Part shown: positions 1-64,000 of the stretch, piece by piece
Layout: every line of letters starts with the position of its first letter
Numbering within the stretch: the first letter of the stretch is position 1
Assembly (NCBI RefSeq): GCF_036323495.1
Contig: NZ_AP028947.1
Span: 868,001 to 932,000, forward strand
Direction of reading: 5' to 3'
Length of the DNA stretch: 64,000 nucleotides
Source of the DNA: Limnobacter thiooxidans
GTDB lineage: Bacteria; Pseudomonadota; Gammaproteobacteria; Burkholderiales; Burkholderiaceae_B
The notes under the pieces: model-generated
Database searches by the model: none
What the model was told of the DNA's origin: nothing
Seen by the model: the letters and a program-made list of their open reading frames with translations, nothing else
Made by a program: the position numbers and the translations under genes

Positions 1-258
1 CGACATTTTTTCTTTTTTGTCGAACACCAGGAACCGAACATCCACATTGCGTTTGGCGCACTTGTTGCGAATGATTTCAGCAACCTGCTCAAGTTTGAAG
101 TCATCGTCGGCGAACACCAGAATGGTGTTTTCATTCAATTCGACCTTGGAATCGGAGCCCTTAAAGTCAAAGCGCGTACCAATTTCCTTGTTCACCTGAT
201 CCACTGCATTGCGCAATTCGATCAAGTCCGGTTTGCAGACCACATCAAAAGACGGCAT
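1..258 (-). CDS. yajQ: YajQ family nucleotide-binding protein (partial, 3' end outside window)
   Basis: The first 86 codons of a YajQ-type protein are present and the rest runs off the left edge. The N-terminus [20 protein letters not shown], followed by a [10 protein letters not shown] stretch, is typical of this small family. Some YajQ members bind cyclic di-GMP or nucleotides and act as cytoplasmic effectors. The start at the ATG complementary to 256-258 gives the usual first residues. The gene is divergent from murB across about 50 bases. Family assignment is firm, but the ligand of this copy cannot be told from sequence. Confidence 0.9.
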
Positions 259-309
259 AGTTTATTCCTTCAAGCATAATGCCCCATTGTAATCGCTAGA
301 CCCTCCTCT

Positions 310-1329
310 ATGTCAGCCCTCACTGCCACCCACCGCGTCGATCTGCAACCCCTGCACACCTTTGGCCTGCCAGCCACAGCCAGTGACTTGCGTTTGCTGT
401 CGTCAGCCGAAGACCTCCAGGCTCTAGCACAAGCCAGGCAAGCAGGGCAGCCTTGGCTTTTACTGGGAGAAGGCAGCAATACAGTCTTTGTCAACCCGCA
501 GCTCAATGCAACGGTGTGGAAAGTGGCCTTGAAGGGTCGGCAGTACCTTGGATGTGACGGTGTGCATCACCACCTGCGCGTTCAGGCGGGTGAAAACTGG
601 CATCAAACTGTTGAATGGACCGTTGCCAAAGGTTGGGGGGGGCTGGAAAACCTCGCCTTGATTCCCGGTTGCGTGGGCGCAAGCCCCGTGCAAAACATCG
701 GTGCGTATGGTGTAGAGCTGAAAGACCGGGTCTCTGCGGTTCATGTGTTTGATCTGGATGCCGCTGAAACAGGCGTTTTTTCCCGCGATGATTGTGAATT
801 TGGATACCGCGACAGCATTTTCAAGCGGTCTGGCCAAGGGCGTTATGTCATTACTGCTGTGGACTTCGCTTTGCCTGTGAAATGGCAGGCTGTTCTGGGT
901 TACGGCGACGTGGCAAAATGTGTGGAGCAACTGGGTGCGATTACACCAATGAACGTGATGAAAGCAGTGTGCTCAATCCGCGCCCAAAAGCTGCCTGACC
1001 CAGTTGTTCTGGGTAACAGCGGCAGTTTTTTTAAAAACCCGGTCGTTCCCAGCGGACAAGCGCAGGAATTGTCTGCGCTTTTTCCGGCCCTGGTGCATTA
1101 CCCGGCTGGCCACGGCTTGGAAAAGCTTGCCGCAGGCTGGCTCATCGACCAATGCGGACTTCGAGGTTTTGAGAGGGCAGGGGTTGGGGTGTATCAAAAC
1201 CAGGCATTGATTCTGGTCAACCTGGGTGAGGGTTCAGGCCCAGCACTGAAGGGATTGATTGAGCATGTAAGGGCGACTGTAATGGCCAGGTTTGGTGTCG
1301 AGTTGGAGCCAGAACCCAATTTGATTTAA
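310..1329 (+). CDS. murB: UDP-N-acetylenolpyruvoylglucosamine reductase
   Basis: MurB reduces UDP-GlcNAc-enolpyruvate to UDP-MurNAc with NADPH and FAD, the second committed step of cytoplasmic peptidoglycan precursor synthesis. The 339-residue protein has the FAD-binding LLGEGSN (51-57), the PGCVGASPVQNIGAYG block (119-134) and GNSGSFFKNP (235-244), whose Ser239 matches the catalytic proton donor. The C-terminal run near 330-339 carries the conserved acidic residues. Its length fits the E. coli-type (type I) enzyme. It stands apart from the dcw cluster, next to yajQ, and is convergent with the next gene. Confidence 0.96.
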   Translation: MSALTATHRVDLQPLHTFGLPATASDLRLLSSAEDLQALAQARQAGQPWLLLGEGSNTVFVNPQLNATVWKVALKGRQYLGCDGVHHHLRVQAGENWHQTVEWTVAKGWGGLENLALIPGCVGASPVQNIGAYGVELKDRVSAVHVFDLDAAETGVFSRDDCEFGYRDSIFKRSGQGRYVITAVDFALPVKWQAVLGYGDVAKCVEQLGAITPMNVMKAVCSIRAQKLPDPVVLGNSGSFFKNPVVPSGQAQELSALFPALVHYPAGHGLEKLAAGWLIDQCGLRGFERAGVGVYQNQALILVNLGEGSGPALKGLIEHVRATVMARFGVELEPEPNLI

Positions 1330-1339
1330 GTTTTTACTT

Positions 1340-2698
1340 TTATTGGGCTTTCGACACCTGCAATTCCTTGGTTGTTTTTCGCTCGGTTTCGTTCGTTTTT
1401 GATTTTTTGCTTTTCACGATCCGGTGGTCATTGTTGAAAAATCCGTTCAACTTTGGGCTGTAGGGCAGTTGTACATCCAGCTTCTTGATGGGTGACACCG
1501 CACTGGCTGCCTTTACCGCAGCTTTGCCATTCACCCAAATTTCAAAGTTTCCACTTCGTTGCGGCTCGGTGTTGTCGCCCATTTTGCTGACAAGTCCACG
1601 AATGATCACATTGTCATCGCCAAGCTTCAGTTTCAGATTGTTGAAATAACGAGTTTCGCGAAGCGGGATGTACCGACCGCCTCTTTCTTCACCAAACTTC
1701 TCGATTGAATACTTTCCAGACAAAATCGTGGCGACCACACCAGTTTGCGGGTTTTCAATTCGAGTGCCTGAGGTCCATTGGTACTCGTCCAGGCTTCGCT
1801 GATTGAATTCACCGACATAGGTGGTGTGAATGGTTTGAATCAACTTGCCGTCCAGTCGAATGTCAAAGTCAATTGTTGATCTGTCTGGGGTGCTGTTCGT
1901 GAAGGGAAACCGCAAGCTCAGATTTTTGGCAAACAGTTCTGTTTGCAAGGTTTCAGCATTAAGCAAGGTCGTTTTTTTCGCTGAATGGATGTATGTACCG
2001 GAAACAAGTGTCCCTGCTTCATTGCCCATGAAGTCTGTGCTGGAAATGTGGCAGTTCTTGAATTCCAGTTTCACTGCCTTGTGTGAAGTGTTGGTGTCTT
2101 CCACCGTGGGCATTAACTCGGAGGTGACCTCTCCAGGGCAGACCTCATAGCGATGCAGTACTGTTTCGGTTAGGGGCACACCATCCCAGGCTTCCTCAAT
2201 CCGAAATGTTGCCTGCTTGAAAAGGTCGACCACATTCAAAAGACTTTGAAGCTTCAGTGATTCTTCCATTTGAAGGCTGGTGTTCACATTGCGGGAATCC
2301 GCCGCGTGAATGGTCACGGTGGCCGCCTGGCTGACCGCCTGTTTTCCAAATGCATCCTGAATCAGCACATCGTACCGATCGGGTTCAATCTGGTTGGGTG
2401 ATTGGTTGGCAATTATCTCCAGATATTGACCTGTCTCCCCCTCAAGGGGAGTTCCGTTTTTTCGCCACTGTATGGTTTTTACCGGACCCTTGGTGAGCAC
2501 GGCCAGGTAAGTGGTTTTTCCAGCTTCGACCACTCTGGACTGGGGGGGCGCCACAAACCCCAATGGCTCCCCTGCCGGTGATGCCACGTGGTGTCGGTTT
2601 GCTGCCCAGCTATTTGCATGTACTAAATGTGCGTCAAGCAGCAGCAAGGTGCCAATCAAAAAGAATGAGGTGCGGTGCAACGGGTTGGGGGTATACAT
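1340..2698 (-). CDS. Hypothetical secreted protein with an N-terminal Ig-like domain
   Basis: No family was recognised for the whole protein (452 residues). The N-terminus has a hydrophobic signal peptide (about 1-29, ending LVHANSW). Residues about 50-135 look like an immunoglobulin I-set fold, with a VVEAGKTTYLAV strand, a WRKNG turn and a late DRYDVLIQD strand ending in VTIHAA. The middle is rich in beta-strand-like text, and the C-terminal 40 residues are lysine- and glutamate-rich. It is probably exported to the periplasm or surface. It is a single gene, convergent with murB, with no functional neighbours. Confidence 0.6.
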   Translation of the reverse strand: MYTPNPLHRTSFFLIGTLLLLDAHLVHANSWAANRHHVASPAGEPLGFVAPPQSRVVEAGKTTYLAVLTKGPVKTIQWRKNGTPLEGETGQYLEIIANQSPNQIEPDRYDVLIQDAFGKQAVSQAATVTIHAADSRNVNTSLQMEESLKLQSLLNVVDLFKQATFRIEEAWDGVPLTETVLHRYEVCPGEVTSELMPTVEDTNTSHKAVKLEFKNCHISSTDFMGNEAGTLVSGTYIHSAKKTTLLNAETLQTELFAKNLSLRFPFTNSTPDRSTIDFDIRLDGKLIQTIHTTYVGEFNQRSLDEYQWTSGTRIENPQTGVVATILSGKYSIEKFGEERGGRYIPLRETRYFNNLKLKLGDDNVIIRGLVSKMGDNTEPQRSGNFEIWVNGKAAVKAASAVSPIKKLDVQLPYSPKLNGFFNNDHRIVKSKKSKTNETERKTTKELQVSKAQ

Positions 2699-2769
2699 GG
2701 CCTGTCTATATTGATGACTCCATGAAGTGAGTGGTGTGAGTTGCAGCGAATGTTCCGTGCTTGCGGGAA

Positions 2770-2801
2770 TAAAAAAACCGCTGGGGGTTAGCCAGCGGTC
2801 T
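2770..2801 (-). terminator. Rho-independent terminator of the arg operon
   Basis: On the minus strand an 8-bp stem (2777-2784 with 2792-2799) and a 7-base loop are followed by a run of seven T residues. It lies about 27 bases after the argG stop codon. Confidence 0.85.
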
Positions 2802-2827
2802 CTTGTTGCGTCAATGTGTGGCGAGGA

Positions 2828-4057
2828 TCAGCCGCGCTTGATCTTCGCGTTGGCCGCAATGCGCATGCGCAGCGCATTCAGTTTGATAAAACCGCCAGCA
2901 TCAGCCTGGTTATAGGCGCCACCGTCTTCATCAAAAGTTGCAATGTTCTGGTCAAACAAGGAATCTGTTTTGGAGTCTCGTGCAACTACAATGACGTTGC
3001 CCTTGTACAGTTTCACCCGCACCCAGCCGTTGACTGTGCTTTGAGTTTGGTCAATCAGGGTTTGCAATGCAACCCGTTCAGGTGCCCACCAGTAACCGTT
3101 GTAAATCATGCTGGCGTAGCGGGGCATCAAGTCGTCTTTCAAGTGAGCCACTTCACGGTCCAGCGTAATGGATTCAATCGCGCGGTGTGCTTTCAGCATG
3201 ATGGTACCGCCCGGCGTTTCATAACAGCCGCGGCTCTTCATGCCAACATAGCGGTTTTCAACCAGATCCAGGCGACCAATGCCGTGCTTGCCGCCCAAAC
3301 GATTCAGTTCGGTCAGCACAGTGGCTGGGCTCATCCTGGTACCGTTCAGAGCCACAATATCGCCCTTCTCGTATTCAATGTCCAGGTATTCAGCTTGGTC
3401 CGGGGCAGCCTCGGGGCTGACTGTCCAGCGCCACATGCCTTCTTCGGCTTCGGCGCTGGGGTTTTCCAGGTGACGGCCTTCAAAACTGATGTGCAGCAAA
3501 TTCGCATCCATGGAGTAGGGTGCACCGCCATTTTTGTGTTTCATGTCAATTTCAATGCCAGCGTCTTCCGCATACTTCAGCAATTTCTCGCGGCTTAGCA
3601 AATCCCATTCCCGCCATGGTGCAATAATTTTTACACCGGGCATCAGCGCATAGGCACCCAACTCGAAACGCACCTGGTCGTTGCCTTTGCCGGTTGCACC
3701 GTGGGAAATGGCGTCTGCGCCGGTTTCACGTGCAATGTCAATCAGGCGCTTGGCGATCAATGGGCGGGCAATTGAGGTGCCCAGCAGGTACTCACCTTCG
3801 TAAACCGTATTGGCGCGGAACATCGGAAACACGAAGTCGCGCACGAATTCTTCGCGCACATCATCGATGTAGATGTTTTCGGGTTTGATCCCGAATTTCA
3901 ATGCCTTTTGGCGTGCAGGTTCGAGTTCTTCACCCTGGCCCAGGTCTGCGGTGAAGGTCACGATTTCACAGCCATAGTTGTCTTGCAGCCACTTCAAAAT
4001 GACAGAGGTGTCCAGACCGCCAGAATAGGCGAGTACTACTTTGTTGATGTCGCTCAT
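2828..4057 (-). CDS. argG: Argininosuccinate synthase
   Basis: ArgG joins citrulline and aspartate with ATP to form argininosuccinate, the penultimate step of arginine synthesis. The 409-residue protein has the N-type ATP pyrophosphatase P-loop SGGLDTS at 12-18 and typical blocks such as [16 protein letters not shown] and [12 protein letters not shown]. It is the last gene of the argD-argF-argG set on this strand, 34 bases after argF, and is closed by a strong terminator. Length is normal for the short bacterial type. Confidence 0.97.
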
Positions 4058-4091
4058 GATTCTCTATTCAAAAGGGTAGTTAAAGGTCCGC

Positions 4092-5003
4092 TTACTTGCG
4101 GCCCAACAAAAGAAATTCCATCAGGGCCTTCTGGGTGTGAAGGCGGTTCTCCGCCTCGTCCCACACCACACTTTTCGGCCCGTCTATCACTTCGGCAGCC
4201 ACTTCCTCGCCACGGTGGGCGGGCAGGCAGTGCATGAACAATGCTTCTGGGTGGGCTACGTCCATCATCTCGGTATCCACCTGGAAGTCTGCAAAGGCCC
4301 GGCGTCGTGCCTTGTTTTCGTTCTCAAACCCCATGCTGGTCCACACGTCGGTGGTTACGAGGTCAGCGCCTTTGCAGGCGTCCATCGGGTCTTCAAACCA
4401 CTCGTGGTGTGTGCCCTTGATGTTGGTTTTCGCAGGGTCGATGTTGTAATCGCTGGGTGTTGATATGTTGACCTTGAAGTCCAGCATTTCTGCGGCTTGT
4501 AGCCAGGTGGCACACATGTTGTTGCCGTCACCTACCCATGCCACTGTTTTGCCTTGAATGCTGCCCCGGTGTTCAATGAAGGTAAAAATGTCAGCCAGGA
4601 TTTGGCAGGGGTGGTATTCGTTGGTCAAGCCGTTGACAACAGGCACACGGCTATTGGCCGCAAAACGTTCAATGATTTCCTGCTCGTAGGTACGAATCAT
4701 CACGATGTCGCACATGCGGGAAATGACCTGCGCCGCATCTTCCACGGGTTCGCCACGGCCCAGTTGTGAATCTTTGGTGTTCAGGTAAATCGCAGAGCCG
4801 CCCAGTTGGTGCATGCCTGCTTCAAAGCTCAGACGTGTTCGGGTTGAAGCCTTCTCGAAAATCATGACCAACGTACGATCTTGCAGGGGATAGTACGGCT
4901 CGTACCGCTTGAACCGTGCCTTGATGTCGCGAGACGACTTCATCAGGTAGTCAAATTCGTCTTTCGAAATGTCGTTGAACTGCAAAAAATGTTTGATAGG
5001 CAT
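4092..5003 (-). CDS. argF: Ornithine carbamoyltransferase
   Basis: ArgF makes citrulline from ornithine and carbamoyl phosphate. From the ATG at 5003 the protein is 303 residues and begins MPIKHFLQFNDIS, the usual start of betaproteobacterial ArgF. An upstream in-frame start at 5057 would overlap argD and adds unconserved residues. Carbamoyl-phosphate motif STRTR is at 53-57, and the HPCQ and HCLPAHRGEEV ornithine-binding motifs are present. It sits 37 bases after argD and just before argG. Confidence 0.96.
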   Translation of the reverse strand: MPIKHFLQFNDISKDEFDYLMKSSRDIKARFKRYEPYYPLQDRTLVMIFEKASTRTRLSFEAGMHQLGGSAIYLNTKDSQLGRGEPVEDAAQVISRMCDIVMIRTYEQEIIERFAANSRVPVVNGLTNEYHPCQILADIFTFIEHRGSIQGKTVAWVGDGNNMCATWLQAAEMLDFKVNISTPSDYNIDPAKTNIKGTHHEWFEDPMDACKGADLVTTDVWTSMGFENENKARRRAFADFQVDTEMMDVAHPEALFMHCLPAHRGEEVAAEVIDGPKSVVWDEAENRLHTQKALMEFLLLGRK

Positions 5004-5040
5004 TTTTCTATACCGGCTTGCCTTGCAGGCCGGTTCCTCT

Positions 5041-6222
5041 TTATGCGGATTGTTCAAGAAACGCTTTGATCAATGGGGCCAGTTCCATGGCCAGCGTTTC
5101 TGCTTCTTCTTTTTTAATCACCAGTGGGGGCAGCAGACGAACCACATTGTCGCGTGTTACGTTGATGATCAAGCCTTTGTCGCGCGCAATTGCAACCAGT
5201 TCGGCGCAGGGCTTCCAAAGCTCTACGCCCACCATCAGGCCACGTCCCCGAATATCCTTGATCCCTGCAACACCAGCAAGTTCACGCGACAACACAGCGC
5301 GGATCAACTGCCCCATCTGTTCTGCATGCGCCAGCAAGCCTTCTTCTTCCATGATCTGAATGGTGGCCAATGCAGCAACCGACACCAGCGGGCCACCACC
5401 GAATGTGGTTCCATGTGTGCCCGGCGTGAACACGCCCGCGGCAGGCCCGGCTGCCAGGCATGCGCCGATTGGTACACCAGAACCCAAACCTTTGGCCAGC
5501 GTAATGACATCGGGTTCAATGCCTGCATGCTGGTATCCAAACCATTTGCCAGTGCGGCCAATACCGCTTTGAACTTCGTCAATCATCAGCAACCAACCCT
5601 TGGCGGTGCAAAGTTTGCGCAAGGCTTGCAGGTATTCCGTATCGGCCACGTTGATTCCGCCTTCGCCCTGAAGTACTTCCAGCAACACAGCCTGTATGTC
5701 GGGGTTCTCTGCAGCAGCCTGCTCAATGGCTGGAAAGTTCTTGTAGGGTACGCGCACAAAGCCGCCAGGCAGTTCACCAAAACCCACTTTGGCCTTGGGG
5801 CTGTCCGTTGCTGCCAGGGTGGCCAGCGTGCGACCATGCCAGGCGCGTTCCATGACAATGATCTTGGCGTTTTCAATGCCTTTTTTGTAGCCGTAATGTT
5901 TGGCCAGCTTGATAGCGGCCTCATTGGCTTCCGCGCCAGAATTGCAGAAGAACGCCTCGTCCATGCCGGAAATTTCGCACAGCCTGTCGGCCAGTTGGGA
6001 CTGTTCAACAATGCCGTAGAGGTTGGAAGTGTGGATCAGTTTTCCAGCCTGCTCTGCAATGGCTTTCACCAATTTAGGGTGGTTGTGTCCCAATCCGTTG
6101 ACCGCAATACCGGCCAAACCATCGAGGTATTTCTTGCCGTCTGTGGACCACATCCACACGCCATCACCATGGGTGAAGGCAATGGGCTGGCGGGCGTAGG
6201 TTTTCATCAGGTGGTCTGTCAC
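5041..6222 (-). CDS. argD: Acetylornithine aminotransferase (class III)
   Basis: This PLP enzyme transaminates N-acetylglutamate semialdehyde to acetylornithine, and ArgD enzymes often also serve lysine synthesis. The 393-residue protein has NSGAEANE (94-101), the cofactor aspartate in LLMIDEVQSG (about 215) and the Schiff-base lysine in TLAKGLGSG (about 244). It is the first gene of argD-argF-argG, the two following genes being carried in the same direction with short gaps. Related class III aminotransferases are an alternative in isolation, but the neighbours settle the call. Confidence 0.94.
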   Translation of the reverse strand: MTDHLMKTYARQPIAFTHGDGVWMWSTDGKKYLDGLAGIAVNGLGHNHPKLVKAIAEQAGKLIHTSNLYGIVEQSQLADRLCEISGMDEAFFCNSGAEANEAAIKLAKHYGYKKGIENAKIIVMERAWHGRTLATLAATDSPKAKVGFGELPGGFVRVPYKNFPAIEQAAAENPDIQAVLLEVLQGEGGINVADTEYLQALRKLCTAKGWLLMIDEVQSGIGRTGKWFGYQHAGIEPDVITLAKGLGSGVPIGACLAAGPAAGVFTPGTHGTTFGGGPLVSVAALATIQIMEEEGLLAHAEQMGQLIRAVLSRELAGVAGIKDIRGRGLMVGVELWKPCAELVAIARDKGLIINVTRDNVVRLLPPLVIKKEEAETLAMELAPLIKAFLEQSA

Positions 6223-6265
6223 GGTAAAACTCTCTATCAGCGGTGTTCAGGCAAAACGCGGGGCT

Positions 6266-6305
6266 TTAAAAACAAACGCAGCCAATCGATTGACGTGCGG
6301 CTGCG
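6266..6305 (-). terminator. Probable terminator after the NDUFA9-like gene
   Basis: Minus-strand stem (6277-6283 with 6299-6305) with a 15-base loop, followed by a T-rich tract (GTTTGTTTTT). It lies between the NDUFA9-like gene and argD, so it would separate the two transcription units. Confidence 0.6.
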
Positions 6306-6346
6306 TGGTGCAAAGCGAAATTGTACGACGAATCAAGGCTTAAGGG

Positions 6347-7321
6347 CTAGTCCCGGCGGTGTGCGCGGGTTCGAAATTCGTCCAGATCCGAAGGTAAATG
6401 TTTGGCTCGCAGGTATTCAGGTGCCACGATGGACAAACTCTCGTAGCCAGCCAGTGGAAACAGCCGTCCTGAAGTCCGAATGTTGTCTATTTTCATGGAG
6501 TCTACGTTGTCGCGGCTCATCAGCGGCTCACCAGGAGCAAGCTCCATCAGCAACGCTTGAGCTTTTGCTGCAAATTCTGGAATGCCGAAAACCGCAGGGT
6601 TTTTCCCAACAGCCCGGGCCGAAATTTGAACCAGTTCTTTCAAGGTAAACACTTCAGGTCCGGTCAGGTCATAGGTGTTGTGCACCGTTTCTTTGCCATG
6701 GTCTTCCACGCAAACCATCACTGCTTTGGCCACGTCACTTACGGAAACGGGCTGAAAACGTGCTTCAGCACCGGCCAGTGGAATAAAGGGCGCGATTTTG
6801 GCCAGCGAGGCAAAAGTATTCAGAAAGTTGTCTTCCCGCCCGAACACGACGGATGGACGAAGAATTGTCCAGGCCAAGCCACTGTCTTTGACAATTGCTT
6901 CTCCATCGGTTTTGGAACGCAGGTACATGGAAGGTGCCGGGTTCTGAACTCCAACGCCCAGCGCGCTGATGTGCACGATTCTTTTCACGCCATGTTTAGA
7001 CATGGCTGTACACAGCACCTTTGGAAACTCGACATGATTCACACGGAAGCTTTGCCCATAGGGCTTACCCGGCTTGCTGTGCAGCACACCTAGCAGGTTA
7101 ACTACAATGTCCTGACCAGTGACTAGGCGTCCCAATGTAGCCCGGTCATGGATATTGGCTTCCACAATGTGACATGTAGGCAGGGTGAGCAGGTGTTTTG
7201 CCTTGTCATATCTGCGGGTGGGTGCAGTAATTTTGTAACCAGCTTGCGCCAATTGATTGCACACGGCCTGGCCCAGAAACCCGGACCCGCCAATTACCAA
7301 CACATTTTTTGATTTACTCAT
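6347..7321 (-). CDS. NDUFA9-like extended SDR (NAD(P)-dependent epimerase/dehydratase family)
   Basis: A 324-residue atypical short-chain dehydrogenase. The Rossmann motif GGSGFLG lies at 11-17, and later blocks such as VVNLLGVLH, HISALGV and LRPSVVFGREDNFLNTFA are those of the complex I NDUFA9 subgroup. In this subgroup the YxxxK site is replaced (here YLRSK). The mitochondrial member is a structural NADPH-binding subunit of complex I; the bacterial role is not settled. The gene follows slt by 19 bases and is probably co-transcribed with it. Confidence 0.85.
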   Translation of the reverse strand: MSKSKNVLVIGGSGFLGQAVCNQLAQAGYKITAPTRRYDKAKHLLTLPTCHIVEANIHDRATLGRLVTGQDIVVNLLGVLHSKPGKPYGQSFRVNHVEFPKVLCTAMSKHGVKRIVHISALGVGVQNPAPSMYLRSKTDGEAIVKDSGLAWTILRPSVVFGREDNFLNTFASLAKIAPFIPLAGAEARFQPVSVSDVAKAVMVCVEDHGKETVHNTYDLTGPEVFTLKELVQISARAVGKNPAVFGIPEFAAKAQALLMELAPGEPLMSRDNVDSMKIDNIRTSGRLFPLAGYESLSIVAPEYLRAKHLPSDLDEFRTRAHRRD

Positions 7322-7340
7322 GGAAACCGAATTAACCTGC

Positions 7341-9332
7341 TTACTTGGATCCGTAGATCATACCGAGTCTTTGTTTCAAAGGGGTCGACGCGTTGTTCAA
7401 TAGCAAGGAATAAGCCACAGTATTGGACATCACGTTTTTCACATAGCCCCTCGTCTCATCAAAGGGGATCAGTTCGGCGAATATAGCACCTTCCACTTTC
7501 CTGTCCCCCAGTCTGCGTTTCCAAAGCGCCGGCCTGCTCGGGCCTGCGTTGTAGCCGGCTGAGGCCAGTACAGGGGATTGGTCGTGTTGCTCAAAAACCA
7601 TTTTCAGGTAGCTGGTGCCCAAAGTGAGATTGGTTTCAATTTCGGTGATGTCAGCTGGCTGAAAGTCGGACAGACCGATTTTCTTCGCCACGTACTTGGC
7701 TGTGGCGGGCATCACCTGCATCAAGCCACTTGCACCTACACCAGATCTTGCAATCGTGACGAATCGCGATTCTTGCCGGATCAAGCCGTACACCCAAGAC
7801 TCGTCAACACCAATTTCCCGGGTTTTCGCTTGCATGTTTGACCGAAAGGGCGTCAGGTAGCGCAGGCTCAAATCATGTTCGATCTCGGTTCGATCCGCAG
7901 CTGCAATCGCGCGGTCATAAAGCTGATTGCGCTCCGCCCAAGTGGCCGCGGCCAACAATTCACGGTCTTTCATTTGCGCAACCTGGAGATTGAACTCCCA
8001 GAAGCCGTCTGTTCTAAGCCCTGCATCGTAAAGGGCCAGGGCACGCACCAAGCCAGGGTGTTTTTTAGCCCAGTCCAGTTCTGCTGCAGTCAGTAACTCA
8101 GGGCGTTTGGGGGCTGTCACTACATTGCCCAATTCTTCATCTGCCAATTTGCCGTAAAAGGAAAACGGACTTCTGGCCTTGATCCACTCCTGTCGCGCCT
8201 CTACCATTTTTCCGGTATTGGCCAAGGCTCGGCCTCGCCAATACACCCACGCCTTGTCCTCTTTCAATACGGGATTCATTTCGTTGGTGGCCTGCAGCAC
8301 GGCCGGCCAGTCCTCGAGCAGCAATGCGGACCGAACTTTCCACTCCTGTTGCTCCTGACTCATCAGTTCCGGGTTGCTGCGCTTGAAATAAACCAAGGCA
8401 TTCCGATCCCAAACCAGCCCGGCCCTGTAACCCACATGGGACCACAGCCATTGTTCAGAGCTGGTGGAAAGCTTGCCTGAAAGTGTGCCTTCAAGCAGTC
8501 CGGCAACATCTTTGTAATCTTGTACCGCACGACGAGCCAGCGCGCTTGTAAGGTAAAGGTCAGTACCCGTGATGGTCAAGCCAGCTTTGAGAGTTTTGTC
8601 GGGGTTGGTGGTTGCTTCGCGCAAGCTGCTGCTGACAATCGCTTTGCCCCACGCAGTTTCGGAAAAATCCTCTACGAATCGAACGGCTTCACTTAGTTGG
8701 TTGTTGGCAACCAGTTGTAAAACATGTCGGTCAAGGTCCTGGGCACTTACGCCTCCAACCTTGTACAGATTTTTCAACATCACGCGGCAAGTTCTGGGCA
8801 GGCGTTTGTCGGCACTCAAAACAGCATTCAATTTGTAGCGAACAAGCTGCCCCTGTTCGGCAGCGTACATCAGGTCTGCACATTCCACACCTTGGTCTGG
8901 GCGGTATCTTAGTTGTGATCGTTGCGCCGCAAACTCATCCCATTGCGCAGTACGTGCCAGTTGTTCCAGCCAATCCCTGCGCAAGGTTTCAGCTGGCCAG
9001 CTGCTTTCATGCTTGTTCAGCAAGGGCAATATCTCGGATTTACTCCAGACAACTTCACGGTCGGGGAATTTCTTCTCCACACCTTTCTGGAAAAAACGGA
9101 ATTGCCAGATTTCTACATGGGGTCTGAATACGCTTTTTTCCGGCATCTGGGCAGCCAAGCGGTTAAACTTGTCATAAGCGCCGTCGACGTAAGCTGATTT
9201 GATCTGCTTCATCAGCTCCGCTTCCACCTCCTTGTTTGCAAGCGCGGGCTGGGATAGTGCAATGCCTGCTGCCATCAAGGGAAAGCTGATCCAACGTGAA
9301 ATGTTCTGAAATATCGTCATTGTTCGTGTCAT
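7341..9332 (-). CDS. slt: Soluble lytic murein transglycosylase (Slt70 type)
   Basis: A periplasmic enzyme that cleaves glycan strands to 1,6-anhydro-MurNAc ends. From the ATG at 9332 it is about 663 residues with an N-terminal signal peptide ending near QPALANKE. A long helical region (the Slt70 superhelix) is followed by a C-terminal SLT domain with RQESRF (catalytic Glu near 520), GLMQVMPATA and AGYNAGPSR. The start is uncertain: 9320 (MTIFQ) is also possible, and neither has a good Shine-Dalgarno sequence. Its start codon overlaps that of the divergent 5-FCL gene. Confidence 0.92.
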   Translation of the reverse strand: MTRTMTIFQNISRWISFPLMAAGIALSQPALANKEVEAELMKQIKSAYVDGAYDKFNRLAAQMPEKSVFRPHVEIWQFRFFQKGVEKKFPDREVVWSKSEILPLLNKHESSWPAETLRRDWLEQLARTAQWDEFAAQRSQLRYRPDQGVECADLMYAAEQGQLVRYKLNAVLSADKRLPRTCRVMLKNLYKVGGVSAQDLDRHVLQLVANNQLSEAVRFVEDFSETAWGKAIVSSSLREATTNPDKTLKAGLTITGTDLYLTSALARRAVQDYKDVAGLLEGTLSGKLSTSSEQWLWSHVGYRAGLVWDRNALVYFKRSNPELMSQEQQEWKVRSALLLEDWPAVLQATNEMNPVLKEDKAWVYWRGRALANTGKMVEARQEWIKARSPFSFYGKLADEELGNVVTAPKRPELLTAAELDWAKKHPGLVRALALYDAGLRTDGFWEFNLQVAQMKDRELLAAATWAERNQLYDRAIAAADRTEIEHDLSLRYLTPFRSNMQAKTREIGVDESWVYGLIRQESRFVTIARSGVGASGLMQVMPATAKYVAKKIGLSDFQPADITEIETNLTLGTSYLKMVFEQHDQSPVLASAGYNAGPSRPALWKRRLGDRKVEGAIFAELIPFDETRGYVKNVMSNTVAYSLLLNNASTPLKQRLGMIYGSK

Positions 9333-9903
9333 GAAAAATACTTTGAGGCAAATGGGCATGGCTTACCGCCAGCAATTGGCCGGGGATGATTTACGGGCCT
9401 TGGGGCAAGAAATCACCGCGTCATTGTCAACTTTACTCCAAACCTTCGAGCCCTGCACTGTGGGCCTGTTTTACCCTACAAAAGGTGAGCCAGAAATACT
9501 GAACATCCTCGAGAACTCCGGGCTGTCGAGCTTCGCATGGGCTTTGCCTGTGTGTAGTGAGTCCTCGAAAGGTCCCATTCTACGTTTTGCCAGCTTTCAA
9601 CGGGGTGATCAACTGGAGGCAGGGCGTTACAACATTCCGGTGCCCGTTTGCAAAAATTGGGTTCAACCCACCCTTTTGCTGTTACCCTGCCTGGCGTTTC
9701 ATCGTGACGGTGCGCGTTTGGGATATGGCGCGGGTTGGTATGACCGCACTTTGGCTCAACTGGCTACTCAACCCATGGCGGTAGGTGTGGCATATTCCGC
9801 CACCGAATCACCTGACGATTTCGCTGAAAACCACGACCATTTGCTGGATTTCGTGGTGACAGAAAAGTCCGCCATTACTTGTACCGGTAGAAAGTCTCAA
9901 TAG
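9331..9903 (+). CDS. 5-formyltetrahydrofolate cyclo-ligase
   Basis: This enzyme converts 5-formyl-THF to 5,10-methenyl-THF with ATP, returning folate to the one-carbon pool. The protein is 190 residues with the family hallmarks YPTKGEPE and the C-terminal RLGYGAGWYDRTLAQL. From ATG 9331 the N-terminus aligns with the usual LR...RQ.L pattern. An internal ATG at 9352 has the better ribosome-binding site (TTGAGG five bases upstream) and would remove seven residues. It is convergent with metF, overlapping it by 7 bases. Confidence 0.9.
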   Translation: MKNTLRQMGMAYRQQLAGDDLRALGQEITASLSTLLQTFEPCTVGLFYPTKGEPEILNILENSGLSSFAWALPVCSESSKGPILRFASFQRGDQLEAGRYNIPVPVCKNWVQPTLLLLPCLAFHRDGARLGYGAGWYDRTLAQLATQPMAVGVAYSATESPDDFAENHDHLLDFVVTEKSAITCTGRKSQ

Positions 9904-10718
9904 CCAATTCTGTCCAGAATGGCCAAAGTCGGCTGTGCCGTGTTCATTGTGTAGAAGTGAAGGCCTGGTGCACCCTCTTTGATCAGTTGCTCGCACAGGT
10001 TGGAGATGACTTCCAGCCCGAATGAGCGGATTGACTCCCGATCGTCCCCGAAGTGCTGAAGACGATTTCTCATCCAGCGAGGAATCTCTGCACCACAGGC
10101 ATCCGAGAACCGTGCCAGTTGGCTGAAATTGGTAATCGGCATGATGCCTGGAATCAGTGGAATCGAAATGCGGCTTTGTACTTGGTCGCGGAAATACAAA
10201 AATGAATCCGCATTAAAAAAGTACTGGGTTATGGCAGAGTTAGCACCGCAGTTTACCTTGTGCACAAAAGCATCCACGTCGGCTGCTGGGCTCTTGGCCT
10301 GAGGGTGAGTTTCAGGGTAAGCAGCCACTTCAATGAAGAAGTGATCGCCTGTTTCCTTGCGGATGAATTCCACCAATTCGCTGGCATAGCGAAATGACCC
10401 GGTTTCCAGCATGCCCGAAGGCAGGTCGCCGCGAAGTGCAACGATTCGTTTGATGCCGTGTTCTTTGTATTGATTCAGCAACGCGAGAACATTGTCTTTT
10501 GAAGAGCCAACGCAAGACAGGTGCGGGGCTGCTTCTTCACCTGCGGATTTGATTTCCAGTACTGTCGAAAGTGTACCGTCCTGCGTAGTGCCGCCTGCAC
10601 CAAAAGTCACTGAGAAAAACTCGGGTTGTCGTTCGGACAGCAGCTCACGCGTGGCGCGCAATTTTTGGGCACCTTCCTCGGTTTTTGCTGGGAAAAATTC
10701 AAAGCTGATATTCATCAT
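9897..10718 (-). CDS. metF: 5,10-methylenetetrahydrofolate reductase
   Basis: MetF reduces methylene-THF to methyl-THF, the methyl donor for methionine synthesis. The 273-residue TIM-barrel flavoprotein starts MNISFEFFPAKTEEG and has TFGAGGTTQDGT, NCGANSAITQYFFN and IPLIPGIMPITN. Two adjacent ATGs (10718 and 10715) are possible starts. It is the last gene of ahcY-tlyA-metF, so its transcription should also depend on the SAH riboswitch upstream of ahcY, which links methyl-group supply to clearance of SAH. Confidence 0.95.
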   Translation of the reverse strand: MMNISFEFFPAKTEEGAQKLRATRELLSERQPEFFSVTFGAGGTTQDGTLSTVLEIKSAGEEAAPHLSCVGSSKDNVLALLNQYKEHGIKRIVALRGDLPSGMLETGSFRYASELVEFIRKETGDHFFIEVAAYPETHPQAKSPAADVDAFVHKVNCGANSAITQYFFNADSFLYFRDQVQSRISIPLIPGIMPITNFSQLARFSDACGAEIPRWMRNRLQHFGDDRESIRSFGLEVISNLCEQLIKEGAPGLHFYTMNTAQPTLAILDRIGY

Positions 10719-10737
10719 GGTTTGTCAGTTCGCGGAT

Positions 10738-11535
10738 TTATTGTTTCGCAGCAGTGTCTTTTTTTACTGCATGCACAAAATATTCTTGATTGCCATCACC
10801 GCCTTTCAAGGCACAGGGAAAGAAGTCAATCACCTGCAAGTTCAAATTGGCGCACGTGTTTCTTATATCGTCTTCTAGTGTACCGATCAGGCTTTCCAGG
10901 TTCTTCACCAATCCGTTCTTGCCAATGTGCTCCGGGCCTAGCTCAAACTGCGGTTTAACCAAGAAAAGCACCTCGCACGTGTCGGGCAGTAATTCAGTCA
11001 CATTCGGCAACACCTTGCGCAGGGAAATGAAAGACAAATCCGCCACTGCCAATTCGAATGGCAGGAAATACGGTTCTCTCGACTGAATCTCAGCCTGCAA
11101 TTCGCCAGCGTTCACCTTGTACAGATTGATGCCTTCCAAGGCTAAAACCTGCTTGTTTTCTTTCAAGTTTGGGTGCAGTTGGTCTTTGCCCACATCCACA
11201 CCAACCACACTTCGCGCAGCGTGCTGGAGCAAGCAATCGGTAAAACCGCCAGTGGACTGACCAAGGTCAATACACTTTTTATTTTCTACTTCAATATGGG
11301 TATGTTCCAGAGCATGGTGTAGTTTGAGTCCACCTCGGGAAACGAAATTGGGGCCATCGCAGGGAATCAATTCCAGCGTCATGAAGGGCTCAATCCGCTG
11401 CGATGCTTTTTTAACAACAACAGGCAGGGTATTCACACCGTTGCGAAGCAGTACCTTGCCTTGTTCGATCAAAGTTTGTGCCTGTGCCCTTGATGGGCAC
11501 AGGCCTTTGTCAACCAGGGCCAGGTCTGCGCGCAA
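10738..11535 (-). CDS. tlyA: TlyA family rRNA (cytidine-2'-O)-methyltransferase
   Basis: 265 residues: an N-terminal S4 RNA-binding domain (about 1-62, MRADLALVDKGLCPSRAQAQ) followed by an FtsJ/RrmJ-type SAM methyltransferase domain with CIDLGQSTGGFTDCLL. TlyA enzymes 2'-O-methylate cytidines in 16S and/or 23S rRNA, and some homologues are called haemolysins on older evidence. The gene sits between ahcY and metF with gaps of about 20 bases on each side, a common arrangement in betaproteobacteria. The exact target here cannot be read from sequence. Confidence 0.9.
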   Translation of the reverse strand: MRADLALVDKGLCPSRAQAQTLIEQGKVLLRNGVNTLPVVVKKASQRIEPFMTLELIPCDGPNFVSRGGLKLHHALEHTHIEVENKKCIDLGQSTGGFTDCLLQHAARSVVGVDVGKDQLHPNLKENKQVLALEGINLYKVNAGELQAEIQSREPYFLPFELAVADLSFISLRKVLPNVTELLPDTCEVLFLVKPQFELGPEHIGKNGLVKNLESLIGTLEDDIRNTCANLNLQVIDFFPCALKGGDGNQEYFVHAVKKDTAAKQ

Positions 11536-11553
11536 GGTGCTAATCTGTCCTGA

Positions 11554-12981
11554 TTAATAGCGGTAATGGTCAGGCTTGTAAGGGCCGACTTGTTTCACAC
11601 CAATGTAGCTGGCTTGATCGGGGCTCAGTTCGGTCAACTGGGCACCAATTTTTTCCAGATGCAAGCGTGCCACTTTTTCGTCCAGGTGCTTGGGCAATAC
11701 ATACACGCCCACTGGATAGTTCTCGATGTGCTGCCACAATTCAATCTGTGCAATTGTCTGGTTTGCAAAGCTTGAAGACATCACGAAAGAGGGGTGGCCT
11801 GTGCCACAACCCAAGTTCACCAGGCGGCCTTCAGCCAACATGATGATGCGCTTGCCATCCGGGAAAATGATGTGGTCAACTTGCGGCTTGATATTTTCCC
11901 ACTGGTACTTCTTCACGCTGGCAATGTCGATTTCGTTGTCGAAGTGACCAATGTTACAAACAATCGACTGGTCCTTCATCTTGACCATGTGATCGTGGGT
12001 AATGATGTCCTTGTTGCCAGTGGCGGTTACGAAAATATCTGCCTTGTCGGCAGCGTAATCCATGGTCACAACACGATAGCCTTCCATTGCAGCCTGCAAT
12101 GCGCAAATCGGGTCAATTTCAGTAACCCAAACCTGAGCAGACAATGCACGCAAAGCCTGTGCAGAACCTTTGCCCACGTCACCGTAACCTGCAACAACAG
12201 CCACTTTGCCTGCAATCATCACATCGGTTGCGCGCTTGATACCGTCCACCAGTGATTCACGGCAACCATACAGGTTGTCGAACTTCGACTTGGTTACAGA
12301 ATCATTCACGTTGATGGCTGGGAAGGCCAGCTCGCCTTTCTTGTGCATTTCGTACAGACGGTGCACACCAGTTGTTGTTTCTTCCGTTACACCCTTGATT
12401 TCTTTCAGGCGCTTGGAATACCAGGTTGGGTCTGTCTTCAATGTCTTTTTAATGGACTCAAACAGGCAAATTTCTTCTTCACTGCCGGGGTTGTTCAACA
12501 CGCTGAGGTCTTTCTCAGCCTTGGTGCCCAGGTGCAGCAACATGGTGGCATCGCCGCCATCGTCCAGAATCATGTTGGAATAGCCACCGTCTGCCCATTC
12601 GAAAATGCGGTGTGTGAAATTCCAGTAGTCAGTCAGTGATTCGCCCTTGAACGCAAACACAGGAATGCCTGCTGCTGCAATCGCGGCGGCTGCATGGTCT
12701 TGTGTAGAGTAAATGTTGCAAGAGGCCCAACGCACTTCTGCGCCCAGTGCTGCCAATGTTTCAATCAGCACGGCTGTTTGAATGGTCATGTGCAGTGAAC
12801 CGGTAATGCGGGCGCCTTTCAAAGGCTGGGATGCAGCAAATTCCTTGCGAATGGCCATCAAGCCAGGCATTTCGGTTTCTGCAATCGCGATTTCTTTGCG
12901 GCCAAAATCGGCCTGAGACAAGTCGGCTACGAAAAAATCGTTGTCGCCGTTGGCGGTGATAGGTTTTGCAATGGCGTTCAT
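11554..12981 (-). CDS. ahcY: Adenosylhomocysteinase
   Basis: AhcY hydrolyses S-adenosylhomocysteine to adenosine and homocysteine using bound NAD, relieving product inhibition of methyltransferases. The start at 12981 (MNAIAKP) is set by AAAGGAGGGCGTG just upstream and by the riboswitch that occupies the longer reading frame. The 475-residue product has the substrate block [16 protein letters not shown] and the NAD-binding [10 protein letters not shown], and ends in the expected KPDHYRY. It leads ahcY-tlyA-metF. Confidence 0.97.
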
Positions 12982-13018
12982 CACGCCCTCCTTTGTAAAG
13001 TTCAAAAAGAAAGAAGCG

Positions 13019-13093
13019 TGAGCGCCGTTGTTTATTTCTTGTTCGAGCCTAGCACCCCAAAATACATGGGTGTGTCGCAACGCTCCTCGAACT
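13019..13093 (-). promoter_or_regulatory. S-adenosylhomocysteine (SAH) riboswitch
   Basis: The minus-strand leader of ahcY contains, in order, CGAGGAGCGTTGCGAC, a variable hairpin, GCTAGGCTCG and, after an AT-rich linker, AACGGCGCTCA. This matches the known SAH aptamer: CGAG pairs with CTCG to form P1/P2, and GAGCG pairs with CGCTC as the pseudoknot. The riboswitch ends about 37 bases before the ahcY start. In this class SAH binding switches expression on, most likely by exposing the ribosome-binding site (AAAGGAGG). Confidence 0.93.
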
Positions 13094-13099
13094 GGCTTG

Positions 13100-13129
13100 A
13101 TTGTAGCAGGGTTCGATCAGGAAGGCCAA
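13100..13129 (-). promoter_or_regulatory. Sigma-70 promoter of ahcY-tlyA-metF
   Basis: On the minus strand TTGGCC (complement of 13124-13129) and TACAAT (complement of 13100-13105) are separated by 18 bases. The predicted transcript start near 13093 falls exactly at the 5' edge of the SAH riboswitch, which supports the call. Confidence 0.75.
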
Positions 13130-13171
13130 GTTCATTTCAACCCAGCCCCCTGAAATCAAATCTGCGTTACT

Positions 13172-14338
13172 TTAAATACCTGCAGCCGCTTTTAGCGTAT
13201 CGGCCTTGTCGGTGCGTTCCCATGTGAATTCTGGCTCTTCGCGGCCAAAGTGGCCATACGCTGCTGTTTTCGCATAAATCGGGCGCAGCAGATCCAGCAT
13301 CTGAACAATGCCCTTGGGACGTAGGTCAAAGTGTGCGCTGACCAACTCGGTAATTGCCGCATCGTCAATCTTGCCGGTACCAAAGGTGTTGACCATGATC
13401 GAAGTGGGGCGCGCCACACCAATGGCATAGCTGACCTGCACCAGACATTTCTCGGCCAAGCCTGCTGCCACGATGTTTTTCGCCACATAACGGCCTGCGT
13501 AGGCGGCAGAGCGGTCTACCTTGGACGGGTCTTTGCCGGAAAACGCACCGCCACCATGAGGGGCTGCGCCGCCGTAGGTGTCAACAATGATCTTGCGGCC
13601 AGTTAAGCCGCAATCGCCCTGTGGGCCACCAATTACAAATCGGCCTGTGGGGTTGACCAGGAAGTTGATGTCGCCCTTGATCAGCTCTTTCGGCAACACG
13701 GGTTTGATCACTTCCTCGATCACGGCTTCACGCAGGGTGGCCAATTCGATGTCAGGTGAATGCTGGGTCGATAGCACCACTGTATCGATGCAGTAGGGCT
13801 TGCCGTCTACATACTTGATGGTCACTTGTGATTTGGCATCCGGGCGCAGCCAGGGCAAACGGCCATCCTTGCGCAGCAGGCTTTGACGCTGTACCAGCTG
13901 GTGGGAGAGGCTAATGGCCAAAGGCATCAATTCACGGGTTTCATTTACCGCATATCCAAACATCAAGCCTTGGTCGCCGGCACCCTGGTTCAGGTCGTTG
14001 TCATGGGCTTTGTCCACACCTTGGGCGATGTCCGGGCTTTGGCGGTCGTAGCAAACCATGACGGCACAGCTTTTGTAATCAATGCCGAAGTCACCGTTGT
14101 CGTAGCCGATTTTCTTCAGGGTTTCACGGGCCACATCAATGTAATTGACCTGGGCGGTGGTCGTGATTTCACCGGCCATCACCACCAAGCCAGTGTTGGT
14201 CAGTGTTTCGGCAGCCACACGGGCTTTGGGGTCTTGTTCGAGAATTGCATCTAAAACGGCATCTGAAATTTGGTCGGCGACTTTGTCGGGGTGGCCTTCA
14301 GAAACGGATTCAGATGTGAAGAAAAAGTCGTTTGACAT
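13172..14338 (-). CDS. metK: S-adenosylmethionine synthetase
   Basis: MetK makes SAM from methionine and ATP. The start at 14338 ([20 protein letters not shown]) follows a GGAG ribosome-binding site, and the longer frame upstream is not conserved. At 388 residues it is of normal length. Motifs are [12 protein letters not shown] with the substrate His, the magnesium/potassium-binding GEITTTAQ and the P-loop-like [16 protein letters not shown]. It lies upstream of the ahcY operon on the same strand but behind that operon's own promoter, so SAM synthesis and SAH removal are neighbours yet separately controlled. No known SAM riboswitch was recognised in the 14339-14516 leader. Confidence 0.97.
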
Positions 14339-14503
14339 AAAAAAATCTCCAAAAAACAAAGGGTTGGTGCTGCCGCCTTGTTCGTTTGAAGCCGGGCGAC
14401 GCTTTAGCGGAATTTTTTTCAGTTCGCCCCGCAAGTTGTCATTTAACTCAGCGAACTCGTGAAATATACAACATTTGTGTGTCAAGGAAAAGCGTGTACT
14501 GGT

Positions 14504-14509
14504 TACAAT
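14504..14509 (+). promoter_or_regulatory. Candidate -10 box placed for a leaderless lpxL-type mRNA
   Basis: TACAAT ends eight bases before the ATG at 14517, which has no Shine-Dalgarno sequence. Transcription would then begin at or next to the start codon. No strong -35 hexamer was found at the right distance. Confidence 0.35.
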
Positions 14510-14516
14510 CTGCACC

Positions 14517-15377
14517 ATGATCAAGTTTCTGTTCAAACTCTTCTCCACGTTTCCGCTCCCTGTGCTGCACGTTCTAGGCGCATGGCTGGGGTGGACGGTC
14601 TACGGCCTGTCCGCAAGCTATCGACGTAAAATTGACGTGCACTCGAAAATCGCATGTCCGAACGATGAAAAACTGCGTCTTCGAGCTGTTTATGGTTCAG
14701 TGAAGCATGCCGGAATGGCCCTGCTTGAGTTGCCTTTTTTGTGGGGATTGTCCACTCAAAAAGGCGCAGCAGCCTGCACCGAAATTTCCGGTTGGGATGT
14801 GATGGAACGTGCGCATGCCAAAGGGAAGGGCGTGATTTTCCTGACCCCCCATATGGGAAGTTTTGAGTCGGCCGCCCAAATTTTCTCCACGCGCGCGCCC
14901 ATCACGGTGTTGTACCGGCCTAATCGCAATCGGGAATTGCAGGAAATTATTGAAGGCAGCCGCGCACGTGACAACGTGGCCTTGGCCCCCACCAACATGT
15001 CGGGCGTCAAAATATTGTTGAAAGCGCTCAAGAGGGGGGAAGCTGTGGGCATGTTGCCAGACCAGGTACCTGCCTGGGGCGAGGGCGTTTGGGCCCACAT
15101 GTTTGGCCAACCCGCCTACACCATGACTTTGCCCGGCCGCCTGCACCAAGCCACCGGTGCTGCAATTGTGCTGGCTGTAGGTTTCAGGAAACCCAATGGC
15201 AAAGGGTTTTGCCTTGAATTGCATGAAGGCCCGGAATCGCTTAGCCCAGACCCGGTTCAGGCAGCCACACAAGTCAATGCTGAAATGGAAAAACTGATTT
15301 TGATGCGTCCCGAGCAATATTATTGGGGGTATGAACGCTACAAGGCGCCCAAAGGCCTGCAGGAAGGACAACAATGA
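14517..15377 (+). CDS. LpxL/HtrB family lipid A acyltransferase (first copy)
   Basis: 286 residues from the ATG at 14517 ([21 protein letters not shown]), starting with a membrane anchor helix. The family site HX4(D/E) appears as TPHMGSFE, and the second family motif as [15 protein letters not shown]. Such enzymes add a secondary acyl chain to Kdo2-lipid IVA at the inner membrane. The stop codon overlaps the start of a second family member by four bases (ATGA), indicating translational coupling. Which copy is the lauroyl (LpxL) and which the later-acting enzyme cannot be told by eye. Confidence 0.88.
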
Positions 15378-16249
15378 CTCATATTCTGATTGGTGTCTGG
15401 TTCGCTTTGGGGCGACTCCCCTTTGGCCTCTACCGCGTCGCTTCAACTGCATTGTCCGCTTTGCTCGCGCTGGTGTTGTTTGTGTTTGCCCGCGAGCGGC
15501 GTATGGTTGCGCTGACCAACCTCTCCCTTTGCTTTCCCGAAACGTCCGTCACCCAGCGATTACTCTGGACCGTTAAACACATCTATTTTTACTTGCGAAC
15601 CTTCCTTGATCGAGCCTGGTTGTGGTCTGGCAACGCGGCAACGGTGCGTGATCGCGTGTGTATTGAAAATCTGGATGCGCTCGTTGCGCTGAAAGGCGGT
15701 CCCCCCACGATTTTTCTCGCACCCCATTTTTTAGGACTGGACGCAGCCTGGAGCCGGTTGTGTCTCGAGGTGGACATGGTCACCATGTACTCAAACCAGA
15801 AAAATCCGGTTCTTAATGACCTGATTCTTCAAGGGCGCTCAAAGTTCGGTGATCAATTGTTGCTGTCACGTCAGCAAGGCGTTCGCCCTTTGCTTACAGC
15901 GATGAAGAAAGGACGTCCGCTTTACTATCTGCCGGACATGGATTTTGGCGAGCGTGATTCTGTCTTCGTTACCTTCTTTGGTGTTCAGGCTGCTACCGTC
16001 ACAGCAGTGGCCCGTTTGTCCAAAATGCTTCAAGCGCAGGTGGTTCCCGTGACCACTGTTTACCGCAACGGTCGCTATCACATTCGAATTCACCAAGCCT
16101 TGCCTGACTTCCCAATGGATGACGATGTGCAGTCAACCCAAGCCATGAATCACCACATTGAGACTTGGGTGAAAGACAACATTCCACAGTACTTGTGGCT
16201 ACACAAGCGTTTCAAAACCCGTCCTGCAGGCGAGTCCAGAATATACTGA
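15374..16249 (+). CDS. LpxL/HtrB family lysophospholipid acyltransferase (second copy)
   Basis: 291 residues with an N-terminal hydrophobic segment, the catalytic HX4D motif in LAPHFLGLDAAW, and YYLPDMDFGERDSVFVTFFG. It is a paralogue of the preceding gene, which carries HX4E instead. The two are translationally coupled and lie directly before dapF. Together they should place two secondary acyl chains on lipid A in sequence, as paired copies do in related bacteria. Confidence 0.88.
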   Translation: MTHILIGVWFALGRLPFGLYRVASTALSALLALVLFVFARERRMVALTNLSLCFPETSVTQRLLWTVKHIYFYLRTFLDRAWLWSGNAATVRDRVCIENLDALVALKGGPPTIFLAPHFLGLDAAWSRLCLEVDMVTMYSNQKNPVLNDLILQGRSKFGDQLLLSRQQGVRPLLTAMKKGRPLYYLPDMDFGERDSVFVTFFGVQAATVTAVARLSKMLQAQVVPVTTVYRNGRYHIRIHQALPDFPMDDDVQSTQAMNHHIETWVKDNIPQYLWLHKRFKTRPAGESRIY

Positions 16250-16288
16250 GCGGGTATTAATGCGGCGAGCCCGCCTGATTGGCCAGTC

Positions 16289-17164
16289 ATGACAACACCC
16301 AACATACTCAGATTCACCAAAATGCACGGCGCAGGCAATGATTTCATTGTGCTGAACAACTGTGCCGATCAACTCCAGTTAAATCCTGCGCTCATCAAGC
16401 GGTTGGCTGATCGCCATTTTGGTATCGGAGCTGATCAGGTTCTCGTGGTTGAATCGTCCACCCAAGCGGACTTCAAGTACCGCATATTTAATGCAGATGG
16501 TCAGGAAGTTCAGCAGTGTGGGAATGGTGCCCGCTGTTTTGCCCAGTATGTATTCGACAAAGGGCTTACTCAAAAAAACCAGATCACGGTTGAAACATTG
16601 GCCGGGATCATTCAGCCTGAGCTAATCAGACACAATTGGGTCAAAGTCAACATGGGCCCGGCCGAGTTTGAGCCAGCCAAAGTACCATTTGTGTCAGAGG
16701 GCTTGCTCAGCAGATCGATAGGCGGACTGACCCAATACAAGTTGCCTGTGGATGCCGGTGCCGATGTTAATGAGCTTTGGGTGGGTGTTGCCTCCATGGG
16801 TAATCCTCATGTCGTCCTGTTGCTTGAACAGCCAGCCTCTGACGAGCTGGTGCAGCGTCTTGGAGCTGTACTTGAATCTCATCCCCGTTTTCCTGAAAGA
16901 GTGAACGTGGGTTTTTTGAATGTGCTTGACCGCGCCCGCGCCCATTTGCGCGTCTATGAGCGTGGAGTCGGTGAAACTTTGGCCTGCGGAACTGGTGCGT
17001 GCGCTGCGGCGGTGGTTGGCATGAAAATGGGCCTGCTCGCGGAACGTGTGGATGTGGTTAAAACGGGCGGTACATTGACAATTGAGTGGAGCGGCCAAAG
17101 CGACAGTGATGTGTTGATGACCGGGCCGGCACAAACCGTTTTTGAAGGGGAGTTTTACTTATGA
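16289..17164 (+). CDS. dapF: Diaminopimelate epimerase
   Basis: DapF converts LL- to meso-diaminopimelate, the cross-linking residue of peptidoglycan and precursor of lysine. The 291-residue protein shows both catalytic cysteines, in QQCGNGARCFAQYV and ETLACGTGACAAAV, and begins with the typical FTKMHGAGNDFIV. Its stop overlaps the DUF484 start by four bases. The dapF-DUF484-xerC order is widely conserved in proteobacteria. Confidence 0.97.
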   Translation: MTTPNILRFTKMHGAGNDFIVLNNCADQLQLNPALIKRLADRHFGIGADQVLVVESSTQADFKYRIFNADGQEVQQCGNGARCFAQYVFDKGLTQKNQITVETLAGIIQPELIRHNWVKVNMGPAEFEPAKVPFVSEGLLSRSIGGLTQYKLPVDAGADVNELWVGVASMGNPHVVLLLEQPASDELVQRLGAVLESHPRFPERVNVGFLNVLDRARAHLRVYERGVGETLACGTGACAAAVVGMKMGLLAERVDVVKTGGTLTIEWSGQSDSDVLMTGPAQTVFEGEFYL

Positions 17165-17808
17165 CTGAAGAAGCCGTTCAGGTCGCTGATTTTTTAAAGG
17201 CACATCCTGATTTCCTGATCAAAAATCCAGGCATTCTGGCTTTCGTCAAATTGCCTGAGCAGAGCACCGGCAATGTGGCTTCGCTTCATGAGCGTCAAGT
17301 TCAAACCATGCGTGAAAAAGTCAAATCGCTTGAACAGCGCGTTGTCGAAATGACGCATGCCGCTGTCGAAAACCAGGCAATTATCGACAATCTCCAGTCC
17401 CTGACGCGGGCGTTGCTCACCGTCAAAAATGCGGCCGACCTTCCCGAAGTGCTGGTGGAGAAAATTCGGCGTCAGTTCATGGTGCCGATGGTGTGTCTGA
17501 AATTGTGGGGGCAGGGTGACGAAACCGATAACACCGACAAGCTTGTTCTGGATGAGATGAAAGGTCTTTATTGTGGTTTTGCCGAAAATGCTCCAACCTT
17601 GAAGGTATTTGAAGCAGAAGAAATCGCTCCCCGTTCCGTGGTGGTCATTCCACTGCGCGTGGGCGTAAGTCCGCAGACCTTTGGTTGTTTGGGGTTTGGT
17701 TCTCCCGACAAAGATCGGTTCTCGCCAACACTTGAAACTGATTTTCTCCATACCCTGGCTGAAACTGCATGCGCAGCCCTGAGCAGAATTCAAGCAATAC
17801 AGCCTTGA
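17161..17808 (+). CDS. DUF484 family protein
   Basis: 215 residues. The N-terminus VADFLKAHPDFLIKNPGIL is the family signature. A helical, probably coiled-coil stretch (about 45-85) follows, then a GAF-like domain. DUF484 proteins are cytoplasmic, of unknown function, and nearly always lie between dapF and xerC. Here the gene overlaps both. No enzyme motif was seen. Confidence 0.9.
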   Translation: MTEEAVQVADFLKAHPDFLIKNPGILAFVKLPEQSTGNVASLHERQVQTMREKVKSLEQRVVEMTHAAVENQAIIDNLQSLTRALLTVKNAADLPEVLVEKIRRQFMVPMVCLKLWGQGDETDNTDKLVLDEMKGLYCGFAENAPTLKVFEAEEIAPRSVVVIPLRVGVSPQTFGCLGFGSPDKDRFSPTLETDFLHTLAETACAALSRIQAIQP

Positions 17809-18665
17809 TCGAACGCTACCTCCAGTATTTGCGTCTGGAGCGGCGTTACAGCGAGAACTCTGTTTCTGCCGTGAAGCGGGATCTCGCACTTGTTTCGCAA
17901 GCTGTTGATGTTGTGACTTCACAAGATTTGAAGCTGTTGCTGGCCAAGCGCCATGCCAGTGGGTCGGCCCCGGCCTCACTGGCACGTGCCGCTTCCAGTT
18001 GGCGCGGATTTTTTTCTTTTCTGCTGAAAGAGCAGCTCATTCAAGTCAACCCGGCACTTGGATTGAAAACGCCCAAACTCGCAAGGTCTTTGCCCAAGGC
18101 CGTCGGTGTCGATCAACTGCTCGCATTGCTGCAAGGGGATTTGCCCCTTGAGTTTCGATTTGCACAGGCTCATGTGTTGGTTGAGTTGCTGTATTGCACG
18201 GGTCTGAGAATCAGCGAGGCCCTGTCTCTGGATGAAAAAATATTGAGCGGAACTTCAGAACTCCGGGTCGTAGGCAAAGGGAATAAGGCAAGAATTGTCC
18301 CCATCATTGACAATCTTTCGCAGCGTTTGGCACAGTTCGCTGCAATTAGGCAAATTCATCTGGCGAGCAAATCAATTGGTGGTACACCCTCCTTGTTTGT
18401 CTCCGGCAAGGGAGTCAATTTGTCAGTTCGTCAAGCACAGAAAGACGTGGCCGACTATGCAAAACTCAAGGGGCTAGATCAGCATCTGCACCCGCACATG
18501 CTGCGCCATTCCTTCGGAAGCCACCTGTTACAGGGTACGCAAAACCTTCGGGCTGTGCAGGAATTGCTGGGCCATGCATCCATCGCTTCCACCCAGGTTT
18601 ACACCGCGCTCGACTTTGATCACCTTTCCAGCGTTTATGACAAAACATTTCCCCGAGCACGCTGA
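17769..18665 (+). CDS. xerC: Tyrosine recombinase XerC
   Basis: XerC, with XerD, resolves chromosome dimers at dif during division. The 298-residue protein has a SAM-like N-terminal domain and all catalytic residues: Arg in TGLRISEAL, Lys in GKGNKARIVPI, HxxR in HMLRHSFG, His in LGHASI and the nucleophile Tyr in TQVYTALD. The start at 17769 overlaps the DUF484 gene by 40 bases; a TTG at 17805 is an alternative. Context (dapF, DUF484) favours XerC over XerD. Confidence 0.92.
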   Translation: MRSPEQNSSNTALIERYLQYLRLERRYSENSVSAVKRDLALVSQAVDVVTSQDLKLLLAKRHASGSAPASLARAASSWRGFFSFLLKEQLIQVNPALGLKTPKLARSLPKAVGVDQLLALLQGDLPLEFRFAQAHVLVELLYCTGLRISEALSLDEKILSGTSELRVVGKGNKARIVPIIDNLSQRLAQFAAIRQIHLASKSIGGTPSLFVSGKGVNLSVRQAQKDVADYAKLKGLDQHLHPHMLRHSFGSHLLQGTQNLRAVQELLGHASIASTQVYTALDFDHLSSVYDKTFPRAR

Positions 18666-18675
18666 ATTGAAGAGA

Positions 18676-19347
18676 TCAGAGCATTGAAAGCAGGCGTGTG
18701 GCGGCCACACCCATGCGTTCGTTCTCCAGGCGGTTAGTGTCCTGCGCAATCAAGCGATGCAGCATTTTGGCTGTGTTGTGAGTGGGTTCATTGGCGCTGT
18801 ACCGCTCGCGTGCCTTGATCATGGCTTCGATCACTTCATCCGCTTGTTCCCCGGCATTTTCTCTTGCGTACAAAATTGCCACTGTGTCTGCAAACAGCTC
18901 TTGTTTGTAAACAGTTGCTGGTTTTGGACCAAGATTTCCCGTGCTTTGAATACCTCGAAACTCGTCTTCATTGATCTCGAAACTGGCGGTAAACTGGCGA
19001 CTTTCCCTCAAGCAATGTCCCATCTCATGGGCCACTGAGGCGGCCACAATCTCTGGCCATTGAGGTCTGTTGCGTTCGTTCAAGAATCGTCCCCATTGCG
19101 CCCAAGCGGTTTCGTTGGTGTTCACAATCACCACGCATTTGCCATTCGCATAAGCCATTGCAGCCAATGGAGTTTTTTCTGGCCGTTCCGTTACAACCAA
19201 AGTAGGCTCGGTTTTCATCTCCGCTCGCATTTCAACAATGACTTCCCTGGCAATTTGTTCGACATACTGTGCGGACAGTTCGTTTTGATCTATCGACCCA
19301 AAACCCAAACCCAGAGAGAGAAGAAATGAAAGCATTGCAGAATCCAA
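18676..19347 (-). CDS. Putative zinc metallopeptidase-like protein with HEMGH motif
   Basis: I do not recognise a named family. The protein is about 223 residues (219 if it starts at the second ATG, 19335) with a short hydrophobic N-terminus that may be a signal peptide. VAASVAHEMGHCLRESRQF contains the HExxH zinc motif of gluzincins and metzincins, and a downstream helix with QELFADTVAILYA could supply the third ligand (Glu or Asp). It is convergent with xerC. It could be a small periplasmic peptidase, but activity is unproven. Confidence 0.6.
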   Translation of the reverse strand: MDSAMLSFLLSLGLGFGSIDQNELSAQYVEQIAREVIVEMRAEMKTEPTLVVTERPEKTPLAAMAYANGKCVVIVNTNETAWAQWGRFLNERNRPQWPEIVAASVAHEMGHCLRESRQFTASFEINEDEFRGIQSTGNLGPKPATVYKQELFADTVAILYARENAGEQADEVIEAMIKARERYSANEPTHNTAKMLHRLIAQDTNRLENERMGVAATRLLSML

Positions 19348-19407
19348 GCGTTGAACTTGAATTCAGTTTCTTTTAATGCCCTCGAATTGATTTTGAGGAG
19401 AAAAGCC

Positions 19408-20478
19408 TTATAAATCAGTCTTTTCTGTCAAAGTAGGAGTCTGCTCGGCACGCCATGTCAGAACTTCCTTTACAAGCTCTGGACCTTCCAGCAAATGGTC
19501 TCGCCACTGGATTGCGTTCATGTGCAGCTCGTTCAAGTAAGCCAGCAAAACTGGCCAGGTTTCCGAAAAGTCGCGACTTCCTTCCAGGTTGTTCCAACTG
19601 GCCCAGCAATTCCACAATGCCGCTGCACAGTCTGGGCTTAATCTTGCCGAGTATCTTTTAAAAAAATGCGCCAGCTTTTCCTCGTGGGCATTGTCACCTG
19701 TGGCGTAAATTTGCCAAATCAATGGCAGCCCCGCCAATTGGGCGCGAACAAAAGAGTCTTCACCTCGAACAAACAGCACGTCGTATTGCGCCAGCAAATC
19801 GTCAAACTCGCTTTGTGCGCAGAAAGGTATCCAATTCACACCGCTAAATTCAGTTTCTTCAGATTCTTTGCCTGCCACGTCGATCGTTATAGGCGGGTCG
19901 CAACTTTCTCTCTGTTCAGCCCATTCGATCAACCTGAGCCACGGCGCGTCAGGATACGAAAACACGAAAAGGCGCAGGCCTTCTGTTGGGTTAACGCTGC
20001 GCTTGTGTTTCAGGCGGGCAGGGTAATCACAATGAACAACTCCTCCTGTTCGGCTTGTGAATCCGGGGTAGAAGTAACTTGTCTTGTGACCGGAACTAGG
20101 GGACACCGAGTCGCCGCCATGAAACTCTTCGATCCAGGTTTCTGCTGACAGGTAATCAATCACGAGCCAAGGCGTATTCGGGAATGTCTCTTTCAATGCC
20201 AAATCAAACCGGTGTGCGGTTTGTTCACTGGACGTGCCAAATGGTTCAAGAAGCAAATCCAGCGCAGCGTATTCCTTCGCAGAAAAACCAGCCTGCGTTG
20301 CGTCAACCAGAGTCAGGCCTTCAGTTTGTTGGCATGGATACAAGCGTGAAAATGTCGCAGCACTGTCATGGAAAAGAACCACTTCATGATCTTGCGTAGC
20401 CAAAGCTCTGGCCAGGCGTAATGAAAAGCCAGCATCTCCATAGTTGTCGATAACTTTGCAAATTATCCCAATGTGCAT
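19408..20478 (-). CDS. earP: EF-P arginine rhamnosyltransferase
   Basis: EarP (formerly DUF2331) transfers rhamnose from dTDP-rhamnose to Arg32 of elongation factor P. From the ATG at 20478 the protein starts MHIGIICKVIDNYGDAGFSLRLA, with the two conserved aspartates at 11 and 15. The C-terminal nucleotide-binding region shows FVRGEDSFVRAQLAGLPLIWQIY. The longer frame begins with TTG and is not conserved. It follows efp, whose residue 32 is arginine as EarP requires. Confidence 0.93.
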   Translation of the reverse strand: MHIGIICKVIDNYGDAGFSLRLARALATQDHEVVLFHDSAATFSRLYPCQQTEGLTLVDATQAGFSAKEYAALDLLLEPFGTSSEQTAHRFDLALKETFPNTPWLVIDYLSAETWIEEFHGGDSVSPSSGHKTSYFYPGFTSRTGGVVHCDYPARLKHKRSVNPTEGLRLFVFSYPDAPWLRLIEWAEQRESCDPPITIDVAGKESEETEFSGVNWIPFCAQSEFDDLLAQYDVLFVRGEDSFVRAQLAGLPLIWQIYATGDNAHEEKLAHFFKRYSARLSPDCAAALWNCWASWNNLEGSRDFSETWPVLLAYLNELHMNAIQWRDHLLEGPELVKEVLTWRAEQTPTLTEKTDL

Positions 20479-20499
20479 ATTTTCTTGGCTCAAATGGAA

Positions 20500-20518
20500 A
20501 GGGCCCCAAAGGGGCCCT
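20500..20518 (-). terminator. Hairpin between efp and earP (possible attenuator)
   Basis: A perfect 8-bp stem (20500-20507 with 20511-20518) with a 3-base loop lies between the efp stop and the earP start. On the minus strand it is followed only by CTTTCCATTT, so it would be a weak terminator or an mRNA-stabilising hairpin. Confidence 0.45.
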
Positions 20519-20543
20519 GTTTCAACACATGCAGCGAATCAAA

Positions 20544-21104
20544 TCACTTCACGCGGTTGCGGTATTCAGCAGTGCGGGTGTCAATTTCGATCTTGTCACC
20601 GATTTCAACGAACGCAGGCACCTGAATTTCGAAACTGGTTGGCTTGATACGCGCAGCCTTCATGATTTTGCCTGATGTATCGCCTCGTACAGCTGGCTCT
20701 GTGTACTCCACTTCACGAACAACAGTGGTGGGCAATTCAACGGACAAAGCCTTGCCATCGTAAAACACCACTTCGCAGGGCATACCATCGTCCAGGTAAT
20801 TCAGTGCGTCGCCCATGTTTTCGGCTTCCACTTCATACTGGTTGTACTCGCTGTCCATCAATACATACATGGGGTCGGCAAAGTAAGAGTAGGTTACTTC
20901 CTTGCGTTCCAGCATCAACAACTCGAACTTTTCGTCCGCCTTGAAAACACTTTCCATGCCTGCACCGGTCAGCAGGTTCTTCATTTTCATTTTCACAACA
21001 GCGGCATTGCGGCCGGACTTGTTGTATTCGGTCTTCAGAACCACCATGGGGTCTTTGCCAACCATTACTACGTTGCCTAGGCGAACTTCTTGTGCAGTTT
21101 TCAT
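20544..21104 (-). CDS. efp: Elongation factor P (arginine-32 type)
   Basis: EF-P relieves ribosome stalling at polyproline stretches. The 186-residue protein has three beta-barrel domains. The modified-loop residue is arginine (YNKSGR, Arg32) rather than the lysine modified by EpmA/EpmB in E. coli. This is the form activated by rhamnosylation, and earP lies directly downstream. The C-terminal [10 protein letters not shown] is typical. Confidence 0.97.
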
Positions 21105-21228
21105 GAGTTTGATGAGGATTTAAAATTCAAGCCCCGTATTGTACTCGAAGTGCCTGATCGCACAAGGTTCTTTCTAATGTGATCAGGATGAGGGCAATCG
21201 ATATGAACGCCTAGGAATCCCTTTTAAT

Positions 21229-21960
21229 TCAGGCCACTTTGTCAGGCGCTCTACTAAGAACCGGGGCTGGATCTACTTCTACATAAGAGGCAGGGGCCAG
21301 ATCAACGGGCAGTTCGTAGGGGCCTACCACTCTACGATGCAGTGCATCCACATGATTGCCTACCGCAGCAACCATTCGTTTGACCTGGTGATATTTGCCT
21401 GTGGTGATGCCCAGTTCCAACTGCCCGTCAGGTAGCAAGTTGGCTCGGCTGGCATAGATGATCTCCGGCTCATCGTCCAGATCCACCCCCTCAACAAGCC
21501 GCTTCAATTGCAATTCAGTAAACGGTCTTGCTCCTTTTACTACATAGATCTTTTCAATCTCCTGCCTGGTGCCGACTTTTCCACTAATAAGGCGGTGGAT
21601 GAACTGGCCGTCATCGGAGAACAGCAGCAACCCCGTTGTATCCAGATCAAGGCGCCCCGCTGCCTGCAAACCTCGCTTTATATAGTGCTTCGGCAGCAGG
21701 TCGAAAACCGAAGGGTTGTGGCTGGGCAGGTGAGAAGTCTCATATCCAGCAGGTTTATGCATCAACACGTACTTGTATTGAGTAATTTCGAAGGTATTTC
21801 CATCAATTAAAAGGGTGTCTCCCCATGAAATTTCATCTATTTCGGGGTCGATCTGAATTCCGTTGCGAAAAATTTCGGAATTCCAGAAAATATTTTCGCA
21901 TTCACGACGACTTCCAAGTCCTTGTGATTGCAGGATTTTTACGCTTGGTCTAACTTTCAT
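21229..21960 (-). CDS. RsuA family 16S rRNA pseudouridine synthase
   Basis: From the ATG at 21960 the protein is 243 residues: an S4 domain (MKVRPSVKILQSQGLGSRRE) followed by the catalytic domain with GRLDLDTTGLLLFSDDG, whose first Asp is the nucleophile. RsuA-type enzymes make pseudouridine 516 in 16S rRNA. The longer frame to 22065 would run through the rrn promoter at 21995-22023, so the shorter start is chosen. The gene is divergent from the rrn operon. Confidence 0.88.
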   Translation of the reverse strand: MKVRPSVKILQSQGLGSRRECENIFWNSEIFRNGIQIDPEIDEISWGDTLLIDGNTFEITQYKYVLMHKPAGYETSHLPSHNPSVFDLLPKHYIKRGLQAAGRLDLDTTGLLLFSDDGQFIHRLISGKVGTRQEIEKIYVVKGARPFTELQLKRLVEGVDLDDEPEIIYASRANLLPDGQLELGITTGKYHQVKRMVAAVGNHVDALHRRVVGPYELPVDLAPASYVEVDPAPVLSRAPDKVA

Positions 21961-21994
21961 TTGAAGATTCTTTGAATTTATTTGCCAAAAGTGT

Positions 21995-22023
21995 TTGACA
22001 GGTTTCGGATTGATGTGCATAAT
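21995..22023 (+). promoter_or_regulatory. rrn operon promoter
   Basis: TTGACA (21995-22000) and CATAAT (22018-22023) are separated by exactly 17 bases. The preceding 35 bases are AT-rich and could act as an UP element. The predicted transcript start is near 22030, about 300 bases before mature 16S rRNA. Confidence 0.82.
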
Positions 22024-22140
22024 CTCGTTTCTCTGCTGCACGACAAGCAGCGCGAAACGAAGCAAGCAAGCGGTTCTTCAGGGTCTTAAGTAGTAAATAA
22101 GGCAGTACGAAGAACAGTGATTGTAGCGGAAATTTCGAAG

Positions 22141-22152
22141 CGATCTTTAACA
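22141..22152 (+). promoter_or_regulatory. rrn leader boxA-like antitermination site
   Basis: CGATCTTTAACA closely resembles the boxA consensus TGCTCTTTAACA recognised by NusB/NusE. It sits in the leader about 180 bases before 16S rRNA, a usual place. The 22066-22335 leader shows nothing else that I can name. Confidence 0.7.
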
Positions 22153-22335
22153 AGTTAACAGCCGATAAGTGTGGGCACTGACCAGATAGGTTTAAGGTTT
22201 GTTCTTTTCTCAAAAAGAATGACTTTGAATCACGATTCAGAGTTAGTGCTCACGGAATAAAGTAAGTGAATGTAAAGGTCGTCAAGGCCGATACAAACAT
22301 CTACTCCGTCGAGTTTAGTAAATTTTGCAGAGATT

Positions 22336-23867
<1,532 letters not shown>

Positions 23868-24025
23868 GAGAAAGAGAAGTAGATCAAGTCTTGAATGTGT
23901 CTGGTACTAGTGCTCACACTTATCGGTTTGTTTAAATATTAGATACAAGCAGCAAATGAGAGGGCCTTCAGTCGATGTGGTTAACGTTGACTAGAGGTCA
24001 GGGCCCTGGGGTTGAAAAGTTTTTA

Positions 24026-24102
24026 GGGTCTGTAGCTCAGTTGGTTAGAGCACCGTCTTGATAAGGCGGGGGTCGATGGTTCGAGCCCATCCAGACCCAC
24101 CA
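24026..24102 (+). tRNA. tRNA-Ile (GAT)
   Basis: 77 bases with acceptor GGGTCTG pairing CAGACCC, anticodon GAT in the CTTGATAAG loop, T-arm GGTTCGAGCCC and an encoded CCA end. It is the first tRNA of the 16S-23S spacer. Confidence 0.97.
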
Positions 24103-24132
24103 TTGATTTCAAATGGTAGTTAGAAAATACCT

Positions 24133-24208
24133 GGGGGTGTAGCTCAGCTGGGAGAGCACCTGCTTTGCAAGCAGGGGGTCATCGGTTCGATCCCGTTCAC
24201 CTCCACCA
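24133..24208 (+). tRNA. tRNA-Ala (TGC)
   Basis: 76 bases with acceptor GGGGGTG pairing CACCTCC (one G-U pair), anticodon TGC in CTTTGCAAG, T-arm CGGTTCGATCCCG and an encoded CCA. It is the second tRNA of the spacer, 30 bases after tRNA-Ile. Confidence 0.97.
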
Positions 24209-24331
24209 ATCTTTTGCTCTCAATGAAAGTTGAGTTTGTATCGAGTGTTTAAGTAAAGCGTCTTTAAGTAGATTGGCTGTTAATAAGTTGGCAAGTAAGC
24301 AATGCGCACAATGTTGCATTGCCCTTGCGGT

Positions 24332-24366
24332 CAAATGAATGAGCATATTGAATGTTTATTCATTTG
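24332..24366 (+). repeat. Inverted repeat in the tRNA-Ala to 23S spacer
   Basis: A perfect 9-bp inverted repeat (CAAATGAAT at 24332-24340, ATTCATTTG at 24358-24366). A second one, GCAATGC/GCATTGC, lies just upstream at 24299-24322. Both probably fold in the precursor rRNA. The 24209-24635 spacer contains these, a boxA and one arm of the 23S processing stem, but no gene. Confidence 0.5.
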
Positions 24367-24401
24367 GCTGTAAGAGTCGCCAAGCCCCTAGGGTTTGGAC
24401 T

Positions 24402-24413
24402 TGTTCTTTAACA
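24402..24413 (+). promoter_or_regulatory. Spacer boxA antitermination site
   Basis: TGTTCTTTAACA differs from the boxA consensus by one base and lies about 220 bases before 23S rRNA, the expected position for renewal of the antitermination complex. Confidence 0.75.
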
Positions 24414-24614
24414 ATTTGGAAATGATGAGATATCGAGATAGATACTCCTTTTAATTAAGGTGTACATATTTTGATTGATGCGATTGCATCATCGTTCTTC
24501 TCAAGAAGTTGATGTGCGTTGTTCCTAATGCATATCGGCGCTTGAATCTTAGAATACACACAAACTACTTTGCTTTTTATGGTGATTACAGTGTTGTTGA
24601 GAGTGAATAACTTG

Positions 24615-24635
24615 AAGCAGGGCTTAACGCTATAG

Positions 24636-24640
<5 letters not shown>
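24615..24640 (+). other. 5' arm of the 23S precursor processing stem
   Basis: This 26-base segment can pair with 27512-27537 at 25 of 26 positions (two of them G-U), bringing the ends of 23S rRNA together as a long RNase III-type substrate. It overlaps the first bases of mature 23S rRNA. Confidence 0.75.
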
Positions 24641-27511
<2,871 letters not shown>

Positions 27512-27518
<7 letters not shown>

Positions 27519-27537
27519 ATAGCATTGAGCCTTGCTT
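27512..27537 (+). other. 3' arm of the 23S precursor processing stem
   Basis: Pairs with 24615-24640. The following spacer (27538-27758) before 5S rRNA holds no gene that I can support. Confidence 0.7.
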
Positions 27538-27759
27538 AAAGATACGCACTTGAAACAACACACAGTAAATCTACCCAGGTTTAAAACCCTGAAATTAGTC
27601 AAGGTAGTTTGTAGTGAAAGACAGAAATACCCGCAATACGCATCAAGCCAGAATAGTCTCTAGACCGATAACTCATCAGATCCAAATCGAGCCAATCAGC
27701 CGCAATGCTGGTTAGCTAACAAGTACGTGCAGAGCACCGCACTTACAGCCAACCCTCTT

Positions 27760-27875
27760 TGCCTGACGACCATAGCAAGGTGGTACCACTCCTTCCCATC
27801 CCGAACAGGACAGTGAAACGCCTTAGCGCCGATGATAGTGTGCATTCGCATGTGAAAGTAGGACATCGTCAGGCT
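27760..27875 (+). rRNA. rrf: 5S ribosomal RNA
   Basis: About 116 bases from TGCCTGACGACCATAGCAAG to the complementary CATCGTCAGGC, with the conserved internal CATCCCGAACAGGACAGTGAAACG-type loop region split around 27800-27825. It is the last gene of the rrn operon. Confidence 0.96.
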
Positions 27876-27885
27876 CTCCAATTCA

Positions 27886-27924
27886 AGAAAAACCCCGTAC
27901 TCGAAAGAGGCGGGGTTTTTTATT
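27886..27924 (+). terminator. rrn operon terminator
   Basis: The stem AAAACCCCG (27889-27897) pairs with CGGGGTTTT (27911-27919), with a 13-base loop and a T run. It lies 11 bases after 5S rRNA and about 50 bases before the next gene. Confidence 0.9.
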
Positions 27925-27973
27925 TCCTGCTAAAAACTCAATTGCCGCTATACTTTCTCGTCGTCATAACTGC

Positions 27974-30900
27974 TTGGGTAATGTTGCCTTGGACCTTCAG
28001 CCACATCGGAATTTCTTTCAAAAAGTATTTGGTCAGATTTCAAGCGATCCTTTTTGTATCGCTGTTTCAGTTGGTGAGCAGCAATCCCGTGCGTCCTCAA
28101 GACACGTGCTGGCTAAGAATTTCGACGAATGCTGGCCTTTGGTGGTGGAGTTATCTCGTTCCCTGTGTTTGAGCAGCACTTCGGAAAATCTTCATGTCCG
28201 CCTGGATTGTTTGATTGATGTTCAGGAATACAGCTGGGCGCAATTCAAGAAAGAGCTGAGTAAAACCAAGCGTAACTATTTCCGCAGAGGTGTGGTTTTA
28301 GATCTGGATTTCGAATGCCTTTTTTTGGAAACAGAGTTAAACGCCAATGCGATGCTAATTGCGGGTAGTGACATTGAAACAGCCCAGTTGAATATTGGCA
28401 ACTTCAATCGGTATGCACGTCGTAAGTACGGACAGGCATTTGTATTGGACGATTCTGATCACAAACCTGTTTGGCTATTCAATACTGTCGGGGTTTATCT
28501 TGGGCCAGATGCCCTGGATCCCGTAAGGCTGCATCAGGATGGGCCCTTTGTTGGCAATCGCATCATTTCAGAACTTGATGTTGACAGCACCACACGGTTT
28601 GTAACCAAAGGGTCAGATTTTTTATCGAGGCAGGTCAATCAGAACGGTCGATTCGTCTACGGGTTGTTTCCTTGTTTTGATCGCGAAGTGAGTGGCTATA
28701 ACACTTTGCGTCACGCGAGTTCTACTTATGCCATGCTGGAAGCCTGGGAAGTAAGTAGAAGTCCAGAGCTGTTTAATTCGATCGAGCTCGCTCTGAACTA
28801 TTTGGTCAAGAATCTAATTCACGTGGTTAGTTTACCCAGCTTACCACCAGGCAACGAAATGGCGTTCCTTGTCGATACTGGCAATGAAGTTAAGTTGGGG
28901 GGCAATGCTGTTTGTGTATTGGCTTTGTGCAAATACACCGAGTTGACTGGAAACAGGCAGTACATGCAGTTGCTTGAGCGCCTGGCGCACGGTATGGCTG
29001 CAATGTTCAATACCAATACGGGTCAGTTTGTCCATGTCTTGAATTTTCCTGACCTTAGCGTCAAGGAAGTTTTCCGCATTATTTATTACGACGGTGAAGC
29101 AGCATTTGCGTTAATGCGCTTGTATCGTTTGACCCGAAAACCTGCTTATTTAGAACTGGTTGAACGTGCGTTTGAGTATTTTATTCATGCAAGGCACGAC
29201 CGTAGCCATGACCATTGGTTGAGTTATTGTGTCAACGAATTAACTGTATACAAGCCTCTGCGCAAGTACTTTGAGTTCGGCGTTCGGAATTTTCAGGATT
29301 ACCTTGATTTTGTTCTCGAACGAATCACTACCTTTCCAACTCTGCTTGAGTTGATGATGGCAGCCGAGCAGATGTTGCAGCGTATGAGAGATTTGCCTGA
29401 GCTTCAGGATTTGCTTGGAGAAGTGGATCTTGAGAAGTTTTATCGGGCATTGCATATCAGGGCAAATCGATTGATTGCTGGTCATTTTTGGCCAGAGTTG
29501 GCGATGTTTTTTGCCAATCCACAGCGAATAGAAGGGTCGTTTTTCATACGACATCAGGCATTCAGAGTGCGGATTGATGATGTAGAACACTACCTCTCAG
29601 GGTTGATCGCGTATCGAAAGTTTTTGCTCGAGCGAAAGCCTGTCCGTTTCCTGCCCCTCGAAGCGGAAACTTCTGCAGAACTCGTGCCACCTTCTTTTGG
29701 TTCGCAGCTTGATCCTAAGCCTCTGCCGATCAGAGCAGTGTCTTTGCCGGCTGCTTTGTCGGGTGAGGCGAATGGAGAGATACACCCGGAACTTCTCTTG
29801 CCTATTCGCGGTGGAAAACTGTTTTGGCGCGCTGCTGAATGCTGGAATCGGATGCGGACGGATGCCCTCCGAGTCGGGCTGATCCTGTTGCCAGTCAGTG
29901 ATGCCGACACGTATCGCACACTTGAAGTGCAGAAACGCTTGTTTTTCTCTCGTTTTGAGCCTTGTGGGGTAGAGGCAGCTTTATCCGTTCATTGGTCAGG
30001 ATGTCAGTGGAAGTTGAAATCTGGTCAATCGTTGACTGCTGTTCCGGGTAAGTCGATATATGGCTGGGGTATTGCAATCGATGTAATCCAAGACCAGGGT
30101 GGTCGAATAGTCGAGTGGCTAAGCAAACATGCGCACCGCTACGGATTTTGTTGGCATGAACAAGATAAGCCTTGGCGTTTAGTTTATTTCGCAGGTGATC
30201 ATGTCACTGAAATTTTGCCCGCCCTTGCTACCCCAGAGTCGGATTTCAAGACCTGGGATTCAGGTTTCATTTCGAGAGCTACGCCAGGCCATTGGATTCA
30301 GTCACCTGCGGAAAGTTGGTCAGCAACAGGTTTGTTCACGTGGGAAGGCTCCATGAAAGAGGGTCAGGTTGCTGTTGTGGCTGCTGACCCGAAGGAGCGG
30401 GGTATTCGCGTGGAAAGGCTGGCAAAATTGCCTTTTACACCGGCAGGTCTTGTTACTTCGATGTCGGATCAGGAGTTGGCCAGTTTTGCAGTGCCGACTG
30501 CCTTGCCTGTTTATCGTGTGTCTTCAAATCGTAGGGCTTTGATTGATTTGGCATATCTTGCACGCAGGCACTTCCGCGGCAAAGTGATTGGCGTTACAGG
30601 AACTGCTGGCAAGACAACGACTGTCGGTATGATCGCCCACGCTTTGACGCATCTATCTGGCGATGTTTTCAGTACCAAGGGCAACGCGAACTTACCGGCA
30701 GGTGTTGCGTGGAATCTTTGTCAAGTGCCTTGGAGCACACCTTACGCCGTGTTGGAATTGGCGATTGGCTCTATGGCCGAGAATACCCGTATGGCCCGAC
30801 CTGATGTGGCAGTGGTGACCAATATTGGGCCTTCCCACCTTGAGTTTCATGGTACGACTAGAAATGTGGCTCTCAAGAAGGCCAGGATTTTTACTGGGGT

Positions 30901-31660
30901 ACCAGATGGTGGCGCGGCCGTCATTTGTCTTGATACGGAGCACTCAGATCTGCTGGTCAAGGCGGCCCAAACTCAAGGACTCAGGGTGTTGACCTACGGA
31001 TTCAGTCAACAGGCGACTGTTTGGGTTGAAAGATGGGATCCTGTTGGCGGTGAATTGCTGCTGCACACACCGAAGGGTATGCACACTCTAAGATCAGGGT
31101 TGGAAGGGAAACACATGGTGTTGAATACGCTGGCCTGTGTGGCGGTTGGGTTGGCTTTGGAGTTGGATGTCGATGTGTTCCTTTCCGGTCTGAGCAATTT
31201 TTCCCCAGTCTCTGGAAGAGGAAAAGTGCATGACATTGCCTTTCACTCAAAGCAGATTAGTTTGATTGACGAGAGTTACAACGCCAACCCGGTTTCGATG
31301 CAAGCTTCAATTGAACTTGCTGGTCTTTTGTCTACGAAAAGTGCGGCGAAACGGAATGTGATGATTTTGGGCGACATGCTGGAGCTTGGAAATGATTCCG
31401 ATACCCTTCATCGTGCGCTTGAGAAGGTTTTGATTCAGCAGAAACCCGATTTGGTGGTGTTGTGTGGAAATTTGATCCGGGTTTTACAAGAACCTCTTCT
31501 GGCGGCAGGAATAGCGCATGTGGCTGTCTTTTCGAATGTTGAGGATTTGACCTTGGTGCTTGCCGAGTTGTTGCAGGATGGTGACCAAGTGTTGGTAAAA
31601 GGATCTCACGGTACAGGCTTGCACCGGCTGGTTTCGTTGTTGACCTCAAGTCTTGGGTAG
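27974..31660 (+). CDS. Multidomain MurF-type ligase fused to a toroid-like region and a degenerate VanY-like domain
   Basis: A 1228-residue protein. Residues 1-190 are not recognised. About 205-480 resemble an alpha/alpha-toroid (LGGNAVCVLALCKYTELTGN, YYDGEAAFALMRLYRL, HDHWLSYCVNEL). About 615-765 resemble an M15/VanY D,D-carboxypeptidase: YRTLEVQ (Arg648), then S694-I-Y-G-W-G-I-A-I-D703, where family members have SxHxxGxAxD, and KPWR (Arg735), where they have PWH. Two zinc ligands are thus replaced, so peptidase activity is unlikely. About 770-1228 are a complete MurF-like ligase with ATP loop GVTGTAGKTTT (Lys880), DESYNANPVSM (1099-1108) and GDQVLVKGSHGTG. MurF adds D-Ala-D-Ala to UDP-MurNAc-tripeptide. 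The start is uncertain: TTG 27974 is used because no in-frame ATG occurs for about 130 codons. It stands alone after the rrn operon. Confidence 0.8.
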   Translation: MGNVALDLQPHRNFFQKVFGQISSDPFCIAVSVGEQQSRASSRHVLAKNFDECWPLVVELSRSLCLSSTSENLHVRLDCLIDVQEYSWAQFKKELSKTKRNYFRRGVVLDLDFECLFLETELNANAMLIAGSDIETAQLNIGNFNRYARRKYGQAFVLDDSDHKPVWLFNTVGVYLGPDALDPVRLHQDGPFVGNRIISELDVDSTTRFVTKGSDFLSRQVNQNGRFVYGLFPCFDREVSGYNTLRHASSTYAMLEAWEVSRSPELFNSIELALNYLVKNLIHVVSLPSLPPGNEMAFLVDTGNEVKLGGNAVCVLALCKYTELTGNRQYMQLLERLAHGMAAMFNTNTGQFVHVLNFPDLSVKEVFRIIYYDGEAAFALMRLYRLTRKPAYLELVERAFEYFIHARHDRSHDHWLSYCVNELTVYKPLRKYFEFGVRNFQDYLDFVLERITTFPTLLELMMAAEQMLQRMRDLPELQDLLGEVDLEKFYRALHIRANRLIAGHFWPELAMFFANPQRIEGSFFIRHQAFRVRIDDVEHYLSGLIAYRKFLLERKPVRFLPLEAETSAELVPPSFGSQLDPKPLPIRAVSLPAALSGEANGEIHPELLLPIRGGKLFWRAAECWNRMRTDALRVGLILLPVSDADTYRTLEVQKRLFFSRFEPCGVEAALSVHWSGCQWKLKSGQSLTAVPGKSIYGWGIAIDVIQDQGGRIVEWLSKHAHRYGFCWHEQDKPWRLVYFAGDHVTEILPALATPESDFKTWDSGFISRATPGHWIQSPAESWSATGLFTWEGSMKEGQVAVVAADPKERGIRVERLAKLPFTPAGLVTSMSDQELASFAVPTALPVYRVSSNRRALIDLAYLARRHFRGKVIGVTGTAGKTTTVGMIAHALTHLSGDVFSTKGNANLPAGVAWNLCQVPWSTPYAVLELAIGSMAENTRMARPDVAVVTNIGPSHLEFHGTTRNVALKKARIFTGVPDGGAAVICLDTEHSDLLVKAAQTQGLRVLTYGFSQQATVWVERWDPVGGELLLHTPKGMHTLRSGLEGKHMVLNTLACVAVGLALELDVDVFLSGLSNFSPVSGRGKVHDIAFHSKQISLIDESYNANPVSMQASIELAGLLSTKSAAKRNVMILGDMLELGNDSDTLHRALEKVLIQQKPDLVVLCGNLIRVLQEPLLAAGIAHVAVFSNVEDLTLVLAELLQDGDQVLVKGSHGTGLHRLVSLLTSSLG

Positions 31661-31731
31661 GTGAATGTGATCAATCGCTTTTTCCGAGCAGCTTATCGTC
31701 GCAGCCGGTCGGAAAGCGATATGTGGCTTCA

Positions 31732-31755
31732 GAAGCTGCAACGATTTGCAGCTTC
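31732..31755 (+). terminator. Hairpin terminator after the MurF fusion gene (possibly bidirectional)
   Basis: A perfect 10-bp stem (31732-31741 with 31746-31755) with loop CGAT lies between the stop of the fused ligase (31660) and the stop of the convergent hydrolase (31769). The T tract is short (CTTTC), so strength is uncertain. Confidence 0.6.
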
Positions 31756-31768
31756 CTTTCGGTTGTAG

Positions 31769-33028
31769 TTACTTCAATACACTGCAGTTTGAGCTGACCG
31801 ACACCAGGATTTTTCCAAGTGCAGGAACTGACCGCGGGTCGAGTGATTTCCCGGTGTTCAGGAAAGCCACCGATATGTCGCGTGCGGGGTCGGCCCAAGT
31901 GACGATGTTGATAAGTCCCAAGTGTCCATACGCTTTGCGTGCTTTGACGCCGAAGAGGGAAAACAGGTTTTCCCCCAGCATGAAGCCTGTGGAGAAACGA
32001 ATTGGGATCATCAGGGTTTGATCGATTGACAATCCGCCAGCGGGCTTGGTAGCCAACTTGATGGTTTCAGCTTCGAAAAGTTGTTTGCCGTTAAACTGGC
32101 CGCCATCCAGCATCATCTGATAGAAACGGCTGACTTCATCGGCTGTGCCATAGATATTACCGGCCGGTATACTGGCATTCAAAAAGTCGGTGCTATTTGA
32201 AATACTGGCAATCTTTTCGAAATCAATATTGAGTGCGCGTTTCGCCAGTACATTGATCGGAAACACGGGCAGAGCGCCGGTGCTGTAGTTGTAGGCGGCC
32301 GAATCGTGGTGCTCTGGGTTCAAGCCATAAGTGAGGTATTTTGCGTTCAGTGGCTTTGCAATAAATTTTTGCAAATTGGCCTGAATGCTTTCACCCGTGA
32401 TGCGTTGAACCAATTCCCCCAGGATATAACCACCGACGATTGCATGATAGGCCTGCTGGCTGCCATCACCGCGTTTGGTGTATCCGGCGTTGATCAGATC
32501 AATGACACTATCCCATTTAAAGAGAAGCGACGGATGAGGATTGCTGATGGGTATTTGTGGCACGCCTGCCCGATGCGACAGTACATGGGCAATCGTAATA
32601 CCTTCTTTTCCATTGCAGGCGAATTCAGGGATGTACTTGCCAACTGTGTCGTTAAGATCAAGTTTTCCCTGTTCCTGGAGTTTGTGCACCAGCATGGCGG
32701 TGATGGCTTTGGATGCTGAAAAAAGGCAGATCGGTGTATCAGGAGTCATCAGGACTTGATCGACATCTTGATCGGGATGTTGTGGGGGCGGATTGCCCCG
32801 AGCGTGACCAATGGATCGTTTCAATACGATTTCACCTTGGCGACGCACAACCATGGTCATGCCTGGCTGAAGTCCGGTTCTGTAAAAACTTTCTACGCTG
32901 TTCCAGATGGCCTCGACATTGTCGCGGGTCATGCTGACATCGTACGGACTCACTTCTGCTTTTGAATCTATTTGTGTGACGCCACCCAAATTTTTGGGCA
33001 CAGGCACTGTGTTTGCTTTTTTGAACAT
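31769..33028 (-). CDS. Serine hydrolase, class C beta-lactamase / esterase EstB family
   Basis: From the ATG at 33028 the protein is 419 residues. The SxxK motif is in FSASKAITAM, and a later YHAIVGGYILGELVQRITG block matches the Tyr-containing motif region of this family. Members act as beta-lactamases, D,D-peptidases or esterases. No clear signal peptide is visible, which argues for an esterase rather than a periplasmic beta-lactamase. The longer frame to 33073 begins with TTG. It is followed on the same strand, upstream, by a lipoprotein esterase gene. Confidence 0.83.
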   Translation of the reverse strand: MFKKANTVPVPKNLGGVTQIDSKAEVSPYDVSMTRDNVEAIWNSVESFYRTGLQPGMTMVVRRQGEIVLKRSIGHARGNPPPQHPDQDVDQVLMTPDTPICLFSASKAITAMLVHKLQEQGKLDLNDTVGKYIPEFACNGKEGITIAHVLSHRAGVPQIPISNPHPSLLFKWDSVIDLINAGYTKRGDGSQQAYHAIVGGYILGELVQRITGESIQANLQKFIAKPLNAKYLTYGLNPEHHDSAAYNYSTGALPVFPINVLAKRALNIDFEKIASISNSTDFLNASIPAGNIYGTADEVSRFYQMMLDGGQFNGKQLFEAETIKLATKPAGGLSIDQTLMIPIRFSTGFMLGENLFSLFGVKARKAYGHLGLINIVTWADPARDISVAFLNTGKSLDPRSVPALGKILVSVSSNCSVLK

Positions 33029-33124
33029 AGGAATGCTTTGTCTCGGTTTTATTGGTTTTGATTTGGCAAACAAGTATTATTCCAAGCGAAAGTTTCGGTC
33101 AACCTGGATTTTAGGGGCCAGTCT

Positions 33125-34051
33125 CTATCTTTCGGATGCGGTTGCAGTGCGATCTGTTGCAGGTTTATGAAGTGTACGTACAAATTTTTCGATGGGTTTT
33201 GAAGTGCTGCCCTTGAAAAACAACAGCGGTGAGAGAGTACCTACAATGGTGACGTGATCTGTGCCCTCGATGGTCTGGAGAATGGTCTGATTGCCCGCTG
33301 ACTTCAGTGCGGTGTGCAACGCTTCGCTGTTGCGTTCGATGCTGACGAGGGTGTCGGTTTCCGGCGTAAGAATCAGAGACGGAACTGAGGCTTTTGCCGT
33401 GTAATCGATCGGTTGTGATTTGGGTGGATAATTTGGGTGATCAAACACGGGCCGCACTTCAACATCATTGATAGGGTAAATGTTGTAGGCACCAGCCAGT
33501 CCGATAAAACCCTGAATGCTGGTTTGATGCGTTAGCCCGGATGATTCAAGCCAGCGCGGATCGAGGGCGAGCATGGCCGCATTGTAGGCGCCTGCGCTGT
33601 GTCCCATCATGATGAACTGTTGCGCCGGTTTTCGATTCTTGTATTCAGGCTTGGCCAGTTCTTTTTTCAGGTGAGCAATGCTTAATGCACCATCTTCAAG
33701 AAACGCGGGATATTTGACTTCCGGGTATAGCCGGTAATTGGGTATTGCCGCGATATAGCCCATGGACGCAAGGCGGCGACCGACGAATTCATATTCAGAT
33801 TTGTCGCCCCGATTCCAGCTGCCCCCATAGAAAAACACGATGACGGGTGTGGCATCGAACTCCTCGCTGGCGGTGTCTGGCAGATACAGGTCGTACTTTA
33901 GCTTTGGGTCTTCACCAAATGCGATGTTTTCCTTCACATCGACAGTGTAGATTTTTGATACGGAGTTGACCACTTGCAGTGCCGAGCAACCGCCCAATAA
34001 AACCAGTGGCAAGACTTTGAAGGCGCGCAGGACGAGTCGGAGTGATTTCAT
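33125..34051 (-). CDS. Lipoprotein alpha/beta hydrolase (BD-FAE/esterase-like)
   Basis: 308 residues. The N-terminus carries a lipoprotein signal with lipobox LGGC (Cys22), so the enzyme is probably tethered to a membrane facing the periplasm. The fold motifs are the oxyanion region VIVFFYGGSWNRGD, PNYRLYPEVKYPAFLED, and the nucleophile elbow GHSAGA. The Asp and His of the triad are likely in LILTPETDTLV and GTDHVTIVG. The substrate is unknown. It precedes the serine hydrolase gene on the same strand by about 100 bases. Confidence 0.85.
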   Translation of the reverse strand: MKSLRLVLRAFKVLPLVLLGGCSALQVVNSVSKIYTVDVKENIAFGEDPKLKYDLYLPDTASEEFDATPVIVFFYGGSWNRGDKSEYEFVGRRLASMGYIAAIPNYRLYPEVKYPAFLEDGALSIAHLKKELAKPEYKNRKPAQQFIMMGHSAGAYNAAMLALDPRWLESSGLTHQTSIQGFIGLAGAYNIYPINDVEVRPVFDHPNYPPKSQPIDYTAKASVPSLILTPETDTLVSIERNSEALHTALKSAGNQTILQTIEGTDHVTIVGTLSPLLFFKGSTSKPIEKFVRTLHKPATDRTATASER

Positions 34052-34137
34052 GGGATGCTACATTTGAGGTTGATTTGGCGGCCCAGCCGCGACACTGACC
34101 TAATATAAAACAACCTATTGATTGCAGGGTAGAGACA

Positions 34138-35199
34138 ATGCACAAAATTGATTTGAACAAGCCTGTCTGCGTAACAGGCGCATCCGGCTATATCGCGGGC
34201 TGGATTGTGAAGTATTTGCTCGAAGAGGGTTTGACCGTGCATGCCACGGTACGTGATTCGAAAAAAGCCAGTTCAGTGGCTCATTTGTGGAAAGCGGCGC
34301 AAGGGACCAAGGGCACCTTGAAACTGTTTGATGCGGATTTGCTGAAGCCTGGTAGTTTTACGCAAGCCATTGAGGGATGCGACTGGGTGATTCACACTGC
34401 ATCGCCTTTCGTGATCAAGGGTTTTAAAGATGCACACGAGGCGCTGATTCGCCCGGCCGTGGAAGGCACTGCGAATGTGCTGGAATCTTGCAATGCAGTG
34501 GAGTCGGTGAAGCGAGTTGTGCTGACCAGTTCAGTGGCGTCGGTGTATGGAGACGCAGTTGAGATTTTGAAAGCACCCGGAGGTGTATTCACTGAGCAGC
34601 TTTGGAACAACACCAGCAGCGAAAGTCACCAGCCGTATTCCTATTCCAAGGTGATGGCTGAGCGCAAAGCATGGGAAATGTGTAAAAGGCAAAGCCGTTG
34701 GGATTTGGTGACCATTAACCCAAGCCTGGTGATGGGGCCTTCACTGACCGCTCAAACCCAATCCACCAGCATCGATGTGATGCGCGATTTGGGTAGTGGC
34801 CGCCAGAGAACTGGTGTGCCCATGCTGGAATTCGGGATTGTGGATGTGCGTGAGGTGGCACGCGCCCATGTGCTTGCCGGCCTGAACGAAAATTCTGAGG
34901 GCCGTTATATTTTGAGTGGGCACACGGCCAGTTTGTTACAAATGGCTAGCCTGCTGCGTGAACGGTTTCCAAAATATCCCTTGCCAACGATGCAGTTGCC
35001 CAAGTTTTTGGTAAAGCTAGTCGCGCCGATTGCCGCCGGCGTGAGCCGCGAGTTCATCCAGAGGAATGTGGGGTACACCCTGCGCTTTGACAACAGCAGA
35101 TCCGTGAAAAATCTCGGCGTTCAATACAGGCCTTTGGCCGATACGCTGGCGGAACATTTTGCGCAAATGATCGAAGACGGTTTGTTGAAAAAACGCTAG
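34138..35199 (+). CDS. NAD(P)-dependent extended SDR (dihydroflavonol-4-reductase-like)
   Basis: 353 residues. VTGASGYIAGWIVKYLLEEG gives the NAD(P)-binding glycine motif, SSVASVYG the catalytic Ser region and YSYSKVMAE the YxxxK pair. NPSLVMGP and the later C-terminal region match dihydroflavonol-4-reductase/cinnamoyl-CoA reductase-like enzymes, which in bacteria reduce varied aldehydes and ketones. It is divergent from the lipoprotein esterase and ends just before the convergent Ada-like gene. Confidence 0.87.
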   Translation: MHKIDLNKPVCVTGASGYIAGWIVKYLLEEGLTVHATVRDSKKASSVAHLWKAAQGTKGTLKLFDADLLKPGSFTQAIEGCDWVIHTASPFVIKGFKDAHEALIRPAVEGTANVLESCNAVESVKRVVLTSSVASVYGDAVEILKAPGGVFTEQLWNNTSSESHQPYSYSKVMAERKAWEMCKRQSRWDLVTINPSLVMGPSLTAQTQSTSIDVMRDLGSGRQRTGVPMLEFGIVDVREVARAHVLAGLNENSEGRYILSGHTASLLQMASLLRERFPKYPLPTMQLPKFLVKLVAPIAAGVSREFIQRNVGYTLRFDNSRSVKNLGVQYRPLADTLAEHFAQMIEDGLLKKR

Positions 35200-35207
35200 T
35201 TTCTTCT

Positions 35208-36107
35208 CTATCGTCGAGTTGTAATCAAGCCCTGTTCCCAGATGTGCAGGGCTTTTTTTCGGGTGCTGTCCCATCGATAGTTGCCGAGTTCGCCGGTCGC
35301 TTGAATGACCCGATGACATGGGATCAGATAGGCAATCGGATTTTTTGCAACGGCACTGCCCACTGCCCGGCAGGCAGCAGGTTTCCCGATGAACGCCGCC
35401 AATTGTTGATAGCTGGCCAAGTGGCCGGGCGGCAGATGCATGAGCGCTTGCCAAACCTGCAACTGAAAAGGTGTTCCCCGCAGGTGCAGGCCAAATGAAG
35501 CAGTGGCATCTTGGTGTGGGTGAAATATCTGTTCAATCACCTGCAGTGCAACAGGGTCGGATTGGATGAGTTGCACCTTGGGGTACAACTGTAGAATACC
35601 TTGGCGCCACTGTTCGTAACTCAGATTCTCTGTTTGAAACTCAAGGCTGTTGATTCCTTTGTTGCTCAGGCACACAAAGGCTTGACCGAATGGGCTCTCC
35701 CCTTGCCCGATAGAAAACGTGAGGCCAGCGCCTTGACTTTTGATTTCACCCGGGGTCATGGCTTCAAATTGCACCAGAAGCCGATGCAATTTGCTGGTGC
35801 TTCGAAAGCCCATTTCATTGGATGTCGACAGGGTACTCATCCCGGTCTGTATTAATTGGCGGGCGTGATCTTTTTGCAGGCACATTACAAACTGCTTTGG
35901 ACTGATTCCAGCCCAGCTTGTAAACAAGCGCTGCAAGTGCGTCGGGGAAATGTCGAGAGTTTTCGCCAGATCTGCAAATGAAGGCGCAGTGTCTGTTTCG
36001 GTGGTCGGACTTACGCAATGCTCCAGGTACCGAATTGCTTTTTCAATGAGCTGGAAGTTTTTGTCGGATTCAGGTGATTTCACGGTTGGATGCAAAGGAA
36101 TGATCAC
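35208..36107 (-). CDS. AraC-type regulator fused to O6-methylguanine-DNA methyltransferase (Ada-like, no N-terminal zinc domain)
   Basis: 299 residues. About 20-110 form an AraC-type helix-turn-helix (PSFADLAKTLDISPTHLQRLF, FRSTSKLHRLLV). The C-terminal 160 residues are an AGT domain with the acceptor cysteine in IPCHRVI, and the supporting AVGSAVAKNP and GELGNYRW. E. coli Ada has an additional N-terminal methylphosphotriester-sensing zinc domain with Cys38, which is missing here. It therefore repairs O6-methylguanine but probably senses damage differently. It is convergent with the SDR gene. Confidence 0.9.
   Translation of the reverse strand: MIIPLHPTVKSPESDKNFQLIEKAIRYLEHCVSPTTETDTAPSFADLAKTLDISPTHLQRLFTSWAGISPKQFVMCLQKDHARQLIQTGMSTLSTSNEMGFRSTSKLHRLLVQFEAMTPGEIKSQGAGLTFSIGQGESPFGQAFVCLSNKGINSLEFQTENLSYEQWRQGILQLYPKVQLIQSDPVALQVIEQIFHPHQDATASFGLHLRGTPFQLQVWQALMHLPPGHLASYQQLAAFIGKPAACRAVGSAVAKNPIAYLIPCHRVIQATGELGNYRWDSTRKKALHIWEQGLITTRR
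35227..35259 (+). terminator. Terminator-like hairpin inside the convergent gene's 3' end
   Basis: The stem GCCCTG (35229-35234) pairs with CAGGGC (35247-35252) and is followed by seven T residues on the plus strand. It would terminate the SDR transcript while lying within the last codons of the Ada-like gene. Confidence 0.6.
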
Positions 36108-36283
36108 GGGGACAGTTTCTGTCTGAAGGGCGTGTGAGGCAATCTGTTTCTTGCGAAGTTGGCAATTTACTCACAAGTTACATTGATATTCGCAAGGGCT
36201 TTTCTATTTCTTGTGGGTATTGTTCGATTTGTGAATCTGAAAATTGTGTGACTTAGTAACAAGGCTAACCGGTACACATTTCT

Positions 36284-36300
36284 ATCGCGCTGTTCGCGAT
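36284..36300. repeat. Inverted repeat upstream of the DUF1302 gene
   Basis: ATCGCG (36284-36289) and CGCGAT (36295-36300) with a 5-base spacer lie 38 bases before the DUF1302 start. It could be an operator or leader hairpin. The rest of 36108-36337 shows no clear promoter. Confidence 0.35.
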
Positions 36301-36337
36301 GAATTCAAGAGGTCAATAAGGCCCAGAGGAGACATAC

Positions 36338-38320
36338 ATGGTCGGTTTTCTGCCGAAAAATTCCCTGTTGAAGTTTGCTGTTGCTGCTGCACTTGTGTCG
36401 ATGCAAGGCGGGGCCGTTGCCGCCGGGGCCTTTGAGGGTCCCGCTGGTATCGAAGGCCGCTGGGCGATGGAAGTGACCGTGGGTGCTTCAATGCGTATGA
36501 AGGATGCGGACAAATCGCTGATATTCATTGGTAACGGCGGTACAGCCTCCAGCGGAACTGTGGACGATGGTAATTTGAATTACCAGAAGGGCGATGTATT
36601 CAATGCGGTGGCCAAGGCGGTTGGTGAACTTGAGCTGAAAAAAGACAACTATGGTTTGTTTGTGCGGGCCAAGGCGTTCTCGGATTTTCACAACCGCAGC
36701 AACCGGGTGGCCCATGGGTCGTCCAACAATGGATTCAGATCCAATGAAGCACTGAATGACGACGGCTTCGACAAAGGCACCAAGTTTGAAGATGCGCAGT
36801 TTCTTGACGCTTATGTATTTGCCGACTTTGAGCCACTTGGCAAACCCCTGACCCTGAAAGTGGGTAATCAGGTGGTGACGTGGGGCGAGGCACTGTTCAT
36901 ATTAGGCGGGGTGAACCAGTATTCCAATTTCGACTCAGCGGCCTTGCGCCGGCCCGGTGCGCAGTTGAAAGAAGTGTTCCTGCCAATTCCTCAGATTTAT
37001 GCAAACTTGCAGGCCACTGAAACTTTGTCGCTTGAGGGTTTTGTTCAGCTGAATCATGAAAAAGTTGTGGCTGATGGTTGCGGCACATTTTTCTCTCAAG
37101 CCGATCTGTTGAACTGTAATTTTCAGGGGGCACCAATCAACCCGGGTGTTTTGAGCCTGGGCGGTGCCAACATTGATTTCACGGGCTACAACGATCAGCA
37201 GACTTTTTCGGGTGGTGGCACGATCAACGCGGGTGGTCTGCCGATCAACACAACTTTATTTTCTGGTTTGGGTCCTCTGACCAACTTACTCGGTGGTCTC
37301 ACGGGTTTGCCAGCAGATTTAAGTAGTTTGAATTTCCGTATGGCTCAACTGGCAGATGGCCGACCCAAAGACAGTGGGCAGGCGGGCCTGGCTGCACGTT
37401 ACTATGCAGGGGAAATCGGTACAGAGTTTGGTGCCTATTTTGTGAATTATCACCAGCGTATTCCGGCACTGAGCCTGGTCAAAACACCATCGGGTATCAG
37501 CAACTCCGCTTTCAATGGGATCGGCGTGGGGGGGCAGAATGTAGTGAATCCCTTGTCTTATTTCTTTGATTACAGCAAAGAGAATATTCAGGTGGCGGGC
37601 CTTTCTGCTGCAACGGAATTGTTTGGCTATTCCGTCTTCGGTGAAATCAGCTACACCAAAGACTATCCGGCAGGTTACAACACTGCGGATTTGTTGAAGG
37701 GCGGCGCAACGGGAGATGGGCCACTGGGCCGATATGGTGATGCTGCTCAATTCCCTGTGGGCTCTGTGTTGCAAGGTTACAAGCCACTTGACAAGATTCA
37801 GGCGCAGATTTCAACCATTGCGTTGTTCCCTCGTCGCCTGGGGGCTAGCCAGGTTGCGGTGGTGGGTGAGTTGGGTGCCCAAATGTGGCGTGGCATTGGT
37901 GATCCATTCACCGGCGAGCGTTTTGGGCGCTCCCCTGCTTTTGGTGCGGGTTCACACATTACTTACAACGGTGGTAACTGCGATGCAGCCATCAACCCCA
38001 ATCCGCGTAACTGTACCGTGGATGGATATGCCACCGAGACGGCTTTTGGCTATCGAATTCTGACGGCTTTGACTTATCCCGATGCCTTGTTTGGTGTCAC
38101 TTTGATTCCACGACTGTTTTTCTCGCACGATTTCAAGGGGTTTTCAGCAGATGGCGTGTTTCTTGAAGACCGCATGAACCTGGGGCTTGGCTTGAGGGCT
38201 GAAATGCAGTCCGCAAAGTATTTCGCCGAGATGAACTACAGCATGTTCAATGACAAGGCTTATTTTGATCCATTCAAAGACCGTGACTTTTTGTCGTTGG
38301 TCGTAGGCGCGAATCTGTAA
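36338..38320 (+). CDS. DUF1302 family outer-membrane protein
   Basis: 660 residues starting after an AGGAGA ribosome-binding site. An N-terminal signal region (about 1-35, ending AVAAGAFEG) is followed by a glycine- and aromatic-rich sequence with alternating hydrophobic strands and a C-terminal SLVVGANL that fits an outer-membrane beta-barrel. DUF1302 genes commonly precede a DUF1329 gene, a YCF48-like gene and an RND permease, as here. Substrate unknown. A channel or receptor for hydrophobic compounds is a reasonable inference only. Confidence 0.87.
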   Translation: MVGFLPKNSLLKFAVAAALVSMQGGAVAAGAFEGPAGIEGRWAMEVTVGASMRMKDADKSLIFIGNGGTASSGTVDDGNLNYQKGDVFNAVAKAVGELELKKDNYGLFVRAKAFSDFHNRSNRVAHGSSNNGFRSNEALNDDGFDKGTKFEDAQFLDAYVFADFEPLGKPLTLKVGNQVVTWGEALFILGGVNQYSNFDSAALRRPGAQLKEVFLPIPQIYANLQATETLSLEGFVQLNHEKVVADGCGTFFSQADLLNCNFQGAPINPGVLSLGGANIDFTGYNDQQTFSGGGTINAGGLPINTTLFSGLGPLTNLLGGLTGLPADLSSLNFRMAQLADGRPKDSGQAGLAARYYAGEIGTEFGAYFVNYHQRIPALSLVKTPSGISNSAFNGIGVGGQNVVNPLSYFFDYSKENIQVAGLSAATELFGYSVFGEISYTKDYPAGYNTADLLKGGATGDGPLGRYGDAAQFPVGSVLQGYKPLDKIQAQISTIALFPRRLGASQVAVVGELGAQMWRGIGDPFTGERFGRSPAFGAGSHITYNGGNCDAAINPNPRNCTVDGYATETAFGYRILTALTYPDALFGVTLIPRLFFSHDFKGFSADGVFLEDRMNLGLGLRAEMQSAKYFAEMNYSMFNDKAYFDPFKDRDFLSLVVGANL

Positions 38321-38344
38321 TGGTTGTTTTAGGAGATGTTTGAA

Positions 38345-39688
38345 ATGAAGTTGAGCAATATGAAGCATTTGGCTGTGTCCTTGGCCATGCTTGGAACGTG
38401 CCTTGCGGTACAGGCGCAAACCGCAGATTTGTCGAAACTGGGATCGACTTTAACCCCAATCGGTGCTGAAAAAGCAGGCAATGCGGCTGGTACCATCCCG
38501 GCCTGGAATGGTGGCTTGTCCAAGCCACCAGCAGGCTTCGACCCAGCCAAAGGCTACCTTGATCCCTTTGCCGCAGATAAACCTGTCCTGACCATTACTG
38601 CTGCCAACATGGAACAGCACAAGGACAAGCTGGCACCGGGTCAGATGGAAATGATGAAGCGTTATCCCACGTACAAGATCAATGTGTACCCAACCCAGCG
38701 TACGGCGGCCTATCGCGCTGATGTTTACAAGTTTGCCAAGGAAGAAGCGGCGGGTATCAAGCTGGCGGAAGGTGGCAATGGCATCTTGAATTTGAAGAAG
38801 TCCAACGTGCCGTTCCCGGTTCCTGCAGACGGCATTCAGGTGATCTGGAATCACTTGATGCGAGACCTGGGTGGTTCGATCACGCGTCATTCTGCAGACT
38901 TTCCTGTTCAAACCAACGGCAGCTTTACTGTTGGAAAGCGTACGGAAACCATTTCTTATGCATCATTCATGGCTGAACCGGAACCCAACCGGATTTTCTA
39001 TTACCTGAACCAGACAACAGCCCCTGCCAATGCGGCCGGTGAGGTCGCTCTGGTTCACGAGCCATTGAACCAAGTGCAGGAGCCGCGTTTGGCCTGGCAG
39101 TACAATCCGGGCCAGCGACGTGTCATTCGTGCTCCCGAGTTGGCGTATGACTCCCCTGGTATTGGTGCCGATGGTCTTCGTACCAACGACGACTTCAATG
39201 GCTTTAACGGCGCCCCTGACCGCTACAACTGGAAGCTGCTGGGCAAAAGAGAAATGTACGTGGCTTACAACAACTACAAGCTCACCAGCAAGGCGCTCAA
39301 ATACAGCGACATCATCAAGCCGAATCATGTGAACCCGGACCACTTGCGCTATGAATTGCACCGCGTGTGGGTTGTCGAGGCCACGCTGAAGCCAGGCGCA
39401 CGCCACATTTATTCCAAGCGTGTGTTTTTCATTGATGAAGATTCATGGTCTGTTTTGCATGCAGACCAGTACGATGCCCGAGGTGGTTTGTGGCGAGTGC
39501 GTGAAGTGTACGGCGTGCAGTTGTACGACGCACCGGCATTTGGACCTGCAGGTGAAGTGATTTATGACCTGCAAGCCAGACGCTACCTGGTCAACGCTTT
39601 GACCAACGAAGAGAAGCCGGTAGAGTTTGGTAAAAAATACACCAATGCCGATTTTTCCACCGCGGCTTTGCGTCGCATGGGACGGTAA
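38345..39688 (+). CDS. DUF1329 family secreted protein
   Basis: From the ATG at 38345, nine bases after AGGAG, the protein is 447 residues with signal peptide MKLSNMKHLAVSLAMLGTC through AVQAQT. The conserved family text includes AGTIPAWNGGL near the mature N-terminus, RRVWVV-like (RVWVVEATLKPGARH) and YSKRVFFIDEDSWSVL. DUF1329 proteins are periplasmic or outer-membrane associated and are sometimes named outer-membrane lipoprotein-sorting proteins. The gene follows DUF1302 by 24 bases and should be translated from the same mRNA. Confidence 0.9.
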   Translation: MKLSNMKHLAVSLAMLGTCLAVQAQTADLSKLGSTLTPIGAEKAGNAAGTIPAWNGGLSKPPAGFDPAKGYLDPFAADKPVLTITAANMEQHKDKLAPGQMEMMKRYPTYKINVYPTQRTAAYRADVYKFAKEEAAGIKLAEGGNGILNLKKSNVPFPVPADGIQVIWNHLMRDLGGSITRHSADFPVQTNGSFTVGKRTETISYASFMAEPEPNRIFYYLNQTTAPANAAGEVALVHEPLNQVQEPRLAWQYNPGQRRVIRAPELAYDSPGIGADGLRTNDDFNGFNGAPDRYNWKLLGKREMYVAYNNYKLTSKALKYSDIIKPNHVNPDHLRYELHRVWVVEATLKPGARHIYSKRVFFIDEDSWSVLHADQYDARGGLWRVREVYGVQLYDAPAFGPAGEVIYDLQARRYLVNALTNEEKPVEFGKKYTNADFSTAALRRMGR

Positions 39689-39749
39689 TCTTTTCTCGGT
39701 GGAGAGGGTGCGCTGAAGATCTTCTCCACATGTATTCAAGCAGGTTTGA

Positions 39750-39777
39750 CCCAGAGGAACTTTTCTCTGGGTTTTTT
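39750..39777 (+). terminator. Terminator inside the DUF1302-RND gene set
   Basis: CCCAGAG (39750-39756) pairs with CTCTGGG (39765-39771) and is followed by six T residues. It lies between the DUF1329 gene and the YCF48-like gene, so the permease half is either on a separate promoter or expressed at a lower level by read-through. Confidence 0.8.
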
Positions 39778-39791
39778 AAATTGGAGATGGC

Positions 39792-40952
39792 ATGAACAAG
39801 CCGCTGTTGCGCGTTGCCCTTTTGGTTGTAGGTCTGGGTATCGGACTGCCGGGTTACGCATTCAAAGATCCTTTGGAGTTGCCGGCGATCCAGGCACCCA
39901 AAGCCGCGAAGGCCTTGTCGCTGAACGTGGCGTCCAAAGGCAGCCAGGTGCTGACTGTGGGTGAACGGGGCATTGTCCTGAAGCGTGACTTTTCCGCAGG
40001 CAATGCGGCTCAAGGTGTAAAAGACAACGAGGGCCAGGTCTGGACCCAGGCCAAGGTCCCTGTGTCGGTCAATTTGACCGGCGTGGAGTTTGTGACTGAT
40101 TCACTGGCATTCGTGGTGGGGCACGATGGTGTGGTATTGAAGTCCACGGATGCCGGCGCAAGTTGGGTCAAGGTATTTGATGGCATCAAGGCCAACCAGC
40201 AAGTGGTGGCGGCTGCCAAAAAGAAAATGGATGACATGCAAAGCCGCTACGATGCGGCAAAGCCTGCCGACCAGGAAAAGATGAACGAGGCCCTGGAGGC
40301 AGCTGTTTTTGCATTCGAAGATGCAGAAGCGGGCGCAAGGTTTGGTCCGGCACGCCCTTTGCTGGACGTGTGGTTCAAGGATTCCAAGACGGGATGGGTC
40401 GTGGGCAGTTACGGGCAGATTTTTGAGACCACCGATGGTGGGGCAAACTGGCTGCTGATTGCTGATCGTCTGGACAATCCGGATTTTCGCCATTACAACG
40501 GCTTGTATGGCGATGAGACCGGTTTGATGCTGATCGCCGGCGAGGCAGGGCGCGTGTACATGTCTACGGACTTTGGCGTGACCTGGACGCGCTTCGACAC
40601 AGGCTACAACGGGCATTTCTATGGCACCGTGGTAACCCGGAACGAGGCAGGACAACCCATCGTGTTTGCCTACGGTTTTGGCGGCAACATTTATCGACTG
40701 GGGGCAGGTGCACAGGCTTGGTGGAAGTTGATGAGCCCAAGCAAGGAAAGCTTTGTGAAAGGCTTGCATCTTGGGAAAACCCTGCTGTTTGTTGACCAGA
40801 AGGGTCGATTGGTGAGCACTGATGAAACTGGCACCGTATTGAAAATGGTGAGCGCTGCGGAGGGCAAGCCCGTGACCGGCATGGCCCTCGTTGGCAACGC
40901 CTTGATATTGAGTGGTCAGAATGGCCCCCGAACCCTCCCGCTGCCACGCTAA
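39792..40952 (+). CDS. YCF48/HCF136-like beta-propeller protein
   Basis: 386 residues with a GGAGATGG ribosome-binding site and a signal peptide (MNKPLLRVALLVVGLGIGLPGYA). Repeats of the BNR/YCF48 type are visible: VKSTDAGASWVKV (as VLKSTDAGASWVKV), IFETTDGGANWLLI and VYMSTDFGVTWTRF, consistent with a beta-propeller. Plant HCF136 helps assemble photosystem II, but bacterial members next to RND permeases have another, undefined, role. An insertion at about 130-180 is charged and helical. Likely periplasmic partner of the following permease. Confidence 0.88.
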   Translation: MNKPLLRVALLVVGLGIGLPGYAFKDPLELPAIQAPKAAKALSLNVASKGSQVLTVGERGIVLKRDFSAGNAAQGVKDNEGQVWTQAKVPVSVNLTGVEFVTDSLAFVVGHDGVVLKSTDAGASWVKVFDGIKANQQVVAAAKKKMDDMQSRYDAAKPADQEKMNEALEAAVFAFEDAEAGARFGPARPLLDVWFKDSKTGWVVGSYGQIFETTDGGANWLLIADRLDNPDFRHYNGLYGDETGLMLIAGEAGRVYMSTDFGVTWTRFDTGYNGHFYGTVVTRNEAGQPIVFAYGFGGNIYRLGAGAQAWWKLMSPSKESFVKGLHLGKTLLFVDQKGRLVSTDETGTVLKMVSAAEGKPVTGMALVGNALILSGQNGPRTLPLPR

Positions 40953-40960
40953 CTGGATAA

Positions 40961-43333
40961 ATGGAAATGAGTAATCAACAAGAAATGGGCAAGGTTGAGC
41001 GGTTTTTTGAATCAATCCTGTTTGGCCACAGAAAGCTGGTCATTGCCGTGTTTGCCGTGTTGTCGGTGTTTTTTGCCTACCACGCCACGCAGTTGCGGCC
41101 AGATGCATCGTTCCAGAAAATGGTGCCGGTGACACACCCCTTCATTGCCAATTATTTGAAATACGAGAATGAGCTGCGCCCTTTGGGCAACGTGTTGCGG
41201 ATCGCCGTGCACAACAAGAACGGCACGATTTACGACGCGGAGTTTCTTGAGAAGTTGCGGCAGATCACCGATGAGGTGTTTTACATTCCAGGTGTGGACC
41301 GCGGCAACCTGAGTTCCATCTGGACGCCAAACGTGATGTGGCGGCAGGTGACCGAAGAAGGCCTACGCATGGGGCCGGTGATTGGCCAGGGTTTCGCTGG
41401 CACGCCCGAGCAAATTGAGGCGGTGAAGGCCAACGTCGAAAGGTCGGGCAGAATTGGCTCGCTGGTTTCCAATGACCAGCGTTCTGCAATCATTCTGGCC
41501 CCCTTGCTGGAAGTGGACCCCGACACTGGCGAGAAACTCAGCTACGGCAAGCTGGCCACGCAGGTGGAGGAGCTTGTTCGAGACAAGTATCAAAGTGACA
41601 GCATTGACATCCACATCACCGGCTTCGCAAAGCTGGTGGGCGACCTGATAGACGGTTCAAAAGACATCGCCGGATTTTTCGCGATCACCTTTATCCTGAC
41701 GGTGATTTTGCTGTTCTGGTACTCCCGTTGCTGGAAGAGTACTGCAGCCACAATCTTTTGCTGTTCGCTTGCTGTGATATGGCACCTGGGGGCGGTCAGC
41801 CTGCTGGGTTTTGGTCTTGATCCTTATTCTATTCTGGTGCCGTTCCTGACCTTCGCGATCGGTGTAAGCCATGCGATTCAGAACGTGCGTACCATGGCAG
41901 CGGAGCGCTTCCAGGGAGCCAACAAGATTGATGCATCCAAGGCCACATTCCGGTTGCTGTTCATTCCGGGTTCGGTTGCCTTATTGGCCGATGCTGTAGG
42001 TTTTTCTACCCTGCTGGTGATTGAAATCGGGGTGATTCGCGAATTGGCAATCAGTGCCTCCATCGGTGTGGCGGTAATTATTTTCACCAAAATGTTTTTG
42101 TTACCAGTGTTGATGAGCTACACCGACGTGACTGAAAGTGGTTTGCGTCGGGTGGCCAAGCAAGAGGCGGGTAAACACACCGTGTCACATTTGCTTTCCC
42201 GGTTGACCGAAAAGAAAGTGGCGTATGGCGTGGCCGCTGTGGCTGGGGTCATTTTGGTCCTTGGCCTGTTCGCTTCAGCCGATATCAAGATCGGTGACCT
42301 TGATCCAGGTGCACCTGAACTGCGCCCGAATTCACGGTACAACCAGGATGTGAAGTTTCTGGTGGAAAACTATTCCACCAGCTCTGACGTATTCGTGGTG
42401 ATGGTGGAAACACCTGTGGGTGAATGTGGTGCCTACCCGGTTGCGTCGGTAGTAGACCGTTTTCAGTGGGAAATGGAAAACGTGGAAGGTGTTGAAGGCA
42501 CAATGTCGCTGTTCACCATCATGAAGAACATCATCGCGGGCTTTAACGGTGGCAATCCCAAGTGGCTGGCCATTTCCCGCGACCGCTTCATTTCCAACGG
42601 CGCACACAAGAACATTCCGACCACTTTGTACAACTCGGAATGTTCCATGACACCGGTGATTTTGTTCCTGTCCGACCACAAAGCGGAAACCTTGGAACGT
42701 GTGGTAGCCAAGGTACAGGTCTTTGCTGCTGAAAATGATTCTGCTGACGCCAAGTTTGTTCTGGCTGCCGGGAACAGCGGTATTGAAGCAGCAACCAATA
42801 TTGTGGTGGAACAAGCCCAGCGCGTTATGCTGCTGCTGGTTTACAGCATTATTGGTGCATTGGTGTGGTGGGAATTCAAGAGTTTCCGCGTGATGTTGGC
42901 CATTATGATTCCCTTGTTCATCACCGAGGTGCTGTGCCGGGTCATCATGGTGCAGTTGAACCTGGGTATCAAGGTGGCGACCTTGCCAGTGATTGCGCTC
43001 GGTGTTGGCATTGGGGTGGACTATGGTATTTACATCTACAACCGCCTGGAAAGCTTCCTGGCCAAGGGTTTGAATTTCAAGGACGCTTACTTCGAAACTT
43101 TGCGCTCCACCGGTGTGGCGGTGGCATTGACGGCGGTAACCCTCGCCTTGGGTGTGTTTACCTGGGCGTTTTCAGCCATCAAGTTTCAGGCTGACATGGG
43201 CATGTTGTTGGCCTTCATGTTCTTGTGGAACATGGTGGGCGCCATCGTATTGATTCCGGCGTTGGTGCGTTTGTTCGCATTCGGTGCGGTCAAAAAGCGG
43301 TTCGGTCCTTCCGTCGAAGGCCCAGCCCGATAA
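40961..43333 (+). CDS. RND superfamily (MMPL-type) transporter
   Basis: 790 residues. One helix (about 24-46), a large periplasmic loop, a five-helix bundle (about 227-390), a seventh helix (about 425-445), a second loop and five more helices (about 610-770) give the classical 12-helix RND duplication. GVGIGVDYGIYIYNRL is the conserved helix motif of the second half. MMPL-type RND proteins move lipids and other hydrophobic molecules. It lies 8 bases after the YCF48-like gene. Two close in-frame ATGs (40961, 40967) exist. Confidence 0.92.
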   Translation: MEMSNQQEMGKVERFFESILFGHRKLVIAVFAVLSVFFAYHATQLRPDASFQKMVPVTHPFIANYLKYENELRPLGNVLRIAVHNKNGTIYDAEFLEKLRQITDEVFYIPGVDRGNLSSIWTPNVMWRQVTEEGLRMGPVIGQGFAGTPEQIEAVKANVERSGRIGSLVSNDQRSAIILAPLLEVDPDTGEKLSYGKLATQVEELVRDKYQSDSIDIHITGFAKLVGDLIDGSKDIAGFFAITFILTVILLFWYSRCWKSTAATIFCCSLAVIWHLGAVSLLGFGLDPYSILVPFLTFAIGVSHAIQNVRTMAAERFQGANKIDASKATFRLLFIPGSVALLADAVGFSTLLVIEIGVIRELAISASIGVAVIIFTKMFLLPVLMSYTDVTESGLRRVAKQEAGKHTVSHLLSRLTEKKVAYGVAAVAGVILVLGLFASADIKIGDLDPGAPELRPNSRYNQDVKFLVENYSTSSDVFVVMVETPVGECGAYPVASVVDRFQWEMENVEGVEGTMSLFTIMKNIIAGFNGGNPKWLAISRDRFISNGAHKNIPTTLYNSECSMTPVILFLSDHKAETLERVVAKVQVFAAENDSADAKFVLAAGNSGIEAATNIVVEQAQRVMLLLVYSIIGALVWWEFKSFRVMLAIMIPLFITEVLCRVIMVQLNLGIKVATLPVIALGVGIGVDYGIYIYNRLESFLAKGLNFKDAYFETLRSTGVAVALTAVTLALGVFTWAFSAIKFQADMGMLLAFMFLWNMVGAIVLIPALVRLFAFGAVKKRFGPSVEGPAR

Positions 43334-43352
43334 TTGCCGTGATCACGAACTC

Positions 43353-43380
43353 AAGGGCGGCTCAGGCTGCCCTTTTTTTA
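43353..43380 (+). terminator. Terminator of the RND gene
   Basis: A GC-rich 7-bp stem with a TCAG loop (GGGCGGC with GGCTGCCC-type pairing, one G-U) is followed by seven T residues, 20 bases after the stop codon. Confidence 0.85.
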
Positions 43381-43436
43381 CGTGGGTCGGTTTGTGTTAA
43401 TCTCCTCGCATCACAGATCCACTCAGTCAGCTCACC

Positions 43437-44444
43437 ATGCATTTTCCTGATCTTCCCGCCATGCCACATCCCTTACAGTTCAAGTCGGTGACGTTTACGG
43501 CCTTGAAGCCTGGCCCCAGGCTGATTGTGCTGGGCGCGGTCCACGGCAATGAAGTGTCGGGTAGCAAGGCCATTTTAAAAGTGATTCAGGAGTTTGAAGC
43601 CGGCGAAAGGCTGCTTCAAAACGGCCAAGTGACTTTTGTGCCAATCACCAACCCCTTGGCTTACAACAGAAAACAGCGCAACGGTGACCGGAACCTGAAC
43701 AGGAACCTGACACCGACCGACAACCCTCAGGATTTCGAGGACCACGTTGCCAACTGGTTGTGTCCACTACTGGCTGCGCACGACGTGCTGCTGGACATTC
43801 ACACCTTTCAAAAAGGCGATGTGCCTTTTGCCTTGTTCGGCCCCAAGAACAACAATACCGAGCTGGAATCGTTCAAGCATGAGAATGCCGAGCGAGGGCT
43901 GGCTTTGCGTTTGGGTGTTTCCCGATTTGTGGACGGATGGCTGGATACGTATGCGAAAGGTGTGGCCAACCGGGTGGCGCATTTGAAAGCCACCGGACAA
44001 TCAGGCGAGGGCTTGAACACTGACCCACGCTACGGCATGGGCACCACCGAATGCATGCGTTCAAATGGCGGTTACGCCGTGACATTGGAATGTGGGCAGC
44101 ACGAAGACCCAAATGGACCAGCCATTGCTTATGCGGCCATTGAGAATACCCTGGTTCACCTTGGCCTGATTGACGGCGTGGCGATGCCTGCGGTAACGGA
44201 ATATCAACATTTAAGCTTGGTCGAAGTCAATGACAAGCAGCATTTCGATGACACGTTTTCCAGACCCTGGTCCAGTTTTGATTCAGTAAAAAAAGGTGAA
44301 TTGATCGGGGTGCGTAAAAGTGGTGAGGAAGTGCGGGCCACTCGGGACGGTTTTATCGTGTTTCCAAACACCCTGTCGCAAGCAGGGCAAGAATGGTTCT
44401 ATCTGGCGATTGACAATAATTCATATTTAAAATCCGGTGTATAG
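43437..44444 (+). CDS. Succinylglutamate desuccinylase/aspartoacylase family protein
   Basis: 335 residues (327 if the second ATG, 43461, is used). The zinc-binding motif VHGNEVSG and the second site LLDIHTF are those of the M14-like AstE/AspA family, with NRNLNRNL-type arginines for substrate. Members remove N-acyl groups from amino acids. It is not next to an arginine-catabolism operon, so the substrate is open. Confidence 0.85.
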   Translation: MHFPDLPAMPHPLQFKSVTFTALKPGPRLIVLGAVHGNEVSGSKAILKVIQEFEAGERLLQNGQVTFVPITNPLAYNRKQRNGDRNLNRNLTPTDNPQDFEDHVANWLCPLLAAHDVLLDIHTFQKGDVPFALFGPKNNNTELESFKHENAERGLALRLGVSRFVDGWLDTYAKGVANRVAHLKATGQSGEGLNTDPRYGMGTTECMRSNGGYAVTLECGQHEDPNGPAIAYAAIENTLVHLGLIDGVAMPAVTEYQHLSLVEVNDKQHFDDTFSRPWSSFDSVKKGELIGVRKSGEEVRATRDGFIVFPNTLSQAGQEWFYLAIDNNSYLKSGV

Positions 44445-44570
44445 GTAATTTTTCCTAGCAAATCACATCAAATACCTACAATCAAGTGTTTGAAAAATAT
44501 CATTTTCCGGATTGAATACCAAGTTGCGATTTGTTTAAATGGGAGCCTCGATTCAATTAACGTATTCCCA

Positions 44571-45422
44571 ATGAGCAGGTTTTTGCAAGACGTTTACGGT
44601 GTAGATCGCTTGAACCAAGCAGTCGCTGTGCTTGGTGGAGCAACGTCTCCATCCTACGAAGCGGTCAGTTTGCACAATGACATCGGTTCGTTGGAATCCG
44701 CCTTGGGATTGCCGTTGACCGGCTTAGAGTCAGTTAATGAGAGTCATCCCAATTCATCTGATTTGGATGCAGCCTTCTCAAATGAAAAATCAATTGTTGA
44801 AGTTGCTTCCACACAGGTGCGCAGCGGAAATATGTTGAATGGGTTGGTTGACGAGCCAACAGGGTTTGGTCCCGGCCTATTGCGTCAAGTCCCCCTCGAC
44901 GCTGAACTGATGACACGTTTTCAGACGTCTGATGCAGACAATTCCGCGTTATCGGGCACCCAGTCCAATGACACTCGTGGGGCCTTGGATGTGGGTAGTG
45001 AACCCGCTGCGTCCAGCAATTCCACAAATTCCATGGCAAGCTTTCTGGAGCAGCTTTTAGCAAAGGTTGAGGCAGCATCCAGCGATGTTTCTACAGAACT
45101 CGATGGAAGCACTCAAGGCGCGGTTCGTGAACTTGTTCTTGAACTTGGGTCCGAGTTGTCACGTTCCGTGCGGGCAGAGCTACAGGACAATGTGGCTGGA
45201 GTTGGCCGCGAACTGGCCTCACAGGTGATCGACCGCACAGGAGTTGATCCACTGAGTTCCGTAACAGAACCACTGCTGGCCATCGATTACTACGGCGAGT
45301 TTGCCACCTTGATCAATGGTACTTTGGACAGTATTGGTCAGCCAATAGGGTCTATTTCATTGCCGCAAATCGGCCCTTTTGTGGGTGACTTGAAAAGTGA
45401 GTTAGCGGGCCTTGCTGTTTAA
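44571..45422 (+). CDS. Hypothetical protein
   Basis: Not recognised. From the ATG at 44571 (MSRFLQDVYGVDRLNQ) it is 283 residues; a longer frame starts at TTG 44490, and neither has a clear ribosome-binding site. There is no signal peptide or membrane segment. The central part is rich in Ser, Asn, Asp and Glu. About 170-245 are predicted helical, with heptad-like spacing. The C-terminus has GTLDSIGQPIGSISLPQIG. It lies between the AstE-like gene and cheV, in the same direction as both. Coding is supported only by the long open frame and absence of alternatives. Confidence 0.5.
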   Translation: MSRFLQDVYGVDRLNQAVAVLGGATSPSYEAVSLHNDIGSLESALGLPLTGLESVNESHPNSSDLDAAFSNEKSIVEVASTQVRSGNMLNGLVDEPTGFGPGLLRQVPLDAELMTRFQTSDADNSALSGTQSNDTRGALDVGSEPAASSNSTNSMASFLEQLLAKVEAASSDVSTELDGSTQGAVRELVLELGSELSRSVRAELQDNVAGVGRELASQVIDRTGVDPLSSVTEPLLAIDYYGEFATLINGTLDSIGQPIGSISLPQIGPFVGDLKSELAGLAV

Positions 45423-45544
45423 CCGTTCCAATCCAATCGCTCCAAGCCAGATAAAGGGCCTTGTTTATCCCCCTTCCTAAGGATTTGAATTGAACTGGCA
45501 TGCGTCAGAATGAATACTGGTCAAAGTCACCGGTCCTGCTACGC

Positions 45545-46456
45545 ATGAACTACAACAATCGACGCACTCAAACTGAATCCTCCACCGAGATGATCGAAAT
45601 TCTTCTCTTTTCGCTGGGTGGCGAGGAAACCTTTGGCCTGAATGTATTCAAGATACGCGAGGTGACCGAAATGAGTCAGGTCACCCAGATTCCAGGTCAA
45701 GAAGGTGCAATGAACGGCGTGATTTCCCTGCGTGGACAGGTGTTGCCCGTTGTGTCACTGGGCAATGCCATTGGCATGTCGACTGATCAACCCGATACCA
45801 AAATGATCATTTCCGAGTTTGCGTCAAGGTCTGTGGCTTTCGCCGTAACAGACGTCGACAAGATCATTCGCGTGCCCTGGTCGGATGTAAAACCTCCCCA
45901 GCGGTACGATGCAGAGCAGGGCGCAGTGTTTGGCGTAGTGATGCTGGCCGACGGCAATCTTGTTTCGCTGGTGGACATTGAAAGCGTGTGTCATCGGGTG
46001 TTACCGGAAAAAGAAGCTACAGCAGTCAGCACCGGATTTGAACTGAATCAGGTCGGCCCGGTGTTTTTCGTGGATGATTCCCTGGTAGCCAGACGGAAAA
46101 TTGGCGAAGTACTGGACACCATGGGGCTACAACACAGCCACGCGGTCAACGGGGTTGAGGCTGAACAAAAGCTGTTGGCCATGGCCTCGTCGGCCGAGTC
46201 CAGTCACGTTGCCATTCAACAACGCGTTTCCCTGGTTTTGGTCGATGAGGAAATGCCAATCATGGATGGATGTACCCTGACGCGAAAACTCAAGGGCGAT
46301 CCGCGCTTCAAGAACATCCCGATCATCATGTATTCCTCGCTGACTTCCGAGGAGAATGCGCGCCGCGGCATTGATGCGGGCGTCAATATTTACGTCAAGA
46401 AGTTTGATTCCGCGTCCTTGTCCAACGCGATTGGGCAGCTTCTGACACACGCCTGA
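45545..46456 (+). CDS. cheV: Chemotaxis coupling protein CheV
   Basis: CheV joins a CheW-like domain to a receiver domain and helps couple receptors to CheA, adapting by phosphorylation. From the ATG at 45545 the protein is about 303 residues: the CheW domain has ILLFSLGGEETFGLNVFKIREV, and the receiver has FFVDDSLVARR, the phospho-acceptor Asp in LVLVDEEMPIMDG and the Lys in IYVKKF. An upstream ATG (45500) is possible. No other chemotaxis gene lies in the window. Confidence 0.92.
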   Translation: MNYNNRRTQTESSTEMIEILLFSLGGEETFGLNVFKIREVTEMSQVTQIPGQEGAMNGVISLRGQVLPVVSLGNAIGMSTDQPDTKMIISEFASRSVAFAVTDVDKIIRVPWSDVKPPQRYDAEQGAVFGVVMLADGNLVSLVDIESVCHRVLPEKEATAVSTGFELNQVGPVFFVDDSLVARRKIGEVLDTMGLQHSHAVNGVEAEQKLLAMASSAESSHVAIQQRVSLVLVDEEMPIMDGCTLTRKLKGDPRFKNIPIIMYSSLTSEENARRGIDAGVNIYVKKFDSASLSNAIGQLLTHA

Positions 46457-46510
46457 TTTTCACCATCATGGAAGCGCTACACTTCGTTTCATTCCCGTGA
46501 TGCGACTTTC

Positions 46511-47173
46511 ATGATGACCAACTTGGCCTCGCTTTCCTCTGACCTGTTCGTGTTGTTCGATAACATCGCCGACGACTTGCGCTCAAGCGGTTTCAGTGTT
46601 CGCCCCAATGCCTTGCCCAATGACTTGTGCCTGAACTTGAGGCAGACGTTGTTGAGTCTGGACAAATCCGCTTTCAAGCAAGCAGGTGTTGGCCGTGACG
46701 TGCGCAATCAAACCAACGCTGATTTACGCCGGGACGAGATAGTCTGGATTGAACCCGGTGAGGGGCCAAAAAATGAATGGCTGGAGTTTAGCTCGCGTTT
46801 GCAACAGCACTTGAACCGTAAGCTAATGCTTGGTCTTTTTACGTTTGAGTCTCATTTTGCACATTACGCCCCCGGGGCTTTTTACAAAACCCACCTCGAT
46901 GCGTTTCGGGGGCAGGCCAACCGCATACTGTCTGTGGTGCTGTACCTGAACCCGGATTGGGCAGACGATGAAGGCGGTGAAATGGTTTTGTACCAGGAAA
47001 CAGAACCCAATCAAAAACTGTTCACCGTGAAGCCCGAGTTGGGCACACTGGCTGTGTTTCTGAGTGAAGAGTTTCCGCATGAAGTGCTGCCGGCCAAGCG
47101 CGACCGTTACAGTATTGCTGGTTGGTACCGGGTCAATACATCCACTGGTAACAAGGTGGATCCACCCGCCTGA
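46511..47173 (+). CDS. 2-oxoglutarate/Fe(II)-dependent oxygenase (prolyl 4-hydroxylase-like)
   Basis: 220 residues. The iron-binding HxD is in YKTHLDAF, the distal histidine in EEFPHEVLPA and the 2-oxoglutarate-binding arginine in DRYSIAGWYR. LSVVLYLNPDWADDEGGEMVLY is the typical core strand region. Such enzymes hydroxylate protein or small-molecule substrates; the bacterial homologues of prolyl-4-hydroxylase can act on EF-Tu. The target here is unknown. It is convergent with the anti-sigma gene. Confidence 0.87.
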   Translation: MMTNLASLSSDLFVLFDNIADDLRSSGFSVRPNALPNDLCLNLRQTLLSLDKSAFKQAGVGRDVRNQTNADLRRDEIVWIEPGEGPKNEWLEFSSRLQQHLNRKLMLGLFTFESHFAHYAPGAFYKTHLDAFRGQANRILSVVLYLNPDWADDEGGEMVLYQETEPNQKLFTVKPELGTLAVFLSEEFPHEVLPAKRDRYSIAGWYRVNTSTGNKVDPPA

Positions 47174-47179
47174 AACAGG

Positions 47180-47815
47180 CTACCAGCGCAGAAACTTCGG
47201 GCCTAAAAGCGCGCCCAATGCGCCAGCCAGGGCGATTCCCAATGTGTACCAGATCGCGATGAAGGGCGCGGCCGGTTCAGTGCAGGCCAGGGCATAGGCC
47301 AAAGCAGCCACTGCTCCAGAGAATACGCCGCATGCTGCGCCTGCCAGTGTGAGGTTGGTTGGCGCCAGGCCACGCATCGCCCAAAAAGCTCCTGCCATCA
47401 CCGGCACGGACAAACTCAAAATTGCCCAAGGGCAAACCAGCCAGGAGTGCCCCATTAGTGCTGCGGCACGCTCAGGTTCTGGTGTGCCCAGATAGGAAAT
47501 GATACCAGCCATTGCCATCACCCCGACCACACCCAAAACAGCCAGAAATGCCTGCTGACCAGATGCTCCGGGTTTGCCCAAGCGAGCCACCAGCCAGGCT
47601 GCGGCAAAGGCCAAGGCACTTGCATAGGTTATTTTGATCCAGGGGCCGGGCTCGGCAAACATGGTTTGAGGAATGAGGCCCAGCACTGCAAGCACCAGAA
47701 TGGCGGCGATCAACCCACCCAACAAAGCTGCGGGAACTAGCCGACGCGCCATGGAGACTTTCGGGGCAGGTCCAGCCTCGCTGCTCAACAGGTTAATCAG
47801 ATCCACAGTTTTCAT
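47180..47815 (-). CDS. DUF1109 (NrsF-like) membrane anti-sigma factor
   Basis: 211 residues with a short cytoplasmic N-terminus and six hydrophobic segments. The C-terminal ACTEPAAPFIAIWYTLG and ALLGPKFLRW are signatures of the DUF1109 family. In Caulobacter the family member NrsF holds the ECF factor SigF inactive at the membrane until redox or metal stress. Its start overlaps the stop of the upstream sigma gene by four bases, so the two are co-translated. Confidence 0.9.
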   Translation of the reverse strand: MKTVDLINLLSSEAGPAPKVSMARRLVPAALLGGLIAAILVLAVLGLIPQTMFAEPGPWIKITYASALAFAAAWLVARLGKPGASGQQAFLAVLGVVGVMAMAGIISYLGTPEPERAAALMGHSWLVCPWAILSLSVPVMAGAFWAMRGLAPTNLTLAGAACGVFSGAVAALAYALACTEPAAPFIAIWYTLGIALAGALGALLGPKFLRW

Positions 47816-48393
47816 GATTCTTCCCTTACCAAAGCGGCCAGTTGTTTCAGGCCACGGTGCACTTGAACCTTAAGCGCTGCTACAGAAACACCGCTTCGAT
47901 TCGATGCCTCGACCATGGACAGCCCTTCAATTTTGGTCAATAAAATGGCCTGTTTCTGCGATTCAGGCAATTGCTCAAGCAACACCGACAAATCCCGCTT
48001 CGAGGGCAATTCTTCGGGAGCGAAAGGATGTTGGTCCTCGGTCAGTTCATCCAGCGAATCATTCAGACTCTCTTTTCGTCCTCGTCGGCGCCACAAATCC
48101 ACCAATTTGTGACGGGCAATCGCAAACACCCAACTACTCACCGGCAGCGTTTCATCGTAAGTGCCACGTTGCAGGTGCAAGGCCAGCAGTGTTTCCTGAA
48201 CCAGGTCTTCCACCTCGTCAGGCAGTGCCTGCAGTCGCCTGCCATAAAACCGGCGCAAGCGTTGCGCAATGGTGGCCAATGCCTCCCGATAGGCTGATGA
48301 GTCGCCACGCTGGCCGCGCATCCACAAGGGTTTGAGTGTTCGCTCAAAGTCGTCGTAAGGCGCCGTTGGAGTGAATTCGTTGGGAGGGGTCAT
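47812..48393 (-). CDS. ECF sigma-70 factor (SigF-like)
   Basis: From the ATG at 48393 the protein is 193 residues. Region 2 is recognisable in DEVEDLVQETLLALHLQ and SSWVFAIARHKLVDLWRR, and region 4 in LPESQKQAILLTKIEGLSMVEASNRSGVSVAALKVQVHRGLKQL. The linker is acidic. It is coupled to a DUF1109 anti-sigma gene and divergent from the formaldehyde detoxification genes. A longer frame to a GTG at 48438 exists but is not family-like. Confidence 0.92.
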   Translation of the reverse strand: MTPPNEFTPTAPYDDFERTLKPLWMRGQRGDSSAYREALATIAQRLRRFYGRRLQALPDEVEDLVQETLLALHLQRGTYDETLPVSSWVFAIARHKLVDLWRRRGRKESLNDSLDELTEDQHPFAPEELPSKRDLSVLLEQLPESQKQAILLTKIEGLSMVEASNRSGVSVAALKVQVHRGLKQLAALVREES

Positions 48394-48406
48394 TCGGTTA
48401 CAAAGG
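48367..48406 (-). promoter_or_regulatory. Possible SigF-type ECF promoter GTAACC-N16-CGAA
   Basis: On the minus strand GTAACC is followed, after exactly 16 bases, by CGAA, the pattern reported for Caulobacter SigF promoters. It overlaps the chosen start codon at 48393, so either it is a coincidence or the true start is further downstream. Confidence 0.35.
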
Positions 48407-48505
48407 CAAACCAGATTGTTGATGACAGACACTACCACACTTCAATTTGCCCCGCGAAGGCGTCGCAGTTGCTTAACATGCACTGGTTCTGCAAAGCAGT
48501 GCCCC

Positions 48506-48511
48506 TATAAT
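48506..48511 (+). promoter_or_regulatory. -10 box upstream of the formaldehyde dehydrogenase gene
   Basis: A perfect TATAAT lies 41 bases before the start at 48553. No good -35 is visible. A GCACTG/CAGTGC inverted repeat just upstream (about 48480-48502) overlaps the expected -35 position and may be an operator. Confidence 0.5.
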
Positions 48512-48525
48512 GAGGTTCTGTTTAA

Positions 48526-49671
<1,146 letters not shown>

Positions 49672-49672
49672 C

Positions 49673-50509
49673 ATGAAACTACTTAGCAGCGTTCAAAGTT
49701 TTGGTGGTTTGCAAAATCAGTACGAGCATGTGTCTGCCACGCTGAATTGCACCATGCAGTTCAGTGTGTTTCTGCCGCCCCAAGCGTCAGACGGGCACAA
49801 AGTGCCTGTGGCTTACTGGCTTTCAGGGCTGACCTGTACAGACCAGAACTTCGCTACCAAAGCAGGGGCGCAGCGAGTTGCGGCAGAATTGGGTGTTGCG
49901 ATTGTGATGCCCGACACGAGCCCCCGGGGTAAAGGTGTACCAGACGATGCAGACAAAGCATATGACTTTGGCCTGGGGGCCGGTTTTTACGTGGATGCCA
50001 CGCAAACCCCGTGGAACGCGCATTACCGGATGTACAGCTACATTGTTGAGGAGTTGCCCGCATTGCTGGAGGCGAATTTGCCTGTTAGCAACAAACGTGC
50101 AGTGTTCGGTCATTCCATGGGAGGGCACGGTGCCCTGACCATCGCACTGAACAATCCCGGACGGTATGTTTCAGTGAGCGCTTTTTCGCCGATTGTCAGC
50201 CCAAGCCAATGCCCATGGGGGCAAAAAGCGTTGGGCTTGTATCTGGGTGAAGATCAAGCTGCCTGGCAGCGTCATGACACGGTTGCACTGATTCGCGCCG
50301 GGGCACCGCAAATGCCCATGCTGGTAGATCAAGGTTTGGCAGACAATTTTCTGGCTGCGCAGTTGAAGACTGAGTTGCTTGAAAAAGCACTGGAAGAAAC
50401 GGGTTACCCGGCAGAAATTCGCTATCACCCCGGGTACGACCACAGCTATTATTTCATTGCTACATTTATTGAAGACCATTTGCGCTTTCACGCCAGGCAC
50501 CTGCAATGA
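49673..50509 (+). CDS. fghA: S-formylglutathione hydrolase
   Basis: Hydrolyses S-formylglutathione to formate and glutathione, completing formaldehyde detoxification. The 278-residue esterase-D fold protein has YWLSGLTCTDQNF, DTSPRG, the nucleophile elbow GHSMGGHGAL and the His in GYDHSYYFI. It starts one base after the stop of the dehydrogenase gene, so the two are translationally linked. Confidence 0.95.
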   Translation: MKLLSSVQSFGGLQNQYEHVSATLNCTMQFSVFLPPQASDGHKVPVAYWLSGLTCTDQNFATKAGAQRVAAELGVAIVMPDTSPRGKGVPDDADKAYDFGLGAGFYVDATQTPWNAHYRMYSYIVEELPALLEANLPVSNKRAVFGHSMGGHGALTIALNNPGRYVSVSAFSPIVSPSQCPWGQKALGLYLGEDQAAWQRHDTVALIRAGAPQMPMLVDQGLADNFLAAQLKTELLEKALEETGYPAEIRYHPGYDHSYYFIATFIEDHLRFHARHLQ

Positions 50510-50555
50510 GGCGTTCGTGCGCTGATTGATCCAACTGTAACCGGGGCGTTAACCA

Positions 50556-51620
50556 ATGAGCAAATCTCTCCGCTTGTCAGAAAAATGGTTTCGCCGCGGC
50601 CTGTGGGCCGTGGCAGTGGTGTTCGCCTGGTTTTTGATTGGCCTGGGTACCACGGTGGTGGGCGACCTTCCGCAGGTCGAGAAAGTCCAGACAATTGAGG
50701 ACTTCATTGACCCTGCCGCACTGCAGCCTGTTCAAAACGCGATTCGTGACAGCGAAGCCAAGGCTCGTGAATTGGGTGATGTGCTGGAACAATTGCAGCT
50801 TCAGCACAGTGCCGCAAAGGCCGATACCGATTCAGAGCGCGAAAAGTTCACGGCCTGGATTGCTACGCGGCAAGCCACTGCCAAGCCCGATCAGGATCAG
50901 GAGCTGATTACCCGTACACAACACCTTGACAGCTTGCAGGCCTTGGAGCGATCAGCCTTGGGGCGGCTTGAAGAACAGCGAAAACTGTTACTTGATGCGC
51001 AACAGGCCAATCAGCGAGCTCAGTTTCGTTTGACCGAACTGCAGCAGGGTGTGCAAGACGAATTCAACCACGCCCGGCAAAGCCAGGAACTGCGGGTTTT
51101 TGCTTATCGCTTGGCGCTTACCTTGCCCTTGTTGGTATTTGCAGGCTGGCTGTACAAAACCAAGCGGCAAAGTACCTACTGGCCATTCGTTTGGGGCTTT
51201 ATTTACTTTGCCTTGTTTGCCTTCTTCGTGGAGTTGGTGCCTTACCTGCCCAGTTACGGTGGATACATTCGTTACCTGGTCGGTATCGTGATAACGGCAT
51301 TGGTTGGCAGGCAGGCTATTCTGGCCTTGAACCGTTATCTGGAACAACAGCGCTTGGCCGAGGCTCAGCCGGAAACCAAGCGGCGCGAAGTGCTTGAGTA
51401 CGATACCGCGCTGGCGCGCCTTGCGAAGGGAATTTGCCCCGGCTGCGAAAGGGCTGTTGATTTGAAAGACACGAGTATCGATTTTTGCCCGCACTGCGGT
51501 ATTGGTCTGCACGATCGCTGTGGACACTGCCACACCCGAAAAAGCACCTTTGCCAAGTATTGCCACACCTGCGGCACCGGCGCCAGTTTGACTACGGCTG
51601 ACCAGCGGTTATCTGCTTAA
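50556..51620 (+). CDS. Membrane protein with coiled coil and C-terminal double zinc ribbon
   Basis: I do not recognise a named family with known function. The 354-residue protein has one N-terminal membrane helix (about 14-36), a long alanine-, glutamine- and glutamate-rich coiled coil (about 60-180), three more helices (about 185-260) and a cytoplasmic tail with four CxxC pairs (CPGC, CPHC, CGHC, CHTC at about 290-345), forming two zinc ribbons. Such architecture suggests a membrane-anchored scaffold or regulator. It follows fghA by 46 bases in the same direction. Confidence 0.75.
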   Translation: MSKSLRLSEKWFRRGLWAVAVVFAWFLIGLGTTVVGDLPQVEKVQTIEDFIDPAALQPVQNAIRDSEAKARELGDVLEQLQLQHSAAKADTDSEREKFTAWIATRQATAKPDQDQELITRTQHLDSLQALERSALGRLEEQRKLLLDAQQANQRAQFRLTELQQGVQDEFNHARQSQELRVFAYRLALTLPLLVFAGWLYKTKRQSTYWPFVWGFIYFALFAFFVELVPYLPSYGGYIRYLVGIVITALVGRQAILALNRYLEQQRLAEAQPETKRREVLEYDTALARLAKGICPGCERAVDLKDTSIDFCPHCGIGLHDRCGHCHTRKSTFAKYCHTCGTGASLTTADQRLSA

Positions 51621-51934
51621 GGTGCCGGGTATTTCACTGCATTTTTGATCAGCTTTTTCTGGGCCGCATCGACTGGGTCAATGTTGAGCTGGTTGCAGAT
51701 CTGCAGCAGGTACAGCAGCACATCGGCTACTTCGTCCTTCACCTCGTCGAGCTGCTGGCCTTGCAGCTTGCGGGAGTCTTCCTCCGTAATCCACTGGAAA
51801 TGTTCCACCAGCTCAGCCACTTCCACAGACAAGGCCATGCTCAGGTTTTTTGGAGAATGAAACTGCTCCCAGTTGCGTGCTGCGGAAAATTGTTTCAGTT
51901 GGTGCTGAATGTTCTTCAGTGTGTCTGTGTTCAT
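51617..51934 (-). CDS. MazG-like nucleotide pyrophosphohydrolase (dCTPase-like)
   Basis: A 105-residue all-alpha NTP pyrophosphatase. The metal-binding acidic residues appear as EVAELVEHFQW and DEVKDEVADVLLY, the ExxE...ExxD pattern of MazG/RS21-C6 proteins. These clear non-canonical nucleotides such as modified dCTP. Its stop overlaps the end of the zinc-ribbon gene by four bases on the opposite strand. Confidence 0.9.
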   Translation of the reverse strand: MNTDTLKNIQHQLKQFSAARNWEQFHSPKNLSMALSVEVAELVEHFQWITEEDSRKLQGQQLDEVKDEVADVLLYLLQICNQLNIDPVDAAQKKLIKNAVKYPAP

Positions 51935-51985
51935 GCCGTGGGCGTTGCAGTGGATTGAATGTTCATCTTACTGAATACCGGCAAT

Positions 51986-52010
51986 GAAAAACGCCAGCGT
52001 GTCGCTGGCG
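51986..52010 (-). terminator. Terminator of nemA
   Basis: A perfect 8-bp GC-rich stem (CGCCAGCG with CGCTGGCG) with a 3-base loop, followed on the minus strand by five T residues. Confidence 0.85.
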
Positions 52011-52033
52011 CCTGTTTACCGTGTTGTCACTGC

Positions 52034-53149
52034 TCACGCGGTGACATTCAATGCCGGGTAATCTATGTAGCCAACTGGCCCCGGGGCGTAATAAGTGGCC
52101 GGGTTACCCTCAGCCAATGGCGCATTCAACTTCAATCGTTGAACCAGGTCCGGGTTCGAAATATAGGCGCGACCAAACGACACTGCATCGGCCAGGCCTG
52201 TTTCAAGGGCGTTGATTGCCATTTCACGGGTATAGCCATTGTTCACAATGTAGGTGCCCTTGAATGTGTCGCGGGCCCATGCATAGTCAAAGCCAGGCAC
52301 ATCCCGATCGCCACCGGTGGACCCTTCAATCATGTGAATGAAACCGATGCCACGCTGGTTCAACTGTTCGATCAGGTAACCGAACACCGCTTGCGGGTTG
52401 CTGTCGCTCAAGTCGTTAAAGGGTGTCACCGGAGAAAGGCGAATGCCAACCTTTCCTGCACCAATTTCCGCAACCACTGCGTCTACCACTTCCAGTGCAA
52501 AACGGGCGCGGTTTTGGATCGATCCACCGTATTGGTCTGTGCGCTGATTGGCGCCATCTCGAATGAACTGGTCAATCAGGTAGCCGTTGGCACCGTGAAT
52601 TTCCACGCCATCAAAGCCAGCTTTCAATGCGTTGGCTGCACCTTTGCGGTATTCGGCCACTACGGTTGCAATTTCATCCACAGTCAAGGCATGGGGGACA
52701 GGCACATCCACTTTGCCCTTGTGGGTGTAGGCCACCACATTGGGTTTGATTGCAGAAGGTGCGATCGGGCTTGGGCCACCAGTCAATTCCGGGTGGGTGA
52801 TACGGCCCACGTGCCAGATTTGCGCAATGATCTTGCCGCCAGCATGGTGAACGGCCTGCGTGATTGGCTTCCAGCCTTCAACCTGCTCATCGGAGTAAAT
52901 GCCGGGTGTGGCCATGTAGCCCTTGCCTGCAGGCGACACCTGCGTACCCTCACTGATGATCAAGCCTGCATTGGCACGTTGGCGGTAATACTCGATATTC
53001 ATCTCGCTGCCGGGAATGTCGCCTGCCGCTTCGTCTGACCTGCAACGGGTCAGCGGGGCCATCACTACCCTGTTTTTCACTTCAATGCTGCCAATGTGGC
53101 CGGGCTTAAACAGTTTCAAATCATCGGTGTTGTTTGTTTGCGTATTCAT
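52034..53149 (-). CDS. nemA: Old yellow enzyme family alkene reductase (NemA-like)
   Basis: An FMN ene-reductase that reduces activated alkenes, N-ethylmaleimide and nitro compounds with NADPH. From the ATG at 53149, preceded by AAAGGA, it is 371 residues. Motifs include VVMAPLTRCRSDE, the active-site region AQIWHVGRITH and GANGYLIDQFIRDGANQRTD. It has its own promoter, is closed by a strong terminator and is divergent from a LysR gene that probably controls it. Confidence 0.93.
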   Translation of the reverse strand: MNTQTNNTDDLKLFKPGHIGSIEVKNRVVMAPLTRCRSDEAAGDIPGSEMNIEYYRQRANAGLIISEGTQVSPAGKGYMATPGIYSDEQVEGWKPITQAVHHAGGKIIAQIWHVGRITHPELTGGPSPIAPSAIKPNVVAYTHKGKVDVPVPHALTVDEIATVVAEYRKGAANALKAGFDGVEIHGANGYLIDQFIRDGANQRTDQYGGSIQNRARFALEVVDAVVAEIGAGKVGIRLSPVTPFNDLSDSNPQAVFGYLIEQLNQRGIGFIHMIEGSTGGDRDVPGFDYAWARDTFKGTYIVNNGYTREMAINALETGLADAVSFGRAYISNPDLVQRLKLNAPLAEGNPATYYAPGPVGYIDYPALNVTA

Positions 53150-53187
53150 GCGTGTTATTCCTTTTGTGTTGCACTGCAATGCTGAAC

Positions 53188-53216
53188 ATTATGCGCATTA
53201 CTGACCGCTTGGTCTA
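53188..53216 (-). promoter_or_regulatory. Promoter of nemA
   Basis: On the minus strand TAGACC (complement of 53211-53216) and CATAAT (complement of 53188-53193) are spaced by 17 bases. The palindrome GACCGCTTGGTC (53203-53214) overlaps the -35 side of the element and could be a repressor or LysR site. Confidence 0.6.
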
Positions 53217-53238
53217 TGGAACAGTTGGTATAGTCACT

Positions 53239-53253
53239 ATTCCAGAATGGAAT
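53239..53253. repeat. Palindrome ATTCCAGAATGGAAT in the nemA-LysR intergenic region
   Basis: A perfect 6-bp inverted repeat with a 3-base centre, 18 bases upstream of the LysR start. A dyad with a T/A-rich flank at this place is a plausible binding site for the LysR protein acting on its own gene and on nemA. Confidence 0.5.
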
Positions 53254-53270
53254 GAATAGGGGCACACATC

Positions 53271-54197
53271 ATGGACCGCTTGCGATTGATGGAGATCTTT
53301 GTCCGCGTTGTTGAAACAGGCAATTTTTCAGCCGTGGCACGGCAGGCGAATACCACCCAATCAGCCATCAGCAAGCAGGTACAGGCCCTGGAAGCCGATG
53401 TGGGCGTGTTGCTATTGGTGCGGTCCACCCGAAGCCACACCTTGACCGAGGCGGGCCGCTTGTACTACCAGCGTTGCCGGCAGGTTCTGGAAACTCTTGA
53501 GCAGGCACGGGTGGAGGTTCACCAGGCTGAGTACGAAGTCAGTGGCCTGTTGCGCGTGGCTGCGCCAGTGGCATTTGGCCGAATACATATCGTCCCCCGC
53601 CTGGCTGCTTTTTATGCCCGATACCCAAAAATGCGGATCGACCTTCAACTGGATGACAGTTTTGTCGATTTGGTGGCGGCTGGCATTGATGTCACTTTCA
53701 GGATGGGAGAACTGAAAGACAGCCGCTTGATTGCGCGGCGAATTGGCTCAGTGGCCCGCGCGGTGATTGTGTCTGGTGATTATTTGTCCCGCCATGGAAC
53801 ACCACAAACACCTGATGACCTGACTCGCCACAATTGCCTGTTGTACACGGGTATTCGCAACTTCAACGAATGGACTTTTCACACTGCCAAGGACAAGCCA
53901 GTGACCGTGCGGGTTGGCAGCAACTTCCAGTCCAACAGTTCGGAAGCCATTCGTCAGGGTGTACTCAAGGGGTTGGGTATCTGTTATTCCCCAACCTGGA
54001 TTTATGGTCGGGATTTGCGTGAGGGAACCGTCAAGGCAATTCTGGACAACTACAGGCCCAGTGCCTTGCCCTTGAATGTGGTGTACCAACCCGAGCGCAG
54101 GCCATCCATCAAGATCAACAGCTTCGTGAATTTCTTCACCGAGGCGTTCAGTCAGGATCCGGATTTGTCTTTGGCGATTCGACCCGCTGTTGTCTGA
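53271..54197 (+). CDS. LysR family transcriptional regulator
   Basis: 308 residues. The N-terminal winged helix-turn-helix (MEIFVRVVETGNFSAVARQANTTQSAISKQV) is followed by a LysR effector-binding domain. It is divergent from nemA and most likely senses an electrophile or quinone-like ligand to regulate it. The 3' end overlaps rarD by 50 bases in convergent orientation. Confidence 0.93.
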   Translation: MDRLRLMEIFVRVVETGNFSAVARQANTTQSAISKQVQALEADVGVLLLVRSTRSHTLTEAGRLYYQRCRQVLETLEQARVEVHQAEYEVSGLLRVAAPVAFGRIHIVPRLAAFYARYPKMRIDLQLDDSFVDLVAAGIDVTFRMGELKDSRLIARRIGSVARAVIVSGDYLSRHGTPQTPDDLTRHNCLLYTGIRNFNEWTFHTAKDKPVTVRVGSNFQSNSSEAIRQGVLKGLGICYSPTWIYGRDLREGTVKAILDNYRPSALPLNVVYQPERRPSIKINSFVNFFTEAFSQDPDLSLAIRPAVV

Positions 54198-55071
54198 ACT
54201 GGATTGCACCTTCTACCGTGAGCAGAACCAGCGCCAGCCAAATTGCGATGTATGTTGGCCACTCATTGGGTTCAATTGTTTCACCAATCAGGAAAGACAC
54301 GCCCACCAGCAGCACCGGCTCCACGTAGCCCAACAGGCCAAACAAACTGAAAGGCAGCAGACGGCTTGCGAGAATGTAGGCTACAAGCGCTGCGGCACTG
54401 AGCAGGCCCAGCAACACAACCATGGCCGGCAAAGCGGGGTGCTGGTGAAGCATGTCCTGCAAGGACAAGCCACTATTCCATGCAAAATAAAACGCCACGG
54501 GCAACATTAGCGCCATGTCGAACCACAGGCCACCCAGGTTGTCAGTTTTGCACTGGCTACGAAGCACAAAATAATACGGATAGCCCAGGCACACCAGCAG
54601 GGTCGCCCAGGACAGTCCGTCGACCCGAAACAGTTCATGCACAACACCCGCCAACGCTAGAAGGGTCGCCATTTTCTGCCAGGTTGAAAGCCGGTCTTTG
54701 TAATAGTAGCGGCCAATCAGCACCATCACCAAGGGCATCATGAAATAGCCGAGGGACACATCCAGCGCATGGCCGTGTAATGGAGCCCACAGAAAAAGCC
54801 AAAGTTGAATGCCTAGCAACATCGACGACAAAGGTAGCGCAAGCCATAGTTTCCATTCCTTGCGCAAACGGCCCGCCACTTGCTGCACCAGCGACCAGTC
54901 GGCTGTGCAAATGAGAAACAGGCTCATGATGGGAAGCGTCAGCACCATGCGCCAGCCGAAAATTTGTTCGCCATCCAGCGGAGTCAACAGGGTGGTGTAG
55001 TAATACATGCTGCCGAAAAGTACGGAGGCCAGCACAGAAAGCGATATGCCTTTAAGCATGGTAGATGACAT
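54148..55071 (-). CDS. rarD: EamA/RarD family membrane transporter
   Basis: 307 residues from the ATG at 55071 (MSSTMLKGISLSVLASVLFG), with ten hydrophobic helices of the drug/metabolite transporter superfamily. FGWRMVLTLPIM and the C-terminal LGYVEPVLLVGVSFLIGE match RarD. Members export or import small metabolites; the substrate is not known. It is convergent with the LysR gene. Confidence 0.87.
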   Translation of the reverse strand: MSSTMLKGISLSVLASVLFGSMYYYTTLLTPLDGEQIFGWRMVLTLPIMSLFLICTADWSLVQQVAGRLRKEWKLWLALPLSSMLLGIQLWLFLWAPLHGHALDVSLGYFMMPLVMVLIGRYYYKDRLSTWQKMATLLALAGVVHELFRVDGLSWATLLVCLGYPYYFVLRSQCKTDNLGGLWFDMALMLPVAFYFAWNSGLSLQDMLHQHPALPAMVVLLGLLSAAALVAYILASRLLPFSLFGLLGYVEPVLLVGVSFLIGETIEPNEWPTYIAIWLALVLLTVEGAIQFRQQRVESPKTNPDPD

Positions 55072-55218
55072 CGGGTAAGGCCATATTGACCACTTTTTAA
55101 ATATATGCAATTGTTGTTTTCAGCAATTCAAGTGTTTAACACACTCAGTGCCTGCCTGTGGCCCGAATCGCTGACAACAACAGGCAATCGTTGCACCTTT
55201 CTAAAAACAGGAGACAAA

Positions 55219-56487
55219 ATGAAGAAGTATGAGCAATTTTTGTCCTGCGCTGTTGTTGCCTCGGTCAGCCTGGCCATGGCAGGAACTGCAAACGCCGCAG
55301 CCCCCACACTCACAGCAACCACCATCTTGACTCAACTGGACAATCCGTGGGACATGGCCTTCACTCAGGATGGCGCCATGTTTTTCACTGAAAAGTGTCG
55401 TGGCCTATCTGTTCGCCTTCCTTCTGGCGTAGTTAACAAGCTGGTCGGCATGAAGGACTCCACAGGTTATGCTGAAACCATGCCCGATCTGTTTTGCGAT
55501 GGCCAGGCCGGGATGAACGGTGTGGCGGTGGATCCTGATTTTGCGAACAACAGGTTCGTGTATGTGTATTCCGCTTCCAGCAAATCCACGCCACAGAGCA
55601 ACCGGGTTTTGAGACTGAAAGTGAATGCTGATTTCACGCAGATGTCAGATCGCAATGACATCGTTGAAAATATTCCGTACAAAACGGCCCCCAGCGACCA
55701 TCCCTTCGGTGCTTCCGGCGCGCACAATGGCGGGCGTATCCGCTTTAGCCCCGGTGACGGATTTCTGTATGTCACTACCGGTGATACCCACAATGGTGTA
55801 GTGCCCCAAAGCCCGACCAAGCTTGGTGGCAAAGTTTTGCGGATAGATCGTGATGGCAACCCCGCGCCCGGTAACGCCGCCCCACCTGGTTTCGATTCTC
55901 GCGTGTACACCTATGGCCACCGCAATCCGCAGGGCATCGCCTTCCGACCTGGAACGAACCAGCCCTTTACTGCTGAAAACGGTCCATGGCATTCCGATGA
56001 AGTCACTGCACTGGTGAATGGCGGCAATGCCGGTTGGGATCCGCGTCCGAACATGGCGGGGCGGGGTGATTGCCCTGATTCCTACTGCGGATACAGCCCC
56101 AACCAGATGGAAGCCATGGAACCCAAGAAGCGCTCAGCCTTCATGCCAATGACCGATACCAAAACCTATCCCAAGGCGATGAAACCGGCCTGGAACAATG
56201 AAAGCTTGTCACAGGGAATGTCATCCGGTGTGTTCCTGAGTGGCAAGCAGTGGAAGGACTGGAATGGGAGGATGGTCGTGAGCTACATGGGAATTGGTAT
56301 TCACGGAACGCCAGTTGGCCACAGGCTTGATCTGCTGGACATCAGCAAGAATGGACTGACTGCCAAGCGTACCGTCATGCCTTTGCCCATGCCACCCGGA
56401 CGTTTCCGTTCGGTTGTGCAAGGAGTGGACGGCAACCTGTATGTGGCGTCTGATCAAGGCGAAATTTACCAGGTGAAACCTAACTAA
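55219..56487 (+). CDS. Periplasmic PQQ-dependent glucose/sorbosone dehydrogenase-like protein
   Basis: From the ATG at 55219, after CAGGAGAC, the protein is 422 residues with a signal peptide (MKKYEQFLSCAVVASVSLAM through ANA). The beta-propeller family motifs include LDNPWDMAFTQDGAMFFTE, AHNGGRIRFSPGDGFLYVTTGD and GHRNPQGIAFRP. The upstream frame to 55105 is not conserved. Members use pyrroloquinoline quinone; no pqq genes occur in this window. Sugar specificity cannot be told. Confidence 0.87.
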   Translation: MKKYEQFLSCAVVASVSLAMAGTANAAAPTLTATTILTQLDNPWDMAFTQDGAMFFTEKCRGLSVRLPSGVVNKLVGMKDSTGYAETMPDLFCDGQAGMNGVAVDPDFANNRFVYVYSASSKSTPQSNRVLRLKVNADFTQMSDRNDIVENIPYKTAPSDHPFGASGAHNGGRIRFSPGDGFLYVTTGDTHNGVVPQSPTKLGGKVLRIDRDGNPAPGNAAPPGFDSRVYTYGHRNPQGIAFRPGTNQPFTAENGPWHSDEVTALVNGGNAGWDPRPNMAGRGDCPDSYCGYSPNQMEAMEPKKRSAFMPMTDTKTYPKAMKPAWNNESLSQGMSSGVFLSGKQWKDWNGRMVVSYMGIGIHGTPVGHRLDLLDISKNGLTAKRTVMPLPMPPGRFRSVVQGVDGNLYVASDQGEIYQVKPN

Positions 56488-56505
56488 AGATTTTTCAGCC
56501 CAATG

Positions 56506-56544
56506 CAACAAAGCCATCGCAAGGGTGGCTTTGTTGTTTTGTTT
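56506..56544 (+). terminator. Terminator of the sorbosone dehydrogenase-like gene
   Basis: An 11-bp stem (56506-56516 with 56526-56536) followed by TTTTGTTT, 19 bases after the stop codon. Confidence 0.85.
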
Positions 56545-56604
56545 GAAGGCATTGGCGGGAATTTCCCGGCCTTCGCCTTGCAAGGCTCAGTCGCTTTCAC
56601 GGGT

Positions 56605-56626
56605 CGACATGAAGCAGTTCATGTCG
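56605..56626. repeat. Inverted repeat in the intergenic region before ssrA
   Basis: CGACATGAA (56605-56613) and TTCATGTCG (56618-56626) form a perfect 9-bp stem with loop GCAG. The surrounding 56545-56693 has further GC-rich inverted repeats and no open reading frame that I support. Confidence 0.5.
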
Positions 56627-56693
56627 ATAATTCCCGTTCCAGCCCCGCGCCGCGGGCGTCCGCGGATTCAATTCCCCGCGCAGGCGTCAGTCC

Positions 56694-56733
56694 AAAAAAG
56701 AAAAGGCCACCGCGAGGGTGGCCTTTTCTTTTT
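56694..56733 (-). terminator. Terminator of ssrA (bidirectional form)
   Basis: GGCCACC (56705-56711) pairs with GGTGGCC (56717-56723), extended by A and T runs on both sides. It follows the CCA end of tmRNA by a few bases on the minus strand. Confidence 0.88.
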
Positions 56734-56737
56734 TGTT

Positions 56738-57103
56738 TGGTGGAGCCGGCGGGAATTGAACCCGCGTCCGCAAATCCTCCACTACCAGTTCTACGTGTGT
56801 AGTCTTCTTATTTGGTTTTAGCAATGTTTGCCGGGAAGGGACACCCTGCACGCACCGCGAGTCACTTTATTTAACCTACCAGCCAGCGACATTCCGGTAA
56901 GCGGTCCAATGTGCGATTATCCCACAGCAGGTTTGACCCCGCCCAGCCCATCGGCAAGCTGTTGTAGGACCTAGCGGCAATTAAGCTGCTAGAGCGAAAC
57001 GTTCGTCGTTTGCGTTTAAAGTTTTTCAGATGGATTTACGAGGTAACTGATCCTCGACACGCTCCAATAGCTTTGCAATCCACGTCGAAACCAGATCGAC
57101 CCC
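56738..57103 (-). ncRNA. ssrA: Transfer-messenger RNA (tmRNA), one-piece
   Basis: A 366-base tmRNA. The 5' GGGGTCG pairs with the 3' CGGCTCC before ACCA (one G-U pair and one U-G pair), and the 3' end has a tRNA-like T-arm with GGTTCAATTCC. The tag reading frame encodes ANDERFALAA followed by TAA. It rescues stalled ribosomes and marks products for proteolysis. The gene is not permuted, unlike the two-piece tmRNAs of some betaproteobacteria. Confidence 0.97.
56981..57013 (-). other. tmRNA proteolysis-tag reading frame
   Basis: Resume codon GCA followed by AAC GAC GAA CGT TTC GCT CTA GCA GCT TAA, giving ANDERFALAA. The ALAA end is the degradation signal recognised by ClpXP and related proteases. 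Confidence 0.95.
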
Positions 57104-57114
57104 ATTGGACTTAA

Positions 57115-57123
57115 ATTGTAACA
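57115..57123 (-). promoter_or_regulatory. Extended -10 promoter of ssrA
   Basis: TGTTACAAT on the minus strand is an extended -10 element (TGN plus TACAAT), ending about 11 bases before the mature 5' end. No good -35 was found. Confidence 0.6.
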
Positions 57124-57139
57124 TGCTTCTTGAGCAGGG

Positions 57140-57796
57140 TTACATCCTCTCTCCAAGCCATCGGGCCAGGTCTTGGGTGGTCTTGACTACCGCATCTGCA
57201 CCCCATTGCTCGATTGGGCTGGCGATATATCCGTACTCAACCGCCACTGTGGCCATGCCGGCGTCTCGCCCGGCAACCACATCGCGCTCATCGTCGCCGA
57301 TCATCACGCAAAGTTCCGTGGGCAGTCGCATTTGCCCGGCTGCCATGAAGCAGGGGAGGGGCGATGGCTTGGGTTTGTCTGCCGTGTCTCCACCAATCAA
57401 CACGCTGCATCCTCGATCCAGCCCAAGTTCGTTTACCAGCTTTTCTGCCAGGTAATAGGGTTTGTTGGTCACAATACCCCACTGAGCACCCCTCGCCAGA
57501 ATTTCGCCCAGAAGCGGTTGAATACCGCTGTAAATGGCACTTTCACGGGCGATTCTGGCTTCGTAGCGTTCCAGAAACTCGGCTCGCATGGCAGCAAATT
57601 CGGGGTAATGTATTTCAACACCGAACCCAGCCTTCAACAGCAAGCGTGCACCACCTGAGGCCAGGTGTTCCATGGCCCGGTAAGGCGTTATATCAACGCC
57701 GCGGTCGCTTTGCATGTCTTGAATGGTGCCGCACAGGTCGGGGGCTGTGTCCACCAAGGTGCCGTCCAGATCGAACAGAATTCCTTTCATTCGCAT
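57140..57796 (-). CDS. gph: HAD phosphatase, phosphoglycolate phosphatase-like
   Basis: 218 residues. HAD motif I is FDLDGTLVDTAPDL, motif II VTNKP and motif IV MIGDDERDVVAG. Gph dephosphorylates 2-phosphoglycolate arising from DNA repair. In betaproteobacteria it commonly follows ubiG, as here with a 9-base gap. Two close starts (57796, 57790) are possible. Confidence 0.9.
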   Translation of the reverse strand: MRMKGILFDLDGTLVDTAPDLCGTIQDMQSDRGVDITPYRAMEHLASGGARLLLKAGFGVEIHYPEFAAMRAEFLERYEARIARESAIYSGIQPLLGEILARGAQWGIVTNKPYYLAEKLVNELGLDRGCSVLIGGDTADKPKPSPLPCFMAAGQMRLPTELCVMIGDDERDVVAGRDAGMATVAVEYGYIASPIEQWGADAVVKTTQDLARWLGERM

Positions 57797-57805
57797 GGTG
57801 ATTCC

Positions 57806-58522
57806 TTAAGCAGGCTTGCGGCAGGCCACCATGTAATTCACGTCGGTATCCCGTGCCAGGCGGTAAACCTTGGTCAGTGGGTTGTACACCAGGCCGATGA
57901 TTTCAGAAAAATCGAGTTTTGCATGCCGCGCGTACTGTGCCAGTTCGGAAGGCTTGATGAACTTCTTGTACTCGTGCGTGCCCTTGGGCAGCAGATTGAG
58001 CACATATTCAGCGCCCACGATGGCGAATACAAAACTTTTAGGGTTGCGGTTGATGGTTGAGAAAAACAACCATCCACCCGGTTTGCACAAATCTGCGCAG
58101 GCTTGAATGGTTTGAGCAGGGTCGGGCACATGCTCCAGCATTTCCAGGCAAGTCACCACATCGAAGGTAGCTTGTTCTTCACTGGCCAGTTGTTCGGCAG
58201 ATACCACGCGATAATTCACGTTGTTCACCCCGGTTTCCAGCTTGTGCAGCTCAGCCACCTTCAGTGATTTCTCGGCTAGATCGATACCCAATACGTCTGC
58301 ACCCCGGCGCGCCATGCTTTCAGACAGAATGCCGCCTCCGCAGCCCACATCAAGTACACGCTTGCCTTTAAGGCCAACGCGCTCGTCAATCCAGTTCAGG
58401 CGTAGCGGGTTAATTTCGTGAAGGGGGCGAAACTCGCTGTTGGGGTCCCACCACTTGCTGGCCAGTGCAGAAAACTTGGCAAGTTCGGAATGATCAACGT
58501 TATTGGACTCGGTACTGCTCAT
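57806..58522 (-). CDS. ubiG: Ubiquinone biosynthesis O-methyltransferase
   Basis: UbiG performs both O-methylations of ubiquinone synthesis with SAM. From the ATG at 58522 the protein is 238 residues: EFRPLHEINPLRLNWID is the family's substrate-binding N-terminus and VLDVGCGGGILSESMAR the SAM motif. The longer frame starts with TTG. Followed by gph in the same direction. Confidence 0.95.
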   Translation of the reverse strand: MSSTESNNVDHSELAKFSALASKWWDPNSEFRPLHEINPLRLNWIDERVGLKGKRVLDVGCGGGILSESMARRGADVLGIDLAEKSLKVAELHKLETGVNNVNYRVVSAEQLASEEQATFDVVTCLEMLEHVPDPAQTIQACADLCKPGGWLFFSTINRNPKSFVFAIVGAEYVLNLLPKGTHEYKKFIKPSELAQYARHAKLDFSEIIGLVYNPLTKVYRLARDTDVNYMVACRKPA

Positions 58523-58578
58523 GGATGATGGCTCTTGGATTGGGTTCAACAGCTTGTAGTTTAACCGATGCCAGAAAC

Positions 58579-58608
58579 AAAAAAGCCCAGCAGGGCTGGG
58601 CTTTTTTG
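58579..58608 (-). terminator. Terminator between the OmpA-family gene and ubiG
   Basis: AAAAGCCCAGC pairs with GCTGGGCTTTT around a 2-3 base loop (58581-58606). The A and T runs make it usable from either side. Confidence 0.85.
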
Positions 58609-58629
58609 ATCAGAACCAGAAGGCAGGAA

Positions 58630-59289
58630 TTACTTCATGACTTTCTGTGTTGCGTTGAATTCAATCTCAACGCGACGGTTCTTGGCACGGCCTTCTTTGG
58701 ACTTGTTGTCAGCCACTGGCTGGCTTTCGCCCATGCCCTTGATCTGGATACGGTCGGCTGATACACCTTTGCTGACCATGTAGTCTTTAACGGCCTGAGC
58801 ACGACGCTCTGACAGCTTCTGGTTGTAGGCATCGGAACCGATTGAGTCAGTGTGGCCGATCGCGATCACGCTGTTCAGGTCAACTTGACCCAGCTTGGTG
58901 ATTTCAGCGTCGATACGGTCCTTACCGCCTTGCTTCAGTGTAGCCTTGTCGAAATCGAAGTAGGCGTCAGCTTCCAGGCTTACTTTCGTAATCACTGGAG
59001 TTGGTGCAGCAGGAGCTGGCTCAGGAGCAGGTGCAGGTGCTGCAACTGGTGCGGGAGCTGCTTTCTTGGGGATCAGGTCAGGATCGCATTCCTGGATGGC
59101 CAAAGCGGCTGTGAAATAGCTGGTGCGAATGCACTCGCCGGAGCCATCTTTAACTACCTTGCCGCTCGCGTCCACTACGTAGCCGGACAGGCCTTCGCCT
59201 TTGTCTGTTGTGTGGGCCATAGCGGCTGTAGACGCTGTGCCAATGGCCATTGCCATCAGTACTTGCGTGAGAGTCGACATTTTTTTCAT
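58630..59289 (-). CDS. OmpA family outer-membrane/peptidoglycan-binding protein
   Basis: From the ATG at 59289, after AAGGAG, 219 residues. A signal peptide (MKKMSTLTQVLMAMAIGTAS through AMA), a short domain, a proline/alanine linker (about 85-110) and a C-terminal OmpA domain (SVIAIGHTDSIGSDAYNQKLSERRA, GMGESQPVADN) that binds diaminopimelate. It lacks a full eight-stranded barrel. Such short OmpA-like proteins precede ubiG in many betaproteobacteria. Confidence 0.92.
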   Translation of the reverse strand: MKKMSTLTQVLMAMAIGTASTAAMAHTTDKGEGLSGYVVDASGKVVKDGSGECIRTSYFTAALAIQECDPDLIPKKAAPAPVAAPAPAPEPAPAAPTPVITKVSLEADAYFDFDKATLKQGGKDRIDAEITKLGQVDLNSVIAIGHTDSIGSDAYNQKLSERRAQAVKDYMVSKGVSADRIQIKGMGESQPVADNKSKEGRAKNRRVEIEFNATQKVMK

Positions 59290-59364
59290 TGTTGCTCCTT
59301 GGGTTAAATAGGGGTTCAAGCTGGTTGATAGTTTACAGCAGAGGCTGTCATTGTTATCACCCTC

Positions 59365-60699
59365 TCAACCAACTTTCTCGACACGAGTCTGCCACACTCG
59401 CTGGGTTTTTCGCATGATTTCGCCCACTAATTGTGCCCTTTGTCCCACAAGTTGTTGCGATTGCACAACTTGAACCCCCGCAACCCAAACATGTCTGACA
59501 TCCCGGGAAGCCCCGCTGTAAGCCAGTTTTGAGATCAGGTTGTGGTTGGGTAGCTGGTGTGCAGCCTCGCCGACCGCCACGGCAATCAGGTCTGCTTGAA
59601 GGCCAGGTGTAATCCGGCCAATCAGGTGTTCCGCTCCCAAAGCCTTGGCTGCATTGCAGGTCATGCTCATCAACAGTTGCCCAGCGGGAAAGGCGGTGGC
59701 GTCTCCGCTGGCCCCTTTGCATAGCAGGGAGGCCAGTCGACCCTCTTCCCACAGATCCAGTTTGTTGTTGCTTGCCGCGCCATCCGTTCCGATGACCACA
59801 TTAACCCCCGCCTTTAGCGCAGCTGCCACAGGCGCAATGCCGCTGGCCAGTTTCAGGTTTGAGGCGGGGCAGTGCACCAGGGTTGCACCTTTCGTTGCCA
59901 TGGTTTGAAGTTCCTGATGGTTCAGGTGGACCCCGTGTATTGCCATCAGGCGTTCGTTAATCAGCCCCAGTCGTTCAAAGCGGTCGAATGGCCGCTCGCC
60001 GCTTCGGCTGACTGCGTCGCTGACCTCGCTCGGTGTTTCATGCAAATGGCAGTGCATGGGCAAATCCAGTTCCTCGGCCAACATCGCCATGTGTGAGAAG
60101 GTGTCGTCACTGACGGTGTAAGGCGCATGCGGTGCCACCGTCCAGTGCACGGTTTTTTCATTCAGGAACTTGTCGCGCGCGGCTATCCCCAGTTCGATGT
60201 ATTGCTTGGCCTCCGCCGCGTACCGAGTAGGAAATTCAATAACCGTGATGCCTGCAAACACGCGGGAACCAACGTCAAGCGCAGCTTGAACCACCTGGTC
60301 GGGATAGAAATACATGTCATTGAAAGTAGTAATGCCACCTTGAAGCATTTCAGCTGCAGCCAGTACCGTGCCGTCGTACACGAACTCGGCATCGGCAAGT
60401 TCGCCTTCCAGTGGCCAGATTCGGGTTTGCAGCCAATCGTGCAAGGCCAAGTCATCGGCAGCTCCCCGCAGCAGGTTCATGGCTGCGTGGCTGTGGCAGT
60501 TGATCAGCCCCGGCATCAAAACCTGACCTGGCAGGTCAACGCGCATGGCTTGCGGAAACTGGTTCAGCAGTTCATCACGCGGTCCGACCGCTTCAATCAC
60601 GTCGTTGTGGATCAAAACAGCGTGGTTTTCCAGCACTTCGGTGGAGTGGTTCAGGCACAGGAGCCATTGGGGGGTCAGCAGTTGCATGGGCAGGGTCAC
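59365..60699 (-). CDS. mtaD: TRZ/ATZ family amidohydrolase (MTA/SAH deaminase-like)
   Basis: 444 residues. Metal-binding HxH is in INCHSHAAMNLLRG, further ligands in MHCHLHETPSE and the Asp in IGTDGAASNNKLDLWEE. APHAPYTVSDD fits 5-methylthioadenosine/S-adenosylhomocysteine deaminases of this family. It is often next to ubiG and gyrA in betaproteobacteria. Related guanine or atrazine-type deaminases cannot be excluded by eye, so the symbol is tentative. Confidence 0.85.
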   Translation of the reverse strand: MTLPMQLLTPQWLLCLNHSTEVLENHAVLIHNDVIEAVGPRDELLNQFPQAMRVDLPGQVLMPGLINCHSHAAMNLLRGAADDLALHDWLQTRIWPLEGELADAEFVYDGTVLAAAEMLQGGITTFNDMYFYPDQVVQAALDVGSRVFAGITVIEFPTRYAAEAKQYIELGIAARDKFLNEKTVHWTVAPHAPYTVSDDTFSHMAMLAEELDLPMHCHLHETPSEVSDAVSRSGERPFDRFERLGLINERLMAIHGVHLNHQELQTMATKGATLVHCPASNLKLASGIAPVAAALKAGVNVVIGTDGAASNNKLDLWEEGRLASLLCKGASGDATAFPAGQLLMSMTCNAAKALGAEHLIGRITPGLQADLIAVAVGEAAHQLPNHNLISKLAYSGASRDVRHVWVAGVQVVQSQQLVGQRAQLVGEIMRKTQRVWQTRVEKVG

Positions 60700-60746
60700 T
60701 AGATGATTTGGAACGCACCATTGCGCCCAGTTTCAGCGATTTTGGC

Positions 60747-60755
60747 TGATACAAT
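60747..60755 (+). promoter_or_regulatory. Extended -10 promoter of gyrA
   Basis: TGATACAAT is an extended -10 element about 100 bases upstream of gyrA. The -35 region is poor. A supercoiling-sensitive gyrA promoter would fit a weak -35. Confidence 0.5.
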
Positions 60756-60856
60756 CGAAAGCTTGCAAGTGTAGCGCCAAGGATGTGACGCCGCCATGAA
60801 AGGCAGTGTCCAGCCCAGTTATTCCTTCAGTCAAATAATTCAACACAAGAAGAAAC

Positions 60857-63493
60857 ATGGATTCATTCGCAAAAGAAACACTCCCGATCAGTCTAGAGGA
60901 GGAAATGCGCAGGTCCTACCTCGATTACGCCATGAGCGTGATCGTTGGGCGTGCCCTGCCAGACGTGCGGGACGGCTTGAAACCCGTTCACCGTCGAGTT
61001 TTGTTTGCGATGCATGAACTGAACAACGACTGGAACCGAGCCTACAAGAAATCAGCCCGTATCGTCGGTGACGTGATCGGTAAGTACCACCCGCACGGCG
61101 ATTCTGCGGTATATGACACGATTGTCCGCATGGCGCAGGACTTTTCCCTGCGTTACATGCTGGTTGATGGACAGGGTAACTTCGGTTCGATCGACGGCGA
61201 CAACGCTGCAGCGATGCGATACACCGAAATTCGTCTGGCCAAAATCGCCCACGAAATGCTGCTCGATATCGACAAGGAGACTGTTGATTTTGGCCCGAAC
61301 TATGACGGCAGCGAACGCGAGCCCAAGGTGTTGCCCGCCCGTTTACCCAACTTGCTGGTCAACGGTTCGTCAGGTATTGCGGTGGGCATGGCCACCAACA
61401 TGCCGCCACACAACCTCAAGGAAGTTGTTGCTGCCTGCCTGTTTGCAATTGACAACCCTGAATGCACAGTCGATGACCTGATCGAGTTGATTCCTGCTCC
61501 TGACTTCCCTACTGCCGGCATTATTTACGGCATTCAAGGAGTTCGAGAAGGCTACCGCACCGGCCGCGGCCGTGTGGTCATGCGGGCAAAAACCCACTTC
61601 GAAGACCTTGAGCGCGGCAACCGCGTGGCAATTATTGTTGATGAGCTACCCTACCAGGTGAACAAGAAAAGCCTGCTTGAGCGAATTGCCGAGCTGGTTT
61701 CTGAAAAGAAAATGGAAGGCATTTCCGATTTGCGCGACGAGTCCGACAAAGACGGTATTCGCGTCGTCATCGAACTCAAGCGCGGTGAAGTGCCTGAAGT
61801 GGTGTTGAATAACCTGTACAAAAACACACAATTGCAGGACACCTTCGGCATCAACATGGTGGCATTGGTAGACAGCCAGCCCCGTTTGCTGAACCTGCGC
61901 GACCTGATTTTCTACTTCCTGCGCCATCGCCGGGAAGTCATCACCCGTCGCACGGTATTCGAGTTGCGCAAGGCCCGCGACCGCGGCCATGTGCTCGAAG
62001 GTTTGGCGGTGGCTTTGGCCAACATTGACGAATTCATTGCCATTATCAAGGCGGCACCTACGCCTCCTGTGGCCAAGGCCGATTTGCTGGCCCGTGGCTG
62101 GGATTCCTCCTTGGTGCGTGAAATGCTGTCGCGCACTGAACTGACTGCTTCAGGTGGTGCAAAGGCATTCCGTCCCGAAGGTTTGCCGGCACGTCTTGGT
62201 TTGCAAGATGACGGTCTGTACCGTCTCAGCGAAGACCAGGCTCAGGAAATTCTCCAGATGCGCCTGCAACGCCTGACTGGCCTTGAGCAAGACAAAATCA
62301 TCAATGAATACAAAGACGTCATTGACCAGATCGCGGACCTGTTGGATATCTTGTCCAAGCCTGAGCGGATCAACCAGATCATCAAAGATGAGTTGACTTC
62401 AATTGGTAACGAGTTTTCAGACGAGCGCCGTTCGCAGATCGAATTCAACGCGACCGAATTGGGTACGGAAGATCTGATCACGCCTCAGGACATGGTGGTG
62501 ACTCTGTCCCATTCTGGCTATATCAAGAGCCAGCCGCTGACTGAATACCGCGCACAGAAACGGGGTGGACGGGGCAAGCAGGCTGCCACCACCAAAGAAG
62601 ACGACTGGATTGATTACCTGTTTGTGGCGAACACCCACGACACCATTTTGTACTTCAGCAATGCGGGGCGTGTGTACTGGCTCAAAGTGTATGAAGTGCC
62701 ACAGGGTTCACGCACCTCGCGCGGCCGGCCAATCATCAACATGTTCCCCTTGGCGGAAGGCGAAAAAATCACCGCCGTGTTGCCAGTAAAAAGTTTTGAG
62801 GATGAGGACAAATACGTGTTCATGGCCACCAGCCTGGGCACGGTCAAGAAATCCAAGCTGAGCGATTTCTCCCGCCCCATGAAGCGCGGCATTATCGCCG
62901 TGAACCTGGATGAAGGCGATTACCTAATCGGCGCTGCCATGACCAATGGCAACAACGATGTGATGCTGTTCAGCGATTCAGGCAAAGCGGTGCGTTTTGA
63001 CGAGAACGATGTCCGAGCCATGGGTCGAAGTGCCCGCGGTGTGCGCGGCATGAATCTGGAAGACGGGCAAAGTGTCATTGCCATGCTGGTTGCTGAAAAC
63101 GAACAGCAGTCCGTGTTGACAGCCACTCAAAATGGTTACGGCAAGCGCACGCCGGTTGCGGAATACACCCGCCATGGCCGTGGAACCAAGGGCATGATCG
63201 CCATCCAGACCTCCGAGCGCAATGGCAAGGTGGTTTCTGCGGTGTTGGTGAACCCGACTGATGAAATCATGTTGATCACCACCGGCGGTGTGCTGGTGCG
63301 CACACGTGTGTCTGAAATTCGCGAAATGGGCCGCGCCACCCAGGGCGTTACCTTAATCAATGTGGATGAAGGCACCTGGCTTTCAGGCTTGCAGCGCATT
63401 GTTGAATCGGATGCTGAAGACGTGGTCGATGTCGAAGACATCGAAGCGAGTAGCGAGAGTGATTCGGGTGAAGCACCGGCCACCGAAGAATAA
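60857..63493 (+). CDS. gyrA: DNA gyrase subunit A
   Basis: 878 residues. The breakage-reunion domain shows [39 protein letters not shown] with Ser and Asp at the quinolone positions (no resistance change seen) and the catalytic Tyr in [10 protein letters not shown]. The C-terminal beta-pinwheel has the GyrA box QKRGGRGKQ, and the protein ends in an acidic tail. GyrA with GyrB introduces negative supercoils. It precedes serC by 27 bases. Confidence 0.97.
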
Positions 63494-63520
63494 ATAAACG
63501 ATTGATAGTGGTGGGCAAGC

Positions 63521-64000
63521 ATGTCTAGAGTTTGGAATTTTTCAGCAGGTCCGGCGGCCTTGCCCGAATCGGTGTTGCGCCGTGCAGCCGAAGAAATGCT
63601 GGATTGGCAAGGCAAGGGCTTGTCTGTGATGGAAATGAGCCATCGCAGCCCCGAGTACACGGCCATCTTTGAAAAAACCCGCAGTGATTTTCGCACTCTT
63701 CTGAACGTGCCTGATACGCATGACGTCTTGTTCATGCAGGGTGGTGCCGTGGGCATGAATGCCATCGTGCCCCTGAATTTGCTCAAGGGCTTCGAGCAGG
63801 CCGCCTTTGTGAACACCGGCGCCTGGTCTAAAAAAACCAGCAAGGAATTCTCGAAGTACGGTCTTTCCCGCGTGGTGCTTGACAACGCCAATGCCCAAGC
63901 TGATGCGTCTTCCGCCTGCTATGTACCTGAATGTGTGTCATTGCTGGAAAGGGTTAACGGTCAGCAAATGGCTTACCTGCACTACTGCGACAACGAAACC
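63521..64000 (+). CDS. serC: Phosphoserine aminotransferase (partial, runs off the right edge)
   Basis: The first 160 codons are present. The N-terminus MSRVWNFSAGPAALPESVL and the blocks VMEMSHRSPEYTAIF and LFMQGGA are those of SerC, which makes phosphoserine in serine and pyridoxine synthesis. The gene starts 27 bases after gyrA and is probably co-transcribed, the usual gyrA-serC-pheA-type order of betaproteobacteria. Confidence 0.95.
   Translation, partial: MSRVWNFSAGPAALPESVLRRAAEEMLDWQGKGLSVMEMSHRSPEYTAIFEKTRSDFRTLLNVPDTHDVLFMQGGAVGMNAIVPLNLLKGFEQAAFVNTGAWSKKTSKEFSKYGLSRVVLDNANAQADASSACYVPECVSLLERVNGQQMAYLHYCDNET

Follow-up and report, generated by a model that had tools for sequence, protein, structure and literature searches.

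The window analysed here, a stretch of 64,000 nucleotides from Limnobacter thiooxidans, harbors a large gene directly downstream of an rRNA operon (Table 1). Although its start codon (TTG) is uncertain, domain searches confirm a genuine three-domain reading frame, whose product appears to combine a toroid-like region, an M15/VanY-like domain devoid of a zinc site and a MurF-like ligase. Because the same three-part order is found at locus L009, whose protein is 72% identical in the best segment and has a VanY domain of 24.1 bits, just below the Pfam cut-off of 25, the fusion is not attributable to chance.

Table 1. Features of the fusion gene and its surroundings (nucleotide positions in the window).
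Feature	Position	Strand	Basis or remark
rRNA operon (16S, two tRNAs, 23S, 5S)	22342..27880	+	Read by eye, boundaries approximate; context only
Whole gene, toroid - VanY-like - MurF-like fusion	27974..31660	+	Open reading frame, 1228 aa, TTG start
N-terminal toroid domain, ~residues 25-570	28046..29683	+	Homology to a staphylococcal 538-aa protein (apparently GtfC)
M15/VanY-like domain, residues 619-728	29828..30157	+	Pfam VanY, two zinc ligands replaced
Tyr696 replacing the first zinc His (motif SIYGWGIAID)	30059..30061	+	Comparison with solved D,D-carboxypeptidases
Arg735 replacing the last zinc His (PWR for PWH)	30176..30178	+	Motif comparison
MurF-like ligase module, ~residues 785-1223	30326..31642	+	Pfam, NCBIfam, motif scan

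The C-terminal module has the domains of a Mur ligase (Pfam Mur_ligase_M, residues 874-1058, 129.9 bits for a cut-off of 24; Mur_ligase_C, residues 1093-1212, 49.2 bits for a cut-off of 28.4), and the motifs on which the original prediction of a MurF-type ligase was founded are in place, namely the P-loop GTAGKTT (876-882), which includes Lys880, and DESYNANP (1099-1106), to be compared with NDSYNANP in the MurF protein of the same genome. The TDSR motif, which belongs to the UDP-MurNAc side of MurF, is present in that protein and has been lost from the window module, whose score against the NCBIfam murF model (TIGR01143) is 260 bits, under the cut-off of 288.6; these two features rule out a simple murF duplicate. 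The gene also lies outside the dcw cluster, as had been proposed, and a normal murF gene is found ~370 kb away (C1:525305-526411). Against the cyanophycin synthetase model cya_phycin_syn, the window protein scored 38.4 bits for a cut-off of 850, and it gave no ATP-grasp match. A separate Mur match of the size of a cyanophycin synthetase (873-aa frame) occurs elsewhere in the genome.

At the sequence level, the middle domain is assigned to the M15/VanY fold by a Pfam match above the cut-off (VanY, 35.4 bits for 25), which argues against its being unrelated to M15 peptidases. Active M15/VanY enzymes carry the motif SxHxxGxAxD and a His-Asp-His zinc site. The corresponding residues of the window domain are Tyr696, Asp703 and Arg735, such that two ligands are changed, whereas Arg648 and Ser694 are kept along with Asp703; all these positions, and with them the predicted loss of the zinc site, were verified. 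In four places, this ligase is joined to a D,D-peptidase domain, with two unrelated families represented: in addition to the window protein, L125 has a VanY (M15) domain (43.8 bits) with an intact zinc motif, and L016 and L127 have S11 domains (146.9 and 70.7 bits, respectively), with intact motifs in both. Relative to the E-P-W-H sequence of L125, whose Glu is presumably the catalytic residue, the window domain has a Lys in place of the Glu. A ddl gene was found once as a neighbour, separated by one gene from the toroid-Mur gene of L018.

The bond made by MurF is the one that VanY-type enzymes cut, and the presence of both domains in one protein had suggested a self-contained system that builds, senses or attaches a peptide ending in D-Ala-D-Ala or a similar unit. 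A peptidoglycan-linked version of this reading would be an enzyme for the sensing or salvage of D-Ala-D-Ala. The fusion itself is borne out, but the pairing does not define the family: it was found in the genome under study, its L009/G009 relative and L125 (one genome of G406's family), and sequence comparisons indicate that the VanY domain is a local insert. The family is defined by its N-terminal toroid domain, and its conserved core consists of the toroid and an exchangeable enzyme. A peptidoglycan-linked role is highly improbable, given that the TDSR motif was not found in any of the 67 Mur modules in the stretches scanned, that the genome possesses a normal murF, and that the recognizable neighbours at the family's loci are genes for adhesins and secretion, not for the cell wall.

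The region ahead of the VanY-like domain is labelled toroid-like, as had been proposed, on the basis of sub-threshold matches (E up to 1), which among 17 members include GH76 in five, GH88 in four and LanC-like proteins in two; unrelated families match at similar strength, such as CCM2_C in three of the 17, and the comparison with solved structures gave a single match, with an E value of 0.095. As for the named families of lanthionine cyclases or glycosidases, they were rejected, nothing being above cut-off. Conserved residues of the toroid include E121, R196, H354, E375, D413-H414 and D535-D536. The domain is homologous to a 538-aa protein of S. haemolyticus (35.4% identity over 511 aligned positions), which is encoded beside a pls-labelled adhesin gene and is apparently GtfC, a name deduced from length, position and annotation and not from the SACOL0051 sequence. 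In S. haemolyticus and on pWBG759 of S. aureus, 538-aa toroid proteins adjoin a Mur ligase gene; that of S. haemolyticus has neither a P-loop nor a YNANP motif detected. GtfC was not recognized as a glycosyltransferase by CAZy. According to excerpts of the work on Pls, full glycosylation of its (Ser-Asp)n repeats requires GtfC plus GtfD, gtfD alone yielding weak glycosylation in one strain, and GtfC was tested only together with a glycosyltransferase (PMC5230774).

Across the family, the enzyme attached to the toroid varies, adhesins with long Asp-X dipeptide repeats are often encoded nearby, and the partner enzyme matches the repeat. Among 88 toroid rows, wherever an Asp-Ala (DA) or Asp-Ser (DS) repeat was found, an SdgB-like glycosyltransferase (GT) was accompanied by (Asp-Ser)n in 8 of 8 cases (GT-DA, 0) and a Mur ligase by (Asp-Ala)n in 34 of 38, the other four being L014, L015, L105 and L161. 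The GT module of L026, for instance, is SdgB-like over positions 2-493 of 496, with 206.7 bits, below the model's 800-bit cut-off. No Asp-X repeat was present in the stretch examined for 34 of the 88 rows, and for six toroids with DA repeats no Mur ligase was found within the distance rule. Three rows were dropped, namely L113 because its toroid is weak, L114 because its location coincides with that of L025, and L080 because it is cut (L035 substituted); L009, L011 and L026 were represented by L029, L085 and L086; and L160, which would be Mur-DA, was left out of the tree and the Fisher table, its toroid slice being shorter than 400 aa. L040, L159 and L160 were labelled Mur by hand, their overlapping or broken neighbours having escaped the distance rule. 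Repeats were taken from unlinked same-genome loci for the window row (L070 and L072) and the G009 row (L084), and from L080 for the G006/C46 row. The naive Fisher p value for the match, 1.9e-6, overstates the case, because the toroid tree contains only two independent GT/Mur swaps with repeat data; both agree with the match (sign test, p 0.5). On clusters at 55, 60, 70 and 80% identity, the Fisher p values were 0.33, 0.09, 0.048 and 0.007, respectively.

The P-loop is kept in 55 of the 67 Mur modules, including the window copy, and 47 of them have both a P-loop and a YNANP-type motif; of the latter, 30 belong to loci with a DA or DS repeat, and the repeat is DA in every one. The Mur module might instead act on acidic repeats without catalysis, as a chaperone or binding domain, as could be argued from the 12 modules with no P-loop match, some of which lie beside DA repeats (L151 and L158 have such repeats but no P-loop Lys). 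The retention of the P-loop in most copies makes this very unlikely.

In the window's genus, Asp-X adhesins were found in 10 of 10 genomes with a toroid and in 0 of 4 without; Mur genomes have DA repeats, GT genomes DS repeats, and G006 both. The repeat follows the N-terminal module without a gap, starting near residue 165. Two adhesins of the genome under study, identified by homology (C1:412382-415075 and C1:2465482-2467716), carry 69 and 50 pure Asp-Ala units; the best match to the NF033682 profile in this genome scored 36.3 bits, short of the cut-off of 50. The fusion gene is unlinked to the DA adhesins both in this genome and in G009, which would suit an enzyme making a separate peptide or polymer, such as a capsule or metabolite, that is exported with the adhesin without the repeat being its substrate. 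In addition, the literature examined in part contained no direct demonstration that a Mur-type copy modifies an adhesin: titles and abstract openings did not tie a Mur ligase to adhesin repeats, and no enzyme was named for Asp-Ala repeats. A separate product is nonetheless unlikely, as it would leave unexplained both the match between partner enzyme and repeat residue, which in one genus is seen at a single locus, and the toroid shared with GtfC-like proteins.

With moderate confidence, we favor the view that the fusion acts in the cytoplasm to modify the (Asp-Ala)n stalks of adhesins that the same cell secretes; the two adhesins above would be its targets. This agrees with the earlier guess of a unit attached to a non-peptidoglycan polymer, which would be the stalk. 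The GtfC-like toroid, as the constant part, would recognize or present the Asp-X repeat, and the MurF-like ligase would activate carboxylates with ATP and then couple an amine, such that Asp side chains would be amidated before secretion. The acceptor is likely the Asp beta-carboxylate, because Ala has no side-chain group that can be modified; this is also the presumed parallel with cyanophycin synthetase and its Mur-type M domain. The degenerate VanY domain would probably be a non-catalytic holder of the dipeptide or product, and the D,D-peptidase domains of relatives, with their intact motifs, could trim the attached dipeptide.

As for the donor, D-Ala-D-Ala, the substrate of MurF itself, is tentatively the most likely one, although we give it less than an even chance. 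The retention of DESYNANP, as in MurF, and the fusion of D,D-peptidases of two families to the ligase speak for it, and against a donor of another kind, be it an amino acid such as glutamate or arginine, an amine or an amino sugar; the ddl gene near one copy also points to D-Ala-D-Ala. Such a donor, somewhat doubtful in our view, would fit the DDSWNAEV sequence found instead of YNANP in four of seven fused PGA_cap-Mur proteins (L104, L107, L150, L153), the toroid of L122, which bears ATP-grasp domains instead, and the PGA_cap partner itself, known from systems for poly-gamma-glutamate in which a Mur-type ligase operates. More generally, the occurrence of ATP-grasp, PGA_cap and methyltransferase partners suggests that the donor varies. 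Arginine is used by the Mur-type domain of cyanophycin synthetase, as stated in excerpts of PMC9262961.

The proposed stalk modification resembles two types of known systems. In staphylococci, GtfC/GtfD (Pls) and SdgA/SdgB glycosylate Ser-Asp repeat adhesins; GtfC, apparently a member of the toroid family, acts together with a partner enzyme on Asp-X repeats of a surface adhesin, and the toroid relatives with GT modules are SdgB-like. Here, by contrast, a single polypeptide contains the modules, the place of the glycosyltransferase is taken by a Mur-type amide ligase, the repeat consists of Asp-Ala and not Ser-Asp, and the adhesin is a Gram-negative protein of the BapA-prefix or retention-module type. 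In cyanophycin synthetase CphA1, the Mur-type M domain attaches a unit to the Asp side chains of a poly-Asp backbone, and the polymer is held loosely by another domain, according to the same excerpts (PMC9262961); the backbone here would be a ribosomally made protein, and the window protein is without an ATP-grasp domain.

If true, a cell-wall type ligase would have been reused to decorate a ribosomally made protein, as a peptide-style counterpart to the sugar coating of Ser-Asp repeat adhesins; modification of dipeptide-repeat adhesins would be a general cassette system, with the enzyme swapped to suit the repeat residue, and handling of the repeat would become a function of GtfC that can be tested. 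A further, quite unlikely extension is that the stalk with Asp-borne D-Ala-D-Ala mimics the peptidoglycan stem and is tied covalently to peptidoglycan by transpeptidases. The N-terminal module of LapA stays in the periplasm; if that of the adhesins does likewise, cell-wall transpeptidases could use the D-Ala-D-Ala ends. This would represent Gram-negative, sortase-free anchoring of a surface protein, in which the fused D,D-peptidase domains would set the number of ends that stay reactive.

Asp-Ala repeat adhesins occur in many surveyed loci. Outside the survey, the type I secreted BapA of Paracoccus denitrificans, which is needed for biofilm and has 891 Asp-Ala repeats, is the kind of substrate proposed. 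Excerpts of its description report migration at >300 kDa for a predicted 212 kDa, the authors suggesting composition as a cause while stating that modification cannot be excluded (PMC5588039). This size proves nothing, because acidic proteins migrate slowly. By calculation, BapA would reach about 339 kDa if fully loaded with D-Ala-D-Ala and about 275 kDa with one D-Ala per repeat. Paracoccus was absent among the 54 plasmid-collection records matching the Sulfitobacter toroid. Eight phage records (Listeria, four; 'Bacteriophage', two; Acinetobacter, two) match the toroid, with query coverage of 80% or more in each, and five, among the matches listed, carry no annotation. Counting the centre genome, surveys gave matches in 3 of 369 genomes in the class, 4 of 399 in the order and 1 of 125 in the family of G504; richer surveys gave 36 of 250 and 10 of 299.

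The fusion gene lies directly downstream of an rRNA operon and is followed by an opposite-strand gene resembling a serine β-lactamase-type hydrolase, both read by eye. Its product carries an N-terminal toroid-like domain (hereafter toroid), named from sub-threshold family matches, ahead of a VanY-like domain and a Mur ligase. The genome, a single 3.54 Mb contig (C1), contains eight Mur ligase M-domain matches including the fusion gene, and a separate normal murF at C1:525305-526411. The closest relative found, locus L009 of the same genus, has an identical domain order and 72% identity over the best segment; by region, identity is 75% in the N-terminal domain, 76% in the Mur module and 53% in the VanY region.

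The replacement of zinc ligands in the VanY domain, as originally predicted, holds against solved D,D-carboxypeptidases: the motif reads SIYGWGIAID, and Arg in PWR occupies the position of the last ligand. The L009 copy (24.1 bits, slightly below cut-off) retains the first His and has Asn for Asp, while a third copy (43.8 bits), at L125 in genome G1027 (family of G406), is joined to the same ligase type and retains SKHGFGLAVD and EPWH. The simplest reading of these motifs would be a zinc-competent ancestor that decayed in the window's genus. In L125 and L118 a separate VanY-Mur or Mur gene adjoins a further, diverged toroid, with scores of 33 and 61 bits, which apparently represents another subfamily.

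The toroid was found unfused, or joined to a Mur ligase, an SdgB-like glycosyltransferase (GT), PGA_cap, a methyltransferase, ATP-grasp domains with acylphosphatase, or an S11 D,D-carboxypeptidase placed after Mur; a fused Fic match is weak and below cut-off. On the toroid tree the Mur/GT/none label changes at least 17 times, and thus the toroid swaps partners, though part of these changes reflects partner loss or unseen partners. The toroids of L121 to L125 are almost identical (short branches) and their C-terminal modules entirely different, namely PGA_cap with two Mur modules in L121, ATP-grasp domains with acylphosphatase in L122 and one Mur in L123, L124 and L125, which suggests cassette exchange. 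By tblastn the toroid occurs in 54 plasmid records, 15 of them staphylococcal. Staphylococcus haemolyticus has the order pls-labelled adhesin, 538-aa toroid copy, Mur ligase gene, and in S. aureus pWBG759 a 538-aa copy precedes a Mur ligase gene. In one published study, GtfC has 538 aa, is encoded immediately 3' of pls and is not predicted by CAZy to be a glycosyltransferase; Pls was glycosylated with gtfC and gtfD together and not with gtfC alone, and gtfD alone gave weak glycosylation with strain COL genes and none with strain 1061 genes (PMC5230774). From length, position and annotation, we infer that the toroid is GtfC (SACOL0051). Among 88 toroid rows (tabulated loci), the positions kept in 85 or more include E121, R196, H354, E375, D413, H414, N439, E508, R531, D535 and D536, a pattern that would also fit a catalytic role of the toroid itself. 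In an Acinetobacter plasmid-collection record (L098), the toroid gene lies between a preceding gene whose annotation includes a type I secretion target domain and a PGA_cap gene that carries no annotation (152.1 bits).

Long runs of Asp-Ala or Asp-Ser are frequent in adhesin-like proteins encoded at toroid loci. When the longest ORFs of 61 loci, chosen greedily, were scanned for periods of 2-6, the at most five segments reported per locus contained Asp-X repeats and no others, except for stretches of X and one Asp-X repeat read out of frame. Among the 88 rows, those with a Mur partner comprise 34 with Asp-Ala, 4 with Asp-Ser, 1 mixed and 22 with no repeat seen; GT rows, 8 with Asp-Ser, none with Asp-Ala and 2 with no repeat seen; and partnerless rows, 6 with Asp-Ala, 1 mixed and 10 with no repeat seen. 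Partner and repeat are associated with a Fisher p of 1.9e-6 if rows, which are not independent, are treated as such; on identity clusters p is 0.33 at 55%, 0.09 at 60%, 0.048 at 70% and 0.007 at 80%. The tree holds only two independent Mur/GT swaps with repeat data, both concordant. The adhesin search covered the fetched stretches, mostly 10-20 kb, and adhesins beyond them may account for many of the 34 repeat-less rows. Such repeats are on record: Acinetobacter BAPs have SD or AD repeats (PMC4647330), and Paracoccus denitrificans BapA, required for biofilm, has 891 Asp-Ala repeats and migrates at >300 kDa vs 212 kDa, which its authors ascribe possibly to composition, modification not being excluded (PMC5588039).

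Within the window's genus, 14 genomes have a related adhesin, 10 with the toroid and 4 without (G003, G004, G014, G015); G002 and G010, 85 and 65% complete, gave no adhesin match. In all 10 toroid genomes an adhesin has an Asp-X run that starts within residues 162-167, or at 217 and 188 in two ORFs extended at the start, and none of the 10 retention-module ORFs found in the toroid-less genomes has such a run (Fisher p 0.001, uncorrected for kinship). Other adhesin paralogues of the toroid genomes also have no Asp-X runs. The runs are Asp-Ala in the Mur-type genomes G000 (the window's own), G007 and G009, and Asp-Ser in the GT-type genomes G001, G005, G008, G011, G012 and G013. G006 carries both: its Mur-type toroid lies beside an Asp-Ala adhesin, and its GT-type toroid belongs to the TamA-TamB locus that encodes an Asp-Ser adhesin. 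In ten genomes the best-matching adhesin has an N-terminal module with 84-91% identity to the one in G007, and in G004 the value is 61%, while the repeat residue differs. Both Ser codon classes, AGC and TCN, are intermixed inside one Asp-Ser run, an argument for selection at the protein level. The toroid genes of G000 and G009 are not adjacent to the Asp-Ala adhesins found there.

Because type I secretion carries proteins out of the cytoplasm directly to the exterior, adhesin modification would precede it; by eye, the N-terminus inspected (protein P0001) has no obvious signal peptide. The toroid would present the Asp-X repeat to the partner enzyme, which would act on the group offered by residue X. 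An SdgB-like enzyme would target the Ser hydroxyl of Asp-Ser and, because Ala offers nothing, a Mur-type ligase the Asp carboxylate of Asp-Ala. Such use of Asp carboxylates by a Mur-type domain is known from cyanophycin synthetase, where the substrate is poly-Asp (PMC9262961). Overall, we regard the reading of the fusion protein as an adhesin-stalk modifier, with donor, acceptor and need for the enzyme putative, as somewhat probable, our confidence being slightly lowered because the staphylococcal Mur gene and the L151 and L158 copies have no P-loop.

A pattern scan of 67 Mur modules gave the P-loop in 55, a YNANP-type motif in 51 (a broad pattern, SWNAEV included) and both in 47. None of the 67 showed TDSR close to where the matched stretch begins; the genome's own MurF, which served as the single positive control, did. 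Where a module with both motifs lies at a locus with either repeat (30 cases), that repeat is always Asp-Ala. Among the four Mur loci with Asp-Ser, the contig of L014 ends before YNANP, L015 has neither motif, and the P-loop Lys is missing in L105 and YNANP in L161; motifs are also incomplete at the Asp-Ala loci L082, L097, L151, L158 and L160. In three related toroid-Mur copies (L105, L151, L158), GSGAGSS, GHGTGSS or GSGTGSS replaces the P-loop GKT and DETYDANP is kept; judged from these motifs, their ligases may be inactive.

Four fusions of the ligase with a D,D-peptidase domain were seen: two with M15, in the window's genus and in G1027, and two with S11, at L016 (146.9 bits) and at L127 (70.7 bits). 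Both S11 copies have SxxK, SxN and KTG, which we take to be the S11 D,D-carboxypeptidase motifs. In Variovorax soli, the toroid-Mur gene has a Ddl gene (190 bits) in its vicinity. Together, these fusions and this neighbor point to, and do not show, D-Ala-D-Ala as the ligase donor.

Coordinates of the fusion gene, its domains and features at toroid loci
Feature	Locus	Position	Strand	Basis
Toroid-VanY-Mur fusion gene	window	27974-31660	+	ORF, 1228 aa
VanY domain	window	residues 619-728		Pfam match
Mur ligase middle domain	window	residues 874-1058		Pfam match
Mur ligase C-terminal domain	window	residues 1093-1212		Pfam match
Toroid-Mur copy	L105	13893-16976	+	
Toroid-Mur copy	L151	7661-10744	-	
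Toroid-Mur copy	L158	7588-10707	-	
Toroid fusion, ATP-grasp domains + acylphosphatase	L122	5858-11218	-	
Diverged second toroid	L125	15272-19160	-	
Diverged second toroid	L118	16715-19998	-	
Toroid gene, then PGA_cap gene	L098	8779-12156	+	
Aminotransferase-/nucleotidyltransferase-like genes	L022	8025-9817	+	by eye
Aminotransferase-/nucleotidyltransferase-like genes	L015	10805-12582	-	by eye
Aminotransferase-/nucleotidyltransferase-like genes	L119	14251-16019	-	by eye
Alpha/beta-hydrolase-like gene	L101	15326-16306		Pfam match below cut-off
Alpha/beta-hydrolase-like gene	L121	15565-16521		Pfam match below cut-off
Alpha/beta-hydrolase-like gene	L018	7707-8768		Pfam match below cut-off
Alpha/beta-hydrolase-like gene	L038	12066-13112		annotated
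Alpha/beta-hydrolase-like gene	L041	12056-13102		annotated

Two further kinds of neighbor recur. Near three toroid genes lie genes that, judged by eye alone, are aminotransferase-like and nucleotidyltransferase-like and resemble those for aminoethylphosphonate or phosphocholine activation. An alpha/beta-hydrolase-like gene adjoins several toroid-Mur genes.
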